DNA from: Candidatus Caldarchaeum subterraneum
GTDB taxonomy: Archaea; Thermoproteota; Nitrososphaeria_A; Caldarchaeales; Caldarchaeaceae
Length of the DNA: 64,000 nt
Assembly (NCBI GenBank): GCA_000270325.1
Contig: BA000048.1
Span: 1,539,481-1,603,480 of the forward strand
Direction of reading: 5' to 3'
This document shows, piece after piece, positions 1 through 64,000 of this stretch (within the stretch, counting starts at the first letter, position 1; each line of letters begins with the position of its first letter). The translations under genes were made by a program, and so were the position numbers. The notes below the pieces were generated by a model that was given only the letters and a program-made list of their open reading frames with translations, made no database searches and was not told where the DNA came from.

Positions 1-324
1 GTTGTATCGGCTACACGGGTCTTTGGACTTGGCACCGAGGCCGTTGTCTTGGTCGGCTCGGCAGATGGACTCTACATAGCCCATCGCGGCTCCTTATCTC
101 TGCTTCGTCTACCCGTTTCAGGACATGATTTGACAGGCGCGGGAGACATGCTCACGGGATTTTTCCTCACATTATACACAGACGGGGTAAACCCTTTCGA
201 GGCCGCCGCCCATGCCCTACAGCATCTCTCAACCGCATTACTCAACCCGCCGCCTGACAGAGTCAAGCCACCTCCCCGCCAGCCTCCTTTGAAGGTCGAG
301 CACGTCTGGACCCGGAGGATTTAG
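1..324 (+). CDS. PfkB/ribokinase-family sugar kinase, C-terminal part (5' truncated by window)
   Basis: The reading frame is open from base 1 with no start in view, so only the last 107 codons are present. The fragment carries the family's C-terminal signature DLTGAGDMLTGFF. In PfkB kinases the GAGD Asp is the catalytic base and the glycines form the anion hole for phosphoryl transfer from ATP to a sugar or nucleoside hydroxyl. The substrate cannot be told from this fragment. The tail is proline-rich and basic (residues encoded by about 250-320). It overlaps the 3' end of the opposite-strand gene by about 62 bp. Family call is firm; specificity is unknown. Confidence 0.85.
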   Translation, partial: VVSATRVFGLGTEAVVLVGSADGLYIAHRGSLSLLRLPVSGHDLTGAGDMLTGFFLTLYTDGVNPFEAAAHALQHLSTALLNPPPDRVKPPPRQPPLKVEHVWTRRI

Positions 325-571
325 AACCTGTTTTTCCAGATTTCATCATCTTCATAACCCGCCTAGTCAGCTCCGGGTACTTTTTCGCAAGAGCGGACTC
401 GACAATCGTCGCCAACTCATCGCTGATACTATAGCGGGGAACAGCGTTTTTCCAGTAATTCATAACAGCCGCCGAGAGAGGTGAGTAAAAGGCCAGTCTC
501 GGCTGTTGGATAGCCTGTTCAACCGATTTCTTTAGTTGTACGTTGTTTATTTGTTCTTGTTTCTTTTTCAT
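263..571 (-). CDS. Small basic protein of unknown function
   Basis: This is a 102-residue protein I do not recognise. It has a Lys/Gln-rich start, a central helical-looking part with the phrase AAVMNYWKNAVPRYSISDEL near residues 34-53, and a basic Lys/Ser/Arg/Gly-rich tail from about residue 75. The charge pattern would suit a nucleic-acid-binding protein, but no named domain is visible. It is convergent with the sugar-kinase fragment and overlaps its end. An 8+2+8 inverted repeat (582-599) lies 11 bp before the ATG and overlaps the likely TATA element, so the gene may be repressed at its own promoter. That is inference. Confidence 0.6.
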   Translation of the reverse strand: MKKKQEQINNVQLKKSVEQAIQQPRLAFYSPLSAAVMNYWKNAVPRYSISDELATIVESALAKKYPELTRRVMKMMKSGKTGSKSSGSRRARPSKEAGGEVA

Positions 572-581
572 GTGTTTAACG

Positions 582-599
582 TATAACTTTTAAGTTATA
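582..599. promoter_or_regulatory. Inverted repeat TATAACTT-TT-AAGTTATA at a promoter
   Basis: This is a perfect 8-bp inverted repeat with a 2-bp spacer, directly upstream of the minus-strand gene that starts at 571. Each arm contains TTATAA-like sequence, so it could act as a TATA element in either direction, as an operator, or as both. No other palindrome of this size is near. Confidence 0.5.
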
Positions 600-972
600 A
601 GTTTTACTTTACAGGAGGTGCGCATGGCATGTTTCTAGTGTTCGATTTTTTGAACAATTATTGAGAAACCCCCTTATTCGCCCCATTTCATTTGATGTTG
701 TATAGAAACGCCTGTTGGGTTATTGATGTTTATGTAACTCAACGAATGATGTATTAGAAGTGTTTCACCGGGTGCTCTACCCCTTTTCGGGGATGTTGGA
801 GGGCTTAATGGTGGTGGAAGTAAACGAATCGGTTGGGGTATCGGACAGATGTTTCACTAATTCAACGGCCATTGCGAGAGCCTGATGTGGGGGTTTTGCA
901 TTATTCAGCTAGATTGTTCGATAAATCGAACTCCGGGAAATAATAAAAAATAATTCGTCAACAAAAAAGGAT

Positions 973-992
973 GTATAAGGTATACCTTATAC
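973..992. repeat. Perfect 20-bp palindrome just past the decarboxylase gene
   Basis: Bases 973-992 read GTATAAGGTA followed by its exact reverse complement TACCTTATAC. The palindrome ends 4 bp from the stop codon of the minus-strand decarboxylase gene, whose stop begins at 996-998. In RNA the centre would form a hairpin of about eight pairs, so it may be a 3'-end or terminator structure. As DNA it could be a dimeric protein site. Confidence 0.6.
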
Positions 993-995
993 GGT

Positions 996-1448
996 TTACC
1001 CAGAGGACCTGTCAGCAAAATATCGTGTGACGCTTTCGGGTCTTAGGTGCTGAACTATGTAATCAAAGGCTTTTTCGGGGTTGCTTTCCTCTCCGCATGT
1101 GTAGATGTCTACTGTCGCGTAGTTGTATTCGCGCCATGTGTGAACGGCTACGTGGCTTTCTGTAATTAACGCGATGACGGATACTCCGCCTTTTTCTCCA
1201 CCGAAGCTCCAAGACCTCAGGGAAACCAGAGTCATGTTGGCCTGCTTGATGGCTTCTCGGACTATCTTGCGCAGGTATTTTTCGTCACTGATGATGTTTT
1301 CTGGACAGTTGTAGAGGTTTCCGAAGACGTGTTTGCCCACTATTTTTTCCTGTGCAACTCTACTTTCGAGCATTTTCTTGTCTTTGAACCTCGGTTTCTG
1401 GAAAAAGACAACAACATATAAATTATATGCAGTTGCCTTCTCTGACAT
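996..1448 (-). CDS. speD: Pyruvoyl-dependent decarboxylase of the SpeD family (AdoMet or arginine decarboxylase)
   Basis: This small proenzyme self-cleaves to create a pyruvoyl group. The product supplies aminopropyl groups or agmatine for polyamine synthesis. The sequence has the cleavage motif LITESHVAVHTW, with Ser98 as predicted pyruvoyl precursor, His103 and Cys118. This matches the +5 and +20 spacing of Ser63/His68/Cys83 in classical class 1B enzymes. The segment GKHVFGNLYNC and the C-terminal ADRSS, together with its length, resemble my recollection of crenarchaeal arginine decarboxylases that evolved from SpeD, so substrate is uncertain. The first 25 residues look unlike the family, and Met26 (at 1373) is an alternative start. 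Confidence 0.85.
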   Translation of the reverse strand: MSEKATAYNLYVVVFFQKPRFKDKKMLESRVAQEKIVGKHVFGNLYNCPENIISDEKYLRKIVREAIKQANMTLVSLRSWSFGGEKGGVSVIALITESHVAVHTWREYNYATVDIYTCGEESNPEKAFDYIVQHLRPESVTRYFADRSSG

Positions 1449-1563
1449 AATTTTTGTCTGACATTTTCTGACGAAATCTATTTTTTTCTACCTGAAAAAT
1501 ACGTTTGTCTACGATTATTTTTTCGGCTCAGATTTTTGGCCACAAGTAAAGGTTATTGGCTCG

Positions 1564-2022
1564 ATGTATGCAGGTGTGTTTATGGATATTCCTGAGCCCG
1601 GTGTGTATGGACGAGGTGAGCTCGATTTCGGTAGGTTGTTTAAGCTTGTTGTCGCCCGTGTCTCGGATGGTTCATGCGGAGCCGCGGCTTTTTTCTTGGG
1701 GATTGTGAAGAGGAGGGGCCGTGGTGAAGTAGGGGTTGAAAAGCTGTTCATGGAGTCTTATGAGGAGCACGCTAACAGAGCCCTGAAAAGAATTTGTGAT
1801 GAGGTGATGGCTGAGTACAGCCTGAAGTTTGTGGGCATTTGGCATTTGGTGGGCATGCTTGATGTGGGTGAGCCTGTTGTCTTCGTGGCTGCGGCTGGCG
1901 AAAGCAGGGACGAGGTTTTCAGAGGCCTACGGACGGCTGTCGAGCGCTACAAGCGTGAACCAGCCCTCTTCAAAAAGGAAGTTTATATCGATGGGACGGA
2001 AAAATGGCTGGAGGGCGCTTGA
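1564..2022 (+). CDS. moaE: Molybdopterin synthase catalytic subunit MoaE
   Basis: MoaE is the large subunit of molybdopterin synthase. It transfers sulfur from thiocarboxylated MoaD to precursor Z (cPMP). Visible features are the CGAAAFFLGIVK stretch near residues 38-49, the HLVGMLDVGEPVVFVA core near 94-109, and the C-terminal active-site region ERYKREPALFKKE...W (lysines about 130, 137 and 138; Trp148). Length of 152 is normal. Met7 (1582) is an alternative start. The stop TGA overlaps the preferred TTG start of the next gene, moaD, so the two are translationally coupled, as expected for heterotetramer subunits. moaB and moaC lie 1.6-2.6 kb away on the other strand. Confidence 0.92.
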   Translation: MYAGVFMDIPEPGVYGRGELDFGRLFKLVVARVSDGSCGAAAFFLGIVKRRGRGEVGVEKLFMESYEEHANRALKRICDEVMAEYSLKFVGIWHLVGMLDVGEPVVFVAAAGESRDEVFRGLRTAVERYKREPALFKKEVYIDGTEKWLEGA

Positions 2023-2333
2023 AAATCCTGACCAAGTACTATGCTGTCCTGCGGGAACGTGTTGGAAAAGCTTCTGAGGAGTTTGAGCTTCCGCAGGGCT
2101 CGACGGTCATTGATTTTCTTGAAAAGTTGCGTCAAGTGTATGGCGGGGTTTTGGGCGACCTTTTTGAGGGAGATGGGTTGAGGACTGGGTTTGCTTTGGC
2201 TCTGAACGGTGAAAGCCTTGATAGAAAACTCTGGGCCTCTACTAGGCTTAAAGACGGGGACGTGGTTGTCGTCCTGCCACCCATCGCTGGCGGTTACCTG
2301 AAGCTGGGCAGCCTCACGCCCCGCTGGCCCTGA
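2019..2333 (+). CDS. moaD: MoaD-like ubiquitin-fold sulfur carrier with a 12-residue tail after the diglycine
   Basis: This is the small subunit partner of MoaE. Family members end in Gly-Gly, which is adenylated and thiocarboxylated. Here the expected end LPPIAGG is present, but the frame continues for 12 residues (Y-L-K-L-G-S-L-T-P-R-W-P) before TGA. The tail overlaps 40 bp of the convergent dcd gene. I chose the TTG start at 2019 because GGAGGG at 2010-2015 is well placed, the TTGA overlap with the moaE stop is typical coupling, and it yields the usual N-terminus LKILTKYYAVLRE. An ATG at 2004 would add five residues. Unless the tail is removed, the C-terminus could not be activated in the normal way. 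Confidence 0.88.
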   Translation: MKILTKYYAVLRERVGKASEEFELPQGSTVIDFLEKLRQVYGGVLGDLFEGDGLRTGFALALNGESLDRKLWASTRLKDGDVVVVLPPIAGGYLKLGSLTPRWP

Positions 2334-2812
2334 TACTTTCCTGTGTAGGGCTTCTCCACTATGGAGGAGAGACGTGCGAAGACCACGTGCAGGAACCTGT
2401 CGCCCGAGTATAGTTTGACCGGGAAATCTCCTCCCACTAGCTCTATGGTTAACTCTCCTTCAAAATTAGCGTCTATGATTGTTGGTGGAATGGTTAATCC
2501 GATGCGTGCATAGCTGCTCCGCAGGTTAACGAAACCCATCAAATCCTTCGGAAGAGCCAGATACTCGAGGGTATGGAGCAGCACATGTTCATGAGGGTTT
2601 ATCACAAATTCTTCTGCTTCTTCTATGGTGTAGAAATTGGCTGCGTCGCTTTTTTTGGTGTCGAAGACTTTGCTGTTTTTGTTAAACCTGGCTATCTGTC
2701 TGCCTATTCGGAGGTCGAGGCCGTTTTCACGCACCACGTCTTCTGAAAACGGCTCAATCCTGAGGCGCCCGTTCCGGATGTAGTTCCATAGGTCGAAGTC
2801 GGATAGAATCAC
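2294..2812 (-). CDS. dcd: dCTP deaminase (Dcd/dUTPase family)
   Basis: The enzyme deaminates dCTP to dUTP, feeding dTMP synthesis; some archaeal members also hydrolyse dUTP. Visible family features are the N-terminal MILSDFDLWNYI, the NGLDLRIG segment near residue 30, the LRSSYARIGLTIPPTIIDAN nucleotide-binding stretch (about residues 96-115), FEGELTIEL with its acidic residue, and the C-terminal lid GKYQGQRGV. Length of 172 is typical. It is convergent with moaD and its last 40 bp overlap the moaD tail. Whether it is mono- or bifunctional cannot be decided by eye. Confidence 0.92.
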   Translation of the reverse strand: MILSDFDLWNYIRNGRLRIEPFSEDVVRENGLDLRIGRQIARFNKNSKVFDTKKSDAANFYTIEEAEEFVINPHEHVLLHTLEYLALPKDLMGFVNLRSSYARIGLTIPPTIIDANFEGELTIELVGGDFPVKLYSGDRFLHVVFARLSSIVEKPYTGKYQGQRGVRLPSFR

Positions 2813-2836
2813 GAATTTGATGTCTTTTGCAATAAT

Positions 2837-3625
2837 TTAAACATCCACAGTCGTCAGGTCCTCGGCGACGGTGATGTTCTCTGGGGGTATACCTGCTTGC
2901 TTCAGCGCCTCTGTTATCTCATGTTCCCGACCGCTCCATGTTGGATAGAGATGTGTCACGGCTATTTTTCTTGGGTTGGTTTTCGCGGCTATTTCTGCGA
3001 GTTGTTTCTCGGAGGTGTGTTTTCCGATGAGCTGTTGATGGGGGAAGCTGCATTCATGTATGAGGAGGTCACAGTTTTTGGCGAGGTCTATGAGATGCTT
3101 GTCTGGTACGGTGTCACCCGAGTAGACTATGTTTTTTCCGCGGTGTGTGATTTTGTAGGCCAAGCCGTTTAGATGCTCGACCTCTGCAGCGGTTATCTTG
3201 CATTCACCCACCTGTCTCATGTCTCCGTGACGCATCTCATCTATCTGGAGAAAACGTCTGACTTGCATAGGTTTGTTGAGGTAGCTAAAAGCATCGATGG
3301 ATATGACTTGTTCTACGAGTTTATGCAGACCCGATGGGCCGATGAGGTGCAGGTTTTTGGGCTGTGAAGAAGGTTTCCCCTCTTCGTCATAGCACCACAT
3401 CATTATCAGTGGCAAGAGGTCTGAGATATGGTCGAGGTGAAAATGGCTGATCAACACAGCCGTCAGTGACAACGGGTTTACTGCGAGTCTGATGAGTTTG
3501 TAGATTGTGCCGGGGCCCGGGTCTATCAAAAGCCTGGTCTCCTCTGCCTCGATAAAGACGCCGCTGCCGAATCTTTTCTCCGAGGGAGCTATGCTGCCTG
3601 CTCCGAGTATGGTTATCCGAGTCAT
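2837..3625 (-). CDS. Metallo-beta-lactamase-fold hydrolase, RNase Z-like
   Basis: The protein has the metal-binding motif HFHLDH at residues 61-66, an N-terminal GAGSIAPSEKR strand-loop, YSGDT near residue 168, HECSF near 190, and a late THLYPTW histidine. This order is that of the RNase Z/arylsulfatase-like branch of the fold, which binds two zinc ions. Members process tRNA 3' ends or hydrolyse small esters. The long exosite arm of canonical RNase Z is not obvious, so I leave the substrate open. The gene overlaps moaB by 4 bp and is likely co-transcribed with moaC-moaB. Confidence 0.8.
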   Translation of the reverse strand: MTRITILGAGSIAPSEKRFGSGVFIEAEETRLLIDPGPGTIYKLIRLAVNPLSLTAVLISHFHLDHISDLLPLIMMWCYDEEGKPSSQPKNLHLIGPSGLHKLVEQVISIDAFSYLNKPMQVRRFLQIDEMRHGDMRQVGECKITAAEVEHLNGLAYKITHRGKNIVYSGDTVPDKHLIDLAKNCDLLIHECSFPHQQLIGKHTSEKQLAEIAAKTNPRKIAVTHLYPTWSGREHEITEALKQAGIPPENITVAEDLTTVDV

Positions 3626-4146
3626 GTTTTACGGGCTATGTGTATGATGTGTGGGATTTCTGGGCCGAGGAGCTTTAGGGCGAGCCTGACAGCCTCGGGT
3701 GAGCCGGGAAGCGCGATAATTAGTCGGCCGTTCACTATACCCGCGGTGGTGCGGGATAGGGCCGCGGCTGAGCCTATCTCCCTGTAGCTCTCTACGCGGA
3801 AGAGCTCTCCCCAGCCCTCAACCTCCTTGTCAAACAGGGGCCTTAACGCCTCAATCGTGACATCCCGCGGAGAAAGACCCGTGCCTCCGGTGATTACGAC
3901 GACGTCAAACCCCTTTTCCAAAGCAGTCAACACCGTCGACCTTATCATCAATATATCGTCATTCACCACCCCAAGATACTCAACATTGTGACCGAGGTCT
4001 CTCAATTTTTGGACCGCGTTTTCTCCAGACTCGTCAACATAAGCCTCATTCCGTATTTTCTTATAGTAGCGTGAAGAACTGGCCGTGAGGACGGCGATTC
4101 TTAGGTTATGCGGGCTCTCAGCCCTGTGCTGTTCATGCGGTTTCAC
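3622..4146 (-). CDS. moaB: Molybdenum cofactor biosynthesis protein MoaB (MPT adenylyltransferase-type)
   Basis: The protein belongs to the MoaB/Mog family, which activates molybdopterin by adenylylation before metal insertion. It shows TGGTG at residues 86-90 followed by SPRD (Asp94 region), SRTTAGIVNGRLIIALPG, and GSPEAV near 152-157, the standard nucleotide and MPT binding elements. Length of 174 is typical. Its start overlaps the end of moaC by 14 bp and its end overlaps the metallo-hydrolase by 4 bp, so the three genes form one minus-strand operon. Confidence 0.92.
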   Translation of the reverse strand: MKPHEQHRAESPHNLRIAVLTASSSRYYKKIRNEAYVDESGENAVQKLRDLGHNVEYLGVVNDDILMIRSTVLTALEKGFDVVVITGGTGLSPRDVTIEALRPLFDKEVEGWGELFRVESYREIGSAAALSRTTAGIVNGRLIIALPGSPEAVRLALKLLGPEIPHIIHIARKT

Positions 4147-4582
4147 TTGTCTTCACCTTCGAAACCACTCTTATGTCCGTGATGGCTGTGGTAGGGTATT
4201 GTCCATATTCGTCCTTCTCATACTGCTTCACAACATCCCATATGTTGAGGAGAGCTGTGGCAACGGCTGTCAAGGCCTCCATCTCGACACCCGTCTTCTC
4301 ATAGGCAACAACTTTGGACCTGACTTCTATGTAATTTTCTCCAACTTCTTCAGTAATCTCTACATGCTCGAGCTTGAGGGGGTGGCAGAGAGGTAGGAGG
4401 GTTGGGGTTTGTTTTGCACCTAGAATGCCTGCTACATGAGCTAGTTGAAGTGGGTCACCTTTCTCAACAGCTTTTTTTCTAATCATCTCAACGGTGCTGT
4501 GCTTGAGAATGATGCGGCCGACCGCGACGGCTTCTCTTTTCTGAACAGGTTTGGCGGACACGTCAACCTGCTTAATGCTCAT
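4133..4582 (-). CDS. moaC: Cyclic pyranopterin monophosphate synthase MoaC
   Basis: MoaC converts the product of MoaA (3',8-cyclo-7,8-dihydro-GTP) to cyclic pyranopterin monophosphate. The conserved LLPLCHPL (residues 62-69) and YEKTGVEMEALTAV (about 93-106) motifs are intact. The usual N-terminal VDVS phrase starts the protein. No moaA is in this window. It leads the moaC-moaB-metallo-hydrolase operon and lies 38 bp after rps11 on the same strand, so it may be read from the ribosomal-protein promoter. Confidence 0.95.
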   Translation of the reverse strand: MSIKQVDVSAKPVQKREAVAVGRIILKHSTVEMIRKKAVEKGDPLQLAHVAGILGAKQTPTLLPLCHPLKLEHVEITEEVGENYIEVRSKVVAYEKTGVEMEALTAVATALLNIWDVVKQYEKDEYGQYPTTAITDIRVVSKVKTSETA

Positions 4583-4619
4583 GATGATGGTTAGGCGTCA
4601 AGGTATAAAATGGTATCGT

Positions 4620-5045
4620 CTACACTCTTCTGCCTCTTCGGCCGCCTTTTTTCCTGACGCTGTCGTGTGGGATTGGTGTGACGTCCTCGATTCTCCCAAT
4701 CATCAAACCTGATCGAGCTATAGTACGGATAGCGGCCTGTGTAGCGGGCCCGGGTGTACGCGACTTCACGCCCCCCGGAGCTCTGACGAGAATGTGTACA
4801 GCTGTTATTCCAGCGGCCTTAGCCGCCTCCATGACAAAGGAAGCAGCCCTCATACCTGCGTAGGGAGTTGGCTCCAGCCTTCCCGCGTCAACAAACATTC
4901 CACCTGAAGCCCTCGCTATTGTCTCAGCCCCAGTTAAATCGGTCAGATGCACGATTATGTTGTTGTAGGAGGAGTAGATGTGGACAACTCCCCACTTCTG
5001 CTTCTGCTGTGGGGTCTGCTCGGCTGACTGCTGTTCTGCGCTCAT
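4620..5045 (-). CDS. rps11: Small ribosomal subunit protein S11 (uS11)
   Basis: uS11 sits on the platform of the 30S subunit and contacts the E-site region. Family features are [20 protein letters not shown], the ARASGGM segment, [19 protein letters not shown], and the basic C-terminus [13 protein letters not shown] start at the ATG at 5045; a GTG at 5063 would add six residues that look unrelated. A short Gln-rich N-terminal extension precedes the conserved part. It follows rps4 in the usual archaeal order, but rps13 and rpoD are not adjacent. Confidence 0.95.
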
Positions 5046-5107
5046 CCTTCCACACCAGTCCACACGGTGTATTTAGTTGTTATCCGTGGCTTAGCTTATA
5101 TGGTCTT

Positions 5108-5602
5108 TTATGCTTGGCTCTGGACCTTTATTGGCTCTGTGAGCCTTATTTCCTCCTCCTCGCCACGTTTGACATGATAACTTGGTGCCCTCACTTTCTT
5201 CCCGCCCACAAGCACCTTACCATGTGTAATGAGCTGTCTAGCATGGAAAATTGTCCGTGCTAAGCCTGTCCGGAAGACGATTGTCTGGAGCCTTCTTTCG
5301 AGGAAGTCTTTCACAGTGAGCTTTAGGACGTCGTCGAGTGTGGCGCCCTGCGGAAGCAGGCCAAGCCTGTTGAGTCTGCCGATGAGCTTACTCTCCTCGG
5401 CTATCCTTTTTTCACCCACTGCTGTGAAAAGTCTCCGAGCGAGAGCTCTGTATTTACGCAGCTGGCTCGCCGCCCTCCAAATCTCCCTCTTGTTCCGTAG
5501 ACCATACTCACCCATCAGCTTAAGCTCCTCCTCAAGAATCTCCCTTCGCCACGGATGCCTAGGGGTCTCATACTTCTTCCGTATCCGCTTCGGATCGCCC
5601 AT
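5108..5602 (-). CDS. rps4: Small ribosomal subunit protein S4 (uS4)
   Basis: uS4 is a primary binder of 16S rRNA that nucleates 30S assembly. The protein begins MGDPKRIRKKYETPRHPW, typical of archaeal S4, and carries the S4 RNA-binding domain around residues 100-150 (RRLQTIVFRTGLA...ARQLITHGKV). I chose ATG 5602 over an upstream start at 5620 because it gives the family N-terminus. A TTATAAAC-like TATA element at 5628-5636 on this strand also lies about 30 bp before it. It heads the operon with rps11. Confidence 0.95.
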   Translation of the reverse strand: MGDPKRIRKKYETPRHPWRREILEEELKLMGEYGLRNKREIWRAASQLRKYRALARRLFTAVGEKRIAEESKLIGRLNRLGLLPQGATLDDVLKLTVKDFLERRLQTIVFRTGLARTIFHARQLITHGKVLVGGKKVRAPSYHVKRGEEEEIRLTEPIKVQSQA

Positions 5603-5657
5603 TTCCAGCAATCCACGCATTTAACCATCTTATAAACATCCAGTTGGTTGGGGAAAC

Positions 5658-5668
5658 CTTATATAAAA
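5658..5668. promoter_or_regulatory. TATA element CTTATATAAAA between rps4 and the reductase gene
   Basis: The core TTATATAA is nearly palindromic and centred about 26 bp before the ATG of the plus-strand reductase at 5688, giving a leaderless mRNA. On the other strand it could also serve an upstream start for rps4. Confidence 0.6.
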
Positions 5669-5687
5669 TCCGCCTTCTCGACGGGTG

Positions 5688-6827
5688 ATGAATGAATACG
5701 ATGTCGTGGTGGTAGGCGGTGGGCCTGCAGGAGTTTCGGCGGCGAAGGCCGCTGCCATGAACAGCGTCAGCGTTCTCCTGCTTGAGAAGCATCCGACCAT
5801 AATGGCTAACAAGCCTTGTGGAGAGGCCTGTAGCAAGGAGACGCTTGTCACCGCGGGTGTTAAGCCCAGCCCCCGCATAGTTATGCATGAGGCTTACGCC
5901 CTTGTATATTCTCCGAGCATGATAGAGGTGAAGATTCCGCAGATAGGCTACAACATCAACAAATCCTTCTTTATTCAGGAGATTGCTGCGCAGGCCGCGG
6001 AATATGGGGCCGACATACATGTTAGAGAGGAGGTTACAGGAGTTGTTAGAGAGAACTCTAAGCTTCTAGTGAAAACCAACAGGGACACCTACAAAGCGAA
6101 GGTTGTGATAGGGGCAGACGGCTACAACTCAACCGTGGCGCGCAGCCTCGGTGTAACAGAGAGGCCCGAACCCATACCAACCGTCCAATACATAATGGCA
6201 AACTGTAGGCTGAAGAACTCCGACGCCGTCAGGTTCTATCTCGGCAACAAAATAGCACCCGGAGGATATGCGTGGATATTTCCGCGCACAGAGAAGCTGG
6301 CCGAAGTGGGAATAGGCGTTAGAGGAGCAGTCGCAAAGGACTACCTAGACGCATTCGTCAAACTTTTCAGCGACGAGCTTGGAAACGCGAAAATCATCGA
6401 CTATAGAGGGGCACCCGTCCCCATAGGCGGAGCTATATCGGAGAGTGTTTTTGACGGAGCGATGCTTATTGGTGATGCGGCGGGGCATGTCATTCCTTTG
6501 ACAGGGGCGGGAATACATTCCTCTGTCTCGGCTGGACTGGCGGCGGGTAAAGTTGCCGCCACCGCTGTGCAGGAAGGCGACACGTCTAAACGCCGTCTCT
6601 CAGAGTTTTACAAGCTTTATGAGCCTTGGCTAAACCGGATAAAGAAAAGCCTCAAAGCGATGAGGGCTGTGGAGAAGCTCACCGACGAGGAGCTCGACAC
6701 CCTCGCTAAAATCTTCCAAGCCGACGACATACTCGACCTCGCCAACGGAATGGACATAGGAAGGGTGGCGAAAAAACTTCTGAGCCATCCTGTGCTGGCG
6801 GTTAAGCTCGCCCGCCAACTTTTGTGA
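5688..6827 (+). CDS. Geranylgeranyl reductase-family flavoprotein
   Basis: This is a FAD-dependent reductase of the family that saturates geranylgeranyl chains of archaeal lipids. It has the N-terminal dinucleotide-binding motif VVVVGGGPAGVSAA (about residues 6-19), the family signature KPCGEACS near residues 42-49, and the second FAD motif MLIGDAAGHVIPLTGAG near residues 260-276. The C-terminal 100 residues are helical. Length of about 379 is usual. The ATG at 5688 fits a TATA box 26 bp upstream; a GTG codon directly before it is less likely. Other family members reduce isoprenoid quinones or similar substrates, so the exact substrate is inferred. Confidence 0.85.
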   Translation: MNEYDVVVVGGGPAGVSAAKAAAMNSVSVLLLEKHPTIMANKPCGEACSKETLVTAGVKPSPRIVMHEAYALVYSPSMIEVKIPQIGYNINKSFFIQEIAAQAAEYGADIHVREEVTGVVRENSKLLVKTNRDTYKAKVVIGADGYNSTVARSLGVTERPEPIPTVQYIMANCRLKNSDAVRFYLGNKIAPGGYAWIFPRTEKLAEVGIGVRGAVAKDYLDAFVKLFSDELGNAKIIDYRGAPVPIGGAISESVFDGAMLIGDAAGHVIPLTGAGIHSSVSAGLAAGKVAATAVQEGDTSKRRLSEFYKLYEPWLNRIKKSLKAMRAVEKLTDEELDTLAKIFQADDILDLANGMDIGRVAKKLLSHPVLAVKLARQLL

Positions 6828-8151
6828 AAACGAGAGCGTGATGCAGAATCGATTTGATGAAATGTTCGCGGTAAATGTTTTCGTTGGGTGCGTGGAGCTT
6901 GGAGCCAGGATGAGCGAGGGCTGAAAGCATCGCCGTCGGTATCCCCGCCTTGACAAAATGGTATAGAGGCCCCGTGCCAGCCATGTTTGGCAAAACACTC
7001 GGCCTCTTTCCATAAACCTGTACCGCGGCGTCGACAGCTGCTTTCACAAGCGGGTTCTCATGGCTTATTCTCGCGGGATAAGAGACTGTGTAGACCTTCA
7101 CATCAACATCTTTCGGGAGAATTTTCTTAATTGTTTTGAGAAGTTTCAACGGGTCTTGGTTGGGGACGAGTCGAAAATCGATTTTAACCGTCGCTGTCGA
7201 GGGGACGATTGTCTTTGACCCAGGCCCCGTGTAGCCTGAGTAAAGGCCTGCGATGTTACACGTAGGCTCGTAGACAAGCTTCTCGGCGACCTGGCCACCC
7301 TCCACAGCGAGCCTTTCCACGCCAAGGCTGTCGGCATATTCTCGGGCGCTTTTCCTCAGGCTCTTCATCAATCTTTTCTCAGCAGCAGTAGGCTTGGCCA
7401 CGGTCTCATAGAATCCGGGAACCTTCACACGGCCTCTCTCATCCTTGATCATCCTAATTATTTTCAGCATTTTTTCGGCGGCGTTCTCGATGATGGGGGC
7501 ATACATGGAATGTGCATCTGCCTTCGCTGTCCTAAGTGTGAGCTCTATGTAGAGCATGCCTTTTACTCCGAGGTATAGGTTGGGCCCGCTCCTGTCTATG
7601 TCCCCGCCTTCCCACATACAGCCAGGCACACCTTTGAAAAGGCCCTTGTTTCTTGACACGATGTCTGGAATGCCGGGGCTGCCGACCTCCTCCTCCCCCT
7701 CTATCAACCATTTCACGGTCACCGGCAATTCACCCAAAACCTTCTCAACACAGTCTACCGCCGCGAGCCTCGCGATAATCTCCCCCTTATTGTCCGAAAC
7801 TCCTCTCCCAAACAACAGCCCATCCCTTTCAACCAGCTGAAACGGGTCAGTCTTCCACTCCTCCAGCGGCTCGGGAGGCTGGACATCATAGTGGTTGTAA
7901 AGCAGGATGGAGCCTTGCTCACCTTTCTTCTCGGCGTAGACCGCTGGCTTACCCGTAGGAGATTCGAGAAAACTGACGGAGAACCCATAGGACTCTAGAA
8001 GATTTTTGAGAAAATTCGCGCATTCGGAGATGCTCTGGTTTTTAGCCGAAACACTCGGAATCCCTATCAACTCTTTAAGCGCGCCGAAGATTCTGCTCCA
8101 GTTACCTTGCACATGCTCCTCAAATCTGTGGAGAAGTCCTTGTTCCTTCAT
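6802..8151 (-). CDS. M20-family metallopeptidase (dipeptidase/deacylase)
   Basis: A 449-residue di-zinc hydrolase. Metal and catalytic elements are YNHYDVQPP (His87, Asp89), FGRGVSDNKG with the bridging Asp120, EGEEEVGSPG with the catalytic Glu pair at 153-154, and a late HAPNE histidine. The middle segment (about 190-330) is the usual dimerisation lid. Close relatives cleave dipeptides or N-acyl amino acids; the true substrate cannot be read from sequence. Its last 26 bp overlap the end of the convergent reductase gene. Confidence 0.88.
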   Translation of the reverse strand: MKEQGLLHRFEEHVQGNWSRIFGALKELIGIPSVSAKNQSISECANFLKNLLESYGFSVSFLESPTGKPAVYAEKKGEQGSILLYNHYDVQPPEPLEEWKTDPFQLVERDGLLFGRGVSDNKGEIIARLAAVDCVEKVLGELPVTVKWLIEGEEEVGSPGIPDIVSRNKGLFKGVPGCMWEGGDIDRSGPNLYLGVKGMLYIELTLRTAKADAHSMYAPIIENAAEKMLKIIRMIKDERGRVKVPGFYETVAKPTAAEKRLMKSLRKSAREYADSLGVERLAVEGGQVAEKLVYEPTCNIAGLYSGYTGPGSKTIVPSTATVKIDFRLVPNQDPLKLLKTIKKILPKDVDVKVYTVSYPARISHENPLVKAAVDAAVQVYGKRPSVLPNMAGTGPLYHFVKAGIPTAMLSALAHPGSKLHAPNENIYREHFIKSILHHALVFTKVGGRA

Positions 8152-8198
8152 CGGTTAGAAACCTGAAAATTATTATTTATGAATTTACTGTTCTTGAT

Positions 8199-8789
8199 GT
8201 GGCTGGTGAATCTATACCGGAGCCGGTGAAAGTAAGGCTACATCGTGGAAACACCGCTGTCATTGTGGTTGATATGCAGAATGACTTTTGCAAGCCTTCT
8301 GGCAAGCTGTTCGTGCCAGCCTCTGTCGAAACAATTCCGAAAATTGGGCAGGTTCTGGAGAAGGCCCGGCAATCAGATGTCATGATTGTTTACACTCAGG
8401 ATTGGCACATGAAGGATGACCCTGAGTTCGCTATATGGGGGGAGCATGCGCTGGAGGGCAGCTGGGGGGCGGAGATAGTTGATGAACTGAGGCCCCGGGC
8501 TGGCGATGTCGTGGTCAAGAAGCTGCGATACGACGCCTTTTACGGCACAAGCCTCGACCACATCCTCAGACTACGTCAAATAGAGAACATAGTTGTAACG
8601 GGCACGGTAGCCAACATCTGCGTCCTCCACACGGCTGGAAGCGCCGCCCTCAGATGGTACAAAGTCTACCTACCCATAGACTGTGTCTCGGCTTTGAATG
8701 ATTTCGATTACCGAGCCACCCTTCGTCAGGTAAGCTTCCTCTATAGGGGTATTTTAACAAGGTCTGAGCTACTAGAGTTTGAGAAATGA
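8199..8789 (+). CDS. Nicotinamidase-like isochorismatase-family hydrolase
   Basis: The protein belongs to the cysteine hydrolase family that includes nicotinamidase. The catalytic triad is visible: Asp25 in VVDMQNDF, Lys107/108 in [13 protein letters not shown], and Cys141 in [10 protein letters not shown]. Metal ligands are suggested by TQDWH and WGEH. The nicotinate phosphoribosyltransferase gene starts inside its stop codon (ATGA overlap), which supports deamidation of nicotinamide as the real reaction. The start is GTG at 8199, about 25 bp after an A/T-rich TATA-like stretch at 8168-8180, consistent with a leaderless mRNA. Confidence 0.87.
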
Positions 8790-9997
8790 GGCGTATGCCG
8801 AGGCTTTACATAGCGGACGAAAGAGCAATCAAGTCCGGTGAAGCAACCGACATCTATTTTCTCCGTGCAAAAACAATTCTTGAGAAAACTGGGGCTTCGT
8901 CGACGAGGGTCGTAGCTGAGATTCATAGCTATGGTTTACCTGAGGGCTATGAATGGGCTGTGTTCACAGGTCTTGAGGAAGTTGTGTATCTTCTAGAGGG
9001 GGTGCCGGTTGACCTTTACGCGATGCCTGAGGGAACAGTGTTCCGGGCGATGGAGCCTGTTGCAAGAATTGAGGGGGCATATGGAGACTTCGGCGTCTAC
9101 GAGCCGGCGATTCTTGGCATGCTTAGACACTCAACAAGTGTTTCGACAAAGGCTGCACGAGTGAAACTCGCAGCAAACGGGAAACCCGTTCTCTTTTTCG
9201 GAATAAGATGTGTCCACCCAGCTATTTCGCCTATGGTTGACAGAGCGGCTTATGTCGGAGGATGCGACGCTGTCTCAGGTGTGGCGGGCGCCGTAATGCT
9301 CGAGCTTGAGCCGACGGGCACGATGCCGCATGCGTTGATGCTGGTTCTCGGGGATGAGAAGAAAGCTTGGAAACTTTTCCACGAAGTAATGCCTGAAAAT
9401 GTTCCCCGAATAGCTTTGGTTGACACGTTTTTTGATGAGCGGGTGGAGGCTCTTGAGGCGGCGGAGACGTTGGGAAAGAATCTCTACGGGGTGAGGCTGG
9501 ACACTCCGAGTTCTAGGAGAGGCAACATGAGAAAGATTGTTCAAGAGGTTCGTTGGACACTTGACATACATGGGCACCGTCACGTCAAAATATTCGTGAG
9601 CGGAGGGCTCGACGAAAAAAATGTCATGGAGCTCGTTGACCTAGTGGATGGTTTCGGCGTAGGCACATCTATTGCCTTTCCACCGTCCATAGACCTAGCT
9701 CTCGACATCGTCGAAAAAGATGGCGAGCCCTTATCCAAGAGAGGCAAGCTGCCTGGAAGGAAGCAGGTTTACAGATGTGAGAAACTGCATGACACTGTGG
9801 TGCCATGGGATAAAGTGGTTGAGAAATGCGTGGTTTGTGGCGGGCCGGTGGAGCCCCTGGTGAAGCAAATATTGTCGAAAGGGAAGCTGGTGTCAGACCT
9901 GCCAGACGCGAAAAAGGTTAGAGAGCATGTTCTTGGCCAGGTTGAAAAACTGGCTTCCGCCGACATCTCCAAGTGGGGCCCTGTTTTTAGCGGATGA
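8786..9997 (+). CDS. pncB: Nicotinate phosphoribosyltransferase
   Basis: The enzyme makes nicotinate mononucleotide from nicotinate and PRPP, the entry step of NAD salvage. Diagnostic parts are ATDIYFLRA near the N-terminus, [39 protein letters not shown] and [11 protein letters not shown] followed by [10 protein letters not shown]. The C-terminus has a probable zinc site with Cys331, Cys348 and Cys351, as in other archaeal members. It overlaps the nicotinamidase-like gene by 4 bp. The third or fourth Met may be the real start because residues 1-3 are not conserved-looking. Confidence 0.92.
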
Positions 9998-11384
9998 TGC
10001 CGCCTTTAGCTATCTTGAGCAGGTCGAGAATTTCGTCTACTTCGGCGGGGCTGAGGCCAGCTTCCTCGATAAGGGCCTGTTTGATGGTCTTGTTCTCGGC
10101 CAGCATTTTCTTCGCAACCCTGGCCGCCTTATCGTAACCAATCCTCGGCGCAACCACGGTTACCAGAGCAGGGCTCTTCTCGGCAAGCTGCCTCGCCCTT
10201 TCGGTGTTGACGGTGATTCCGCGGATGCATTTGACGGCGAGGTTTGTGCAGGCGTTGGACATTATCTCTATTGATTCAAGAAGGTCGTAGGCTATCAGTG
10301 GGAAACCCATGTTTAGCTCCAGCTCGCCAATTCTACAACTTTCCATAATGGCGCGGTCGTAGCCGATAACTTGAGCGGCAACAAGCATCGTTGACTCAAG
10401 TATGACGGGGTTGACTTTTCCAGGCATGATGGATGAGCCGGGTTGGACTGCGGGTAGCTCGATTTCGTTGATTCCAGTGTTGGGGCCTGAGGACAGTATG
10501 CGGAGGTCGTTGCAAATCTTGAGAAGGGAGACGGCAAGGCTTCTCAGTGCCGCTGATGCCTCGAGACAGCAGTCTCTCGTTCCCATCGCCTCAAACCTGT
10601 TATCAGCTATCCTGAAACGCAGTCCAGTTATCTCGTTTAGCTTCTCCACCACGAGTCGGGCGAATTCGGGATGTGCGTTCAAACCCGTGCCTGTAGCAGT
10701 CCCGCCGATGGGCAGCTCATAGAGACTCTCCAAAGCGTTCAAAACCCTTCTACGACCCTTTCTTACCATGGTGGCGTATCCCGAGAATTCTTGCCCGAAC
10801 GTAACGGGAACAGCGTCTTGGAAATGTGTGCGGCCTGATTTGACAAAGTCTTTAAACTCTTCAGCCTTTTTCATCAGTTCTGTTTCCAGTAGCTCGAGAG
10901 CTGGAAGAAGCTTCTTGACTATTTGATACGCTGCGGCCACGTTCATCACGGTTGGAATGACATCGTTGGTCGACTGCCCCATATTTACATGGTCGTTGGG
11001 ATGGATGGTTTTCTTGTCACCTCTACTGAGTCCAAGTATCTCCAACGCTCTGTTGGCTATGACTTCGTTTGCGTTCATGTTTGTCGAGGTTCCTGACCCT
11101 GTTTGGAAGACATCGACAACAAAGTGTTTATCATGTTTACCCTCCGCCACCTCCAAAGCGGCTTTTGAGATGGCTTCTCCAATTCTTTTGTCGAGGAGAC
11201 CGAGAGCCATGTTGGCTTCAGCGGCCGCGTGTTTCAGCAGCCCCAGTGCCCAGATAAACGCTCTCTGAAATCTGAGACCTGAAATGGGGAAATTATCCAC
11301 GGCTCGGGCCGTCTGGGCACCGTAGAGTGCGTCGGCGGGGACTCGCATCTCGCCCAAGGTATCCGACTCGATTCTGAAAGACAT
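9987..11384 (-). CDS. fumC: Class II fumarate hydratase
   Basis: This is an iron-free homotetrameric fumarase that interconverts fumarate and malate in the TCA cycle. It has the superfamily signature [11 protein letters not shown] at residues 316-326, SGRTHFQDA near 183-191, [14 protein letters not shown] near 95-108 and [11 protein letters not shown] near 128-138. Length of 465 is standard. The N-terminal [20 protein letters not shown] favours fumarase over aspartase or argininosuccinate lyase. Its final 11 bp overlap the convergent phosphoribosyltransferase gene. Confidence 0.94.
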
Positions 11385-11414
11385 CGTATATACAATTCCT
11401 CGGCGCGATTTATA

Positions 11415-12446
11415 CTAAATCAGCCCCGTCTCGTGAATAATTTTCTCAATATCGGCTTTGCCCAATTGCTTTTTGTGTAAAATTGTGTATCTTTCTCTTC
11501 TGAGGTTGGGGGCGAGTTTAACCGCTTCTGTGAACAGCTCCTCGTCGACGTTAATGTCTTTTAGGGTGTTTGGTGCGCCTATGGTTTTGAGGCTTTCCTT
11601 CACTTTTTCCCACCTCGCGCCATGTAGCCTTAGTGTAAATATGGTTGCGATGCCGCATCTCTCGCCGTGGAGAGCGGGCTTGTCCATTAGCGTCTCAAGA
11701 GCATGTGCTATGAGGTGTTCTCCTCCGCTGCATGGTCTGCTACTTCCGGCCACACCCATAGCGACACCCGCGCTAATCAGAGCTTCTACAACAGTCCGCA
11801 CACCCTCAATAGAGTTATTCCTAATCTCTTTCGCTGACCTGACTATGACGGAGCCGCTGAGATAAGCCAAGTGCGCGGCGTATCTTCCATAGTATTCTCC
11901 TGTTTCCCGGTGGGCGAGCCACCAGTCTCTCACCGCACTGTGTTTAGCAACCAAGTCACCGCAGCCACTCATGAGATAGCGTCTCGGCGACCTCGATATC
12001 ACATCAATATCCGCGTATATTTCAAGGGGCATGACTGATTTGCGACTGTATGCTTTCCCGTTCTGTCGGTAGGATGTCATGGGGCTTGCAATCCCGTCAT
12101 GTGACGCGACGGTAGGTATGCTAATGAATGGTCTCCCGGTTTTCTCAGCCACCACTTTGGAGATGTCCATAACTCTGCCGCCGCCCACCCCAAGTATTAC
12201 ATCGAACCCACCCATCTTCGTCAACTTCTCCAAGTCACCGTAAACCTCTTCAACATCAATAGTTGAGAGTTTTATTCCCGACTCCATTAGCGCCTCGATT
12301 TTTGAGCCGAAGACTCGGTACGGTGTGTTGGAGGTTATCATGAGAGGTGCCTTGAAGCCGTGTAGCTTTAGATGCTCGATGATTGTTTGGGCGAGGTCGT
12401 GTCCTATTACGACAAAGTGAGGGAGCTCCATCTCGTGTTTATGCAT
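11415..12446 (-). CDS. egsA: sn-glycerol-1-phosphate dehydrogenase
   Basis: This enzyme reduces dihydroxyacetone phosphate to sn-glycerol-1-phosphate and so sets the stereochemistry of archaeal membrane lipids. It has the NAD(P)-binding GVGGGRVMD at residues 86-94, SIPTVASHDGIASP near 109-122, and the metal-site region AHALE...LHGERCGIAT in the C-terminal half. Length of 343 fits. The ATG at 12446 lies about 25 bp from a TTATAA element shared with the divergent regulator gene, so the mRNA is probably leaderless. Confidence 0.94.
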   Translation of the reverse strand: MHKHEMELPHFVVIGHDLAQTIIEHLKLHGFKAPLMITSNTPYRVFGSKIEALMESGIKLSTIDVEEVYGDLEKLTKMGGFDVILGVGGGRVMDISKVVAEKTGRPFISIPTVASHDGIASPMTSYRQNGKAYSRKSVMPLEIYADIDVISRSPRRYLMSGCGDLVAKHSAVRDWWLAHRETGEYYGRYAAHLAYLSGSVIVRSAKEIRNNSIEGVRTVVEALISAGVAMGVAGSSRPCSGGEHLIAHALETLMDKPALHGERCGIATIFTLRLHGARWEKVKESLKTIGAPNTLKDINVDEELFTEAVKLAPNLRRERYTILHKKQLGKADIEKIIHETGLI

Positions 12447-12467
12447 CTGGAATTAGCTGAGGCGGGT

Positions 12468-12476
12468 TGCTTATAA
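12468..12476. promoter_or_regulatory. Shared TATA element between egsA and the ThiN-domain regulator
   Basis: The palindromic core TTATAA at 12471-12476 is about 25 bp from both the minus-strand egsA ATG (12446) and the plus-strand ATG (12499). One element could therefore direct both divergent leaderless transcripts. Confidence 0.55.
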
Positions 12477-12498
12477 ACCTCGGAAAAACATCTCATAC

Positions 12499-13430
12499 AT
12501 GTTTCCACCCTGCGAAATGATGACGCGGAAATTTCTTCCAGCCGTCCGCGGACTCGTAGCCCATCGTCTAAAAAGTGAAGGATTCGGTCAGACGATGGTC
12601 GCGAAGGTCCTCGGCATAACACAGTCGGCGGTTAGCCAAATTTTAGCCAAGGACGAGAAAATCTTTTACCATTCCCTTGAGCAGATGGGCTTAAGCAGGA
12701 AAGAGGCGTCACTACTTGTCGAAACGCTCTGCAACGAAGTAGTCAAAAACGCCGCGGCGGCCACCGCTATTCTATACTCCTTTTGGAGGGGGTTGCTTTC
12801 GGAGGGTAGATTCTGCGAATACCATAGGAAAATGTATCCACAGCTCGCTGCATGCGACATCTGCATCGGCACCACCCAACTCGGAGGCCTCGATGAGGAA
12901 AGAACACGCGTGCTCAAGAAACTTGAGGATAGCTTGAAGAAGCTGGAGACAAGCCCGGGCTTCAAACGTCTTATTCCACAGGTTGGTGCCAACCTTGTCT
13001 ACTGCATCGCCGACGCATCCACCGAATACGATGTGGCCGGTGTAGCTGGCAGAATAGTCTTAGCTGATGACGAGGTGAAGGCGGTAGGCAGGCCCATGTT
13101 CGGCGGAAGCCGACACCTAGCCAACATATTGTTGACTGCGCGAAACTTCAACAAACGTATACGCGCCGCCATCAACTTAAAACATTTTCCCGAAATGGGG
13201 AAGGTTCTAGAGAAGGTAGGTGTGAAGTTTGCTGTCGTAGGTGCTAGGGCGGAGCCGATTTCTGACGATGTTGTGCTTGAAGACGTTGCGAGAGCATTCA
13301 AGGAAAAGGGGGAAAGTTGGAGGCCCTGATTCATGGAGGAGGCATAGGCTACGAGCCGATAACCTATCTATTCGCCGAAACCCTCGACGACCTGGTCGAG
13401 AGAGTTCTTCTCATTGGTTCAAGGGTTTAG
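12499..13430 (+). CDS. thiR: HTH-ThiN domain regulator (ThiR-like), reading frame disrupted at a G5 run
   Basis: An N-terminal helix-turn-helix (about residues 12-50, with VAKVLGITQSAVSQIL) is followed by a Cys cluster (FCEYH near 105-109, CDIC at 119-122) and a ThiN domain from about residue 150. Archaeal HTH-ThiN proteins are known repressors of thiamine genes that sense thiamine phosphate. The first frame stops at 13327-13329. The ThiN C-terminus (EALIHGGGIGYEP...) continues in another frame from about 13313 to TAG at 13428-13430. The break lies at five G's (13308-13312); six would restore the frame. The restored end abuts the convergent gene. ATG codons at 12517 or 12520 are alternative starts. 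Confidence 0.8.
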
Positions 13431-13798
13431 TCGCAGACGTGGCAAGAATCAACATCGATATCTGGCTCTACTCTTTTATGGTATTCGCACAGGATTCGCA
13501 TTACTCTGATGTTTTTCAGGGCATCGTTTATACGGCGAGCAATTTCCTGCCGTGGCTCATTTTTTACGACAGCTTCCACAACTTCATCGGCCCATTTCAC
13601 TAGTTCATCATGTTTTTCAAGATCGGAGGAAATACCACGGACACCGCGGAGATAGTTGCTCACAGCGGCCTGTGTCACGCCGAGGACTTGAGCAACCTTT
13701 TCCTGAGTGTAGCCTCTCTCGTATACGAGTCTCTTAGCCACCATAGCCCTCAATAGAGGAATCATTATTTTCGACTCTATCTCCGCTGGCAGCATCAT
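13427..13798 (-). CDS. Short HTH regulator, paralogue of the ThiN-domain regulator
   Basis: The 123-residue protein has a helix-turn-helix at about residues 30-52 (GYTQEKVAQVLGVTQAAVSNYL) and ends in a Cys-rich motif (LCEYH at 103-107, CHVC at 119-122). The same order HTH, CEYH, CxxC is found in the neighbouring ThiN-domain protein, so the two share an ancestor. This one lacks the ligand domain. The cysteines may bind a metal. A TATATATA-type element at about 13822-13832 lies 25-30 bp before the start. It converges on the ThiN-domain gene with a few bases of overlap. Confidence 0.8.
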   Translation of the reverse strand: MMLPAEIESKIMIPLLRAMVAKRLVYERGYTQEKVAQVLGVTQAAVSNYLRGVRGISSDLEKHDELVKWADEVVEAVVKNEPRQEIARRINDALKNIRVMRILCEYHKRVEPDIDVDSCHVCD

Positions 13799-13837
13799 CT
13801 CCTACATTTCACTTTCTCTTATCTATATATAAGCGCT

Positions 13838-13852
13838 AAGGTCCTAAACCTT
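13838..13852. repeat. Inverted repeat AAGGT-CCTAA-ACCTT
   Basis: Perfect 5-bp arms separated by 5 bp lie across the 3' end of the deacylase gene and just upstream of the TATA/BRE region of the short HTH gene. It could be an operator or a weak terminator hairpin. Confidence 0.35.
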
Positions 13853-14647
13853 CACCACATCTATGCCGAAACTTGATAAAGCCCTTATTAGGGCCGTTCG
13901 ATGTTCTGAGCGGAGCCCATCCCAGTCAATCAACGCGGTCCTCGGCTGTTCAACGGTTCTTTGAAAAGCCTGTCTAATCACCTCTTCATCCAATGGAAAA
14001 TGATGTTTGGATGCTACGTGGCCGACCATGTAGCTTCCAGCGAAAACTGGTTTGAGAATATCGCGTGGATAATGTCCTCCTCCGAACCCGACGGCAGGCT
14101 CGGGGAGGTTTGTTTCCACTCCGAAACAGAGTTGGTAGACCGTTTCTGCAGCGGCTTCAGCCATTTTGCTGTCTCTCCAAGCGCTGATGTCTGAGCCTAC
14201 TTCTACGAAGATAAGCGGTTTCTCCGAGTGGGGGCCATGGTGTGTGGCCTCCATGCCAACCTCCACGTCTCGTACCCCACTGTTTTCAACGGCTTGGCGT
14301 AACCCCATCAGTGCACGGTAAACAGCGGCGGCAGATGTTTCAGAGAGCTGCCTGGGCTTGCCGCCATAAGGAGCTGTGGCCCCCCAGTTGCCAGTCGAAT
14401 GCACCAAAAGGCATCTTCTCCCCGTCTCCGACACATGTTTCGAGGGAACGATAACAAGATCAGCTTCAATCGATGCCACCTCATCGTCGGCGTAGAGCAT
14501 CGACTTGTCAAGACAAATTATCGGTACACCGTTTTTATGGAAGATTTTGCCGCCACTTTCGGCGAAACCATAATTCTCCACGAGAATTCTAAGTATCTCT
14601 ACAGCGGCTGTGTCCTCGAGCGAAAGCATCACAACCTTTTTCAACAC
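13844..14647 (-). CDS. dtdA: D-aminoacyl-tRNA deacylase, archaeal/plant type (Dtd2/GEK1)
   Basis: The zinc-dependent enzyme removes D-amino acids from mischarged tRNAs. Typical features are LVHSTGNWGA near residue 83, VGMEATHHGPHSEKP near 128-142, FVEVGSD, and AVGFGGGHYPRD near 187-198. Length of 267 is normal for this archaeal form, which is unrelated to bacterial Dtd1. Only 17 bp separate it from the divergent methyltransferase gene, so both promoters must overlap. Confidence 0.93.
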   Translation of the reverse strand: MLKKVVMLSLEDTAAVEILRILVENYGFAESGGKIFHKNGVPIICLDKSMLYADDEVASIEADLVIVPSKHVSETGRRCLLVHSTGNWGATAPYGGKPRQLSETSAAAVYRALMGLRQAVENSGVRDVEVGMEATHHGPHSEKPLIFVEVGSDISAWRDSKMAEAAAETVYQLCFGVETNLPEPAVGFGGGHYPRDILKPVFAGSYMVGHVASKHHFPLDEEVIRQAFQRTVEQPRTALIDWDGLRSEHRTALIRALSSFGIDVVKV

Positions 14648-14664
14648 ATTTTAATTGATGAAGG

Positions 14665-15531
14665 GTGATAAAAACATGGATGCGGGATTTTTCCGAGCCT
14701 GTCGCGGTTCCTTTACTGTCGGGATATGAGGCAAAGTATCTGCTAAGTCTGGTGAGATGTGGGGAGGTGGATGTCTCTCTTGATTTGGGGGTTTCTACTT
14801 CGAAAGGCTTTGTGTGTAATGAAGGTGTTTCGATAGATGATGTGAGGGTTAGTCGGTGGATGCTTGAGAAGGCGGCTGCACGGCCTGAGGATGTTTATGT
14901 CGTTGAGGAGAGGTTCCCTAAGCTTGCATGGTTTGAGGAAAAGATGTATAGATTGGTTGCACCGGGGTGGAGGCAGCCGACAACCGTTGAGATTAATGGT
15001 GTCAGAATGCATAGGACGGTCGTTGTAAATCCGATGGATGATGCTCGTCAAAAAGTGATGCTTTTGCGAGAACTCGGCGGAGCGGAGGCTCTTGACATCT
15101 GCACCGGACTGGGCTACACGGCCATCGCCCTGTTAGCGAATGGGGCACGCCGAGTGGTTACTGTTGAGAAAGACCCTAACATAGTGAAGATGGCCACCCT
15201 AAACCCGTGGTCCAGACAACTTTTCACGGAGAAAATAGAGAGGATAGTGGCTGATGCCGTGGATTTTCTCAGAAAATGTGGTGAGGAGTTTGACGTGGTT
15301 ATGCATGACCCGCCCAGTTTCAGAGTAGCTGGAGAGCTTTATTCAACCGAGTTCTATAGGCTTCTATACAGGGTTGTGAGACGTGGAGGGGTGGTTGTTC
15401 ACTATGTTGGTCAACCGGGTGTGAAGAGGGGATTTGCTCTATACCGAGGGGTGGTTGAGAGGATGCGTAAAGCAGGGTTTAAAGCCGTCCACATCCCTGA
15501 ATGCTTCTGTGTCCGAGCTGTGAAGGTTTAA
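14665..15531 (+). CDS. Archaeal SAM-dependent methyltransferase (COG2521-like)
   Basis: This is a Rossmann-fold methyltransferase of a family widespread in archaea. The SAM-binding loop is EALDICTGLGYTAIALL at about residues 131-147, followed by VTVEKDPN and a DVVMHDPPSF motif near 218-227. The DPP triad suggests methylation of a nucleic-acid base or a planar nitrogen. The N-terminal 120 residues form a separate small domain. The start is GTG at 14665 or ATG at 14680. The substrate is unknown to me. Its stop falls inside the 5' extension of the LysRS frame. Confidence 0.75.
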   Translation: MIKTWMRDFSEPVAVPLLSGYEAKYLLSLVRCGEVDVSLDLGVSTSKGFVCNEGVSIDDVRVSRWMLEKAAARPEDVYVVEERFPKLAWFEEKMYRLVAPGWRQPTTVEINGVRMHRTVVVNPMDDARQKVMLLRELGGAEALDICTGLGYTAIALLANGARRVVTVEKDPNIVKMATLNPWSRQLFTEKIERIVADAVDFLRKCGEEFDVVMHDPPSFRVAGELYSTEFYRLLYRVVRRGGVVVHYVGQPGVKRGFALYRGVVERMRKAGFKAVHIPECFCVRAVKV

Positions 15532-15557
15532 CAAATGGCTTGGAGCATTTTGCTGCG

Positions 15558-17186
15558 ATGGTTGAGAGAAACAGGATAGGCCTCGGCACATGGATAGACA
15601 AGCTGGCTTGGGAGATTATTGAGAGGGAGAAGCAGCTTGGTAGAAGCCTTGAAAACATAAGAACAGAGGCAGGAATAGCGGCCTCAGGCTTCATACATAT
15701 CGGAAGCCTCTCAGACTCGGTCAGGGCCTATGCTGTTTCTCTCGCCATAAAAAATCTCGGATACGGCTCCGAGATGATACAGTTCGCCGATGACATGGAC
15801 GGGCTTAGAAGCGTCCCCGCCGAAATCCCAAAAGAATATGAGAAACATCTCCTGAAGCCTGTGTCGCTTATCCCAGACCCATTCAACTGCCACGAATCCT
15901 ACGCAGAACACATGGAGACGATGCTGCTTGACACACTAGCCAAAACAGGCGTCGAATCCAAGTTCTATAGAGGATTTCACGTCTACGGCAGCGGATTGCT
16001 CAAGAACCAGATATCGAAGATACTGGAGAATGCAAAAACAATCGGCGAAAAAATCTTAGAGCTCACTGGGCAGCAAAAGTTTGTTGAGACGCTGCCCTAC
16101 TTCCCGCTATGTGCTTCATGTGGAAGAATCTACACTACTCATGCTGAGAGCTTCGACCACAAGACGGGCCGTGTACACTATGTCTGCAAAGGAGTGAGCA
16201 TTAAGAAGAGATGGTTTGAGGGATGCGGATATGAGGGTGAGGCGGATATCTCCAAGGCAGATGGCAAGCTTTCCTGGAAGGTCGAGTGGGCTGCGAGGTG
16301 GGCCGCGCTCGATGTGCGTTTCGAGGCCTACGGCAAGGATTTGGCGGCTTCTGTAATGGTGAATGACTGGGTATCCGAAAACATACTCGGATACAAGCCG
16401 CCCAAACATGTCCAGTACGAGCTCTTCCTCGACGAGTCACGGCGAAAAATCTCCAAATCCAAGGGCGTCTCAGTCTTCACACCCCATGAATGGTTCAAGT
16501 ACGGCTCTCCTCAAAGCCTTGTACTGCTTTTCCTGAAGCGCATCAAGGGAACGAGAGTGGTGTCTCCACAGCTAATACCTGCTTTAATGGATGAGCTCGA
16601 TGCGTTGGGAGAGCAACATCGCAGAAACACCGGCGACCCGAGGAGAACAGGTCTATATGTCTATGCATACATGCTTAAACCCCCTGAAAAGCCTCCGACA
16701 AAAATCTCCTACAGCCTTCTCGTGTTTCTGGCTTCTATCGCCCCCGAAGACAGGGAGACCGATTTCGTGGTCTCGAGGCTGAAACGCTATGGCTACAAAG
16801 TGGATGAAGAAGTTTTGAGGAAGGTTGAGTACGCTGTCAATTATCAAAAAGTCTTCGGAAGACCTGAGGTGAAGCCTGTTGTTGTCGACGACAACATGCG
16901 ACGAGCTGTCGACGAGGTCGCTGAAGCCGTTAGAAACGCATCCAACCCCGATACACTCCAGTCAACCATATTCGAAATTGCGCGGCGATACATGATAAAC
17001 CCACCCCAGCTCTTTCAAACACTGTACAGAATCTTGATTGGACAAGACAGCGGCCCGAAGCTGGCGCCTTTCATAATAGAAGACTACGGTGTGGAACGTG
17101 CTTACGAGGCTTTGAAACGTGTCTCACAAGGCTTATATACGGCAAAAACAGAATATGGACACCAAAAGAGTGAAGAAAGGATTTGA
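15558..17186 (+). CDS. lysK: Lysyl-tRNA synthetase, class I
   Basis: This is the class I form of LysRS, used by many archaea in place of the class II enzyme. The HIGH-equivalent motif is SGFIHIGSLSD and the KMSKS-equivalent is KISKSKG near residue 300. A Cys pair (LCASCGR) and a second pair (VCKGV...GCGYEG) suggest zinc binding. An upstream ATG at 15501 would overlap the previous gene by 31 bp; I prefer ATG 15558 because the family N-terminus begins just after it. It overlaps the OB-fold gene by 4 bp (TTGA). Confidence 0.93.
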   Translation: MVERNRIGLGTWIDKLAWEIIEREKQLGRSLENIRTEAGIAASGFIHIGSLSDSVRAYAVSLAIKNLGYGSEMIQFADDMDGLRSVPAEIPKEYEKHLLKPVSLIPDPFNCHESYAEHMETMLLDTLAKTGVESKFYRGFHVYGSGLLKNQISKILENAKTIGEKILELTGQQKFVETLPYFPLCASCGRIYTTHAESFDHKTGRVHYVCKGVSIKKRWFEGCGYEGEADISKADGKLSWKVEWAARWAALDVRFEAYGKDLAASVMVNDWVSENILGYKPPKHVQYELFLDESRRKISKSKGVSVFTPHEWFKYGSPQSLVLLFLKRIKGTRVVSPQLIPALMDELDALGEQHRRNTGDPRRTGLYVYAYMLKPPEKPPTKISYSLLVFLASIAPEDRETDFVVSRLKRYGYKVDEEVLRKVEYAVNYQKVFGRPEVKPVVVDDNMRRAVDEVAEAVRNASNPDTLQSTIFEIARRYMINPPQLFQTLYRILIGQDSGPKLAPFIIEDYGVERAYEALKRVSQGLYTAKTEYGHQKSEERI

Positions 17187-17611
17187 GCGAATTGGTTAAG
17201 ATAGGAAGCCTGACCCCGCGGTCGCGGGGCGTAAACCTCGTCGCAAAAATTGTCGAAAAACCAGAGCCACGCGTTGTCTCTTCGCAGTACGACCAGTCAG
17301 AGCATCGGTTGACAGAGGCCTTGATAGCGGACGAAACAGGAGCCATCACACTTGTTCTCTGGGACGACAACATCGACCTTGTAAACGAAGGCGACTCGAT
17401 AAAGGTTGTAAACGGGTTCATCAAGCTTTTCAGGGGAAAAATGCAGCTAAACCTCGGCAAATTCGGTAAGATTGAGCCATCGGAGGAGCCTGTGACAGAA
17501 GTAAACACCGAGAACAACCTATCCCAGAAAGAAACATACGGATCGGAGGACAGGCCTCGTGGAGGCGGGTTTAGGTCCCGTGGGTTTCAGGGAAGAAGAC
17601 GCTTTAGGTAA
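17183..17611 (+). CDS. Single OB-fold ssDNA-binding protein with Arg/Gly-rich tail
   Basis: One OB-fold (about residues 4-95; LVKIGSLTPRSRGVNLVAKI, then ITLVLWDDNIDLVNEGDSIKV) resembles crenarchaeal/thaumarchaeal SSB or an RPA fragment. An acidic-polar linker and an RGG-like basic tail follow. Bacterial SSBs end in an acidic tip; here the tail is basic, so it may bind nucleic acid rather than recruit proteins. The TTG start overlaps the LysRS stop, giving coupled translation. Binding RNA rather than ssDNA is a fair alternative. Confidence 0.8.
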   Translation: MSELVKIGSLTPRSRGVNLVAKIVEKPEPRVVSSQYDQSEHRLTEALIADETGAITLVLWDDNIDLVNEGDSIKVVNGFIKLFRGKMQLNLGKFGKIEPSEEPVTEVNTENNLSQKETYGSEDRPRGGGFRSRGFQGRRRFR

Positions 17612-18872
17612 CCTCTAAAGGCTCCACTAACAACACACCGTTCTCTTTTCCCACAACTTTTATTCTATCGTTTTCTTTAACAGGTTTGACAGCTTTAGCG
17701 CGCCAGTATTCACCTTCGACGAAAACGTACCCGATTTGACCAGTTTCTATGTTTTCAGCCGCCCTTCCCAGTTTCGGCTCCGCGCCCATCGGCTTTTTCC
17801 TCTGGGCTTTTAATGCTTTGTAAATAAGAAACCCTAGGAAAGCGGCTACGAATACAGAGGTGGAAATGACAGTTGTCAGCAGCGTTCCTGTCCACTCTGG
17901 TGATACGAGGGACGGTGTCGGCGGATACCCACCGATCAGAATCATTCCAACGGTCAGTGAAACAAGTCCGCCGAACCCTGCGACACCGAAACCTGGGCTA
18001 AGAAGCTCATACAGCAAGAGGGCGGCGCCGAGGACAACGAGAAACGCTCCCGCCCAGTTTATGTTGAGGCCCTGGCCTACGAGGCCGAGAACAATCATCA
18101 ACCCACCTACGATTTCCCCACCCCATCCCGGGGTGGAGAGACCAACCAACAAGATCAATATTCCTAGGAAAAGGAGGATGCTCGAAACAATAGGGTCTGA
18201 TAGGGCTGACACAAGAGATTCAGTTACTCCTGGCCTTATTTCTGTTAAGACCGCGCTTCTTAGGTTGAGAGTTTTTTCACCCGTGACTGTTCGCACGGTG
18301 CGTCCATCCGCCAGAGCCAGCAACTCCTCCATATCAGAGGCAACAGCCTCTATCAGTCCTGCCTCAAGAGCCGAGGAGGGGTTAAAGTTCTTGTTCTCCA
18401 AAACGGTTTTCACAGCTTCATCACGGTTCCTGCCTCTCGACTCTGCCAAAGTCCCCATCTTCTCCGCGAAAAAGTTCAGAACCTTGCTCTCTGTTACAGG
18501 TTCTCCACCTGCTACGGGCTGCGCTGAGCCTATCAAGGTCTCGGGCGCCATGGCCGCGAAATGAGTCGACATCAAGATGTATGTCCCGGCTGATAGAGCC
18601 TTTCCTCCAACTGGGTAAACGAATCCTATGACGGGGGTCGGAGACCTCTCAATCGCCTCTACAATCCTAAGCATAGCGTCCGCGCTTCCGCCCAGCGTGT
18701 TAATCGTGATGACCACTGCTTCGTAGCGAGACGATGCCAGCGTCCGCTCAATATACATAGCCGTTCCTGATGAAATGTATCCATCTATGGTGAGATAGAG
18801 AACTTGAGGAGTTTCGCTATAACTGGACAACAGTAGGACGCTGCACACAAGCAGGAGAGCGGCTATTCTCAT
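17604..18872 (-). CDS. nfeD: NfeD-family membrane serine protease (1510-N type)
   Basis: A long NfeD with an N-terminal ClpP-like protease domain, a four- to five-helix membrane region and a C-terminal OB-fold. After the signal peptide (MRIAALLLVCSVLLLSS), the catalytic Ser is in GGKALSAGTY (Ser94) and the Lys is near residue 138, matching Ser97/Lys138 of Pyrococcus PH1510. Membrane segments cluster at about 230-360. The start is ATG 18872, overlapping the stomatin stop; the frame extends upstream but only through stomatin coding. The Pyrococcus pair cleaves the C-terminus of stomatin, so this operon probably does the same. Confidence 0.92.
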   Translation of the reverse strand: MRIAALLLVCSVLLLSSYSETPQVLYLTIDGYISSGTAMYIERTLASSRYEAVVITINTLGGSADAMLRIVEAIERSPTPVIGFVYPVGGKALSAGTYILMSTHFAAMAPETLIGSAQPVAGGEPVTESKVLNFFAEKMGTLAESRGRNRDEAVKTVLENKNFNPSSALEAGLIEAVASDMEELLALADGRTVRTVTGEKTLNLRSAVLTEIRPGVTESLVSALSDPIVSSILLFLGILILLVGLSTPGWGGEIVGGLMIVLGLVGQGLNINWAGAFLVVLGAALLLYELLSPGFGVAGFGGLVSLTVGMILIGGYPPTPSLVSPEWTGTLLTTVISTSVFVAAFLGFLIYKALKAQRKKPMGAEPKLGRAAENIETGQIGYVFVEGEYWRAKAVKPVKENDRIKVVGKENGVLLVEPLEVT

Positions 18873-19681
18873 TCTTTCTTCTGAGAGGTTAATCCGAGTA
18901 TTGTGCCGAGTTCCTTCGTGGCGGATTCGGTTACGACAATCATGTTTTTCTCGCGGGCGATTTCGCTCCAAGTCTGCAGCTCCCTGAGCCTAAGCGCAAT
19001 CGGGTGCTGTGCATAGTAATCAGCCGCCTGAGCCATTTTCTCAGCCGCCATAAGCTCACCCTCCGCAGCAATTATCCTGCTTCTTCTCTCCCTCTCAGCC
19101 TCCGCCTGCTTCGCGATGGCACGCTGCATCATCTCCGGAATCACTACATCCCTCAGCGCCACGGTAGTGACCTTGATACCCCAAGGCTCAGTTGCCTCAT
19201 CAAGTATCTGCTGAATCCGCTTGTTCAGCTCCTCCCGTCGTGTCAAAAGATCATCCAGCTCAACCTGTCCAATCACATCTCTCAAGGTGGTCTGCGCCAA
19301 AAGAGCAGAGGCTGTGAAGTAATCCTTCACCTTCAAAACAGCCATCATCGGGTCCGTGACCCTGAAGTATACGATTGCGTCGACATCGACAGTGACGTTA
19401 TCCTTTGTTATAATCCGCTGCTTGGGGACATCGAAGGTAACCAGCCTTAGGTCGATAATTCTTCTCCTGTCAATTACTGGCAGAATCACGACCACCCCGG
19501 GACCCTTAACACCTATAAGACGTCCTAACCTGAATATCACCGCCCTCTCATACTCTGTCACAACCTTTATCGAAGCCGACAATATGATGATCAGCAGCAG
19601 CAATATTAGGGAGAGTGGGAGAAGCAGGTCCGGAGTGATTATTGAAACAAATAACATGTTACTCGATGGAGACATGTCCAT
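18869..19681 (-). CDS. Stomatin/prohibitin (SPFH) membrane protein
   Basis: An N-terminal membrane helix (about residues 10-34) is followed by the SPFH domain (EYERAVIFRLGRLIGVKGPGV onward; VDVDAIVYFRVTDP) and a helical region with AKQAEAERERRSRIIAAEGE near residues 185-204. These proteins oligomerise in membrane microdomains. The C-terminus VTESATKELG...LTSQKKE would be the protease target if the Pyrococcus model holds. The ATG lies about 25 bp from a TATATAAG element at 19701-19710. It overlaps nfeD by 4 bp. Confidence 0.93.
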   Translation of the reverse strand: MDMSPSSNMLFVSIITPDLLLPLSLILLLLIIILSASIKVVTEYERAVIFRLGRLIGVKGPGVVVILPVIDRRRIIDLRLVTFDVPKQRIITKDNVTVDVDAIVYFRVTDPMMAVLKVKDYFTASALLAQTTLRDVIGQVELDDLLTRREELNKRIQQILDEATEPWGIKVTTVALRDVVIPEMMQRAIAKQAEAERERRSRIIAAEGELMAAEKMAQAADYYAQHPIALRLRELQTWSEIAREKNMIVVTESATKELGTILGLTSQKKE

Positions 19682-19700
19682 AGCAAATTTGCCACGTGGC

Positions 19701-19710
19701 TATATAAGAA
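19701..19710 (-). promoter_or_regulatory. TATA box of the stomatin-nfeD operon
   Basis: On the minus strand this reads TTCTTATATA, centred about 25 bp before the stomatin ATG at 19681. This predicts a leaderless transcript. Confidence 0.6.
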
Positions 19711-19821
19711 CATGTTTCCAAAACAATACAGACATAACTCCCAGTTAATACCCAGACTAGCTTTGACACCATGGGTTGAGTTAGCTTTTATACCGCTGCT
19801 GATTGAATTACAAACGGTAAA

Positions 19822-21255
19822 ATGGAAGAGGAAAAAACACAGCCAACACCCATCCCCAGTGAGGTAGAACAGGTCAACCTACAGCAAATGGAGGAGGCGT
19901 TGAAGCAGGCGGGTGTGCCGCAGACACAGCTGAAAAGATACATAAAAGGTGTCAATAAGCTGCGACAGCTGGAAAAACAATATGGAAAACCGTTCCAAGT
20001 TCTCTTCAGAGAATATGAGAAGAGGTTCCGCGACAGCGTCAAACTCGAATACAGCATAAACGAGCTTCTGGAAAAACGGCGTAAAATCGAGGAAGACCTC
20101 CGCGTATACATGGAGCAGCAAAGGCTTACGTTGGAGACAGTCAACCGCGTCAACAACATAATCCGCAGCCTCGAGAAATACGGCGTAAACATAGGTCACC
20201 TTGAGAATTTGGCAAAAGTTGCCGCAAAAGTGTCCGAGACCGGCACAGACTTTAAACAGGTTTTTGAAACCTTTGCAAAGCTCGAGGAAGCTGAGAATAG
20301 GCTGAAAGAAACACAAGCCATGATTGAGGAAAACGAAAAAAGGCTAGAGGAGGTTGAGACCGAGCTACAGAGAAAGATTGCCAGGCTTAGAGAAGTTTCT
20401 GGGGTTGAGCCAGACATTGAGAAACTGAGCGAAACACTCAGCAAGCTTCGAACAGAGGTAGAGTTGCTTGAAAAAAGAGAGGAGGAGCTGAGGCAGAAAA
20501 ACAACGAACTTGCTAGAGAGTATGAGGCGTTGCTTGGCTTCAGAACAGACACCGCCTCTCTGCTGAAATTGATTGAGGAAAAGAGGAACGAGCTCAACCG
20601 GTTGGATGAAGAGCTGGCGAGGGTGCGGGATACACTTCAAACTCTCGAGGAAGAAGTCGCGTCGGCTAGGTCATTGCTTCTGCTGCTTCAGAACCCGGAG
20701 CTGGTGAAGAAAGAGGATTTGGAGACACTTTCTAGGCAGCTGGCTAACCTTTCGAACATCAAAGCAGGTCAGATGCCTGAGCTTAAGGCTCTCGAGCCTT
20801 CGCTGCTTGAAAACGTTCGGAAACGGGTTGTTGAGCTGGTTATGCCAGTCATCAGGTCCGAGCTTGTCCCACACTGGGTTTTCGAGAAGCTTGAAAAAGA
20901 GTTTAAGGAGGTTGCCGCCAGAAAGGCTCAGCTGGAGGAGGAGAACGAGAGACTTAGGAACGAGCTCAACCAGCTCCGGGGGACCAAGCCGCAGACCGCT
21001 GTGCAGGCTGTTCCTCAGCTGCCGAGAAAATTCCAGCTCCTGAAAAAGAAAACCGAGCTTTCAACAGACAGCGGCATAAAGATAAAGCTAAAATGTGTTT
21101 ACTGCCAGAACTCATCGCTGATGATTCTTCCAAACAAACAGGAGCTGGAGGAGGCAGCATCTTCAAACGATGTTCTTGTCACGACATGTGGTTCATGCGG
21201 CAAAGACATACCCATCGACCCACGGTTTTTGATAGACAGATTTTTCAAAGGGTGA
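19822..21255 (+). CDS. Coiled-coil protein with C-terminal zinc ribbon, unknown function
   Basis: The 477-residue protein is almost entirely charged heptads from about residue 55 to 395, with breaks near 120-150 (NIGHLENLAKVAAKV) and 290-330. It ends in a zinc ribbon: CVYC and CGSCG pairs in the last 65 residues. It has no ATP-binding head, so it is not an SMC or Rad50. The N-terminus is acidic and Pro/Gln-rich. It lies 6 bp before a small gene and then hjc, so it is likely co-expressed with a DNA-junction nuclease. A TTTATACC element at about 19786-19793 is about 30 bp upstream of the ATG. I do not recognise a family. Confidence 0.75.
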   Translation: MEEEKTQPTPIPSEVEQVNLQQMEEALKQAGVPQTQLKRYIKGVNKLRQLEKQYGKPFQVLFREYEKRFRDSVKLEYSINELLEKRRKIEEDLRVYMEQQRLTLETVNRVNNIIRSLEKYGVNIGHLENLAKVAAKVSETGTDFKQVFETFAKLEEAENRLKETQAMIEENEKRLEEVETELQRKIARLREVSGVEPDIEKLSETLSKLRTEVELLEKREEELRQKNNELAREYEALLGFRTDTASLLKLIEEKRNELNRLDEELARVRDTLQTLEEEVASARSLLLLLQNPELVKKEDLETLSRQLANLSNIKAGQMPELKALEPSLLENVRKRVVELVMPVIRSELVPHWVFEKLEKEFKEVAARKAQLEEENERLRNELNQLRGTKPQTAVQAVPQLPRKFQLLKKKTELSTDSGIKIKLKCVYCQNSSLMILPNKQELEEAASSNDVLVTTCGSCGKDIPIDPRFLIDRFFKG

Positions 21256-21261
21256 GAAAGT

Positions 21262-21639
21262 TTGCGGAAGAGCCATCCTATCGTTCAGATGCTGAAATGG
21301 AAGACTCGGCTGCTCAGCGAGGAAGAGATCATCCAGATACTGTCTGCTATCGGTGGAATAGACCGTAACCCCTTTACGTTGACGGACTTGACTGAGAAGC
21401 TTCCCGACTCTATTTCTAAAAATGAGAAGAAAAGACGAAGTGTCTCCACTTTTCTCTCCAACCTGGTTGAGATCGGCTATTTGACGAAGCCGTCCGAACG
21501 CAAGTGGCTGAAGAACGCCTCCACCCTAAGCATATACCTAAGCCCGCTGTTGATAGAGCTTAACGACATGGAGCGCCATTCCACACAGTCTTCTGAAAAA
21601 AGCGAGCGTAGAATCATCCAGCTCGAGGACAAGAGATAA
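21262..21639 (+). CDS. Small unknown protein, possible winged helix, between coiled-coil gene and hjc
   Basis: The 125-residue protein starts at TTG 21262. Residues 15-75 (LLSEEEIIQILSAIG..., RRSVSTFLSNLVEIGYLTKP) look like a winged-helix arrangement with a recognition helix and wing. The rest is polar. Its stop shares the A of the hjc ATG (TAATG overlap), so the two are coupled. No function is assigned. Confidence 0.6.
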   Translation: MRKSHPIVQMLKWKTRLLSEEEIIQILSAIGGIDRNPFTLTDLTEKLPDSISKNEKKRRSVSTFLSNLVEIGYLTKPSERKWLKNASTLSIYLSPLLIELNDMERHSTQSSEKSERRIIQLEDKR

Positions 21640-22067
21640 TGCCGCGGAAACCCGCCGACCCTACCTCGCCTAGGTACAAGTCACGCCTTGGGTACGAAGG
21701 TGAATATAGTTTGCTGAGACGGTTTATTGAAGTGGAGGAGAACGGGTTTTACGCCGTGAGGACACCTGGCAGTGGAACAGGTAAGATGGCTAAGCCCGAT
21801 ATTATAGCGGTCGATAAAGGAGAGCTTCTGGCTATTGAGGTGAAGAGCAGCAGCAAGGATTATGCCGCCTTCTCCGCCGAGCAGGTGGGGAGGCTGCTAA
21901 AATTTGTGGAAAGGTTTATGATTGTTTGTCCACACTGCGGGGGCAAGATACATCCCAAGCCTGTGGCGGCTGTTAGGTTTGTGGGAAGAGGCTGGGAGTT
22001 CATAGACCTAAGCAAGTCGGAGCCAGGTTCAGGTCTCTTCGTGAGGTGGCGACCTGATGGTCGATGA
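21639..22067 (+). CDS. hjc: Archaeal Holliday junction resolvase Hjc
   Basis: Hjc is a dimeric nuclease that cuts four-way junctions symmetrically. The nuclease core is intact: Glu in GYEGEY, RTPGSG, Asp in KPDIIAV, and Glu-x-Lys in AIEVKSSS, followed by SAEQVGRLLKFV. An insertion with CPHCGG plus a nearby histidine suggests a half zinc site not usual in the shortest members. It overlaps the upstream small gene by 1 bp and the Lrp-type gene by 11 bp. Confidence 0.93.
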   Translation: MPRKPADPTSPRYKSRLGYEGEYSLLRRFIEVEENGFYAVRTPGSGTGKMAKPDIIAVDKGELLAIEVKSSSKDYAAFSAEQVGRLLKFVERFMIVCPHCGGKIHPKPVAAVRFVGRGWEFIDLSKSEPGSGLFVRWRPDGR

Positions 22068-22503
22068 ACTGGACCTTAAGATATTGAATATTCTTTTCGA
22101 GGATGGTAGAGCTTCTTTCGCCGACATCGGGCGCAAACTTGGTGTTAGCGAGAATACCGTCAGGTTTCGTTTTCAGAAGTTGGTGAAGACGGGTGTTATC
22201 CGGAAGGTTACCGTGCTGGTTGACCATGTTAAGCTGGGGCTGAAGAACTCCGCCGCTCTGATGCTCAAAATAGACCCCACAAAAATAAACCGTGTATTGG
22301 ATGAGCTAAAACAGCTGCGCGAAATCGCGAACATCTACCAGCTTTCAGGAGACTTCGACGCCATAGCAGTTGCCTACGGCCGCGACCTCGACCACATACG
22401 GGAAATAGTGGAGCAGATAAAAAAAATCCCAGGCATTATCTCGGTCAACACATTGGTAACCCTTAGGGTCGTTAAAACAGACACACGCTACGGACTCGTC
22501 TAA
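22057..22503 (+). CDS. Lrp/AsnC-family transcription regulator
   Basis: The N-terminal winged HTH (LDLKILNILFEDGRASFADIGRKLGVSENTVRFR...) and the C-terminal RAM-type ligand domain (about residues 70-145, with GDFDAIAVAYGRD) are both complete. Such proteins bind amino acids or related metabolites and assemble as octamers. It starts 11 bp before the end of hjc. A regulator tied to a recombination gene is unusual but may simply reflect dense packing. Confidence 0.9.
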   Translation: MVDELDLKILNILFEDGRASFADIGRKLGVSENTVRFRFQKLVKTGVIRKVTVLVDHVKLGLKNSAALMLKIDPTKINRVLDELKQLREIANIYQLSGDFDAIAVAYGRDLDHIREIVEQIKKIPGIISVNTLVTLRVVKTDTRYGLV

Positions 22504-22639
22504 CACGCCGCGACCTAACAATAAGCTATACCTTAAAACCCGTTACATCTCATTCTTCAATCTATCCTAAATGGTTCTGGCGGCCAACATACGTTAAGAG
22601 AATCCACTTTAGTGTCTACTGAATCACGATGTTACGGCA

Positions 22640-22648
22640 ACTTTATAC
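22640..22648 (+). promoter_or_regulatory. TATA box upstream of the SHMT gene
   Basis: The CTTTATACC-type element lies about 20-25 bp before the start at 22664, inside a 160-bp intergenic stretch with no other recognisable feature. Confidence 0.5.
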
Positions 22649-22663
22649 CTAGCATAGGGATAT

Positions 22664-23839
22664 ATGGCTGGTTGTTGTGTGTTGGATGTGGTTGTTTCAC
22701 CGCTGGTTGCTGTGCGTGAACATGAGAGGTTTCGCAGGCGCTGTGTAAACCTAGTTGCTAGTGAGAATGTTCTCAGCCCTGCGGTGCGGAGAGCTCTCGG
22801 GTCAGACATGGGTTCGCGGTATTCGCTTAGGCCTGAGTTCTACGGCGGCACAAGGTATATTCAGGAGGTTTGGAGACTGGCTGAGGAGCTTGGTCGTCTG
22901 GTTTTTGGAGCGGAGTTCTGCAGCGTGGCTCCTCTCTCCGGTCACGTGGCTTTGATGATGGCTCTTTACGCATGTGTGCCTCGTGGAGGTAAAATCGCTT
23001 GTGTTGACCCGGGGTTCGCAGGCTACCCGGGCCTAGAAATTGACAAGATTCCACAAGTAATGGGCTATTCTGTTATCAAATTGACGGAGAAGGAGCTTTG
23101 CATCGATGTGGAAGAGGCTGTCGAAATGGTTTCGAGAGAGAAGCCTGATGCCGTGGTTCTGGGCGCGAGCCTGATTCTATACCCCATGCCCGTACGGGAA
23201 CTGGCTGAAACAGTTCACAACTACGGAGGAGTTGTAGTCTACGATGCCTCGCATGTCCTCGGCCTCGTCGCCGGAGGAGTTTTCCAGCAGCCTCTCAAAG
23301 AGGGCGCGGACATCATGATCGGCTCAACACATAAAAGCTTCTTCGGCCCACAAGGCGGCATAATATTAACAAACGACACACATCTCGCCAAGAAGATTGA
23401 GGAAAACACTTTCCACAAATTCGTCGACAACATTCATTTCAACAGAGTGGCCGCGCTCGCCGTCGCCCTCGACGAGATACGTAGACACGGAAAAATGTAT
23501 GCTACACGGGTTGTGGATAACGCGAGGACGTTGGCCGAGTCTCTTGAAAAAGCGGGGCTGAAGCCTTTCAGAAACAGGCTAGGCTACACCTTCAGCCACC
23601 AAGTCTATTTACCCTATTCGGTTGACGAGGCGGCCCATGTCTGCAACGTACTTGAGAAGAACCACATCATCGCAGACATCGGTGTAAGGTTTGGAACATG
23701 CGAGGTAACTAGAAGAGGGATGGGTTTGAGGCAGATGGGGCAGATAGCCAAGCTTGTATCCTCGGCTCTCAGGGGCGAGGATGTGAAGAGGGATGCTGTG
23801 ACGCTGGCTAACCGGTTTAAATCCATCAAATACACATAA
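22664..23839 (+). CDS. glyA: Serine hydroxymethyltransferase-family PLP enzyme
   Basis: SHMT interconverts serine and glycine with a pterin one-carbon carrier. The family opening LVASENVLSPAVR, the early SRYSLRPEFYGGTRYIQEVW, the PLP Asp-x-x-His in VVYDASHVLG, and the Schiff-base Lys in MIGSTHKSFFGPQGG are clear. At 391 residues it is shorter than bacterial GlyA (about 415-430), and the folate-binding YxGN region is altered (FYGGTRY). A specialised archaeal SHMT or a related aldolase is possible. It is followed after 12 bp by the mevalonate decarboxylase gene. Confidence 0.82.
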   Translation: MAGCCVLDVVVSPLVAVREHERFRRRCVNLVASENVLSPAVRRALGSDMGSRYSLRPEFYGGTRYIQEVWRLAEELGRLVFGAEFCSVAPLSGHVALMMALYACVPRGGKIACVDPGFAGYPGLEIDKIPQVMGYSVIKLTEKELCIDVEEAVEMVSREKPDAVVLGASLILYPMPVRELAETVHNYGGVVVYDASHVLGLVAGGVFQQPLKEGADIMIGSTHKSFFGPQGGIILTNDTHLAKKIEENTFHKFVDNIHFNRVAALAVALDEIRRHGKMYATRVVDNARTLAESLEKAGLKPFRNRLGYTFSHQVYLPYSVDEAAHVCNVLEKNHIIADIGVRFGTCEVTRRGMGLRQMGQIAKLVSSALRGEDVKRDAVTLANRFKSIKYT

Positions 23840-23851
23840 ACACAGCCGAGA

Positions 23852-24814
23852 ATGAAAGCGAAGGCTGTCGCACATCCTATGGAGGGCCTGGTCAAATACC
23901 ATGGGTTAAAGGACTGGAGGCTGAGAATACCCTATCACGACAGTATTTCTGTCAACCTCAAAGCCTTCAACACCGTGACGGAAGTTGAGTTCGGCGATTT
24001 TGAGGACTCGGCGATGGTCGACGGGGTAGCTCTTGAGGGGCGGGAGCTGGAGAGGGTTAAGGCGGTCATCGACCATGTCAGAAAACTCGCAGGCATAGAA
24101 GCAGGGTTCAGAATGGTTTCCCGCAACTCGATGCCTAAGGGAAGCGTGAAAGGCCTAGGGTTTAGCTCATCGGCCGGAGCGGCTCTCGCGGCCGCCGCAT
24201 ACAGAGCCGCTGGGCTCGATAAGATGTATGGATGGGATTATAGGCTTGTTTCCCGGATTGCGAGGAGACTGGCTGGATCCGCCTGTAGAAGCGTGGTTGG
24301 ATGGTATGCGAGATGGTTTACAGGATTCTCTGACGAAACCTCCTACGCCGTCTCATTCGCAGATGAAAAAGACCTCGACATCAGGATTGTGGTTGTGCCC
24401 CTGAGCCTCGGCTTCAGGACAGAGGATGCACACCGAGAAGCTGAGTTATCGGCATTTTTTGAGGCAAGGGTGAAAGCTGCTCAGAAGAGATGCGACATGC
24501 TGGAGCAGGTTATTAAAGACGGTGATTTTACAGGGTTTGGTCAACTTGTTGAGCTTGACGCGCTTGAGCTTCACGGCGTCACCTCGACAGGGCCCTCGAG
24601 GATGATTTTAGCAACCAAGGATAGCATGCGCATCGTTGAGCTCGTCCAGGACATGAGGAGAGAAAATGTCGAGTGCTATTTCTCCATGCAAACCGGGCCA
24701 ACGGTCTTCATCAACTGCCTACCCGAAGACTCTGAATACGTCGCCACAAGGGTAGCGGATGCAGGCTACCGATGTGTAGTCTCAGAGATAGGTGGCCCTG
24801 TCAAGACAGAGTAG
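23852..24814 (+). CDS. mvaD: Mevalonate (di)phosphate decarboxylase-like GHMP enzyme
   Basis: This is a GHMP-fold decarboxylase of the mevalonate route to isopentenyl units. Conserved pieces are EGLVKYHG (Lys14), ISVNLKAF, SMPKGSVKGLGFSSSAGAALAAA (phosphate loop), GSACRSVVGWYARW (with Arg), and ELDALELHGV with the catalytic-type Asp. All three residues typical of a decarboxylase are present. Whether it uses mevalonate diphosphate, phosphomevalonate or the 3,5-bisphosphate is not clear, because archaea use several variants. Confidence 0.83.
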   Translation: MKAKAVAHPMEGLVKYHGLKDWRLRIPYHDSISVNLKAFNTVTEVEFGDFEDSAMVDGVALEGRELERVKAVIDHVRKLAGIEAGFRMVSRNSMPKGSVKGLGFSSSAGAALAAAAYRAAGLDKMYGWDYRLVSRIARRLAGSACRSVVGWYARWFTGFSDETSYAVSFADEKDLDIRIVVVPLSLGFRTEDAHREAELSAFFEARVKAAQKRCDMLEQVIKDGDFTGFGQLVELDALELHGVTSTGPSRMILATKDSMRIVELVQDMRRENVECYFSMQTGPTVFINCLPEDSEYVATRVADAGYRCVVSEIGGPVKTE

Positions 24815-24856
24815 AAATTATATTGAACCCTTGTGGGCTTTATTCAAGGTGGTAGG

Positions 24857-25030
24857 ATGGTTGAAATTTCCGAGGAGGATATACCTTTTTTCGCAGAGGT
24901 CACTGCAGGCGGAAGAATAACCATACCGGAGGAGATTAGGAAAATTTTTGAAATCAAGGATGGTGACTCTCTTCTCTGCAGAATACGGATAGTTAAGCGA
25001 AAAAGTCAGGGAACCGACCAAAAAACTTAG
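24857..25030 (+). CDS. SpoVT/AbrB-type DNA-binding protein
   Basis: A 57-residue swapped-hairpin protein: FAEVTAGGRITIPEEIRKIFEIKDGD is the classical AbrB motif. The tail is basic. I start at ATG 24857, preceded by GGTGG; an in-frame ATG at 24833 would add eight residues. Such proteins are often antitoxins or general regulators; no toxin gene is adjacent. It converges with the winged-helix gene and overlaps it by 4 bp. Confidence 0.8.
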   Translation: MVEISEEDIPFFAEVTAGGRITIPEEIRKIFEIKDGDSLLCRIRIVKRKSQGTDQKT

Positions 25031-25302
25031 AGACGCAGACCGAATGCTGCCGCAAACCTCTCAAACCTCTTATACTCCATGAGAAATTCCAACCCCTTCT
25101 CAGTCAAGACATACATCGTTTCGGAGTTTTCAACACGCTCCACTAACTTTTTCTCCACAAGCATGTCAAGATACTTGACCAGCCTGTCATAGGATAGGTT
25201 TGCGTCCAAAAGAATCTTGGTGGGCTTGGCATGGCCCTGCTGGTTGATTGACTCGAGGATGTCTGCGATAATCTTTGTCTTGGACCTATAGTCTTTGACC
25301 AT
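25027..25302 (-). CDS. Winged-helix regulator, last gene of a secreted/membrane operon
   Basis: The 91-residue protein has a winged-helix fold common in archaea (COG3432/Sso10a-like): IIADILESINQQGHAKPTKIL, LSYDRLVKYLDMLVEKKLVER, then a wing and a C-terminal helix. Its start overlaps the membrane protein's stop by 17 bp. It may relay a signal from that membrane protein or bind DNA as a dimer via the C-terminal helix. Confidence 0.8.
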   Translation of the reverse strand: MVKDYRSKTKIIADILESINQQGHAKPTKILLDANLSYDRLVKYLDMLVEKKLVERVENSETMYVLTEKGLEFLMEYKRFERFAAAFGLRL

Positions 25303-25915
25303 CCAAAAGCACCGAGAGAACGGCGGTCAAAAACAGTATGAGCGATAGGAGCTGGGTGAACTGAGCCAAAAAGTATATCGCAAAAGATAGCGGTAGCAAA
25401 AGGAAGAGGAGGTGGCTGAAGAGAAGCAGCGAGAAGCCCAGCAACACGTAGCCAGATCCACCATACACCCTGTTCCTGGCCAGTTGATAAACCACGAAAG
25501 CGAGGAGAAGAGCTGAAACGGCTTCAAACAACGGGTTATAGATAATCACGGGAGCTACTGCGAATAGGCCTTCAGCCTCTTTTTTTGAAGATGGGTAGGA
25601 GCTGTAGAGATAGAGAAAGACAACGTAGCCGCTTATTCGGACAACGGAGTAGACAAGCTCCTGTATTTGCAGCACCACCGTGGGAAAAATTCTGAGCCTT
25701 GGAGGGGTTGTCATGGGAAAGTTGAGGGCCCAGCTCGTCAAAGCCACGCGGATGAACATGGCCAGCGCCATCAGCAGAAACCCGAGAGCAAGGAGCGTTA
25801 GGGAGCGGGAGCCTGTTCTCCGTGCCGCCGCCAACGCGACCGCGAATATAGCAAGGCTGATGAAGAAGCTTATCGCCTCAAAAATTATGTCAAGCCTAAC
25901 AATTATCGACAACAT
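25286..25915 (-). CDS. Polytopic membrane protein, unknown function
   Basis: The 209-residue protein has about six or seven hydrophobic helices (near residues 5-30, 36-62, 84-108, 118-142, 148-172, 175-203) with short loops. There are no enzyme or transport motifs. It lies 17 bp after the secreted-protein gene and overlaps the winged-helix gene. Membrane-protein/winged-helix pairs of this kind are common in archaea but their function is mostly unknown. Confidence 0.75.
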   Translation of the reverse strand: MLSIIVRLDIIFEAISFFISLAIFAVALAAARRTGSRSLTLLALGFLLMALAMFIRVALTSWALNFPMTTPPRLRIFPTVVLQIQELVYSVVRISGYVVFLYLYSSYPSSKKEAEGLFAVAPVIIYNPLFEAVSALLLAFVVYQLARNRVYGGSGYVLLGFSLLLFSHLLFLLLPLSFAIYFLAQFTQLLSLILFLTAVLSVLLDGQRL

Positions 25916-25932
25916 GGGAAAAATAGAGGGTT

Positions 25933-26421
25933 TTAGGCGGCTGTCCCGCGTCTAAGCTGGGGCTGTAAGGCAGTGGCTTCAAGGCCTGTGGTGAGGTCTG
26001 TTATTTGCTTGGCGTAGGATACTGTGTAGGTTGCGCCGTTGGGCATGGTTGCTGTTACCGTGACCACGACTATTCGGACGTTGTCGCCTATGTTGAGCTT
26101 GTCCTCGGCGAAGAGTTTAAAGAATGTGACTGTCTGGCCGTTCACCTGCCAAAGCCCCGGAGCAGCGATACGCGTGACACCGCTCGATGAGCTTACTTCG
26201 ATATACCGCCAATCAGCGTCAGACAACGTGCCCTCCAGAAGCGTTTCAGAGGTCGTCACCTGCGTCTGGTTTCCCCATCCATGGCCCCCTCGTACACCAT
26301 CGCCCCATCCGAATCCTCCACGATGCATAGGCGCCTGCGCCAGCGAATAAGCCGCTCCAACGCCTGCGACGACAGCCGCCAGCGAGGCTAACACCAACAA
26401 CCCAACAACTGCTTTTTTCAT
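25933..26421 (-). CDS. Secreted or anchored Gly-rich beta protein, unknown function
   Basis: A signal peptide (MKKAVVGLLVLASLAAVVAGVG) is followed by a Gly/His/Trp-rich segment (HRGGFGWGDGVRGGHGWG) and a beta-rich domain of about 110 residues. The His/Gly segment could bind metal. I start at the Met at 26421 because TTTATATCC at 26442-26450 is about 25 bp upstream; an in-frame ATG at 26433 lies too close to that box. It leads an operon with the membrane protein and winged-helix regulator. Confidence 0.7.
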   Translation of the reverse strand: MKKAVVGLLVLASLAAVVAGVGAAYSLAQAPMHRGGFGWGDGVRGGHGWGNQTQVTTSETLLEGTLSDADWRYIEVSSSSGVTRIAAPGLWQVNGQTVTFFKLFAEDKLNIGDNVRIVVVTVTATMPNGATYTVSYAKQITDLTTGLEATALQPQLRRGTAA

Positions 26422-26441
26422 CAACAATAACATCCAGTGTC

Positions 26442-26450
26442 GGATATAAA
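26442..26450 (-). promoter_or_regulatory. TATA box of the secreted/membrane/winged-helix operon
   Basis: On the minus strand the element reads TTTATATCC, placed for transcription to start at about 26420, on the chosen ATG. Confidence 0.55.
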
Positions 26451-26472
26451 AGGGGGATGTATGAATGGTCTA

Positions 26473-27444
<972 letters not shown>

Positions 27445-27451
27445 CTATTTC

Positions 27452-29407
27452 TCACCCCCCGCTCCTCTTAACTATTCTGGGTGTACCCTTTATCACAGCC
27501 TCGCGCAACCCGTCTCGCACCTCGGAAAAGGAGAAAGGCCGTCCATTGTACTTGACTATGAGATGGTCTGTGTGAATCCCTGTCCGCGCCTTGATTAGGG
27601 TCGCGAGTTGTCCAGTGAAGTTTTGCTCCACCACGATTGTCCGCTTGTATTGAGGTATGAGGTTTTGGAGGAATCTTGTCGGGAACGGGTTTAGGACCTT
27701 TATTTGCGCGAATGCGAAGCGCAGGCCCTCGGACGCCAGATAGTCTACCGCGTCTATGATTGCGCCTTTGGTAGAGCCCCAGCTCAGCACCAGATACGGG
27801 GCGTCATAATCACCGTAAAGAATTACGCGCTCGCTGTCAGGTATCTCAGCATCAGCTATTTCGAGCTTCTTCATACGTTTCTCCATCATCCTGTCTCTCG
27901 TCGAAGGCTCTTCGGTTATGTGGCCCAGTTCGTCATGCTCGTCGCCTGTGTTCCAGAAAATCCCGTTCTCCACACCCAATACAGTTCTGTATGAAATGCC
28001 GTCCTCCGTGAATTTGAACCGCTTGTATTCTCCTAGGGAGTTGTCCCAGGAGGTTACTAGCTTTCCTCTGTCTATTACGATTTTGCTCAAATCGAAGACG
28101 TCTACGGTCATGGTGCTGTTGGCCAGTGCCTTGTCAAGTATGTGGATTACAGGTGTCTGGTATCTCTCTGCGTAGTTAAACGCCTTAGCCACGTCGTAGA
28201 ACGCCTCCTCAATATCGCCAGACGCTATAACTATCCGCGGAAACTCTCCATGGCCACCGAAAATTGAGAAGAGAAGCTCACCCTGCTCATGCCGCGTCGG
28301 CAGACCTGTGCTCGGCCCCCCACGTTGATACAGTGTTACAACGATGGGTATCTCGTTCATCCCCGCATATCCTATGCCTTCGACCATTAGGTCAAAGCCT
28401 GGGCCTGAAGTGGCTGTCGAGGCCCTTGCTCCTGCTAGCGCCGCTCCAGACACCATGTTCACAGCCGATATCTCGTCCTCGGTCTGTACTACAACTATTG
28501 ACCCATGGCCGTCGAGCTCCTCCATCTCCTTAACATGCGGATACTCTTCCCGAAGGTTGAAGACCATATGGTCCTCCAGGTAGACACTTTCGTCGCTGGC
28601 GGGGGTTATGGGGTAGTAGGTTTGGAAACGGCATCCTGCGGCTATTTTGCCCAGTGCAACGGCTGAAGTTCCAGAGATGAAGAGCTGCTTCTGCTTTGTT
28701 TTCGGCTCCACCCTGTATGGGAAGTCGCAGGCGAAATTGTTCATGACGTATTCGTGGGCGGCCTCTGCTGCGATTACGTTGGATTTGACGACACTGGCCT
28801 TGGCGCGGAAAACTTGGCTAAAAGCTGTCTCGAGATGTGTTAACGGGATGGAGAGAAGGGTCAACGAGGCTCCTACGGCAAGCGTGTTTGTCATCCTCGC
28901 CAACGCGCTCAGCTGTTTCTCACCAGTCTTGTCGCCGACTTTTTTCAGAAGCTCCATGTAGGGAATTGGATAAAGTCTCACCCCGTTCCTACGTGCCACT
29001 TCAAGAACATCCCCAATTGTATCCCCTACACCCTCCTTAGAAAGCCTCATCTGAATTCTCTCCAGCACAGGTTTCTCAAGCGTAGGTATGGATGTTATCT
29101 TCTCCCCGACAGCCAAAGAGTCATAGATTATCCCACCGCCTTCAACAACTTCCCACGCATGTCTAACAACAGTCTCAGAGTCGAAGGTTGCGAGTAGATG
29201 CACCTCATCCATGGTGGAGTGAACCTTCCCATCGGATATAACCACCGAGAAATAGCTGTGCTCACCCTTGATGTTGGAATAATATTCCCTCTTTCCAAAA
29301 ACATACAGCCCATATGATGCAGCGGCTCTGGAGAACACGTTAGCGGAGGAGTCGACTCCGGTACCTTGTGCTCCCCCTATCATCCAAGATATTTTAGTGG
29401 ATGCCAT
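27452..29407 (-). CDS. 2-oxoacid:ferredoxin oxidoreductase, fused gamma-alpha subunit
   Basis: At 651 residues this is the fused form: the gamma domain (about 1-200, WMIGGAQGTGVDSSANVFSRA) precedes the alpha domain with the CoA/substrate motif YPITPASDES near residue 269. This fusion is typical of archaeal two-subunit 2-oxoacid oxidoreductases. With the beta subunit it likely serves the TCA cycle step from 2-oxoglutarate and pyruvate oxidation. Substrate choice is inferred from subunit type. Confidence 0.93.
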   Translation of the reverse strand: MASTKISWMIGGAQGTGVDSSANVFSRAAASYGLYVFGKREYYSNIKGEHSYFSVVISDGKVHSTMDEVHLLATFDSETVVRHAWEVVEGGGIIYDSLAVGEKITSIPTLEKPVLERIQMRLSKEGVGDTIGDVLEVARRNGVRLYPIPYMELLKKVGDKTGEKQLSALARMTNTLAVGASLTLLSIPLTHLETAFSQVFRAKASVVKSNVIAAEAAHEYVMNNFACDFPYRVEPKTKQKQLFISGTSAVALGKIAAGCRFQTYYPITPASDESVYLEDHMVFNLREEYPHVKEMEELDGHGSIVVVQTEDEISAVNMVSGAALAGARASTATSGPGFDLMVEGIGYAGMNEIPIVVTLYQRGGPSTGLPTRHEQGELLFSIFGGHGEFPRIVIASGDIEEAFYDVAKAFNYAERYQTPVIHILDKALANSTMTVDVFDLSKIVIDRGKLVTSWDNSLGEYKRFKFTEDGISYRTVLGVENGIFWNTGDEHDELGHITEEPSTRDRMMEKRMKKLEIADAEIPDSERVILYGDYDAPYLVLSWGSTKGAIIDAVDYLASEGLRFAFAQIKVLNPFPTRFLQNLIPQYKRTIVVEQNFTGQLATLIKARTGIHTDHLIVKYNGRPFSFSEVRDGLREAVIKGTPRIVKRSGG

Positions 29408-29457
29408 TGCCTCGGGTTGATACTTTCCCTTGTCTTATTTAACTATGTTACCGCTAC

Positions 29458-30033
29458 TTATTCGATTTTTATTTTTTCTCCGCGGGGTTTGGACGCCTGT
29501 TTCTTGGGAAGAGTGACTTCGAGGACGCCGTTGTTGTAGGTTGCTTTCACACCTGTTGTCGACACCTCTACCGGCAGTTCAACCTCCTTGTAGTATTTTC
29601 TCTGTTCTGTGTCCACTTTGATTGTAAGCATTTTCTCGTCGACTGTAAGGTCTATGTCCTCTTTGCGAACACCCGGTATCTCCGCTACAACTTTGACGTT
29701 CTGGTCCTCCTCAAAAACGTCTACAAGCGGCTCTCTCTCAGGCCGAACCTCCACTCCCCGTGGCAGAGCACCGGGCACCACGTTGCCGAACTGGCGGATG
29801 ACAGGTTTACCGTCGGGGCCTATTGTTATTGAGTATCCGTATATGAATGGGCCGTATTGTCTTCTAATGCCTTCGGGTGTTCTAGTTTCCTTCACAAGCT
29901 CTTTGGGGACATACTCCATCATGCGGCGCATCTCCTCCATAATCTCCCTTTGCATCTCCTCAAACATGCGGTCAAATTCCTCGAAGAAGCTGAACCTTCT
30001 CCGTCTTCTTCCAAACCATGAGTCGCTGGACAT
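29458..30033 (-). CDS. Hsp20/alpha-crystallin small heat-shock protein
   Basis: The alpha-crystallin domain occupies about residues 95-185 (PLVDVFEEDQNVKVVAEIPGV, then the C-terminal NNGVLEVTLPKK), ending with a short tail containing IKI, the motif that docks on neighbouring subunits. The N-terminal arm is Arg/Glu/Met-rich (FEEMQREIMEEMRRMME). I start at ATG 30033; the upstream frame to 30153 crosses the divergent gene and looks non-coding. Confidence 0.92.
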   Translation of the reverse strand: MSSDSWFGRRRRRFSFFEEFDRMFEEMQREIMEEMRRMMEYVPKELVKETRTPEGIRRQYGPFIYGYSITIGPDGKPVIRQFGNVVPGALPRGVEVRPEREPLVDVFEEDQNVKVVAEIPGVRKEDIDLTVDEKMLTIKVDTEQRKYYKEVELPVEVSTTGVKATYNNGVLEVTLPKKQASKPRGEKIKIE

Positions 30034-30090
30034 ACCGATAGATATTTTACAAAACCCATATAAAAGTATTCCAAAGTCGGTGAGCAAAAC

Positions 30091-31245
30091 GTGATAGAGC
30101 TTTTGGCACAGTCCGCCGCTTTCGCCTTTATCGCCGCATGGCTGATGATACATTATGTTCGTGAAAAATCGTTCAACTCAACGCCTGCGCTGCCGCGGGT
30201 TGATGGCAAACCTGGGGGAAAGGTGTCGATAATTTTGCCCGTTAGGAATGAGCTGGCCTACATTCATGATTCGGTTCGGACTTTGCTGAGTCTGGATTAT
30301 GTTGAGAAGGAGGTTATAGTGGTTGATGATAATTCGACGGATGGTACGTGGGAGGTTGTCGAGAAAATGGCTGTGGAGGATTTGTTTGTTGTGCGGGTCG
30401 TGGGTGATGAGGAGGGGTGGATGGGTAAATGCCGCGCCTGCCACATAGGATATCTGCATTCTCGGGGCGAGTGGCTTCTTTTCACCGACGCCGACACCGA
30501 TTTCGCTCCAACAGTTTTGAAAGATGCTGTACAAGCCGCTGAAGCTTTTGGACTTGATTTTCTCAGCCTCTACCCAAGGTTCAGGTTTAGAAGTTTTCTT
30601 CACAGAGCTGCTATGCCGGTTCTCTTGACAGGGTTCTATCTTTTCGGCAAGCCTCATCTTGTTCATAGCGGTAGGTCAGCTTTCGCCTTCGGGAGCTTCA
30701 TGCTGTTTAGGAGAGGAGCTTATGAAAAAATCGGTGGCCATACAGCTGTTCGAGACGCTTTGCTGGAAGACAGAGCCTTGGCTCTACACGCTCGTAGCCA
30801 TGGCCTCAGGATGGGTCTTTTCAGAGCGTTAGATAGAGTGACCGCTTCATGGAACGACGACTCCCGCTCACTCTGGAATGGTATGCTTAGGATATTCATG
30901 CCGCTGGGCATCATTAGCCCCGTGAAGACTCTCTCAGTCTTCATAACACTTACCGCCATATGTTTATTGATTCCCGTTTTGAATATGCTCACTGGTTCTT
31001 ATCTGCTTCTCTCAACGGGATATGTTGTGGCTGGTGCTGTCGTGGGGTGGGAGGCTCGTCGCCACGCGGCGAGTTTTCTCAACGGTTTGCTGTGGCCGAT
31101 TGGGGTAGCGGCTATCCTCGCCGCAGCAGGCACAGCTTTTTTGAAGGCTTGGCTTAACCCCACCATACGCTGGAGAAACCGTGTCTACACAGTGGCCAGA
31201 GGTGAGCTGCATGAAAAAATCATCTTCACTTCTTCATGTAAATAA
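30091..31245 (+). CDS. Membrane-bound family 2 glycosyltransferase
   Basis: An N-terminal helix (about 1-22) precedes the GT-A domain: SIILPVRNELAYIHDSVRTL, VVDDNSTDGTW, the DxD-type LLFTDADTDF, and LLEDRALALHARSHG with the ED acceptor-site motif. Three to four C-terminal helices (about 275-365) anchor it. Such enzymes build polar lipids, N-glycans or exopolysaccharide at the cytoplasmic face. The start is GTG. It converges with the methylase gene, overlapping 20 bp. Confidence 0.87.
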   Translation: MIELLAQSAAFAFIAAWLMIHYVREKSFNSTPALPRVDGKPGGKVSIILPVRNELAYIHDSVRTLLSLDYVEKEVIVVDDNSTDGTWEVVEKMAVEDLFVVRVVGDEEGWMGKCRACHIGYLHSRGEWLLFTDADTDFAPTVLKDAVQAAEAFGLDFLSLYPRFRFRSFLHRAAMPVLLTGFYLFGKPHLVHSGRSAFAFGSFMLFRRGAYEKIGGHTAVRDALLEDRALALHARSHGLRMGLFRALDRVTASWNDDSRSLWNGMLRIFMPLGIISPVKTLSVFITLTAICLLIPVLNMLTGSYLLLSTGYVVAGAVVGWEARRHAASFLNGLLWPIGVAAILAAAGTAFLKAWLNPTIRWRNRVYTVARGELHEKIIFTSSCK

Positions 31246-32360
31246 TGCTCTCCCGTGACTCGCCTATTTTCCTCACACGGTCAACAGCTGCAACCCGCTT
31301 GTTAACGGCGACAATCCTCTCCACAAATAGGCCACATCGCTCAGCTATATCCGACACCGCGACATCCACCTGGATGACTCTGTCGGGGAAAACACCTCCC
31401 CCAACCACCATAACAGCGGCTCCACCGGGCCTCAAAATCCTGTAAACTTCTCCGCACACCTTCTCCATGTCCTCAAAATACAGCCTGGCGACTAAAGGAG
31501 CCTCTTCCTCCAAAGACGACAACTCAACATCTTCAGGCCTCATAGATAGATAAGACCTAAGACCCGTGTGGCTAATATGCGGAAAAAAGATTTCATACTC
31601 GGGCCAGTAGCAGCGTGTGTACTCGATTTTGTTCAGGTAGGGAGGGGATGTTATCACAGCGTCGACAGACTCGGTCTCGACGCTTTCCATACGACGTGCG
31701 TCTCCCAGCATGGCTTTGGCGGACGCGTCTGTCAGGGGATGCTTCTCAACATCCTCAATCATTTTGTTAACCGTAATTCTGTAGGCTTTTCTCAGGGAAG
31801 GTATGCGTGGCTTGTTTTTGACAATTTTTATCACCGCTCCATCGCGCATCATGTAAGATGATTTCTCGGCTGCGACCATCAAGGCGAGTGTGAAAAAATC
31901 CCTCACCTCCGCATCAGGTATTTGGGAGACGAGGTTCTTGAAGAAAAACAGGTCTTCCAACACGGGTTTGGGATAGAGATTTCGGAGAAACCCTGACACA
32001 TTCACCTCCGGCTTCTCAAACTTTACGGAAAAAATTTCATCCCTAACTCGCCGGAGTTCATCTACGTCATAGTCCCGAAGCTTGACCACTGATATGAAAA
32101 CAAACAAGGGGGATACATCAAGGCCGATTGAGTTGATTCCAAGCTCTCGACAGGTTAGCAGGGTTGTGCCCACACCGAGAAATGGGTCAAGAACAAGGTC
32201 GCCCCTGGATAGCTTCAGCTGATTGGCTACGAGTTTGACGAATTGTGAAGAGAAACCTTCTTTAAAGAAAAAACCATCTGTGACGGGGCAGTCGCATATT
32301 TGGCTTAAAAGTCACAAGTTCTCCGAGGTCATATCTCTCCTCGATGACGTAACGACTCAT
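31226..32360 (-). CDS. DNA methylase-like protein (N-4/N-6 amino type), frame disrupted at a T6 run
   Basis: The main frame contains the catalytic motif AVITSPPYLNKIEYTR and lies downstream of the SAM motif LVLDPFLGVGTTLLTC, which is in the same frame but before the first Met. The N-terminus (MSRYVIEERYDLGELVTFKP...LPRHRWFF) lies in another frame, from ATG 32360 to a TAA at 32262-32264. Removing one T from the run at 32268-32273 joins them as RWFFFKEGFSSQFV, which is the family-like sequence. The ATG overlaps the stop of the preceding gene (ATGA), supporting it as the true start. No restriction endonuclease is adjacent. A tRNA/RNA target cannot be excluded. Confidence 0.78.
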
Positions 32361-32869
32361 TTTTTCACCATCTCTATTAGTGCTTTCACGAAAACATGTA
32401 GGTCGCCTGGCCCCCTTGATGTTATCAGGTTTCTGTCCACAACTACGGGCGCGTCGTGGTAGACTCCTCCAGCGTTCTCCACATCATCCTTGATGGCTGA
32501 GGCTGAAGTTAGCTTGAATCCTTTGAGGACCTTCGCCGAAATGAGTAGCTGCGGGCCGTGACATATTGCGGCGACCGGTTTCCCAGTCTCGAAGAAACGT
32601 TTAACAAATTGCACAACCCTCTGGTCTCTTCTAAGCCTATCGGGTGCCCAGCCGCCCGGTATTATGAGGCAGCTATATTCCTCAGGCTTAGCTTCCTCAA
32701 CTGATTTATCCGCTGTTATCTCGATACCGTGTTTACCTCTGTATGCTTTTCTATCGGGCCCCACAATCTCTACCGCATAGCCCTCCTCCCTCAAGCGTAT
32801 CAAGGGATAAAACAGCTCCAAGTCCTCGAACTCGGGACCAACCAAAATAACGGCTTTCATCTCAACCAT
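32357..32869 (-). CDS. DJ-1/PfpI-family protein
   Basis: The flavodoxin-like protein has the nucleophile elbow AAICHGPQLL with Cys/His, an early Glu in GPEFEDLE, and IIPGG. Members are glyoxalases, deglycases or peptidases; the archaeal PfpI type is a stress-linked hydrolase. I start at ATG 32869 (MVEMKAVILVGPE); the frame to 32926 passes through the promoter. Its stop overlaps the methylase start. Confidence 0.87.
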   Translation of the reverse strand: MVEMKAVILVGPEFEDLELFYPLIRLREEGYAVEIVGPDRKAYRGKHGIEITADKSVEEAKPEEYSCLIIPGGWAPDRLRRDQRVVQFVKRFFETGKPVAAICHGPQLLISAKVLKGFKLTSASAIKDDVENAGGVYHDAPVVVDRNLITSRGPGDLHVFVKALIEMVKK

Positions 32870-32908
32870 GAAGATTCCTACTCCTCGTATTATGGTTGAA
32901 GTTACATG

Positions 32909-32918
32909 CTTATATAGG
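32909..32918. promoter_or_regulatory. TATA element between the PfpI-like gene and the DUF59 gene
   Basis: GCTTATATAG lies about 26 bp before the ATG of the DUF59 gene at 32940 (leaderless). Its TATATA core is symmetric, so it may also serve the divergent PfpI-like gene. Confidence 0.6.
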
Positions 32919-32939
32919 TCTAACACAGAGTTGAGGTTG

Positions 32940-33245
32940 ATGCCGACCGTTGAACAGGTTATGGAGGCTCTGAAAAACTGCTACGACCCCGAGATACCCG
33001 TAAACATAGTCGACCTTGGGCTTGTTTACGATGTCAAGATTATTGATGACAAGACGGTTTATGTCAAGATGACTCTGACGGCGCCGGGATGCCCCGTTGG
33101 AGCCTTTGTTGCCGAGCAGGTGAAAGAGGCGATTATGACGCTTGTGGAGGGTGTTGAACGCGTCGACGTCGACATAGTTTTTGACCCGCCGTGGACCCCC
33201 GATAGGATGAGTGACGAGGCGAGGGAAATTCTGGGCTTAGTCTAA
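32940..33245 (+). CDS. MIP18/DUF59-family protein (SufT/PaaD-like, Fe-S assembly)
   Basis: The 101-residue single-domain protein shows the family order: EALKNCYDPEIPVNIVDLGLVYDV, then KMTLTAPGCPVGAFVAEQV with the conserved Cys, and VFDPPWTPDRMS. Relatives help insert iron-sulfur clusters. The ATG at 32940 sits at the expected transcription start for the TATA element at 32909-32918, so I prefer it to the upstream frame. ValRS follows by 35 bp. Confidence 0.9.
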   Translation: MPTVEQVMEALKNCYDPEIPVNIVDLGLVYDVKIIDDKTVYVKMTLTAPGCPVGAFVAEQVKEAIMTLVEGVERVDVDIVFDPPWTPDRMSDEAREILGLV

Positions 33246-33280
33246 GTTTATAACAACCTTGGAAACCGTTTTTCAACAGC

Positions 33281-35608
33281 ATGGCGTCCTCTCCAACTAT
33301 ACAGGAGAAGTCTTGGAACCCACAGTTCGAGAAAGAAATTTTACGGCTGTGGGAGAAGGAAGACCTTTACAGGTTTAACATAAGATCGCGCAGGAAAAAA
33401 TTCGTCATAGATACACCACCACCCTATCCCAGCGGTCGGCCATGGCACATAGGAGCCGCTGCGCATTATAGCCAAATCGACATGATAGCTCGCACAGCCC
33501 GTATGATGGGCTACATGACGCTTTTCCCGATAGGAATAGACCGCAACGGCTTACCCGTGGAAATATACACCGAGAAAAAATACGGCATCGCTATACGCGA
33601 CACGCCACGTGAAAAGTTCATCGAGCTATGCAAAACTTCTCTAGACGAGCTCGAGGCCGAGATGCTGGAGATAATGAAGCGGCTTGGACTTAGCGGCGAC
33701 TTCAAGAACCGTTACCGCACCGACTCTCCGGAATATAGGCGCTTTACACAGAACACATTCATCAAACTCTGGAAGAACGGCCTCGTTTACAGGGCCTCGA
33801 GGCCAAACAACTACTGCCCTATGTGTGGAACAACTATCGCGGACGCCGAGGTTGAATACGAGGATTTGCCTTCAACACTGCACTATGTCAAGTTTCCGCT
33901 CGAGAATGGAGGATACATTCCCATAGCTACCACGAGACCCGAGCTCATACCCGCGTGCGCAGCCGTGATCTACAACCCCGCTGACAGCCGCTACGCCCAC
34001 CTCGAAAACAAAACCGCCACCACCCCCCTCTTCGGAGATAAAGTGCCTATAATCGCTCGTCCCGAGGCTAAGCCGGACTTTGGAACAGGCGCGGTCATGG
34101 TCTGTAGCTACGGCGACCACACCGATGTACGTCTCTTCAGAGAGCTTAAGCTGCCTGAGAAAATAGTTATAACATTGGAGGGGAGAATGAATGAGAACGC
34201 CGGATTCCTAAAGGGGCTGAGGGTTGAGGAAGCACGCAAAGCAATCGTGGAGAAACTAATAGATGCGGGCTATTACATCAAATCAGAGAACATAATACAC
34301 TCTACACCAGTATGCGAAAGAAGCAAAACACCTATCGAGATAATACCCATGGATGAATACTACCTAAATCAGCTGGATTTCCTCGATGACTTGAGAAAAA
34401 TCGCGCATGAAATGGAGTTCCTGCCTGAGCATTCTCGCCAGCTTCTGCTCAACTGGATTGACTCAGTCTCAATAGACTGGCCTATTTCGAGGCGAAGGTA
34501 CTACGCTACTGAGGTCCCTGTTTGGTACTGTAATTCATGCGGGACACCCGTTTTACCCGACGATGGGCAATATCATCAGCCTTGGAGAGAGAAGGCTCCT
34601 GTTGAACGTTGTCCCAAATGCGGCTCAACATCATTCAGAGGTGATGAGAGGACATTCGACACATGGATGGACTCGAGTATTTCGCCGCTATTCGTGATAA
34701 GCGACAGAAAAACGGGGAAAATTCACGAGAGTCTATATCCTGTATCCATCAGGCCGCAGGGGAAGGAGATTGTGCGAACATGGCTCTATTACACCGTGCT
34801 CCGGTGCTATCTATTGACTGGGAAGAGGCCGTTTAACAAAGTTTGGATAAGCGGCCTCGGCCTGGATGAGCATGGTGAAAAGATGAGTAAGAGCAAGGGA
34901 AACGTGATTGACCCGATGCCCATCCTCGAAAAGTATGGTGCGGACTGTTTCCGCTTCTGGAACGCTCAGGAGGCGAGTCTCGGAGAGGATTTCAGGATAT
35001 CGGAGGCACGGATTGCCAGCGTGGGCAAATTCCTCTCTAAGCTCTGGAACCTCGCAAAATATGTTTCAATGTTTCCGAAGCCCAGTAGAGCCACGCTTAC
35101 CCCAACGGATAGATGGATTCTCGCAGAGCTTTCGAAAACAGTTGAGACCTGCCTCGCCGGCTACGAAGGCTTCAACTTCTTCATCCCCTCAAACGAGATA
35201 CGCCGATTCATCTGGAACATTTTTGCCTCTCACTATGTTGAGATGTCGAAGCCACGTGCCTACGGGCAGGGATTCACTGAGTCTGAGCAGAAATCAGCCT
35301 TCTACACCCTGCACACAGTCTTGCGAACAACGCTTCTGCTACTTGCGCCAATTACACCATTCATAACAGACTACATCTGGAGAAGGCTCTACGGCGGGAA
35401 GAGCATTCATCTGGAGCGTTTCCCAAAACCCGCATGGCCGAAAACCCTCACAAAATACACTGAACCACTCACAGAGTTTAACTCAGCCGTCTGGGCAAAG
35501 AAAAAGTCGCTCAACCTCTCATTAAGGGATGAGATAAGTTACGAGATTCCAGCCGAGCTGAAGATTTTTGAGAAAGACCTGCGAGCCATGCACAGGATAG
35601 TGGGTTGA
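33281..35608 (+). CDS. valS: Valyl-tRNA synthetase
   Basis: Class I synthetase with PPPYPSGRPWHIG as the HIGH motif (about 46-58) and GEKMSKSKGNVIDP as KMSKS. An editing domain (about 200-330) and an anticodon-binding helical domain (after about 600) are present. Zinc Cys pairs occur in CPMCG, CNSCG and CPKCG. Archaeal ValRS has the PPP-x-x-SG opening, which separates it from IleRS and LeuRS. Length of 775 is a little short for the family. It ends with a TTGA overlap into the Nudix gene. Confidence 0.92.
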   Translation: MASSPTIQEKSWNPQFEKEILRLWEKEDLYRFNIRSRRKKFVIDTPPPYPSGRPWHIGAAAHYSQIDMIARTARMMGYMTLFPIGIDRNGLPVEIYTEKKYGIAIRDTPREKFIELCKTSLDELEAEMLEIMKRLGLSGDFKNRYRTDSPEYRRFTQNTFIKLWKNGLVYRASRPNNYCPMCGTTIADAEVEYEDLPSTLHYVKFPLENGGYIPIATTRPELIPACAAVIYNPADSRYAHLENKTATTPLFGDKVPIIARPEAKPDFGTGAVMVCSYGDHTDVRLFRELKLPEKIVITLEGRMNENAGFLKGLRVEEARKAIVEKLIDAGYYIKSENIIHSTPVCERSKTPIEIIPMDEYYLNQLDFLDDLRKIAHEMEFLPEHSRQLLLNWIDSVSIDWPISRRRYYATEVPVWYCNSCGTPVLPDDGQYHQPWREKAPVERCPKCGSTSFRGDERTFDTWMDSSISPLFVISDRKTGKIHESLYPVSIRPQGKEIVRTWLYYTVLRCYLLTGKRPFNKVWISGLGLDEHGEKMSKSKGNVIDPMPILEKYGADCFRFWNAQEASLGEDFRISEARIASVGKFLSKLWNLAKYVSMFPKPSRATLTPTDRWILAELSKTVETCLAGYEGFNFFIPSNEIRRFIWNIFASHYVEMSKPRAYGQGFTESEQKSAFYTLHTVLRTTLLLLAPITPFITDYIWRRLYGGKSIHLERFPKPAWPKTLTKYTEPLTEFNSAVWAKKKSLNLSLRDEISYEIPAELKIFEKDLRAMHRIVG

Positions 35609-36093
35609 ACACGCCTGAGTTAACCGTCGGAGCATTCATCATAGACGATAGTGGCAAGCTTCTTCTTGTCGTCAGCCCAAAATGGGGATACCTCTACTCG
35701 ATACCGGGCGGCCATGTTGACCATGGGGAAAAGATTTTCCAAGCGGTTGTGAGGGAGGCTTGGGAGGAGGTTGGGCTCAAGGTCAAACCTGTACGGGTCA
35801 TCGCTGTGCAAGAAGTGATTAATCCACGGCATTTCAAGTCCCGTCGGAGACATTTTGTCTTCGTCGACGTCTTATGCAAAGCTCTAAACGACAGGGTTTT
35901 GGTCGACGGTGAGGAGATAGTTGGATACATTTGGAAAGAGCCGGGTCATGCATTTGAGCTTCCCATGGAGAGTTACACAAGGCGGCTCGTAAAATTCTAT
36001 GTCCACAGCAAGGGCGATTCTATTTTGTTCGCTTTAGACGGCTGGCGACAAGTGCTAAAACAAGAACAGCGACAGCTAAGGTGGTTGCTGTGA
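35605..36093 (+). CDS. Nudix hydrolase
   Basis: A complete Nudix box spans residues 36-58 (GHVDHGEKIF...REAWEEVGL; catalytic Arg-Glu and Glu-Glu intact). Substrate may be a nucleotide or ADP-ribose; the sequence does not say. The TTG start overlaps the ValRS stop. The last 74 bp overlap the convergent secreted-protein gene, an unusually long overlap, so the C-terminal 25 residues may not be conserved. Confidence 0.87.
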   Translation: MNTPELTVGAFIIDDSGKLLLVVSPKWGYLYSIPGGHVDHGEKIFQAVVREAWEEVGLKVKPVRVIAVQEVINPRHFKSRRRHFVFVDVLCKALNDRVLVDGEEIVGYIWKEPGHAFELPMESYTRRLVKFYVHSKGDSILFALDGWRQVLKQEQRQLRWLL

Positions 36094-37240
36094 ACTCGTT
36101 TTCTCTACCTAACAAGCTTGGGATGGATATTAGGTATGAGAGTGATGAGGATGACCCTATCAAGACAACTTTGGTTGACCAACTGGGAATGTATAGAACA
36201 ATCTCGAGACCTCCGCCCGTGACCGCAAGAAAATAGGCTGGCTTATCTAATTCGCCCGACAGCACCTCAGACACCGATGTGGCGAGTTTGGCGGGCTCTC
36301 CGTCGACTCGGACAGAAACATCCCGTGGGAAATATTCTCGTTGAATAGATTTGTCTACATCTAAGATGATTAGCCGGCCTTGCTCAGACGAATCCGATGA
36401 CAGAACAAGTCTTATGAAGCCGCGGTCAAACCCCTGTTCGACGACCTTTACATCGTACTCGGTTTTTTCAAGCTGTCTTTGTGTGTTTGTTTTTCTGAGG
36501 CTGAGTATGGCGCCGATTCCGATGTTTTCTCCCACTAGTAACTGTTTTTCCTGCTCAGATGGTTGAAGGTTTCTCTCTGACTCTTTTTGAATGATGATGG
36601 TGTTGCCTAGGCTGATGTAGATGCTTCTGGATAAGGTGGTCGTTTGGTTGCTGTATGTCCCTGTTTCCTGTGTTACATAGATTTTCACTTCCCCTCTGGA
36701 TGTTGTCACCGTTGCTATGCTGACCTCCATCTGCCGCCCATCTACTTCGCCTCCCTTAATGACGCGAACATCAACCCCCCTACCCTTCAAAACATTCCCA
36801 ACGGCCTCAACCAACACAGATGCCTTCGTGAACGAGTCCCGGCTCTTTCCTTCTAAAACTGCCACAGACTCCTGCTGAAGAAGCTGCTCAGCCGCGTCGA
36901 GAAGATAGGAGGCCATGCCCTCTAGCTTCTGTTCAAGCCTCAAACCATATATCTCGTCGAGGACCATCACTCCCTGTCTACCTGTCTGCGGGTCGGTTTG
37001 GTAAACGTTCCAGAGAAACTCTAGCAAACGTCTCAGAGTCGACAAGTCGCGGCTCTGCCCCGCTATCTGTACGTAGGAGGTGATGTTGGGAAGCTCGACA
37101 CCTTCCGCGGAGAAGCTGGCTATATAGTCGGAAACACTTTTAACAAATGGTGTCTTTTCCTCAGCCCAAGAAATGGTGGCGGATAAGAGGACCATTGTTA
37201 ACAGCAGTGTACATGTCGCCACCTTGGGTGCTCTGCTCAC
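36020..37240 (-). CDS. Secreted, C-terminally membrane-anchored protein of unknown function
   Basis: This 406-residue protein has a signal peptide (about 1-26, ending ISWA) and a single C-terminal helix (TTLAVAVLVLALVASRL) with a basic tail, so almost all of it is outside the cell. The exterior part contains a helical segment (about 60-150) and a beta-rich region. It is divergent from a membrane-bound HTH regulator, with a palindrome between them. I do not recognise a family. Confidence 0.78.
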   Translation of the reverse strand: MSRAPKVATCTLLLTMVLLSATISWAEEKTPFVKSVSDYIASFSAEGVELPNITSYVQIAGQSRDLSTLRRLLEFLWNVYQTDPQTGRQGVMVLDEIYGLRLEQKLEGMASYLLDAAEQLLQQESVAVLEGKSRDSFTKASVLVEAVGNVLKGRGVDVRVIKGGEVDGRQMEVSIATVTTSRGEVKIYVTQETGTYSNQTTTLSRSIYISLGNTIIIQKESERNLQPSEQEKQLLVGENIGIGAILSLRKTNTQRQLEKTEYDVKVVEQGFDRGFIRLVLSSDSSEQGRLIILDVDKSIQREYFPRDVSVRVDGEPAKLATSVSEVLSGELDKPAYFLAVTGGGLEIVLYIPSWSTKVVLIGSSSSLSYLISIPSLLGRENEFTATTLAVAVLVLALVASRLKRTK

Positions 37241-37285
37241 GTCCTTGTGGCTATTATCTAGCCCCTCTATATATTGGATTAATGT

Positions 37286-37299
37286 TCTAACAAGTTAGA
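37286..37299. promoter_or_regulatory. Palindrome TCTAAC-AA-GTTAGA between divergent genes
   Basis: A perfect 6+2+6 inverted repeat lies midway between the probable TATA boxes of the secreted-protein gene (about 37266-37276) and the HTH-membrane gene (about 37303-37315). It is well placed to be the operator for both. Confidence 0.5.
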
Positions 37300-37342
37300 G
37301 AGAAACATTTTTAGTCGGCGTTCTCGAAACTAGAGATACACC

Positions 37343-38206
37343 ATGGGGCAGGAAGAAAACCTAGATTTAGTTAGTGGGTCTAAATCATTAGAACCAAAGG
37401 ATGAGAAGCTCCTCTTTTACAGTTTGCTGAAGAACCCGGTTAGAAGGCAGATTATAACCCTCTTGAAGGAGAACGGCTCTATGGCCGCTTCAGACCTTAA
37501 AAAGCTTCTTGGTATAAGCGTCGGCACCCTCTACTACCATCTGGAGTTTATGCAGCCTTTCGTGGTCAAGACCGATAAGCGGAGATACCGGTTGAGCGAA
37601 AAGGGGCTTAGGCTGGTGGATTCGATGAAGGTCAGTGATTTTCTGGCGGAGACGAGTGTAGCCGAGCCTGCGGGAGTTAGAAAGTATGTTTACGCTTTCA
37701 CCCTTAATCCTCTGCTTCAAAGGATTCAGCTGACAAACACCACGCTTGTCCCGGTTTCACTGGCCTCGGCCATGGTTTATCTTTTACTTTCATGGCGTCT
37801 TTCGAATAGTCAGCTTATTCTCCATTTTAGGCCAGTGGGTTTTCCTGAGTTGGCGCTTCTCTACGCCGTCGGAAACTTGGTTTTTTTGATTGTTTTGATG
37901 CTGGTTGCCGGTTTTTTGACGACGTTTAAAAAGGGTGGAGAGGGGCTAATTGCTGCGACGGTTCCTTTGGCTCTTACGCCATCCAACCTTCTTTTGACTG
38001 TTTTCGCTGTCTTCTCAGGTTTTGGGCTTCTTGGTAACGGTTGGTTCGGCACAGTTTCCTTCGGAGTCTACGTGTTTTTCCACGTTTGGCAGATGGCCGC
38101 GCTGGCAGCTGTGCTGGTGAGCGCAAAGGGCGTTAGCTGGGAGAAAGCCGTCGCCGCCGTTGTCGCCTTGTCCTACATCAGCCTGTTTCTTTCACAGAAC
38201 TTATAA
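37343..38206 (+). CDS. ArsR-type HTH fused to a multi-helix membrane domain
   Basis: Residues 20-90 form a winged HTH (LLFYSLLKNPVRRQIITLLKENGS, then LKKLLGISVGTLYYHLEFM). Residues about 110-287 form a membrane domain with five or six helices resembling Yip1-type domains. Direct HTH-membrane fusions are one-component membrane sensors in archaea. The divergent secreted protein and the palindrome between them suggest a local signalling pair, which is inference. Confidence 0.83.
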   Translation: MGQEENLDLVSGSKSLEPKDEKLLFYSLLKNPVRRQIITLLKENGSMAASDLKKLLGISVGTLYYHLEFMQPFVVKTDKRRYRLSEKGLRLVDSMKVSDFLAETSVAEPAGVRKYVYAFTLNPLLQRIQLTNTTLVPVSLASAMVYLLLSWRLSNSQLILHFRPVGFPELALLYAVGNLVFLIVLMLVAGFLTTFKKGGEGLIAATVPLALTPSNLLLTVFAVFSGFGLLGNGWFGTVSFGVYVFFHVWQMAALAAVLVSAKGVSWEKAVAAVVALSYISLFLSQNL

Positions 38207-38232
38207 ATTATGCATAGCGGAAGCGATTTCAA

Positions 38233-39078
38233 ATGAGCTGGCGCGACTTCCTAAACCTCACGAAGCCTAAGATAACTCTTCTAAACATTTTCGCCGCGTC
38301 AGCATCATTCTTATCCGCTGAAGGGAGCCCAGCCAACATGATTCACTTACTGCTTGCAGGATATCTTTCTGTCGGCGGCGCCAGCGCCTTGAACCATTTT
38401 CTCGACGCTGACATCGATTCTAGGATGAGGCGGACATCGGGTAGACCCATTCCTGCGGGGAGAATAAGGCCTAGGACAGCTGCTCTGCTAGGTTCAATTA
38501 TGGTTGCCGCCGCGGTTCTGTATTCCTATGTTATGTACAATCCGTTAACGGCAATCTTCATTTTGTCGGGGGCCTTGGTGTACGTGTTTGTATACACGGT
38601 CTGGCTCAAACGGAGGACTGTGTGGAACATAGTTATCGGAGGTGTTGCAGGGTCTTTTGCTCCTCTCGCTGGATGGTCAGCGGCTGGCCGTGAGATTGAA
38701 GCTTTACCTCTCTTCATGGCTTTGCTTGTGTTTCTCTGGACACCGGGCCATTTCTGGGCCTTGGCATCAAGAGCTGTTAAGGATTATTCAGCTGCAGGCG
38801 TACCGATGCTGCCTGTGGTCTACGGAGTGCAAACAACATCAATAGCGACACTAGTGTCCAACGTGATAGCGGTGGCTGCTGCCCTTCTCATGGCGACCTT
38901 GGTAAGCAACCCGCTCCTCTATCTAGTCATCGCGGCGCCTTTCTCGGCTTGGCTTCTCATCGAAAGCATCAAGCCATGCATAAAATACTCTCCATCAGCC
39001 GCTTGGAGAGCCTTCAAGATCTCCAGCCCATGGCTTTTCATCATATTTGCTGCAATCGCGGCTTCAACTGCTTTATAG
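38233..39078 (+). CDS. ctaB: Protoheme IX farnesyltransferase (heme O synthase)
   Basis: The enzyme adds a farnesyl group to heme B, giving heme O for terminal oxidases. The prenyltransferase motif LNHFLDADIDSRMRRT followed by SGRPIP is at about residues 54-73. About nine helices are visible and a second loop carries KDYSAAGVPMLPVVYG. It starts 26 bp after the HTH-membrane gene. Its presence implies heme-copper oxidase respiration. It overlaps the convergent sfsA by 6 bp. Confidence 0.92.
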   Translation: MSWRDFLNLTKPKITLLNIFAASASFLSAEGSPANMIHLLLAGYLSVGGASALNHFLDADIDSRMRRTSGRPIPAGRIRPRTAALLGSIMVAAAVLYSYVMYNPLTAIFILSGALVYVFVYTVWLKRRTVWNIVIGGVAGSFAPLAGWSAAGREIEALPLFMALLVFLWTPGHFWALASRAVKDYSAAGVPMLPVVYGVQTTSIATLVSNVIAVAAALLMATLVSNPLLYLVIAAPFSAWLLIESIKPCIKYSPSAAWRAFKISSPWLFIIFAAIAASTAL

Positions 39079-39813
39079 CCTAACAGGTAGGTCGGGGTCA
39101 TCAAGGTAGACATCTCCGTCGAGTGTCATGTACAGCTTGATGCAGCGAATTTCAACACCTGCCCGTCTCGCTTTTATCAACAGTGGCCTCATGTCGGGGT
39201 CCCCTTCGTCGCATGGTGTGAAAAAACGTGCATCTGGAAGAGCCGCCACGAAGACAAGGTATGTTTGACAGGTTGCCGCGATTTCGGCAAGTTTTTGGAC
39301 ATGTGTTCTTCCTCGAGTTGAGACTGTGTCAGGATACATCGCAGCGCCGTCTCGGCCGAGATAGGCCGCGGACTTTAGTTCTAGGAACGCCTTTTCGCCG
39401 TTAGACGACAGCAAATAGTCGATTCTGCTCCCCATAAAAAATACTTCTTTTCTGTATCCGCTGAATTTTTGGAGCCATGGTATTAGCCTACGATTGAATG
39501 CCTCTTCAAAGCATCTCGCTTGAAGCCTTGTGTCGACAACAGCGGCTAGACTGCCAACAATCACACCGGCGAGAACCCCAGCGGTCTTAGCGGAAGGCCT
39601 TGGAGTATAGAGGATTGTTGCACCAGGGTAGATAAGGTCATGCAGGCGTCCTGTGTTTGTTAGATGTAAAAAGACTTTTTCCCCGTTGTCTTCAGCCTCC
39701 ACCAGAAACCTGTTAAGCCTGGTCAGGACTCTGGCGCTCCGGACCTCTGTTTTGAGTAAATGGATTGGTTTATCTTTTGTCAAGGGGTATGTAGCTTCGT
39801 GGCTCGGGGCCAA
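39073..39813 (-). CDS. sfsA: SfsA-family protein
   Basis: SfsA-family proteins combine an N-terminal OB-like domain and a PD-(D/E)XK nuclease-like domain. Here the second part has FFMGSRIDYLLSSNGEKAFLELKSAA, with Asp and Glu-x-Lys in the expected places, then MYPDTVSTRGRTHVQKL. A role in DNA binding or cleavage is suspected for the family; its cellular role is not established. The start overlaps the citrate synthase end by 44 bp and a later start is not obvious. Confidence 0.88.
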   Translation of the reverse strand: MAPSHEATYPLTKDKPIHLLKTEVRSARVLTRLNRFLVEAEDNGEKVFLHLTNTGRLHDLIYPGATILYTPRPSAKTAGVLAGVIVGSLAAVVDTRLQARCFEEAFNRRLIPWLQKFSGYRKEVFFMGSRIDYLLSSNGEKAFLELKSAAYLGRDGAAMYPDTVSTRGRTHVQKLAEIAATCQTYLVFVAALPDARFFTPCDEGDPDMRPLLIKARRAGVEIRCIKLYMTLDGDVYLDDPDLPVRL

Positions 39814-40912
39814 CGTACACAGCGCGTGGCCTTATCAACCGGTTATCTCTCCAATACTCCAGAACATGGGCAAGCCATCCAACAGTCCTCGCAGCCGCGA
39901 AGAACGGTGTGAAAATTTCTTTACCTAATCCAAGCAGGTGGAAAACAGGTCCCGAGTATAGGTCGATGTTTGGAAAAATGCTTTTGCCGCCCATGCGCTT
40001 TATCACCGCATTTTCCACAGCTTCGGCAACTTGTAGCAGCGTCTTGTCCCCTCTTTTCTCGGAGAGCTGCTCCAGATATCTCTTGAATATTCTGGCGCGT
40101 GGGTCGAAGCTTCTGTATACACGGTGTCCAAAACCCATTATTCTCCTCTTGGCTGCAAGCTCGTTGGCCACGTATCCGTCGGCCTTGTCGGGAGAACCTA
40201 TGGTCTGCAGCATCTCGAGGGCCCTCTCGTTGGCACCGCCATGCAGCGGCCCCTTCAACGCCCCTATTCCAGCGGAAACAGCCGAGTAAAGGTCCGACAA
40301 GGTAGAGGCCACCACGAGGGCCGCTGTTGTTGATGCGGGCAATTCATGCTCGGCGTGTAAAATGAACGCTACATCCATTATCTTTTCCTCAAGAGGAGAA
40401 GACTTGTTTCCTGTAACCATGTAGAGGAAATTTCCTGCGTGGGAAAGGTCGGACCTTGGTTCAACAGGCTCAAGACCACGGGCCAGCCGATAGGCTGTGG
40501 CGGTTAATGTAGCGACCTTGGAAATTAGTCTGGTGGCGGTTTTCATCCTTGATTCGTCGTCAGTTTTCTCGGCGTCCGGGTCAAAAAGCGATAATAGGTC
40601 TACCCCTGTTTTCAGCCAGCTCATCATGGGAGCAGTTCGGGGCAGGGTCCTAAGAACATCCACAACCTGTCGAGGAAGACTTCTCTCGGAGACAAGCATG
40701 GCGGAAAAATTCTCCAACTCAGTTCTTGTCGGCAATCTACCATGAAGTAGCAGAAAACAGACCTCCTCATACGATGAATATTCGGCCAATTCTTCGATAG
40801 AGTAGCCGACGTAGTAAAGCTTCCCCTTTTCACCATCGATGCTTGATAAACGGGTTTCTTTTATCGCGATGTTTTCTAAACCTTTTTCAACTTTCTCAAA
40901 GCCAGCAGTCAC
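39770..40912 (-). CDS. gltA: Citrate synthase
   Basis: The enzyme condenses oxaloacetate and acetyl-CoA. Active-site elements are GPLHGGANE near residue 217, GFGHRVYRSFDPRA near 257, and FPNIDLYSGP near 312 with the catalytic Asp. Length of 380 is the archaeal short dimeric type. A 2-methylcitrate synthase activity is possible, as in some archaea, but the TCA partner genes in the window favour citrate. Confidence 0.95.
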   Translation of the reverse strand: MTAGFEKVEKGLENIAIKETRLSSIDGEKGKLYYVGYSIEELAEYSSYEEVCFLLLHGRLPTRTELENFSAMLVSERSLPRQVVDVLRTLPRTAPMMSWLKTGVDLLSLFDPDAEKTDDESRMKTATRLISKVATLTATAYRLARGLEPVEPRSDLSHAGNFLYMVTGNKSSPLEEKIMDVAFILHAEHELPASTTAALVVASTLSDLYSAVSAGIGALKGPLHGGANERALEMLQTIGSPDKADGYVANELAAKRRIMGFGHRVYRSFDPRARIFKRYLEQLSEKRGDKTLLQVAEAVENAVIKRMGGKSIFPNIDLYSGPVFHLLGLGKEIFTPFFAAARTVGWLAHVLEYWRDNRLIRPRAVYVGPEPRSYIPLDKR

Positions 40913-40949
40913 AGAGTTATGAATAGACGGTTCACAATAAATAGATGAA

Positions 40950-42656
40950 TCACATGGCGTGTGAGAGCTTTTCTTTCACTATGTCACGGACTCGGCGGCG
41001 CAGCATTTTTCCCACGAGAGACTTGGGCAGCTCGTCCACCAGAATAATCTCGGATGGTCTCTTGTATTCGGCGAGCTTGCTATGACAGAGTTCATGAAGA
41101 GTTTTGACCTGTTCTGGGCCGTATCCAGGCTTCAAAACAACGGCGGCGACAATCTTCTCTCCTACAACAGGGTCAGGTATACCGACAACCGCCGCCTCTT
41201 TAACCGCGTCTGACTCATAGAGAACTTTTTCAATCTCTGCTGGAAAGACTGTGAATCCTTTGTGTTTGATGATGTCTTTGGCTCTCTCGGTGAAGTAGAA
41301 GTAGCCGTCGCTGTCCATCTGCCCCATGTCCCCTGTTCTCAGCCATTTTCTCCCGGCCTCGTAAAGGAAGACGTTGCTGTTATCTTGGCCAAGGTAACCC
41401 TGCATCACCTGTGGCCCAGATACGATAATTTCACCGACTTCGCCCGGTCCCAGAAACTCCCTAGTCTCCGGATTTATGATTGCGGCGAGAGTTGACGGAA
41501 TAGGTATGCCGAAGGAGCCTCTTTTCACCTTATCAGGCGGATTCACATGCGTCACCGGCGAGGCCTCAGACAACCCATAACCCTCCACGATTTTTCTCCC
41601 GAACTTCTTTTCAAAATTTTCAGCCACCTCGGGCGGAAGCATGTCAGCACCCGAAATCACCATCTTGAGTTTAGGATACCTGAGCTGGTCTGCGAGCCTA
41701 TGGTTAGACATTAGGTTGAACAACGTCGGGACTCCGGGGAAAATGGTCACATCATACTTCTCCAAATCTCTCATGAATTTCTCCAGCTCAAGCCTCGGAA
41801 AAACCACCAGCGTGTTGCCCATCAGCAGGCCGGCGCCCAGTATAACGCTCTGTCCATAGATATGGTAAAACGGTAGAAGAGCCGCGAAACGCTCATTAGC
41901 TTCATCAAGATAGGGCCTGATGAACTCATACATTTGGAAGATGTTGGATACGATGTTGTGGTGGGTCAGCATCACACCCTTTGGAAAACCTGTTGTGCCG
42001 CCTGTGAACTGAATCGAGGCGAGGTCCTTCTCCGGGTTGACATCGGCTTCAATCCTTTCAACAGGGCCAGATATCATCTCGACGTAGCTCATGATAGATG
42101 AGTTGCTTGGCAACTGTTTGGAGGGGATCTTCTTCAAAATTTTTCCAAGGGTTCTTTTGAGGGCGGGTAAATGGTCTGCTATGTTTGTGACAACAACGTG
42201 TTTGACAGTTGTTTCGCCCAGGGCACCCATCACCTCGTCTATGAATAGGTCTAGTGTGACGATTACCTTGGCTTCGGAGAGTTTGGCAAGTTCTTTTATC
42301 TCCTGACCTGTGCTGAGTGGATTGACTGGAACAACCGTGGCACCCGTCTTTAAGATTCCGTAGTATGAGACGATGAATTGTATGCTGTTGGGGAGGACTA
42401 TCATCACGCGGCTTCCTTTACCGACTCCGAGCTTCCTTAGAGCTGATGCAAACCTGTCGCTGAAGTTTTTCAGCGCCTCGAAGGTTACCGGCGTGTCGAG
42501 AAAAATTGCCGCCACCTTTTTGGGATACTTTGAGCAGGTATCGTCAAATAACTGGTGAAGAGGAACAAGTGGAGCCGTTATGTTTGGGTTAACCTTGCTG
42601 TGGTAAAACCTTGTCCAAGGCCTACTGAGAACAAACTCTAAACCATTCATTTTCAA
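40950..42656 (-). CDS. AMP-forming acyl-CoA synthetase (long-chain fatty-acid-CoA ligase type)
   Basis: A member of the adenylate-forming superfamily: FTGGTTGFPKGVMLTHHN is the A3 motif, GYGLSEASPVTH is A5, RTGDMGQMDSDGYFYFTERAKD is A7-A8, and KSLVGKMLRR carries the C-terminal catalytic Lys. Length of 568 and the absence of extra domains fit fatty-acid or similar carboxylate activation. The substrate is not determined by sequence alone. It lies next to citrate synthase on the same strand. Confidence 0.88.
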   Translation of the reverse strand: MKMNGLEFVLSRPWTRFYHSKVNPNITAPLVPLHQLFDDTCSKYPKKVAAIFLDTPVTFEALKNFSDRFASALRKLGVGKGSRVMIVLPNSIQFIVSYYGILKTGATVVPVNPLSTGQEIKELAKLSEAKVIVTLDLFIDEVMGALGETTVKHVVVTNIADHLPALKRTLGKILKKIPSKQLPSNSSIMSYVEMISGPVERIEADVNPEKDLASIQFTGGTTGFPKGVMLTHHNIVSNIFQMYEFIRPYLDEANERFAALLPFYHIYGQSVILGAGLLMGNTLVVFPRLELEKFMRDLEKYDVTIFPGVPTLFNLMSNHRLADQLRYPKLKMVISGADMLPPEVAENFEKKFGRKIVEGYGLSEASPVTHVNPPDKVKRGSFGIPIPSTLAAIINPETREFLGPGEVGEIIVSGPQVMQGYLGQDNSNVFLYEAGRKWLRTGDMGQMDSDGYFYFTERAKDIIKHKGFTVFPAEIEKVLYESDAVKEAAVVGIPDPVVGEKIVAAVVLKPGYGPEQVKTLHELCHSKLAEYKRPSEIILVDELPKSLVGKMLRRRVRDIVKEKLSHAM

Positions 42657-42728
42657 CCCAATATCTACGGCTAAGTGCTTAAAAATCTATCGCGAAACCT
42701 TAAATGGACATCAGGCGCTGAAAAATGC

Positions 42729-43091
42729 ATGGTTGAAATCGTTCACCAGCCCGTGAAGGAGCTTGTTATCATGGAGTATATCCGTTTTCCTTCGGCTGAG
42801 GAGCTTGTGCGGAACATGCTGCTTCCTCCGGGTCAGCCCGCTGTGCTTTACTGGGCTGAGGGGGTAGTCTTTCTCCCCATCCCTGTTCCGACTAACAACG
42901 CCAAGGTTGTGGAGGAGCTGTTGAACGGCCGCGTCTTCTGGATGAGCGTATCCTTCGCACCTATGGCGAACTATTCATCCATGCTTAGTGTCGAGAAAGG
43001 GCCCGAAGCCATGGTGATAAACGTGTCAAGAAGCAGTCTCCTGACACAGGTTGCGAGATGGCTCAAATCAAAGCTTTCGGCGAGCGAATAG
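42729..43091 (+). CDS. Conserved-looking small protein, unknown function
   Basis: The 120-residue protein (from Met at 42729, MVEIVHQPVKELVIMEY) has alternating strands and helices (YIRFPSAEELVRNMLLPP, LYWAEGVVFLPIPVP, GRVFWMSVSFAP) and no motif I know. A start at 42675 would place 18 odd residues in front. It overlaps the end of the convergent methyltransferase by 24 bp. Confidence 0.6.
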   Translation: MVEIVHQPVKELVIMEYIRFPSAEELVRNMLLPPGQPAVLYWAEGVVFLPIPVPTNNAKVVEELLNGRVFWMSVSFAPMANYSSMLSVEKGPEAMVINVSRSSLLTQVARWLKSKLSASE

Positions 43092-43850
43092 GTCCAGAAC
43101 CCAGTGGCTCAGCTTCGGTGAATAAGTCTTGACAACACGTTTGTTTACAAGCTCGACAAGGTAGCCGAACCTTTCAGCCAATTCTGAGACAGTTTTGTAG
43201 AGCGTGGCCCAGCCGCTCTCGTTTTCCGCAAGCTCATGAAAATGAATAAAGCCGCCCACATCCCTGAGAAGCTGTAACGCAGTCGGAAAATATTCCGCTG
43301 TTCCCCTGAAATAACCCATGAGAACCCTGTCTGCACATCCCCTTAGACCCATGTTGACCGCGTTTCTACAATCTGTATGAAAGGCAGTTACTTTATGCTC
43401 GACGTGGTTAAGCCTAATGTTCTTTACGAGATACTTGTAGGCTTCTTCGTTGATTTCGAACGAGTATACATGGTTTGCCGCCGATTTTGCGGCTGGGAGC
43501 GTGAACTGGCCCACACCCGCGAACATGTCCACCACTATTTCGCCAGGACGCGGCAGCCTCCTTATCCGGCGTCGCTCCTCAAAGTTTCCGAGAGAGAACA
43601 TGAGACGGGAAGCGTCGAAAGTGTATACAATACCGTCCTCCTTAACAGTTGTAACGGTGTCGGGGCTGCCCGCAACATGCCGAATAACCGGAACCCGGAA
43701 AGGCCCTTCAATCCTCTCAATCTCCAGAACAGTCTCCACACCGTTATTTCTCATCATTATAACCCTAGCAAACTCTCTAAGGTCGATGTTGGAGCCTCTC
43801 GGCACCCTCACTATGGCTACTCTCCCGAGGAATTTGACGCTGGGCTTCAC
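43068..43850 (-). CDS. taw2: tRNA wybutosine-type aminocarboxypropyltransferase (Taw2/Trm5 family)
   Basis: This protein belongs to the Trm5/Tyw2 fold that acts at G37 of tRNA-Phe. The SAM region is VVDMFAGVGQFTLPAAKSA near residue 106; the active-site loop ADRVLMGYFRGT near 182 and GGFIHFHE resemble Taw2, whereas Trm5 has DRVIMNLP. This favours aminocarboxypropyl transfer in the wyosine pathway over m1G37 methylation. The N-terminal domain 1 of longer Trm5 proteins is missing. Start ATG 43850. Confidence 0.82.
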   Translation of the reverse strand: MKPSVKFLGRVAIVRVPRGSNIDLREFARVIMMRNNGVETVLEIERIEGPFRVPVIRHVAGSPDTVTTVKEDGIVYTFDASRLMFSLGNFEERRRIRRLPRPGEIVVDMFAGVGQFTLPAAKSAANHVYSFEINEEAYKYLVKNIRLNHVEHKVTAFHTDCRNAVNMGLRGCADRVLMGYFRGTAEYFPTALQLLRDVGGFIHFHELAENESGWATLYKTVSELAERFGYLVELVNKRVVKTYSPKLSHWVLDLFARRKL

Positions 43851-43914
43851 CAGTCAATGTTTTTGGCTGACGACCGTTTAAGCCTTATTAGCTGAGTTTT
43901 TCGCTGATGAGAAC

Positions 43915-44280
43915 GTGAGCTCGGAGGCCAAGAAAAAGGGTGGAAAGGAGAAGAAAGCGCCTGAGAAGAAGGAGGAGGTTGTTGAGAGGGGTGTGATGGG
44001 TGTGGCCGCGCCTTCCCTCGAAGAGGTGAGAGAATATGTTAAGGGTGTTAAGGTTTTGACCCCGGCATCAATCGCGGAACGCTTCAAAGTTAGGCTGTCC
44101 GTTGCCAAGGCGCTTCTCCGCGACCTAGTCTCTAAGGGGTTGGTGAAAGAGGTGGTGGGAAGCAACAGATTAAGGGTCTACGCACCACTTATACAGACGA
44201 CGACTGCAGAGGCGAAGGCAGCGGCAACCGAGGAGAAGCCTGCGAAGGCTAAACGTTCTTCGAAAAAATCCTCATCCTAG
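43915..44280 (+). CDS. rps25e: Ribosomal protein S25e (eS25)
   Basis: eS25 is an archaeal/eukaryotic 30S head protein with a winged helix. The conserved core EVREYVKGVKVLTPASIAER..., LSVAKALLRDLVSKGLVKEV lies at residues 36-85. Both ends are Lys/Glu/Ala-rich extensions, and the C-terminal KAKRSSKKSSS tail may contact rRNA. GTG start. Its last 32 bp overlap the convergent cyclophilin-like gene. Confidence 0.92.
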   Translation: MSSEAKKKGGKEKKAPEKKEEVVERGVMGVAAPSLEEVREYVKGVKVLTPASIAERFKVRLSVAKALLRDLVSKGLVKEVVGSNRLRVYAPLIQTTTAEAKAAATEEKPAKAKRSSKKSSS

Positions 44281-44623
44281 CGCCGACCCGAGCCTTTGAT
44301 ATTTCATCAGCACCTCTCCCCACGCTCCCTATCTTGATTGTTTGGCTTGGAGCGGCATGCTGTGAGAGCGCTATGCCCAGGGCTTGTTCAGGCGACCAGT
44401 AGAAAATATCTCCTTTCTCAAGTTTGGTGACAGATTTTTCCACACCCCTCCTTATCTCTGTTATGATGTAGACAGCGTTTTGCCATCTTGCAACAAACCC
44501 CTCAATTGGCAGCCTTTTCACAACCTCGTCAACGGTAAGCGGAGCCGCGAACCTGTGAAGCTCGCCCTCAACCTCCTCAAGCCCCTCGACATGGACAACA
44601 ATCGGTATCCTCGCTCCACTCAT
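44249..44623 (-). CDS. Cyclophilin-like fold protein (COG2164-type)
   Basis: About 124 residues with a beta-barrel pattern (IPIVVHVEGLEEVEGEL..., IYYWSP-like FYWSPEQALGIALS, IKIGSVGRGADEI). The family has a cyclophilin-like fold without a proven isomerase activity. I start at ATG 44623, which overlaps the apgM stop by 4 bp; the upstream extension to 44707 lies inside apgM. Confidence 0.78.
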   Translation of the reverse strand: MSGARIPIVVHVEGLEEVEGELHRFAAPLTVDEVVKRLPIEGFVARWQNAVYIITEIRRGVEKSVTKLEKGDIFYWSPEQALGIALSQHAAPSQTIKIGSVGRGADEISKARVGARMRIFSKNV

Positions 44624-45849
44624 TCTCCATACAGCTCCAATGTTCCTAAGTAGTTGGCGAGAATGGGCATAAGTTCCACACCCCTTATCCTGCCGAGGCC
44701 GCCGCACATGCAGCTGATCTCGTCAAACCTCGTGACACTGTCACCCCTCACATCGGGCCCCCATATCAAAACAGGCACAGGATCTCCCCGGTGGTCTCCA
44801 ATCTCCGACGGCGTGGTGTGATCACCCGTCACCGCCACATAGGTATCGGAGCTCAGCTGCTCAAGCATCTTTCCCAGAGCTTCCCCGACCCTGTTGATCA
44901 TCTCGGCTTTTTCTCGAGGCTTTTTGTCATGGCTCAGCGTGTCAGTAGCCTTGACATGCAGCAGAACAAAATCACGAGTCTTGAGCGATTCTATCACGGC
45001 ATTAATTTTGTTTCCGAGGTTTGTGTTAACGGTTCCTGTAGCTCCCTCGACATTTACCACGTCGAAACCCGCCGCCCTGCAGACACCTTTGTAAAGTGCT
45101 CCGCCGGCGACGACCGCGGCCTTTAACCCAAACTTTTTCTCGAAGGGCAGTAAATTCGGTAGCCGTCCCGCTCCACGTGTCAGGATATAGTTTGCGGGTG
45201 GGAGATTTTTCTCACGTCTCTTGATGTTGATTGGATGAGTTTGTAGAATCTGTCTCGTTTTCTCCAAGAATTTTTCCAAGGCCTGTGCGGTTTTTATCGA
45301 CTCCGGTGAATCGTCTAGTGGCATCGGTTTCTGGACTGTTGATGTTTTGCCGTGAGGGTCAACGTTTGAGACACGATGAGAGATTCCTTTGCCTCTCATG
45401 ATTAGGACTCCTCTGTGTTCAACGGTGTGTCTAAAAGTAAACTGGACGCCGTCTATCTCCATCGTTTGTATGGATTCAGCCAGCTCTCTGCTCTCCTCAG
45501 TCGATATTCGCCCCGCTCTCCTATCAATCACAGTCCCATCCTCGGCCACTGTGGCGAAGTTGCATCGGAAGGCGACGTCATCAAGGCTCAGGTCAAGACC
45601 AGCGCCCAGTGCTTCAAACGGGCCCCGGCCGGTGTAGCAGGTGGACGGGTCGTATCCGAGAAGAGCGAGATGGCCTGTGTCGCTTCCGTTGGGAATGCCC
45701 CGGGCCACTACGTCAACCAACCCCGTCTCACCCTCGGCCGCTAAACGGTCCAAAACCCTATTGCGAGCATACTGTAACGGAGTCATGTAACCGAGGCTTC
45801 TACATCGTCTATCCCCCAAACCATCCAAAACAACCAGGACAGCCTTCAT
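44620..45849 (-). CDS. apgM: 2,3-bisphosphoglycerate-independent phosphoglycerate mutase, archaeal type
   Basis: An alkaline-phosphatase-fold mutase of glycolysis/gluconeogenesis. The first metal motif VLDGLGDRR is at the N-terminus, with the catalytic Ser in PNGSDTGHLALLGYDP; VTGDHTTPSEIGDH holds the metal-binding Asp-His. Length of 409 is the archaeal form, much shorter than bacterial GpmI. It overlaps the cyclophilin-like gene by 4 bp. Confidence 0.94.
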   Translation of the reverse strand: MKAVLVVLDGLGDRRCRSLGYMTPLQYARNRVLDRLAAEGETGLVDVVARGIPNGSDTGHLALLGYDPSTCYTGRGPFEALGAGLDLSLDDVAFRCNFATVAEDGTVIDRRAGRISTEESRELAESIQTMEIDGVQFTFRHTVEHRGVLIMRGKGISHRVSNVDPHGKTSTVQKPMPLDDSPESIKTAQALEKFLEKTRQILQTHPINIKRREKNLPPANYILTRGAGRLPNLLPFEKKFGLKAAVVAGGALYKGVCRAAGFDVVNVEGATGTVNTNLGNKINAVIESLKTRDFVLLHVKATDTLSHDKKPREKAEMINRVGEALGKMLEQLSSDTYVAVTGDHTTPSEIGDHRGDPVPVLIWGPDVRGDSVTRFDEISCMCGGLGRIRGVELMPILANYLGTLELYGE

Positions 45850-45918
45850 GAAGAATGAAGAGGGTTGACCAGCTATTAGTTTTTATAAGCCCGACAGCTT
45901 ATTGACAGTGAGAAAAAC

Positions 45919-46881
45919 TTGAGCCAACGCTACAACGACATCGAGGAGCTGCCCGGCGTATCGGCCAAGTTGGCTGAAAAACTTAGGGAGCTTGGATACT
46001 CGACGGTGGAGTCCATTGCGACTGCGACAGTTTCCGAGCTGGTGGCAGCCGGAGTTGACGAGGAACACGCTTCCCGTATCATCTCAGCGGCTCGGGAAGG
46101 AATTGAGATTGCTTGGGTGACGGCAAAGGAGCTGGCTGAAATCAAGACAAACATTGGACGCATTACCACGGGAAGCACGAGACTGGACCTCTTGATAGGA
46201 GGAGGTGTCGAGACACAAGCTATTACAGAGTTTTTCGGAGAGTTTGGGTCGGGGAAGTCCCAGCTCTGTCACCAGCTGGCCGTGAACGTTCAACTCCCCG
46301 TTCGACGGGGAGGACTTGACGGCTCAGCCCTCTACATAGACACCGAAAACACGTTCAGGCCGGAGAGGGTGACTTCGATGGCCAACAGCCTCGGACTAAA
46401 CGCCGACGAAGTGCTTGAGCGAATCATCTACGCAGAAGCATACACAAGCGACCACCAGATTCTCCTCGTGGAAAAAGCGGACAAAATAATCAAGGAAAAG
46501 AACGTGAAGCTCATCATAGTCGATTCACTGACCTCTCATTTCCGAAGCGAATACCTCGGCAGACAACTTCTCCCCGAGAGGCAGCAGAAACTTAACAAGC
46601 ATATGCATAAGCTGATAAGGCTCTGCCGAGCATTCAACATAGCAGCGGTCGTGACAAACCAGGTTATGTCAAGGCCTGACGACATTTTCAGCACTATGGC
46701 TGTATACCCCATCGGTGGACACATAGTCGGCCACACAAGCCATAACAGAGTTTTTCTGCGTAAGGTGGCGGGAAAACCTCTCCGCATAGCCAGACTTGTT
46801 TCAAGCCCCTATCTGCCAGAAGGTGAGGCCGTCTTCAAAATCACAGAAAGAGGAGTAGAAGACGTGGAGGCGACCGAGTGA
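45919..46881 (+). CDS. radA: DNA repair and recombination protein RadA
   Basis: The archaeal Rad51/RecA homologue forms filaments on ssDNA. The N-terminal HhH domain ([21 protein letters not shown]) is followed by Walker A GEFGSGKS at 107-114, Walker [12 protein letters not shown], and [11 protein letters not shown] (L2-adjacent). Length of 320 is typical. TTG start. It is followed directly by a 122-residue unknown gene. Confidence 0.96.
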
Positions 46882-47250
46882 ATGAGTCTGGTCTCGAAAA
46901 AAGAAACCGAGGAGTTTCTTGAAACACTTTTTAGAAACAGGCTCACCGAAGCTGAACGCATCCTCCAGCAGCTCACTGAGAAATATCCCGAGGACTCACG
47001 CTACCTACATGCCCTACGCGGCATCTATCTAAGCTACGTGGGCGAGGATAAAGACTCGCTTCTACACACAATCTACACCAACGAAATCCATCGAAAAAAC
47101 ATAAGGAAAATCGCTGAACACTTCAAGACCTTGGAAGGTCTTCTCGGTTTAAACGATAGGTTTTTCCAAGCATGGCAGACCGTTTTGAGCCTCGTCGACA
47201 AGTTGCCCGAGCCGCAGAAAATCAAGCCCCAGCAAACAAGTTATACATAA
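46882..47250 (+). CDS. Helical-repeat protein of unknown function directly after radA
   Basis: The 122-residue protein starts on the base after the RadA stop, so it is very likely co-translated. It is all-helical, with a TPR-like hairpin (RLTEAERILQQLTEKYPEDSRYLHALRGIYLS...). I know no named family. It could be a RadA partner, which is inference from position. Its end overlaps the convergent small membrane protein gene by 29 bp. Confidence 0.7.
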   Translation: MSLVSKKETEEFLETLFRNRLTEAERILQQLTEKYPEDSRYLHALRGIYLSYVGEDKDSLLHTIYTNEIHRKNIRKIAEHFKTLEGLLGLNDRFFQAWQTVLSLVDKLPEPQKIKPQQTSYT

Positions 47251-47497
47251 GTATCCAAACGAGCAGAAACATTCCCGCGTATCCGCCGAGGCCGTTCAAG
47301 TAGGACTGGCGCCTCCGCAGTTTTTTATCGAACAGCCTCCAGAAGACCTCTGCGACAATCACATACAGGAGAGCGGCACCAATTATCAGGAGGTAGGTTA
47401 TCAGGGGTGTTGGATTAGACGCCGCCAACCAAGCTGCCAGAACCCCATATCCCAGGCCTACGACAAACTTCGTCCAGTAGACAGCATCCAGCGCCAT
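47222..47497 (-). CDS. Small three-helix membrane protein, unknown
   Basis: The 91-residue protein has three hydrophobic helices (about 8-27, 29-50, 68-88) with an Arg/Lys-rich loop (RLFDKKLRRRQS) between the second and third. No motif is recognised. It is divergent from rqcH, with about 40 bp between starts. Confidence 0.65.
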   Translation of the reverse strand: MALDAVYWTKFVVGLGYGVLAAWLAASNPTPLITYLLIIGAALLYVIVAEVFWRLFDKKLRRRQSYLNGLGGYAGMFLLVWILMYNLFAGA

Positions 47498-47536
47498 TTC
47501 AACCGTCCAGCTTCTACGCGACCCATGAATTAAATC

Positions 47537-49450
47537 TTGGCACTAAACCGTGGTAATGGAGGGTTGCCCGGGCTTAACACCTATGAGATTGGTGTTCTTG
47601 TCGCGGAGTGTCGAGACCGGGTTCTGGACTCCTATGTGAGAAACGTTTATGGTTTTGGCTCGAGGGCGATTTTGCTCAAGGTTTGGAAGCCCTCGATAGG
47701 GAGTGGCGAGCTTTGGCTGACGGCTGGATACTCCGTGTTTTACATTGATCAATCTGTTGAAAAAGAGTCTACCCCCTCAACTCACGTGCTCCAGTTGCGG
47801 AGAAAAGTTGTCGGCAAACGAATTACCGATATCAAGCAGGTTGGAGGAGAACGGTTGGTGACCCTTGGTCTTGATGGCTTCGAGCTTGTGGTTGAATGCA
47901 TGCCGCCGGGCAACATAGTTTTAATGAAAGACGGAGTGGTGGAGTGGCTCTTAGAAAAGTTCGAGTCTTCGACTAGGATATTGAAGGTCGGGGAAAAATA
48001 TCATCCCCCACCTGCTAAACACTCGCATACCTTGGGAGAAGCGTGGCCAGTTCTTCTCAAAGACCTCAACCCCAAGACGGGTGTCGTGGTCGCTCTGGCG
48101 CGTGACCTAGGTTTAGGAGGCAAGTTTGCGGAAGAACTCGTGGCAAGAGCAGGGTTGGACAAAAATAAGCGGGTTGAACAGCTCAGCGACGAAGAGGTCA
48201 ACCGTCTTAACACCGTGTGGAGCGAGTTGATGCGTGAGCTTGAGCATCCGCGTCCGAGGCTTTACAGAAGAGACGGTGAAGCCATACCCTGTGCAACAGA
48301 GTTCCAAACTCTTAGCAGCCTCCAGGTGAGGGAGGTCGGCTCCTTCTCCGAAGCCGTTTTCTTGGCCTATCTCGAGGAGATGCAGAGTCTGCGTGTTCGA
48401 GAGGTCGAGGAAAAAGGTCGTAAGCAATTGGAGTCTTTGGCGAGAGAGAAGGGCTATAGGATGCACACCCTCGAGAATCTCGAGAAAAGAAAAAATGCGC
48501 TAGAGTTTTTCATATCAGGGGTTGAGCAGGCTTCGGCATTCTGGGAAACGATATGGCAGAAACCTGCCGAGGCCCTTGAAAAAATTAGGCAGACAACGGG
48601 TTTGGATGCAGAGATGCGGAACGGAAAAGTTCTCCTCACCAAAGACGGGTTGAAGGTCACCTTAAGCAGGGATACTTCGCCCGTGAAAATGCTCGGACCG
48701 GTCTACGAGGAGCTTAAGACAGTGAAGAAGGCGGTGGAGAAGCTGAGGCAGGAAATAGCTGAAATAGAGAAAAAGATGAACACCCTTAGCGGAGAATATG
48801 AGCCTAGTCCGACTGTCGTGGTCAAAAGGACCGCGTCAAAGCCAAAACCTTTCAGGGAATTTGTCACATCCGGCGGGTTCAGGGCCTTGTTAGGTAGGGA
48901 CGCCCGCAGCAACATAATGCTCCTCAAACGACATCTAGGGGAAAATGACCTTGTTCTCCACACAGAAATTCCCGGCTCCCCCGCAGCCGTGCTGATAAAC
49001 GGCGTCAAGGCCTCTGAAACCGATGTCCAGGAATGTGCCCAGATGGTGGGGTGCTATAGTAGAGCTTGGCGTGAAAACTTCAGCAACGTTTCGGTTTATG
49101 CTGTGAAGGCTGAGCAGGTTTCCTTCACACCGCCTTCGGGACAGTATTTGCCAAAGGGCTCATTCATGGTCTACGGCTCAAAAAAATTCTACGTCGTCGA
49201 GCTTAGGCTCGCCGCTATCAAGGGAGAAGATGATGTAAGAGTTGTTCCACATTTGACTGCTAAAAGGATGGGAATGCCTTTTGTGGAGATTAGGCCGGGT
49301 CAAGTGAAGTCCTCTGACGCCGCCAAGAAAATCATCACGCTACTGGGCTCGGATACCTCAGCGGAAAAACTTGAAGCGGTTGCTGCCCAGATTCCGTTCG
49401 GGCGATGCAGTTTAGTAGACAAGCTTATTAATCCACGATTAGATGGTTAG
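47537..49450 (+). CDS. rqcH: RqcH/NEMF-family (NFACT) ribosome quality-control factor
   Basis: The archaeal homologue of bacterial RqcH and eukaryotic NEMF. Domains: NFACT-N (about 1-200), HhH-like and coiled-coil middle (about 200-440, KKAVEKLRQEIAEIEKKMN), and NFACT-R after about 440 (FREFVTSGGFRALLGRDARS..., VLHTEIPGSPAA). The family binds obstructed 50S subunits and tRNA, adding C-terminal tails to stalled peptides in bacteria. A conserved N-terminal DxR-type motif is expected; I could not verify the exact pair. TTG start. Confidence 0.87.
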   Translation: MALNRGNGGLPGLNTYEIGVLVAECRDRVLDSYVRNVYGFGSRAILLKVWKPSIGSGELWLTAGYSVFYIDQSVEKESTPSTHVLQLRRKVVGKRITDIKQVGGERLVTLGLDGFELVVECMPPGNIVLMKDGVVEWLLEKFESSTRILKVGEKYHPPPAKHSHTLGEAWPVLLKDLNPKTGVVVALARDLGLGGKFAEELVARAGLDKNKRVEQLSDEEVNRLNTVWSELMRELEHPRPRLYRRDGEAIPCATEFQTLSSLQVREVGSFSEAVFLAYLEEMQSLRVREVEEKGRKQLESLAREKGYRMHTLENLEKRKNALEFFISGVEQASAFWETIWQKPAEALEKIRQTTGLDAEMRNGKVLLTKDGLKVTLSRDTSPVKMLGPVYEELKTVKKAVEKLRQEIAEIEKKMNTLSGEYEPSPTVVVKRTASKPKPFREFVTSGGFRALLGRDARSNIMLLKRHLGENDLVLHTEIPGSPAAVLINGVKASETDVQECAQMVGCYSRAWRENFSNVSVYAVKAEQVSFTPPSGQYLPKGSFMVYGSKKFYVVELRLAAIKGEDDVRVVPHLTAKRMGMPFVEIRPGQVKSSDAAKKIITLLGSDTSAEKLEAVAAQIPFGRCSLVDKLINPRLDG

Positions 49451-49455
49451 AAGGG

Positions 49456-50046
49456 ATGGTGAAGCCTGCGACACTCGTTGAGGAGCTGAGGGTCAGGGAC
49501 GTGATGTCAAGTCCCGTGGTCGAGGCTGATGCAGAAGCGTCAGCGGTTGAGGTCGCTGAGCTTATGAGGCGATACGGAATAGGAAGTGTCGTGATATCTT
49601 CCCAGGGTAAGCCTGTAGGCATAATCACCAAAACAGACTTGGTAACCAAGGTTGTCGCCAACGGAACAGACCCTAACACCGTGAGAGCCCGAGATATAAT
49701 GACCACCCCGCTTCAAACGGTTGAACCAGATGTAACTATAGACGATGCACTCAGCAAGATGAACAAGCTAAAGCTAAGCCGCCTAGTAGTCGTTTACAAG
49801 GAAAGACTCGCCGGCATAGTCACGATAAAGGACATTCTACAGGTTACACCGGAGATACTTTCAATCGTGCGTGAGAAGCTGAGGATAGGCACCCCCGCGT
49901 CGGCGTCTAACCAGACAGTCGCCGAAGGTTACTGCGAGCTTTGTGGAGAATGGTCTGACTATTTAGTGCGTGTGGAGGACCAGCTTCTCTGCGAAGACTG
50001 TCGCATCGAGCTTGAGAGAAAAGGCGGCGCCTCGGTTTCGGAATGA
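49456..50046 (+). CDS. Two-CBS-domain protein with a C-terminal zinc ribbon
   Basis: Two CBS repeats span about residues 8-130 (VRDVMSSPVVEADAEASAVEVA...; ARDIMTTPLQTVEPDVTIDDAL). Two Cys pairs follow (CELCGE and CEDC) at residues about 156-180, forming a zinc ribbon. CBS pairs bind adenosine nucleotides. It starts 6 bp after rqcH and its stop overlaps the Mut7-C gene. Confidence 0.87.
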   Translation: MVKPATLVEELRVRDVMSSPVVEADAEASAVEVAELMRRYGIGSVVISSQGKPVGIITKTDLVTKVVANGTDPNTVRARDIMTTPLQTVEPDVTIDDALSKMNKLKLSRLVVVYKERLAGIVTIKDILQVTPEILSIVREKLRIGTPASASNQTVAEGYCELCGEWSDYLVRVEDQLLCEDCRIELERKGGASVSE

Positions 50047-50480
50047 AGTTTCTCCTCGACACCATGATGGGTCACATGGTTACTTGGCTCCGTTTACTGG
50101 GATATGACACTCTATATGTTAGAGAAGCCTCGGACGACGAACTGATTGAATTGTCCGTGGCTGAGAAAAGGGTTGTAGTCACCCGTGACAAAACGCTGGC
50201 TGCCAAGCTGAAGAAACTCGGTGTAAAAACAGTTTTGCTTGAAACCGTTGACACCGTTGAGACGCTGGCTAAAATAGGAAGTGAAACAGGTGTAGAACTG
50301 GTTTTCAACCCGCTGAACACCAGGTGCCCCGTTTGTAACACTTTGCTAGAACATTTCCAGGAAAACAGGGAACATAGATGGATTTGCCGCGGATGTGGAA
50401 AAACCTACTGGATAGGAGGACACTGGCGCAACATAACCAAAGTCTTGGAGAAGGTTAGGGCGACTGCAAGTGGACGATGA
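50043..50480 (+). CDS. Mut7-C RNase-domain protein (PIN-like with zinc ribbon)
   Basis: The 145-residue protein matches the Mut7-C (DUF82) family: PIN-like nuclease acidic residues in FLLDTMMGHMVTWLRLLGYDT, VVTRDKTLA, and a zinc ribbon with CPVC and CRGCGKTYW. Predicted activity is RNA cleavage. It overlaps the CBS gene by 4 bp and the AMMECR1 gene by 11 bp. Confidence 0.87.
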   Translation: MKFLLDTMMGHMVTWLRLLGYDTLYVREASDDELIELSVAEKRVVVTRDKTLAAKLKKLGVKTVLLETVDTVETLAKIGSETGVELVFNPLNTRCPVCNTLLEHFQENREHRWICRGCGKTYWIGGHWRNITKVLEKVRATASGR

Positions 50481-51138
50481 GAAAGGCGTGCAGCTTGTTC
50501 AGCTGGCACGGCGAGCTGTGGAGACTTTTCTTGAGACCGGGAACCTTGAGAAGGCTCCGGCGGCTGATTGGCTCATGGAGAAACGCGGCGTGTTTGTGTC
50601 TATCTATACATATCCTGATAAGGAGCTGAGAGGCTGCATAGGATATCCTTTACCAACTTTGCCGCTGGGCGAAGCAACCGTTCGCGCGGCGGTGGCCTCT
50701 GCGGTGGAGGACCCAAGGTTTCCACCTCTTTCTCCAGACGAGCTTCCTCACGTTGTCTTTGAGGTCAGCGTTTTATCCAAACCCGTCGAGATAGACGTCT
50801 CCAATAGAAAGAGCTTGCCCGACTTGGTTGAAGTGGGTGTGGATGGGTTGATTATCGAGACGCCCCTCGGCTCGGGGCTTCTTCTTCCACAGGTTCCCGT
50901 CGAATACGGCTGGAATGCCGAGGAGTTTCTAAGCCATCTCTGCATCAAGGCTGGGCTGAACCCGACCTACTGGCTTCACGGCAAGATGAGGCTGCTAAAG
51001 TTTACCGCCGATGTTTTTGCGGAGGAGCGCCCGGGGGCCCGGTTTCTCCTCAGAGGTTTAAGCCGGGAAAATGTTGATACACTTGGCTGTTTGCGGCATC
51101 GGGCTTGGGCATGCCACGCGCTCTTACGCGGTTGCTGA
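50470..51138 (+). CDS. AMMECR1-domain protein, probable frame error near its end
   Basis: The AMMECR1 family is conserved from archaea to humans with unknown activity; the core LRGCIGYPLPTLPLGEATVRAA and EVSVLSKP are here. The end runs 68 bp into the next gene. With one more G in the run at 51033-51037 the frame would read EERPGGPVSPQRFKPGKC and stop at 51075-51077, a 7-bp overlap and a more family-like tail. I list the frame as it stands. The start is GTG at 50470. Confidence 0.8.
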   Translation: MDDEKGVQLVQLARRAVETFLETGNLEKAPAADWLMEKRGVFVSIYTYPDKELRGCIGYPLPTLPLGEATVRAAVASAVEDPRFPPLSPDELPHVVFEVSVLSKPVEIDVSNRKSLPDLVEVGVDGLIIETPLGSGLLLPQVPVEYGWNAEEFLSHLCIKAGLNPTYWLHGKMRLLKFTADVFAEERPGARFLLRGLSRENVDTLGCLRHRAWACHALLRGC

Positions 51139-52219
51139 AGAGCTTTGGAGAAGAGGGCACACCCTAACCTTCTCCTCTTATGGACAAGGGTTCGAGTTTC
51201 TCTCGAAAAATGGATGCGAGCCAGCTCATGTTCCATCCGTAGGTTATGGAGTTGGAGTGGATGGAGCTATCTCAGTGAAGAAAACAATCGTCCACAATCT
51301 TTTCCTCCCGGTCAAGGTGGCTGCTCAGACATTAGCGGAAGCCTCCATCATAGGTGACGCGGATGTTGTGGTCTCCGATACAAGGGCCTCGGCAACCCTC
51401 GCGGCGAAGCTTTGCCGAAAACCTGTCGCCACCATACTCAACCAGTACAACCTTCTGCTGCAGAGCGAGAAACATCAAAGAGCAGCCGAGGTTATCCAAC
51501 CCATGCTACAAACTCCCCAGCTGGTCTGGAACCTCTCAGACAAAATAATCATACCCGACCTACCTCCCCCCTACACCCTCTCCGAACATACCCTTCAGCT
51601 GCCCGATAAGCTGATGGAAAGAGTTGTCTACACGGGGCCCTTGACTAAGCCAATTCTACACAGTCATCAGCAGATTGAGGACGTGAGGTCTATTCACGGG
51701 GCTTTGGATAAACCGTTTGTTCTACTGGTTTTCAGTGGCGGAGTTGAGGAAAAAAAGGCTCTTGTTGAGATGTTTAAAATGTTTGGTGAGAAGCTTAGCA
51801 GCGACTTTGTTTACGTGATGTCGACGGCAGACCCCTCAACCGAGACAGATAGACGGCAAGGGCCTCTGCACATGAGGAGCTGGATACCGGACCTCGACCT
51901 CTACATCGAGGCCGCCGACCTAGTTGTATGCCGGGGTGGGTTGACTCTCCTGCTGAAATGCATTCTTTACGGGAAGCCGGCTGTGGTCATCCCGCCTCCT
52001 CAACACGGTGAACAGCTTGCCAACGCAATAAAGGCCGAAAAAATGGGCGTGGCAAAAATGGTCGAGCAGAGAAAACTTTCACCCGCTGGTTTTGAGGAAG
52101 CTGTCAAATCCCTCTTGAGAAATGTCGAGGTTGCTGAGAGAGTTAAACATTTGTCGGAAATTGCGTGGAATTGTGGAGGGGTTGCAGAGGCTGCGGACTC
52201 CGTAGAGTCTCTATATTAG
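51071..52219 (+). CDS. MurG-like nucleotide-sugar glycosyltransferase
   Basis: A GT-B fold enzyme: the N-terminal glycine-rich ICGIGLGHATRSYAVAEEL-type loop (here VCGIGLGHATRS), the FSGGVEEKK turn, and the donor-binding CRGGLTLLLKCILYGKPAVVIPPPQHGEQLANA near residues 295-325. Relatives transfer GlcNAc or rhamnose to lipids. The target is not known. It follows the AMMECR1 gene on the same strand. Confidence 0.85.
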   Translation: MLIHLAVCGIGLGHATRSYAVAEELWRRGHTLTFSSYGQGFEFLSKNGCEPAHVPSVGYGVGVDGAISVKKTIVHNLFLPVKVAAQTLAEASIIGDADVVVSDTRASATLAAKLCRKPVATILNQYNLLLQSEKHQRAAEVIQPMLQTPQLVWNLSDKIIIPDLPPPYTLSEHTLQLPDKLMERVVYTGPLTKPILHSHQQIEDVRSIHGALDKPFVLLVFSGGVEEKKALVEMFKMFGEKLSSDFVYVMSTADPSTETDRRQGPLHMRSWIPDLDLYIEAADLVVCRGGLTLLLKCILYGKPAVVIPPPQHGEQLANAIKAEKMGVAKMVEQRKLSPAGFEEAVKSLLRNVEVAERVKHLSEIAWNCGGVAEAADSVESLY

Positions 52220-52262
52220 TTTTTTGCAGGCTAATGCTTTAATTCCCCGAACAAACCCAATT

Positions 52263-52787
52263 ATGCAGATGGGACAACAGCCGTTGAAGTTCCCGCCCGA
52301 AGCAAGGCTCGGAACGGTTTTAGGCTTGCTCGAGATGGTTGTGGCCTATGGTGGGAAGGCAGATCTTGCATTCATCGCGCGCGAGCTTCAGATGGAGGTT
52401 GACCAGATTCTTCCGGCATCAAACGCCGCTGAACTCCTCGGCTTACTCGAAGTCCACGACGGAGAAGGGGCTGCAACCCAGCTTGGAATAAAGGTCAGCA
52501 AAAGCCTCGCGAAAGGAAAGAAGAAGATATTGAAAGAGCAGCTCCCCCATCTCGAGCCTTTCAAAACAATCATAGAACTCGCAAAAACAAAGCCCAAAGG
52601 CTTCAACATAGAAGACCTGATAAACGTCTTAGCCAATAAAACAGAACTTGTAGAGTATACGCAGGAGCCTGAAAAGCTCAGGGAGCTTATCCTCGACTGG
52701 CTTATCTACAGCGAAATACTCTCATACGACGGAGACACAGGGCTCTTCAAGCTGCGGATACGCAAAACATCTAACTCATCAACGTGA
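52263..52787 (+). CDS. Stand-alone ABC-transporter AAA-associated C-terminal domain
   Basis: The 174-residue protein (from ATG 52263) matches the domain usually fused to the C-terminus of NitT/TauT-type ABC ATPases: ARLGTVLGLLEMV..., EVDQILPASNAAELLGLL..., and the end ILDWLIYSEILSYDGDTGLFKL. Here it is a separate gene, convergent with and overlapping by 17 bp the ATPase gene. It probably binds or regulates that ATPase. Confidence 0.82.
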   Translation: MQMGQQPLKFPPEARLGTVLGLLEMVVAYGGKADLAFIARELQMEVDQILPASNAAELLGLLEVHDGEGAATQLGIKVSKSLAKGKKKILKEQLPHLEPFKTIIELAKTKPKGFNIEDLINVLANKTELVEYTQEPEKLRELILDWLIYSEILSYDGDTGLFKLRIRKTSNSST

Positions 52788-53532
52788 ATATGGCGTCGAC
52801 GTATTCGTAGAAACGAGGAGACCTCCTATCTCTCGGCTTCTGCATATCTATCACGATTTCCCCCGTAACTTGGGCGGGTCTGCTGGTCAGCACAAGCACA
52901 CGGTCGCTTAGCTCCACGATTTCCTCGACGTTGTGTGAAACAAGCACAACGGATGTAGGCGGCAGGGTTTCGTGCTGTCGCAGCATGTCAATTTCCCTTC
53001 TCAAAGATATGGCTGTCAAAGGGTCAAGGTTGCTGAAAGGCTCGTCCATCAACAAGACATCCGGGTTTGTGACAAGAGCTCTCGCAAGCACAACCCTCTG
53101 CTTCATCCCTCCACTCAACTCCCCCGGGTAGCTGTTCTCAAACCCCGAAAGACCCACCATATCCAAAAAAGACTGGGCCTTAACAATCATCTCCTCTTTG
53201 GAAATGTTCTCCACACGCTTGAGAGCAAGAACCACGTTCTCCAAAACAGTCAGCCAAGGAAACAGAACAGGCTCCTGGAAAACAAGCGAAATAGCTGGTG
53301 TGGGGCCTGTCACCGGCTTCCCCTTGTACAAAACCATGCCCGACAGGGGCTTGATAAGCCCAGCCATTATCTTGAGCAAAGTAGTTTTGCCTGAACCACT
53401 TTGGCCAACTATGCCGAGAAACTCGCCATACTTGACATCGAAACTCATGTTCTTGATAACCTCGAGTACGGAGCCCTTTCTCGTGTAGTAGCTGTGGCTC
53501 ACGTCAACAACTTTCAGAATCGCGTCGTCCAT
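52771..53532 (-). CDS. ABC transporter ATPase, NitT/TauT/SsuB type
   Basis: Walker A GQSGSGKTTL (near residue 43), signature LSGGMKQRVVLARAL, Walker B VLLMDEPFSNLD, and the H-loop VLVSHNVEEI are complete. The type imports nitrate, taurine, sulfonates or similar anions. The C-terminal regulatory domain is lacking and lies on the other strand as a separate gene. It follows the permease gene by 38 bp. Confidence 0.92.
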   Translation of the reverse strand: MDDAILKVVDVSHSYYTRKGSVLEVIKNMSFDVKYGEFLGIVGQSGSGKTTLLKIMAGLIKPLSGMVLYKGKPVTGPTPAISLVFQEPVLFPWLTVLENVVLALKRVENISKEEMIVKAQSFLDMVGLSGFENSYPGELSGGMKQRVVLARALVTNPDVLLMDEPFSNLDPLTAISLRREIDMLRQHETLPPTSVVLVSHNVEEIVELSDRVLVLTSRPAQVTGEIVIDMQKPRDRRSPRFYEYVDAIFTLMS

Positions 53533-53570
53533 GCGGTATCGCCCGTCTTTTCTTTAGGCGCTTAGGGAAC

Positions 53571-55124
53571 TCACTCAATTTTAAGCTTAGAAGCAACCAG
53601 GTCGTAGAGCTTTTTCCAGAAAAAGCGGTTCATCAACACGACTATCGAGGACATGACGATGAGAACCGATACGCTGCCCAGGAGGTCTCCTGCATAGGTT
53701 AGCTGTGACAGGAGCTTTCCTAAACCTGGTAGGTCTGTTTCAGCCACCAAGTCGCCAAGGACAAGGCGCTCCGCAACCACCAGCCCGTTCCATGCTCCTC
53801 CGGCGGCTGTTATGCAGCCTGTTATTAACGCGGGCAGAGCTCTCGGCAAATACACCATCCTAATCCGAGTCCACGTCTTAAGCTGCAGCATATCAGCCAC
53901 CTCCAGCTCAGACCTTGGAATGTTTTTCAGGCCTGCCAAAACTTGGAAAAACACATACCACTGCGTGGCCGCGAGAATCATCACAAAAGCTCTCAGCTCT
54001 GGCTGGTCCTTCAGCGTCTCCGCAAAAAGCGGGTACACTATTGTAACAGGGATAGATGCCACCACTTGGAAAACCGTCGTAACTGCCGTCGATAGCTGCG
54101 GTCTTCGGGCAATCGCTACCGCGGCTGGAATGCTCCACGCAACTGAGAATCCCACGGCCCCCATTACTCTCACAAATGAGAAAACAGCTGAACTTAGAAG
54201 ATTATCAACACCCACCCTGCCCAATGTTTGGTAAAGGCTTCCAAAAAATTCGTTCCCACGTGTTATGGCAAGAGTTGCCAAAAATCCTATCAATATTAGG
54301 AAAATCAGGTTGCGGACCAAAGAACCTAGTACAGAAACTCTGTTAACCAGCCCGGAGACTGACCGCTGATATTCAAAGAAGCTTATCACAGGTGTAGCTA
54401 AAGTTGTTTGAAAAGGTTTGGCGAGTTTTTTTATGAACGCGAAGCGTCTTAACAGCCCCGGCGGCGGAGGACCCGCCGTCTCAAACATGGTGCCGAGAGG
54501 TATGAATACGAGGAAGTTCACCATGATTGTCGCTGCGACGAGAACGAGGAGAACTGTGATGATTCCCAGCAAATCACCTGCCACAGCAAACTCCGAGACC
54601 AGTGTCCCTACTCCGAAAAGCTTTAGCTCGACATCGCCGAAGGCGAGTATCTCAGCGCCGACTATGAAGAACATGCCGTTGGCCCATGAGGGTTGAAAGT
54701 TTCTCACAATCCTCGGCAAACACGCAGGTAGGTAGATGTGCCTAAACCTTTCAAAAGCGCTCATCCTCATCGAGTTAGCAACATCGAGAAGCTCAGGCTG
54801 AATAAACCTCGTCGACTCATATACGGCAAAGGTGATGTTCCACACCTGGCTTGTGAAAATAAGAAAAATGGCGGCCAGTTCTGCGCCAAACACAGGTGAG
54901 GCAGCGTAGAAAACTTGGATAGCGACGGGGAAGAAACCGAGTATGGGGATAGACTGGAGAATATCCAACACTGGGACAGCCACTTTTTCAAACGACTTGT
55001 TGACCCCCGCAGCTGTTCCAACAACAATCGAAAAAAGAACTGAGACGATTAATGCCGCGGCCATCCTAAGGAAAGAGACCAGAACAGCCAATAAGCTGAG
55101 GGTAAGTGTGGCTAAAACATCCAT
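53571..55124 (-). CDS. Fused two-domain ABC permease
   Basis: The 517-residue protein is two NitT/TauT-type permeases in tandem, each with five or six helices and an EAA loop (FIQPELLDVANSMRMSAFERFRHIYLPACLP near 105; ELEVADMLQLKTWTRIRMVYLPRALP near 415). The fusion makes the membrane part a single chain. No substrate-binding protein is adjacent. Neighbouring ATPase and regulatory domain suggest uptake of a small anion. The first domain starts abruptly with a helix at residue 1. Confidence 0.88.
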   Translation of the reverse strand: MDVLATLTLSLLAVLVSFLRMAAALIVSVLFSIVVGTAAGVNKSFEKVAVPVLDILQSIPILGFFPVAIQVFYAASPVFGAELAAIFLIFTSQVWNITFAVYESTRFIQPELLDVANSMRMSAFERFRHIYLPACLPRIVRNFQPSWANGMFFIVGAEILAFGDVELKLFGVGTLVSEFAVAGDLLGIITVLLVLVAATIMVNFLVFIPLGTMFETAGPPPPGLLRRFAFIKKLAKPFQTTLATPVISFFEYQRSVSGLVNRVSVLGSLVRNLIFLILIGFLATLAITRGNEFFGSLYQTLGRVGVDNLLSSAVFSFVRVMGAVGFSVAWSIPAAVAIARRPQLSTAVTTVFQVVASIPVTIVYPLFAETLKDQPELRAFVMILAATQWYVFFQVLAGLKNIPRSELEVADMLQLKTWTRIRMVYLPRALPALITGCITAAGGAWNGLVVAERLVLGDLVAETDLPGLGKLLSQLTYAGDLLGSVSVLIVMSSIVVLMNRFFWKKLYDLVASKLKIE

Positions 55125-55151
55125 GTCACGATGTCCACACTAAGGGAGCGT

Positions 55152-56090
55152 TTAAACCCTTTTACCACCTTCTCTCAGCATCTGCTTCACAAACATCCAA
55201 GGCAACTCCTTTAAAAGACCTTTGTAAGGATTCTCAGGTATCCTATCATCGCTGGCTAGATTTACCGCTGAGCGAATTCTTTCGATAATTTGCCTTTTCA
55301 TAAACTCCTCCTGCGGCGTATACGGTGTCACGGCTCTGTACAGCTTACTGACCTGCTTAGTCTTAGTGGCTACAAGGAGATGAATCAGCCGCTCCCTCAT
55401 CTCATGGGTCAGGAAATACATTCGACCTAGGTTCTTTCTTTTTATGTTCTCGGTAAGGTCGTCGGCAAGTTGGTAAACTGTTCCAACCTCTGAGCCGTAC
55501 CTTCGCATATGTTGAACCATCTCGGGTGAGGCACCCGCCAAAACGGCTCCAGCCTGTGCAGCGGCTTCAAAGAGTGAAGCAGTCTTCTCTCTTATCATCA
55601 ATAGGTAGAGGCGTTCGGTCAGGGCCGCTTTGTTGACCACCTCGTCAAGTATGCCTTTTGAGGCCCTGTCCCATGCCTCCACAAATATCCGCGTCATCTC
55701 CTCACCTATGTCTAGAACGATGTTGAATGCGAGATTGATTATCCGGTGGCCCTGGATGATTGCTTTTCCCGCGCCAATCTGGTACCACAGACTAACTTTT
55801 CCACGCCTAACCTTATCAAAATCAACTATGTCATCGTGTACAAGGCTTGCGCTGTGGGCTAGCTCTAGCGCCACCGCGACATCCAAGGCTTTTGTGTAGT
55901 CTGTGCCTCCGAGTGTTTTGAAAACCGTTAGGAGGAGAATTGGCCTAAGTCTCTTGCCGCCTCTTACGGCGCGTTCGATAAGGAAGCTATCAGGTCTGCC
56001 TTCTATTTTTTCCCGTAGACGCGTTTCTAAGTCATGTCTTAAGGTCTCTACCAGCGTCGCCGTGTCTGTCTCTTGGAGCGAGGCGGCCAT
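55152..56090 (-). CDS. Polyprenyl (geranylgeranyl-type) diphosphate synthase
   Basis: A trans-prenyl synthase for lipid chains. First Asp-rich motif DDIVD is at residues 86-90 followed by RRGK; the second is DDLTE at 210-214, where the usual last Asp is Glu. Residues before the first motif (LELAHSASLVH) lack a bulky residue at the usual length-limiting positions, but the product length is not certain. It lies 27 bp after the permease start, on the same strand. Confidence 0.9.
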   Translation of the reverse strand: MAASLQETDTATLVETLRHDLETRLREKIEGRPDSFLIERAVRGGKRLRPILLLTVFKTLGGTDYTKALDVAVALELAHSASLVHDDIVDFDKVRRGKVSLWYQIGAGKAIIQGHRIINLAFNIVLDIGEEMTRIFVEAWDRASKGILDEVVNKAALTERLYLLMIREKTASLFEAAAQAGAVLAGASPEMVQHMRRYGSEVGTVYQLADDLTENIKRKNLGRMYFLTHEMRERLIHLLVATKTKQVSKLYRAVTPYTPQEEFMKRQIIERIRSAVNLASDDRIPENPYKGLLKELPWMFVKQMLREGGKRV

Positions 56091-56131
56091 CCTTCAACTC
56101 CTTTACTTGAGGAATTTTTACCTTTTTTCAG

Positions 56132-56539
56132 CTAGAGGTATTGGTTTATCCTGGCCTCCAAAACCCTTTTCGGCACAGCGCCCACAACCATGTCAACTAC
56201 TCGGCCGTTTTTAAAGAAGAGCAGCGTTGGAATGCCCATAATGCCGAAGGCGGAAGCGGTCCGTGGGTTCTCGTCGACGTTCAGCTTCCCAAAATACACC
56301 CGGCCCGCGTATTGTTTTGCAAGTTCTTTCACAACAGGTGCGATTGCTCGGCATGGCGCGCACCATTCAGCCCAGAAATCAACAACCACAAAATCGTGGC
56401 TGCCCACGAATTCGTCAAAGCTCTGATCAGTTAACTCTACTGGCTCCGCGACAACAGTTGGACTGGGATTTTTAGACGCCGACATCAGCTCCCTCATTTT
56501 CCGCATTTTTATCTTCTCAAGTTCATCGTCTAACGACAT
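56132..56539 (-). CDS. Thioredoxin
   Basis: A 135-residue thioredoxin with the active site WCAPC at 59-63 and the cis-Pro in GIMGIPTLLFF. A helical N-terminal extension of about 30 residues (MSLDDELEKIKMRKMRELM) precedes the fold. The start is ATG 56539; the upstream frame runs through the divergent gene. It follows 41 bp after the prenyl synthase in the same orientation. Confidence 0.92.
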   Translation of the reverse strand: MSLDDELEKIKMRKMRELMSASKNPSPTVVAEPVELTDQSFDEFVGSHDFVVVDFWAEWCAPCRAIAPVVKELAKQYAGRVYFGKLNVDENPRTASAFGIMGIPTLLFFKNGRVVDMVVGAVPKRVLEARINQYL

Positions 56540-56572
56540 CGTGTTGATGACGTGCCACTCGACTAATAAGTT

Positions 56573-56902
56573 TTGGTGAATAACAATATATATGTAGCCT
56601 GGAAATCTGGTGAACCGTTGAGCGAAGAAGAGGAAGTTAGCGCGATAGTTGTGGCCTTTGACGGCGACGACTGCATAGTCTCGACTACTTCTCCTATGGA
56701 TAGAAAAGAGCTTGAGACGCTGGTGGGATGCGAGGTCCTTTACGAGGACTTCAAAGGCGAGATATGGCAAGGCGTAGTGACAGACCTTCATGAAGACGAC
56801 ACTCTCCGTGTCAGGTTTTCGGAGGAGGCGATTTCACAGGGAGGACCATCGGGACTCGGCCAGGGAAGCATGGTGAAAATCACGAGGAAAAAACTTGTCT
56901 AA
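56573..56902 (+). CDS. Small acidic protein of unknown function
   Basis: The 109-residue protein (TTG start at 56573; GTG at 56576 is an alternative) has a Tudor- or KOW-like beta pattern (GCEVLYEDFKGEIWQGVVTDLHEDDTLRVRF) and a Gly-rich stretch (SQGGPSGLGQGSMVKI). I know no family. It lies upstream of tRNA-Thr. Confidence 0.6.
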   Translation: MVNNNIYVAWKSGEPLSEEEEVSAIVVAFDGDDCIVSTTSPMDRKELETLVGCEVLYEDFKGEIWQGVVTDLHEDDTLRVRFSEEAISQGGPSGLGQGSMVKITRKKLV

Positions 56903-56943
56903 AGACGTAAGGATAAAAACTGGTTATCCCTCAATATTTTCGA

Positions 56944-57017
56944 GCCCTGGTAGCTCAGCCCGGTAGAGCGGCCGCCTTGTAAGCGGCAGGTCGAGGGTTC
57001 AAAGCCCTCCCAGGGCT
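56944..57017 (+). tRNA. tRNA-Thr (anticodon TGT)
   Basis: A full cloverleaf: acceptor GCCCTGG/CCAGGGC, D stem GCTC/GAGC, anticodon stem GCCGC/GCGGC with loop CTTGTAA, T stem GAGGG/CCCTC with loop TTCAAAG. The anticodon is TGT (Thr ACA), and the discriminator is T, as in archaeal threonine tRNAs. CCA is not encoded and there is no intron. A TATA-like GATAAAAAC lies about 27 bp upstream. Confidence 0.97.
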
Positions 57018-57021
57018 ACCT

Positions 57022-58104
57022 TCACTCAACGATACTCTGAAGTGTTTTGAAGAATTTTCTGTTTGCTTTGGGTGCGGCTACTGTGACTCTTAACGTGTTG
57101 GGTATTGTGTTGCCGAGATTTCTTGTGATAAAGCCCTTCTCCATAAGTTTTTCATGGATTTTGCCTGCGTCATGTGTCTTGAAGGTTAGGAGTAGAAAGT
57201 TGGCTTCAGACTCTTTGACAACTATTCCAGGAATTTTCCCTATGGCTGAGGCAAGTCTTCTCCTCTCGGCCACCGTGGCTTCTACCCATCTCTTCACCAG
57301 GCCGACTTGTGACATCGCTTTTTCAGCCAGCGCCAAGGAGATTATGCTTAGACTGTTCGGCGGCCTAACCTTGTTGAGTATATTGATTGTTTCCTCGGCT
57401 GCGAGAGCGTAGCCGATTCTCGCACCCGCCAGTGAAAAAGCTTTGGAAAGAGTCCTAATCACTATGATGTTGGGATAGCTACTCAAAAGAGAGGCGGCTG
57501 TCTTGCCGCTATACTCGTAATACGCTTCATCAACTATAACCGGACAGGGGGCCTCGGCGGCGATTTTGCGGATGTCTTGGAGAGATGTGGTGACACCTGT
57601 CGGGTTGTTGGGGCTGCAGAGAAATATTGCTCCAGTGTTTTTGTCCACCGTCTCGAGAATTTTATCCACGTCATCAGAGCCGTCGGGCCTTCGTTTTACA
57701 AGTCGAGCCTCCGCCGAGTTGATTTCGGCAGCTATGCGGAAATAGGAGTAAGTAGGGCTGCTTATCACCGTGTTAAGTCCTTTCTCAAGAAAAGCTTGAC
57801 AAACTATCATTATGCACTCGTCGCCACCGTTTCCCACCAGCACGTTATCCGCGCTCAAACCGGTGTAGTTTGAAACTTTTTCACGGAATCTCCGGTAACT
57901 GGTGTCAGGGTAGAGGTTTATCGCCATGTCAGGCAACTTGGCGGCAAGACTCCTCAGCCATCCACGCGGCTGATAAGGAGAGGTATTCAAATCCATCCTC
58001 ACAATCTGCTCAACTTTCAGCCCATACCTTCGCGCAATCTCCTCACTCGAAGCCTCCCAAGAATAAGGAACAAAATTCTCCAGAGAACTCTTCAGAGAAA
58101 CCAT
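57022..58104 (-). CDS. hisC: Histidinol-phosphate aminotransferase-like PLP enzyme
   Basis: A class I/II fold aminotransferase: SPNNPTGVTTS near residue 153, the substrate-site VDEAYYEYSG, the Schiff-base Lys in RTLSKAFSLAGARIGY, and Arg-containing NTLRVTVAAP at the C-terminus. The HisC type makes histidinol phosphate, and close relatives act on aromatic amino acids; no his genes are nearby, so the assignment is by family only. The start is ATG 58104 because the longer frame runs into the tRNA-Lys region. Confidence 0.82.
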   Translation of the reverse strand: MVSLKSSLENFVPYSWEASSEEIARRYGLKVEQIVRMDLNTSPYQPRGWLRSLAAKLPDMAINLYPDTSYRRFREKVSNYTGLSADNVLVGNGGDECIMIVCQAFLEKGLNTVISSPTYSYFRIAAEINSAEARLVKRRPDGSDDVDKILETVDKNTGAIFLCSPNNPTGVTTSLQDIRKIAAEAPCPVIVDEAYYEYSGKTAASLLSSYPNIIVIRTLSKAFSLAGARIGYALAAEETINILNKVRPPNSLSIISLALAEKAMSQVGLVKRWVEATVAERRRLASAIGKIPGIVVKESEANFLLLTFKTHDAGKIHEKLMEKGFITRNLGNTIPNTLRVTVAAPKANRKFFKTLQSIVE

Positions 58105-58153
58105 GCAAAACCAAACCCAAGAGACTGATAAAAACATGAACAGACGCAAACCA

Positions 58154-58162
58154 CTTAAATAG
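58154..58162 (+). promoter_or_regulatory. Box A of tRNA-Lys
   Basis: CTTAAATAG lies 26 bp before the first base of tRNA-Lys, the usual distance for an archaeal TATA box. Confidence 0.6.
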
Positions 58163-58183
58163 CAAACAATCCCCAAACACACT

Positions 58184-58258
58184 GGGCCCGTAGCTCAGCC
58201 AGGACAGAGCACCGGGCTTTTAACCCGGGGGCCGCGGGTTCAAATCCCGCCGGGCCCG
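58184..58258 (+). tRNA. tRNA-Lys (anticodon TTT)
   Basis: A full cloverleaf: acceptor GGGCCCG/CGGGCCC, D stem GCTC/GAGC, anticodon stem CCGGG/CCCGG with loop CTTTTAA, T stem GCGGG/CCCGC with loop TTCAAAT. The anticodon is TTT (Lys AAA). CCA is not encoded and there is no intron. Confidence 0.97.
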
Positions 58259-58601
58259 CGTGCTGGTATTGATTTTGGGTTGGGTTTTCTAGCAAGGGAG
58301 ACAAACGGTCTTCGGGCTTTGGATAAGGGGGTTTGCTCGGCTACACACAGCTCACATGATATCAGCTGTCTAACATAGATTAAGCGGCAAGCCATAACTG
58401 TCGACAAGCAATGGCCGATGCTTAAACTCATCCAAAGACCATGGATAAGCGAGGCCAAACTTCAGCAATTCCTAATAGCCTAAAAACATGATCCACGCCA
58501 TACACCGTTCTCTGGGCAGGCTGTCCAGAGCTTTAGAGAAAAACCCTATCGGACGCAAAGCAAAAATATCATTAACACATAATGTGGTTAGGTAGTCTTC
58601 C
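58259..58601. other. Intergenic region with a stop-interrupted reading frame on the minus strand
   Basis: No gene is recognised. On the minus strand an open frame runs from about 58600 to a TAG at 58472-58474 (ending RERCMAWIMFLGY) and continues in the same frame to 58370 (ELLKFGLAYPWSLDEF...). The residue mix looks protein-like, so a decayed gene is possible, but I know no family. The promoter of tfe must lie near 58560-58580 (AAAAATATC). Confidence 0.35.
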
Positions 58602-58604
58602 TTG

Positions 58605-59108
58605 ATGGTGGTTGTTGACAAGGAGTCGAGCTTAAAAATAGTGGGCATGATTGCCGGGGAGGAGGCTGTTAAGATTGTTGGGCTATTGCTGGACAAGCCG
58701 GGGTTGACGGATGAAGATGTCTCATCGATGACGTCGCTGGACATCAAAGATGTCAGACGAGTTTTGCACAGGCTCAACGAGGTGGGAGCTGTTTCTTACG
58801 AGGTTCATAGGGACAAGGATACGGGGCATAGGATTTTCAGGTGGAGGGTTCAGCAGGAGCAGCTTGTCGGATACGCCAAAACCATGATAAGAAAAGTGCT
58901 CGAGAGGTTGAAGGCTCGGCTCGAATATGAGTCAAGCAACCAGATGTACTGGTGTGGGACACCCGGCTGCGGAAAATACGGTTTTGAAACAGCCATGGAG
59001 CTGTTGTTCAAATGCAAAACTTGTGGAAAACCTTTGACAATCTATGACAACACAGCATTTGTCGAGAACCTGCGAAACAAAATCGCGGAGCTTGAAAAGC
59101 TGGCTTGA
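58605..59108 (+). CDS. tfe: Transcription initiation factor E, alpha subunit (TFE)
   Basis: TFE helps RNA polymerase melt promoters. An N-terminal winged helix (VGMIAGEEAVKIVGLLLDKPGLTDEDVSS...) precedes a zinc ribbon with Cys in WCGTPGCGKYG and CKTCGKPL, then a short C-terminal helix. Length of 167 is typical. A TTG just before the ATG at 58605 is a less likely start. Its stop overlaps the trm56 start (TTGA). Confidence 0.93.
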   Translation: MVVVDKESSLKIVGMIAGEEAVKIVGLLLDKPGLTDEDVSSMTSLDIKDVRRVLHRLNEVGAVSYEVHRDKDTGHRIFRWRVQQEQLVGYAKTMIRKVLERLKARLEYESSNQMYWCGTPGCGKYGFETAMELLFKCKTCGKPLTIYDNTAFVENLRNKIAELEKLA

Positions 59109-59671
59109 TTACGGTGCTGCGACTCGGCCACAGAGCGCAGAGGGATAAGAGGCTTTCGACACACGTAGCTCTTGTAGCAAGAGCTTTCGGGGCAGACAAC
59201 CTGTTTTACACAGGCGACTATGACCAGACTCTAGAGGACTCGGTGAACAAAGTTGTCGAGAAATGGGGTGGAGCATTTAAAATCGAATACACTTCATCGT
59301 GGAAAACGTTGGTGAAAACGTGGTCGGGTAAAATTGTTCATCTAACCATGTATGGACTTCCGCTCAAGACAGTTATCGAGGAGATAAGAGCTATCATGAG
59401 ACAATTTGACCTGTTGGTTATCGTGGGCGGTGAAAAGGTGGAGGGTGAGGTCTTTCAAGTAGCCGACTACAACGTCGCGGTTACGAGTCAGCCTCACAGC
59501 GAGGCCGCGGCCTTGGCTGTTTTCTTGGACTGGGTTTTCCAAGGGTCGGAGATGGACAGGGTTTATCCCGACGCGGCCATCTCAGTCATTCCATCCACGA
59601 AGGGGAAGGTCGTTGTTAAAAGACGTGACTTACTCGAAACTGATTTTGGCGTAGATGGTTTGACGCGATAA
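59105..59671 (+). CDS. trm56: tRNA (cytidine-2'-O)-methyltransferase Trm56 (SPOUT)
   Basis: Trm56 methylates C56 in the T-loop of archaeal tRNAs. The opening ITVLRLGHRAQRDKRLSTHVALVARAFGAD is diagnostic, and the knot region VGGEKVEGEVFQVADYNVAVTSQPHSEAAALAVFLD carries the SAM site. TTG start, coupled to tfe. Its end overlaps the convergent atpI by 42 bp. Confidence 0.93.
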   Translation: MITVLRLGHRAQRDKRLSTHVALVARAFGADNLFYTGDYDQTLEDSVNKVVEKWGGAFKIEYTSSWKTLVKTWSGKIVHLTMYGLPLKTVIEEIRAIMRQFDLLVIVGGEKVEGEVFQVADYNVAVTSQPHSEAAALAVFLDWVFQGSEMDRVYPDAAISVIPSTKGKVVVKRRDLLETDFGVDGLTR

Positions 59672-61669
59672 TTTTCTAAAGGGTGTTCCGGTGCCGTCGT
59701 AGAATTTGCTGAAGAACTCGTATACATGGAGCCTCATAGCCTGTATGAAGACAAGCAATCCCTCGAGAACTATTACACCGGCGTTTCCTATTATCAGAAG
59801 CGGCAGAGACACCAGCCCGAGAGCCTCCCACGCGGTGTTGAGGAGAAGCAACAGCGCAACGTGAACTATCAGCAGTATTGTTATTCGTGAGTAGGATATT
59901 GTGTTTGAGAGGAAATGTATGATGTTTTCGAGGACCTCGAGCAGGCCCATGCCAATCGAGGAGACGATTCCTGTTTTGTGTCCTAATCCAGCCAACCCTG
60001 CCACAAACCTGCCCAGCATCAAGACAATTATGCAAGCCACCGCTCCATAGATGCCCACAGCCCCTACTAGGCTGGTTGGAAGGTTAACCAGCGGCGCGGG
60101 TGACTCTGTCGCGAGAATTCCCTGTATGTTCCCGCCTGCGCCAAAGAAGGCTAATGCAAAGAATATTCCAAAGACATACATCAACAGCGTGGGGAGCTTG
60201 ACTGTGAAGGCCTCTGCGAGTTCTTTCTCCTTTACTAGCTTCACTATAGAGAGAATGTAGCCGACTATCATGTGGACAACTCCTAGCAATATTGTGAAGA
60301 CCAGCATCCTCTGCACCTCTACTAGGCTGAACTGCTTGGTCTCTCCATGTTCTTCAACCAAGTGGATTAGCTCGGGAGAGTTGATGAGTTTTCCTACCTT
60401 GAACCCGAACGCCTCCCCCAGCAGAAAACCCATCACCGCGGCAGAGATACCGAGAAACATGAGTAGCTTAGCCCACTCCCTCAAAGCTCCTCTAACACGC
60501 TTATACATGAAGGCCCCGAACCCAAGGATTACAAGCCCATGACCAAGGTCCGCGAACATCAACCCATAAAAAACGGTGAAGAATATGGAGACAAACGGCG
60601 TTGGGTCAATTTCACCGCTTTTCGGCGGACCCTGAATAAGTGTAACATTCTCAAAGGGTTTAACCGGTGAAGGGTTTCTAAGTAACACAGGCTTCTCCTC
60701 ATGATGCCCATGTGCATCTTCTTTCACGACCACATGGTATTTCGAACCTATGACTTTTAGGAACTCTTCCTTCTTCTCGGCCGGGATGTATCCCTCAGAT
60801 ATGGCGAAGGACCTTAGCTCTCCGGCACCGGCTATACGGGATAATGTTTCCTTAACAAGTTGATAGCCGTCTCGAGCAGCTATTATCCGGAGCCTTTCAC
60901 GCTCGAGAAGACCGGCCAACTCTGAGCCGAGGGAATCCACTTCCCTCTTCAGGGTCTGAATCTCTTCATCGAGTCGAGCAACAGCCTCTGAAACATTTTT
61001 CGGATACCCTGGAGGAGTTGTCACAATCTTTAGACCAAATCCCTTAACCACCCTCTCCACATCCTCTCCATCACTCCTCTTAGAAATGATGACAACTAGG
61101 TTGGTGTTTTCAAGAGGTTGCGTGATAACAGCTGATTTGGGCAAGGCTTTGCGGAGCTCCGAGAGCTCGGATGTGGAGGCTGTTGTGACAAAGACGTGGA
61201 ACCACTTTAGGTTCGTGAACTGGTCCAGACTGAGTTTAAGTTCTTTCAGCGCCTTGAGCGAGTCATAGAGAGCGATGATTTGGCTTAGTTTATCCTCAGC
61301 CGCTTTTTTTCTGTTTAGTAAGGTGTTGATGCTCTCGACAACGGGCCTGCTCTCAGCCTCAAGTTTATCCAGCAGCGACAACAAGTCTGAGGCGGAGAAG
61401 TTCTTAGCATCTATTTCCACGGGTTTTGAAAGCTGTTCGAGGATTCCCACCGACTCCTTTATATTGAGTTCTTGGATGAGGGCCTGAATTGTTGAGTAGC
61501 CTAGGTCTGCTCTATACTCTATTTCGTGGAGCCGTGGGTCACGGTATTTCGGTTTCTCGGCTGGGTGGAAATCCTCAAACTTCATCAAATCTCTGACCAG
61601 CTCCTCAGACCTGTGCCTCGGAGCAATTACAGCAACACCAAGCACATGAGAGAGACCCAAACCCGTCAA
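59630..61669 (-). CDS. atpI: V/A-type ATP synthase subunit I (a-subunit)
   Basis: The membrane stator and proton channel subunit. About the first 330 residues form the cytoplasmic arm with coiled coils; the C-terminal part has about seven or eight helices (from MFADLGHGLVILGFG near 373), with a conserved Glu and Arg-type NTISYSRITILLIVHVALLLLLN near 590. The rest of the ATPase genes are not in the window. The start (TTG 61669) is uncertain because several alternatives lie just downstream. Confidence 0.92.
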   Translation of the reverse strand: MTGLGLSHVLGVAVIAPRHRSEELVRDLMKFEDFHPAEKPKYRDPRLHEIEYRADLGYSTIQALIQELNIKESVGILEQLSKPVEIDAKNFSASDLLSLLDKLEAESRPVVESINTLLNRKKAAEDKLSQIIALYDSLKALKELKLSLDQFTNLKWFHVFVTTASTSELSELRKALPKSAVITQPLENTNLVVIISKRSDGEDVERVVKGFGLKIVTTPPGYPKNVSEAVARLDEEIQTLKREVDSLGSELAGLLERERLRIIAARDGYQLVKETLSRIAGAGELRSFAISEGYIPAEKKEEFLKVIGSKYHVVVKEDAHGHHEEKPVLLRNPSPVKPFENVTLIQGPPKSGEIDPTPFVSIFFTVFYGLMFADLGHGLVILGFGAFMYKRVRGALREWAKLLMFLGISAAVMGFLLGEAFGFKVGKLINSPELIHLVEEHGETKQFSLVEVQRMLVFTILLGVVHMIVGYILSIVKLVKEKELAEAFTVKLPTLLMYVFGIFFALAFFGAGGNIQGILATESPAPLVNLPTSLVGAVGIYGAVACIIVLMLGRFVAGLAGLGHKTGIVSSIGMGLLEVLENIIHFLSNTISYSRITILLIVHVALLLLLNTAWEALGLVSLPLLIIGNAGVIVLEGLLVFIQAMRLHVYEFFSKFYDGTGTPFRKLSRQTIYAKISFE

Positions 61670-61722
61670 GAACCGAAAAACAAGACAACAATATTAACCA
61701 TTACCAAAACCGACAACACACC

Positions 61723-61730
61723 TTTATAAT
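61723..61730 (+). promoter_or_regulatory. TATA box of the nuoJ-J-K cluster
   Basis: TTTATAAT is placed to start transcription at about 61751, which is the first base of a short upstream ORF. Confidence 0.55.
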
Positions 61731-61750
61731 ACCTCTCCGCCATCAAAGGC

Positions 61751-61780
61751 ATGGGCGCTATGCGCCACGTGGTGAAGTGA
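61751..61780 (+). CDS. Short upstream ORF (MGAMRHVVK) before nuoJ
   Basis: A nine-codon frame with ATG at the predicted transcription start ends with TGA directly before the nuoJ ATG, in the same phase. A GGCGC-TAT-GCGCC hairpin (61754-61766) is within it, and GGTGA at 61771-61775 is a good ribosome site for nuoJ. It may be a leader peptide or chance. Confidence 0.3.
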   Translation: MGAMRHVVK

Positions 61781-62029
61781 ATGATTTCCCTCGAGCTTCT
61801 CGAGATGGTGTTACTCATCGCTGCCGCTGTCTTCGCAGTGGCAGCCGTTGAACAAGGCCGTCTTGTAAGAAGCGTGATCGCCCTCCTCGGCTACACCGCC
61901 ACACTCGGTGTTATATTCTTTGTGCTCGGCGCATACCCGGTGGCTATTCTACAGCTGCTTGTTTACGCCGGTGGAATTATCGCGTTATTCATCTTCGTTA
62001 TCCTATTAACTAAAGGTGTTGAGAAATGA
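61781..62029 (+). CDS. nuoJ: NADH-quinone oxidoreductase subunit J, N-terminal half
   Basis: The 82-residue protein has three helices matching the first half of NuoJ (ALLGYTATLGVIFFVLGAYPVAILQLLVYAGGIIALFIFVILL). In several archaea NuoJ is encoded in two pieces, and this looks like one. It overlaps the next gene by 4 bp. Complex I subunit J forms part of the proton-transfer membrane arm. Confidence 0.88.
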   Translation: MISLELLEMVLLIAAAVFAVAAVEQGRLVRSVIALLGYTATLGVIFFVLGAYPVAILQLLVYAGGIIALFIFVILLTKGVEK

Positions 62030-62286
62030 GGCTGGCTGAGATCCTAGGAGCTGTCACAGCACTACTTCTCGCCTTCGTGGTATTCTCGGCGCTCGCCGGC
62101 CCCTCTCCAGCTTATAGATACTGGGGAGAGGAGAGCCAGCGGCTTGTTCCAGCAGAGCCTAACGCGGAATGGCGAGCTGTCAGCATCCTTCTCTTCGGAG
62201 GCCTTTTCCCACTCTTTGTCTCCTTCGGCCTCGTCGTGTTAACGCTTGTGATAGGATTGTCCGCTCTGCTCAGAGGTGAGGAGTAG
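62026..62286 (+). CDS. nuoJ2: NADH-quinone oxidoreductase subunit J, C-terminal half
   Basis: The 86-residue protein has a helix at each end and an extracytoplasmic loop (PSPAYRYWGEESQRLVPAEPN), matching the second half of NuoJ. It overlaps the first half by 4 bp and ends one base before the NuoK start. Confidence 0.75.
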   Translation: MRLAEILGAVTALLLAFVVFSALAGPSPAYRYWGEESQRLVPAEPNAEWRAVSILLFGGLFPLFVSFGLVVLTLVIGLSALLRGEE

Positions 62287-62287
62287 T

Positions 62288-62605
62288 ATGTCGCTCAACG
62301 TTGTATACTATGTGCTTGCCGCATCCTTTCTCTTCATCATAGGCGCATACTGTCTCGCGACGAGGAAAAGCATCATCAAACAGATAATCGGCTTGGAGAT
62401 AATGGTCAACGCTGCACACCTCAGCTTCGTAGCACTTAGCTCAAAAGCTGGAAACGGGGTCGTCGACCCCTATGCAATGTCCTTCATCATAATGTCGCTC
62501 GGTGTCGGGGCGACGGTTGTTGCGCTGGCGCTTCTCCTGACTGTTCAGGTTTACAGAGTCTATAGAACAACTGATGTCACGGAGCTGAGGAGGCTGAGAC
62601 GCTAG
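62288..62605 (+). CDS. nuoK: NADH-quinone oxidoreductase subunit K (NuoK)
   Basis: A three-helix NuoK of 105 residues; the second helix carries the conserved IGLEIMVNAAHLSFVAL with its Glu. Helix 3 has MSLGVGATVVALALLLTVQVYR. I start at ATG 62288. MnhC/MrpC is homologous, but the preceding nuoJ pieces favour NuoK. The usual next genes nuoL, M and N are absent; a minus-strand gene follows and overlaps by 4 bp. Confidence 0.88.
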   Translation: MSLNVVYYVLAASFLFIIGAYCLATRKSIIKQIIGLEIMVNAAHLSFVALSSKAGNGVVDPYAMSFIIMSLGVGATVVALALLLTVQVYRVYRTTDVTELRRLRR

Positions 62606-63258
62606 CGAACTATTATCTCGAGGAAGTAGTATCGTGCGACGAGGCTTTCGCCATATTCTTTGTCATCTAGTAGTCTATATGTGATGACCCAGACCATGTC
62701 TGCCGCTCTCTCCACCTGCGGAGAACTCGGGTAGCCGGGTGAGGTGGGGACGATGTCCCAGCGTCTGGTAAATGACTCACCTCTTTCGGTTATGACAGTT
62801 TCGGTCATCTCGGCTCTGGGGATGAATGCTGCTGGCGTGTTGGGGATGTTTTTGGCTGCTGCGAACCTTGTCTGGATAAGGCTGTTTAAGCCGAGGGTGA
62901 ATGACTTGTTGGCCGGAGCATGGAAGTAAATCAAGTGGGTGTGGTTTTCTTCGTATCGCCAGAAAACGGCGAAACTGTAGCTATACCTGCCCGGCTCGCT
63001 TGGAACATAGACATGATAGGCCTGAGCCTTATCGTAGTTGGGGAGGATTGAGGAGAGTTTTTCGAGCAACTGTGTTGGCATCCCATAGCCCTGCCGCGTA
63101 ACAGTCGCGAACCTTGTGGAGGTAATGGTTGCCGTCGTAGTTGCCAAACGGGTTGTAGTGGATGTGGCTTCAAGGGTTCTCGGCATCGCTAGAAGAAGAG
63201 TTCCGAGAACAAGCCCTGAAAGCAGTAGAGCCACGACTAGTAGCGCACCGGTCTTCAC
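62602..63258 (-). CDS. Membrane-anchored surface protein with Thr-rich linker, unknown function
   Basis: A single N-terminal helix (about 5-25) is followed by a Thr/Ser-rich linker (ATSTTTRLATTTATITSTRFATVT) that may be glycosylated, and a globular exterior domain of about 160 residues with no known motif. It overlaps the phosphoesterase gene by 4 bp (ATGA), so the two are coupled. Confidence 0.72.
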   Translation of the reverse strand: MKTGALLVVALLLSGLVLGTLLLAMPRTLEATSTTTRLATTTATITSTRFATVTRQGYGMPTQLLEKLSSILPNYDKAQAYHVYVPSEPGRYSYSFAVFWRYEENHTHLIYFHAPANKSFTLGLNSLIQTRFAAAKNIPNTPAAFIPRAEMTETVITERGESFTRRWDIVPTSPGYPSSPQVERAADMVWVITYRLLDDKEYGESLVARYYFLEIIVR

Positions 63259-64000
63259 AGCCGACCCCTCATCACCGTGAACCTGCCGATGCTTCGGGCT
63301 TCTCCAGCCGGGATTCCGACCTCAGAAACCTCCACCGACCCGTCGCTGTAGAGGTCGATTATGTTGAAGCTGTTGCCTAGTCTGCCCCTTGTCCTTACGC
63401 AGGAGACAGTCCCAGCGTTCACCAATAGTGTTTCGCCAACCTTTATCGCGTTACGTACATGACGGTGACCCATCAACACCATGTTGACACCTGACTCGAG
63501 AATAATTCGTAGAACGTCTCCTGCGTCTTCGAGAATGTCTTTTTCACGGCCCGCAAAAGGCACCGGTATTAGGTGATGATGGAAGGCGACGATTTTCAAT
63601 ATATCGTCGCCGAACCCCCGCATCCTCTGCTTTATCATCTGTTGTCTCCCTCTTCCCAGTCGTCCGTTGTCGCTGTCAGGTATCGCGCTTCCCAGCGTTA
63701 ACACAACTATTTTCCCGAAACTGTTCAAGACATCGACTTGGGAAACCATTTCCCGGAAAAGCGAGTCGCCATAGTTTTTCTCATCATGGTTTCCCGGAAC
63801 ATAGATGATGTCTGGCTCAAACTCATCCATCTTCTCCACAGCCATTTCATAGTCCATCAGTATCCCGTAATCTGTCAAGTCACCCGTGTGTATGACGAAT
63901 TGTGGCGCGGGGTCGAGGCTGTTAACTATCCTTATGCATGCGTCAAGCCTATCAGGCAGAAACATCCCGAACCTTGAAATATGCGTGTCCGAGATGTGTA
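63255..64000 (-). CDS. Metallophosphoesterase, N-terminus beyond window
   Basis: The frame is open to the end of the window, so the start is outside. From the window edge it reads ISDTHISRFGM, the first metal motif, then FVIHTGDLTDYG, YVPGNHDEKNYGDS, FHHHLIP and MGHRHVRN: a complete two-metal phosphoesterase of the Icc/cAMP phosphodiesterase type. The substrate could be a cyclic nucleotide or a phospholipid. It is coupled to a surface protein. Confidence 0.87.
   Translation of the reverse strand, partial: HISDTHISRFGMFLPDRLDACIRIVNSLDPAPQFVIHTGDLTDYGILMDYEMAVEKMDEFEPDIIYVPGNHDEKNYGDSLFREMVSQVDVLNSFGKIVVLTLGSAIPDSDNGRLGRGRQQMIKQRMRGFGDDILKIVAFHHHLIPVPFAGREKDILEDAGDVLRIILESGVNMVLMGHRHVRNAIKVGETLLVNAGTVSCVRTRGRLGNSFNIIDLYSDGSVEVSEVGIPAGEARSIGRFTVMRGRL

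Follow-up and report, generated by a model that had tools for sequence, protein, structure and literature searches.

Genes and predicted products at the locus

The three adjoining genes considered here lie on the forward strand of a 64,000-nucleotide stretch of archaeal DNA (the window), taken from a Candidatus Caldarchaeum genome that consists of one contig of 1,680,938 bases. They encode a long helical protein (here termed CC), a small predicted winged-helix protein (wH) and a Holliday junction resolvase of the Hjc family (Table 1). The wH start lies 6 bp beyond the CC stop and the wH stop shares one base with hjc, these and the other gaps and overlaps given below being approximate because gene starts were taken from the longest open frames. 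An SSB gene lies upstream on the same strand, 2210 bp from CC, and the interval holds two genes on the opposite strand (17604-19681), coding for NfeD-like and Band 7 proteins. The first-pass annotation had mentioned neither this SSB gene nor the Lrp/AsnC-type gene that overlaps hjc. Comparison with the nearest relative (G003) yields dN/dS values of 0.089 for CC, 0.044 for wH, 0.031 for hjc and 0.017 for SSB. The first three genes are thus all under purifying selection, and values of 0.03-0.09 rule out a pseudogene or frame artefact for any of them.

Table 1. Features of the CC-wH-hjc locus, in positions of the window
Feature	Positions	Strand	Description
SSB	17183..17611	+	single OB-fold ssDNA-binding protein
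Candidate archaeal TATA element CTTTTATA	19785..19792	+	identified by eye; end lies 30 nt upstream of the CC start
CC	19822..21255	+	477 aa; predicted C-terminal zinc ribbon (C425, C428, C456, C459)
wH	21262..21639	+	125 aa; TTG start; predicted winged helix; no family match above cut-off
hjc	21639..22067	+	142 aa; Holliday junction resolvase Hjc; class-typical CPxC insertion
Lrp/AsnC-type regulator gene	22057..22503	+	11-bp overlap with the end of hjc

Profiles of CC and wH were searched across a sample of 398 genomes of the phylum, comprising 44 of the class to which the source organism belongs and 354 others, with a profile threshold of E 0.001. The class genomes fall into four families: f1 (Caldarchaeum, Pelearchaeum and relatives, 8 genomes), f2 (12 genomes), f3 (2 genomes) and f4 (Terraquivivens, Geocrenenecus, Wolframiiraptor, Benthortus and relatives, 22 genomes).

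CC consists largely of helices with heptad periodicity and carries four cysteines in a unit at its C-terminus. Its AlphaFold2 model (mean pLDDT 74.7, pTM 0.24) predicts helices at residues 58-119, 144-238, 244-290 and 351-385, followed by a C-terminal beta unit arranged around the four cysteines; at such a pTM the relative arrangement of the domains is not reliable. Hydrophobic periodicity at 3.5 residues exceeds that of shuffled sequences in all four helices (p at most 0.0012), and in helix 351-385 the signal at 3.6 residues (1.21) nearly equals that at 3.5 (1.28), so that a coil is not separable there from an ordinary amphipathic helix. Residues C425, C428, C456 and C459 are invariant in an alignment of 17 CC sequences from three families. 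In the model they form two cysteine knuckles on a small predicted beta fold (strands 416-424, 431-437, 452-455 and 462-465), as in a zinc ribbon. In some Wolframiiraptor-type sequences (L079, L081, L082 and L084) the second knuckle reads CxC and is thereby shorter by one residue, and the ribbon alignment (A7) comprises 16 of the 17 rows, L079, with its CxC knuckle, being omitted.

Family searches did not place this protein. No Pfam zinc-ribbon family lies above cut-off in the window CC, and the Pfam matches of the alignment members are all weak, an example being Zn_ribbon_3 (3.9e-5) in two of the 17 aligned C-termini of CC; Pfam cut-offs apply here to the first alignment member only, the other CC and wH members being listed without them, and NCBIfam was run with the window proteins. 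Within these limits, neither CC nor wH of the window has a Pfam or NCBIfam match over the curated cut-off. The long heptad coil of CC is reminiscent of the SMC, Rad50 and ASRP proteins, whose profiles match it weakly, far below cut-off and over the coil only; unlike them, CC ends in a predicted zinc ribbon, and a nucleotide-binding ATPase head is absent from both its family matches and its model, in agreement with the first-pass annotation. We rejected CC as an SMC or ASRP protein because the source genome has a separate SMC-like protein and, besides it, an SMC-related open frame of 599 aa. Profiles of the CC C-terminus, of the N-terminus and of the ribbon alone yielded generic coils or nothing convincing among solved structures, and in a Foldseek search with the CC model nothing reached E 0.001, the top match standing at 0.18.

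The AlphaFold2 model of wH (mean pLDDT 84.6) shows a small winged-helix protein in which the recognition helix and the wing are basic; there is one additional helix at the N-terminus and a long one at the C-terminus. The predicted order of elements is that of a helix-turn-helix followed by a beta wing (helices 20-32, 40-44 and 55-71; strands 74-78 and 81-84). In an alignment of 28 sequences, drawn from f1 and f4 only, 24 positions are invariant, several of them within the recognition helix and wing, and they include R58, R59, S78, R80, K81 and W82. No match in the fold searches reached E 0.001 or a Z of 8, a result that holds for the families represented in the searched set. The matches obtained are generic, all with Z under 8, and comprise Stn1, DpnI, BpsA, linker histone, MukE and Fur. 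wH shares the winged-helix fold with Stn1/Rpa2, MukE, IclR and DpnI but has extra terminal helices, and a sequence relation to these proteins was not found; the fold matches do not discriminate among them. Searching the wH profile against solved structures produced nothing convincing either, and no fold or sequence match from these profile and fold searches names a function for CC or wH. With the terms used, searches of the open-licence PMC literature turned up no paper describing either of them.

The third gene is readily recognized. Its product matches the Pfam Hjc family (PF01870) with 65 bits against a cut-off of 21.1 and falls below the equivalog cut-off of NF040854 (64.2 against 70 bits), for which reason it is classed here as an Hjc-family variant; the nearest solved chains are those of Hjc (1gef and 2wcz). 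The earlier statement that no described counterpart is known is supported for CC and wH, as far as the family and literature searches above go. An alignment of 29 Hjc sequences, one of them a fragment, was built from part of the class hjc genes. In it E20, E22 and D54 are kept in all 29 rows, and E67 and K69 in all 28 rows that cover them; we take these five residues to be the acidic and lysine active-site positions. Where the class Hjc differs from other archaeal Hjc proteins is at residues 97-111 (21927-21971), which contain about 11 extra residues with a CPxC motif relative to 1gef. This insertion is present in 28 of 28 class sequences covering the site and in none of the 30 best-scoring Hjc proteins from outside the class, and it was absent by eye from five further non-class Hjc. 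The one CxxC seen among those best 30 lies upstream of the domain. Judging from the motif, a single zinc could be bound between the two CPxC half-sites of an Hjc dimer.

Distribution and gene order in the class

The C-terminal profile of CC matched 45 genomes. Of these, 40 belong to the 44 of the class, with E-values no higher than 1.1e-44, and five lie outside it and match more weakly, led by G104 at 3e-11. The wH profile likewise matched 45 genomes: all 44 of the class and one other, at 4.7e-4. Within the sampled genomes, both families hence appear to be nearly confined to the class. The class genomes in which the CC C-terminal profile has no match are G009, G012, G014 and G028, three of which are 91-98% complete, and all four retain hjc and wH. 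The presence of wH in 44 of 44 genomes and of CC in 40 of 44 disfavors an obligate CC-wH pair. The N-terminal domain of CC has a narrower distribution (30 of 30 f1 and f4 genomes and 0 of 14 f2 and f3 genomes at E 1e-4, or 30 of the 44 in the class), which makes the C-terminal part the constant core of the protein. The segment conserved in all three CC-bearing families is the C-terminal helical segment with the ribbon, residues about 290-477.

Gene order differs markedly between families. All eight f1 genomes carry CC, wH and hjc in tandem on one strand, neighboring genes either overlapping or being separated by no more than about 35 bp, and in six of them, the window included, an Lrp/AsnC-type gene follows hjc. 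The CC gene of one f1 genome (G006) is split over two contig ends. In f4, SSB, CC and wH lie on one strand in 22 of 22 genomes, with 21-229 bp from SSB to CC in every case, and hjc stands tail to tail with them. The convergent 3' ends of wH and hjc overlap by 6 to 140 bp in 21 of these 22 genomes (e.g. L076:8821-8960 and L080:6548-6684). In another f4 feature, confined to G031 (L074:8928-10280), LysRS and SSB form one open frame, which may be a fusion or an assembly error. Both f3 genomes lack CC and have wH and hjc adjoining tail to tail. An SSB gene is also found upstream of CC on the same strand in seven of eight f1 genomes (in G001, the remaining one, the contig is too short) and in two of the ten f2 genomes with CC. 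The positions taken by the NfeD-like and Band 7 genes in the window are occupied likewise in other f1 genomes and in two f2 genomes, and are empty in f4.

The arrangement in f2 is different again. CC is found in 10 of its 12 genomes, shortened to 208-325 aa, and in all ten the 9.6-17 kb stretch around it contains no intact hjc or wH. One of them (G020) has a second, broken copy of hjc (L097:12147-12631) about 3.5 kb from the short CC, and in four f2 genomes the short CC is followed by a small gene of about 80-90 aa with no Pfam match (L092:7250-7498 and relatives). The wH gene of f2 follows RpoD-eL18-uL13 in nine of nine loci (L230-L238), which represent nine of the 12 genomes, G011, G018 and G024 being left out. 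Six of seven loci from f1, f3 and f4 have uS9 behind uL13, as judged by eye with one Pfam-checked (the G035 locus is uninformative), and for this reason the f2 position of wH looks derived.

Over the 40 genomes that have CC, hjc is thus on the same strand in 8, convergent in 22 and apart in 10, and a conserved same-strand CC-wH-hjc operon is not found wherever CC occurs. With hjc in either orientation, the three genes are contiguous in 30 of the 44 class genomes, or 30 of the 40 with CC. An overlapping, named set of genomes gives a similar picture, since 28 of 28 wH loci carry CC and hjc, of which 7 have hjc on the wH strand and 21 have it on the opposite one; the query for this set was built from f1, f3 and f4 and cannot show f2. 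The first-pass annotation, whose observations are confirmed, had taken the locus for what looks like a dedicated module at recombination intermediates or replication forks. This reading is supported in part, but not as a dedicated Hjc module, since the same-strand order is restricted to one family of eight genomes, 22 genomes have the genes convergent, 10 of 10 f2 genomes with CC have them apart and hjc and wH persist in the four genomes without CC. As to whether CC stays beside hjc, which it had proposed to examine, the genes are contiguous in 30 genomes and apart in f2. Orthologs away from hjc, which together with a lack of interaction it had named as evidence against its own proposal, hence occur in one of the three CC-bearing families. 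Adjacency to hjc in one genome is hence insufficient to infer an Hjc complex.

Other genes share this neighborhood. The block also retains genes for a class I LysRS and a D-aminoacyl-tRNA deacylase, two names that were first given by eye and then confirmed, as well as a methyltransferase-like gene, and since these translation genes are conserved there too, adjacency to hjc is weak evidence of a functional link. The block may also include nre, which belongs to a DNA-repair gene family. In genus g7, nre lies 50-103 bp from hjc and on its strand in six of six genomes; it is 1.9-4.0 kb from hjc in 10 other f1 and f4 genomes and was not seen in the locus stretches of the remaining 14. The support that nre might lend to an Hjc pathway is weakened because, according to a study of Haloferax (PMC4929162), NreA acts with UvrABC in a pathway apart from hjc. 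On the other hand, the contiguity of the three genes with hjc in either orientation and the wH-hjc pair of f3, which persists without CC, mildly favor a functional relationship.

Possible roles of CC and wH

The best single explanation that we can offer, and one that we put forward tentatively and at well under an even chance, is that CC and wH are lineage-specific nucleic-acid binders encoded in an SSB/hjc/nre neighborhood and auxiliary to the handling of ssDNA, forks or recombination, rather than dedicated partners of Hjc. CC would dimerize through its coil, with the ribbon as a possible binding site for single-stranded nucleic acid or for a protein; wH would bind duplex DNA, probably as a dimer. 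More speculatively, the two may help to organize SSB-coated ssDNA, stalled forks or recombination intermediates, and Hjc might then be one enzyme of their pathway without being an obligate partner. The gene-order pattern is consistent with such an auxiliary role, with SSB preceding CC, CC-wH-hjc contiguity, the f3 wH-hjc pair and nre near hjc all pointing in this direction, as do the invariant cysteines of CC and the invariant residues of wH, the winged-helix model and the purifying selection. Against it we count the tRNA-related genes of the block, the f2 wH behind RpoD-eL18-uL13, the absence of CC from 4 of 44 genomes, the want of any match that names a function and the separation of Haloferax nreA from hjc (PMC4929162). 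If forks or recombination intermediates are what the pair acts on, an entire class of archaea would possess a replication or repair accessory without a described counterpart, and the single OB-fold SSB of the class would gain candidate partners. Otherwise, wH is still a gene without an assigned function in all 44 class genomes searched.

The main competitor to an auxiliary role is plain inheritance of the neighborhood, by which CC and wH would have functions unrelated to Hjc and lie near SSB and hjc through conserved class gene order. It pools possibilities such as a regulatory role for wH, or one tied to RNA polymerase or to the ribosome, and a structural role for CC, and because several unspecific possibilities are pooled in it we hold it to be slightly more probable than the best single explanation, though also short of an even chance. 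Conservation of the tRNA-related neighbors in the same block fits inheritance, and so do the changes in hjc orientation, the g7 arrangement, in which hjc follows nre on its own strand, the transcription and translation context of wH in f2 and the fact that CC and wH are not lost jointly. It accounts less easily for CC-wH-hjc contiguity with hjc pointing either way and for wH-hjc contiguity in f3 without CC, and the f2 location of wH looks derived, given the uS9 gene that follows uL13 in six of seven f1, f3 and f4 loci.

It seems unlikely that the three proteins form a dedicated complex on recombination intermediates, in which CC would be the scaffold, wH would bind the duplex and Hjc would act as the nuclease. 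Such a complex would explain the close or overlapping same-strand genes of all eight f1 genomes and the contiguity in 30 of 44 genomes, but it is at odds with the convergent hjc of 22 of 22 f4 genomes, with the lack of an intact hjc near CC in any of the ten f2 genomes with CC and with the four genomes that keep hjc and wH without CC. Quite unlikely, too, is a bolder version of the auxiliary role, in which CC and wH would form a class-specific ssDNA- or fork-processing complex on SSB that passes branched DNA to a zinc-carrying Hjc variant, and which would make them an undescribed, class-unique recombination accessory.

CC and wH might also be chromosome-organization accessories working with SMC, which the class retains, while no ScpA kleisin is seen in it. 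SMC-like open frames of 1128-1207 aa are present in eight of eight genomes tested, all below the TIGR02169 cut-off, while ScpA (PF02616) is found in none of the eight (the control matched in 9 of 14), and MukE winged helices appear among the wH fold matches with Z 6.6-7.1. These MukE matches are, however, tied with unrelated winged helices, a gene link of CC or wH to SMC was not seen, and the Sulfolobus control is also without a ScpA match, so that the absence of ScpA needs no substitute; we therefore consider an SMC accessory decidedly unlikely. Finally, we hold it to be very improbable that wH is a free-standing analog of the Rpa2/Stn1 winged-helix hub and that SSB, CC and wH make up an RPA-like assembly in pieces. 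In favor of this are the match to yeast Stn1 (Z 7.8 over 66 residues), a Foldseek hit to the winged helix of P. abyssi Rpa2 (9f2a_C, E 0.19), the SSB gene adjoining CC-wH and the interaction of the archaeal Rpa2 winged helix with primase and PolD described in PMC11686378. Against it, the Stn1 match has a Z under 8 and ranks level with those to DpnI, BpsA, Fur and linker histones, wH is extended by another helix at the N-terminus and a long one at the C-terminus, and no sequence match links wH to Rpa2 or Stn1.

Matches outside the class

Six genomes with weak hits outside the class were inspected (G104, G327, G264, G356, G132 and G213), leaving aside G135, G237 and, from a further search, the outside hits other than G104. 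The G104 hit is a short ribbon-like open frame in which the profile match runs over a stop, and that of G327 (L240:4885-5622) is a TIR_2 protein whose ribbon-like C-terminal end matches the CC profile over the ribbon (E 4.4e-5). The G264 hit, which adjoins a ParA-like gene, is a small open frame that by eye looks like a common winged helix, and that of G356 is a helical protein. In G132 and G213, which are other Thermoproteota, the matching proteins (L337:4010-5527 and L338:4754-6127) are ones that we named by eye archaeal HTH-coiled-coil proteins. They contain a helical stretch resembling part of the CC N-terminal domain, which they match weakly (E 7.4e-8 and 5.4e-5), and differ from CC in having an N-terminally fused helix-turn-helix and no zinc ribbon. 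CC and wH could represent a split version of this HTH-coiled-coil architecture.
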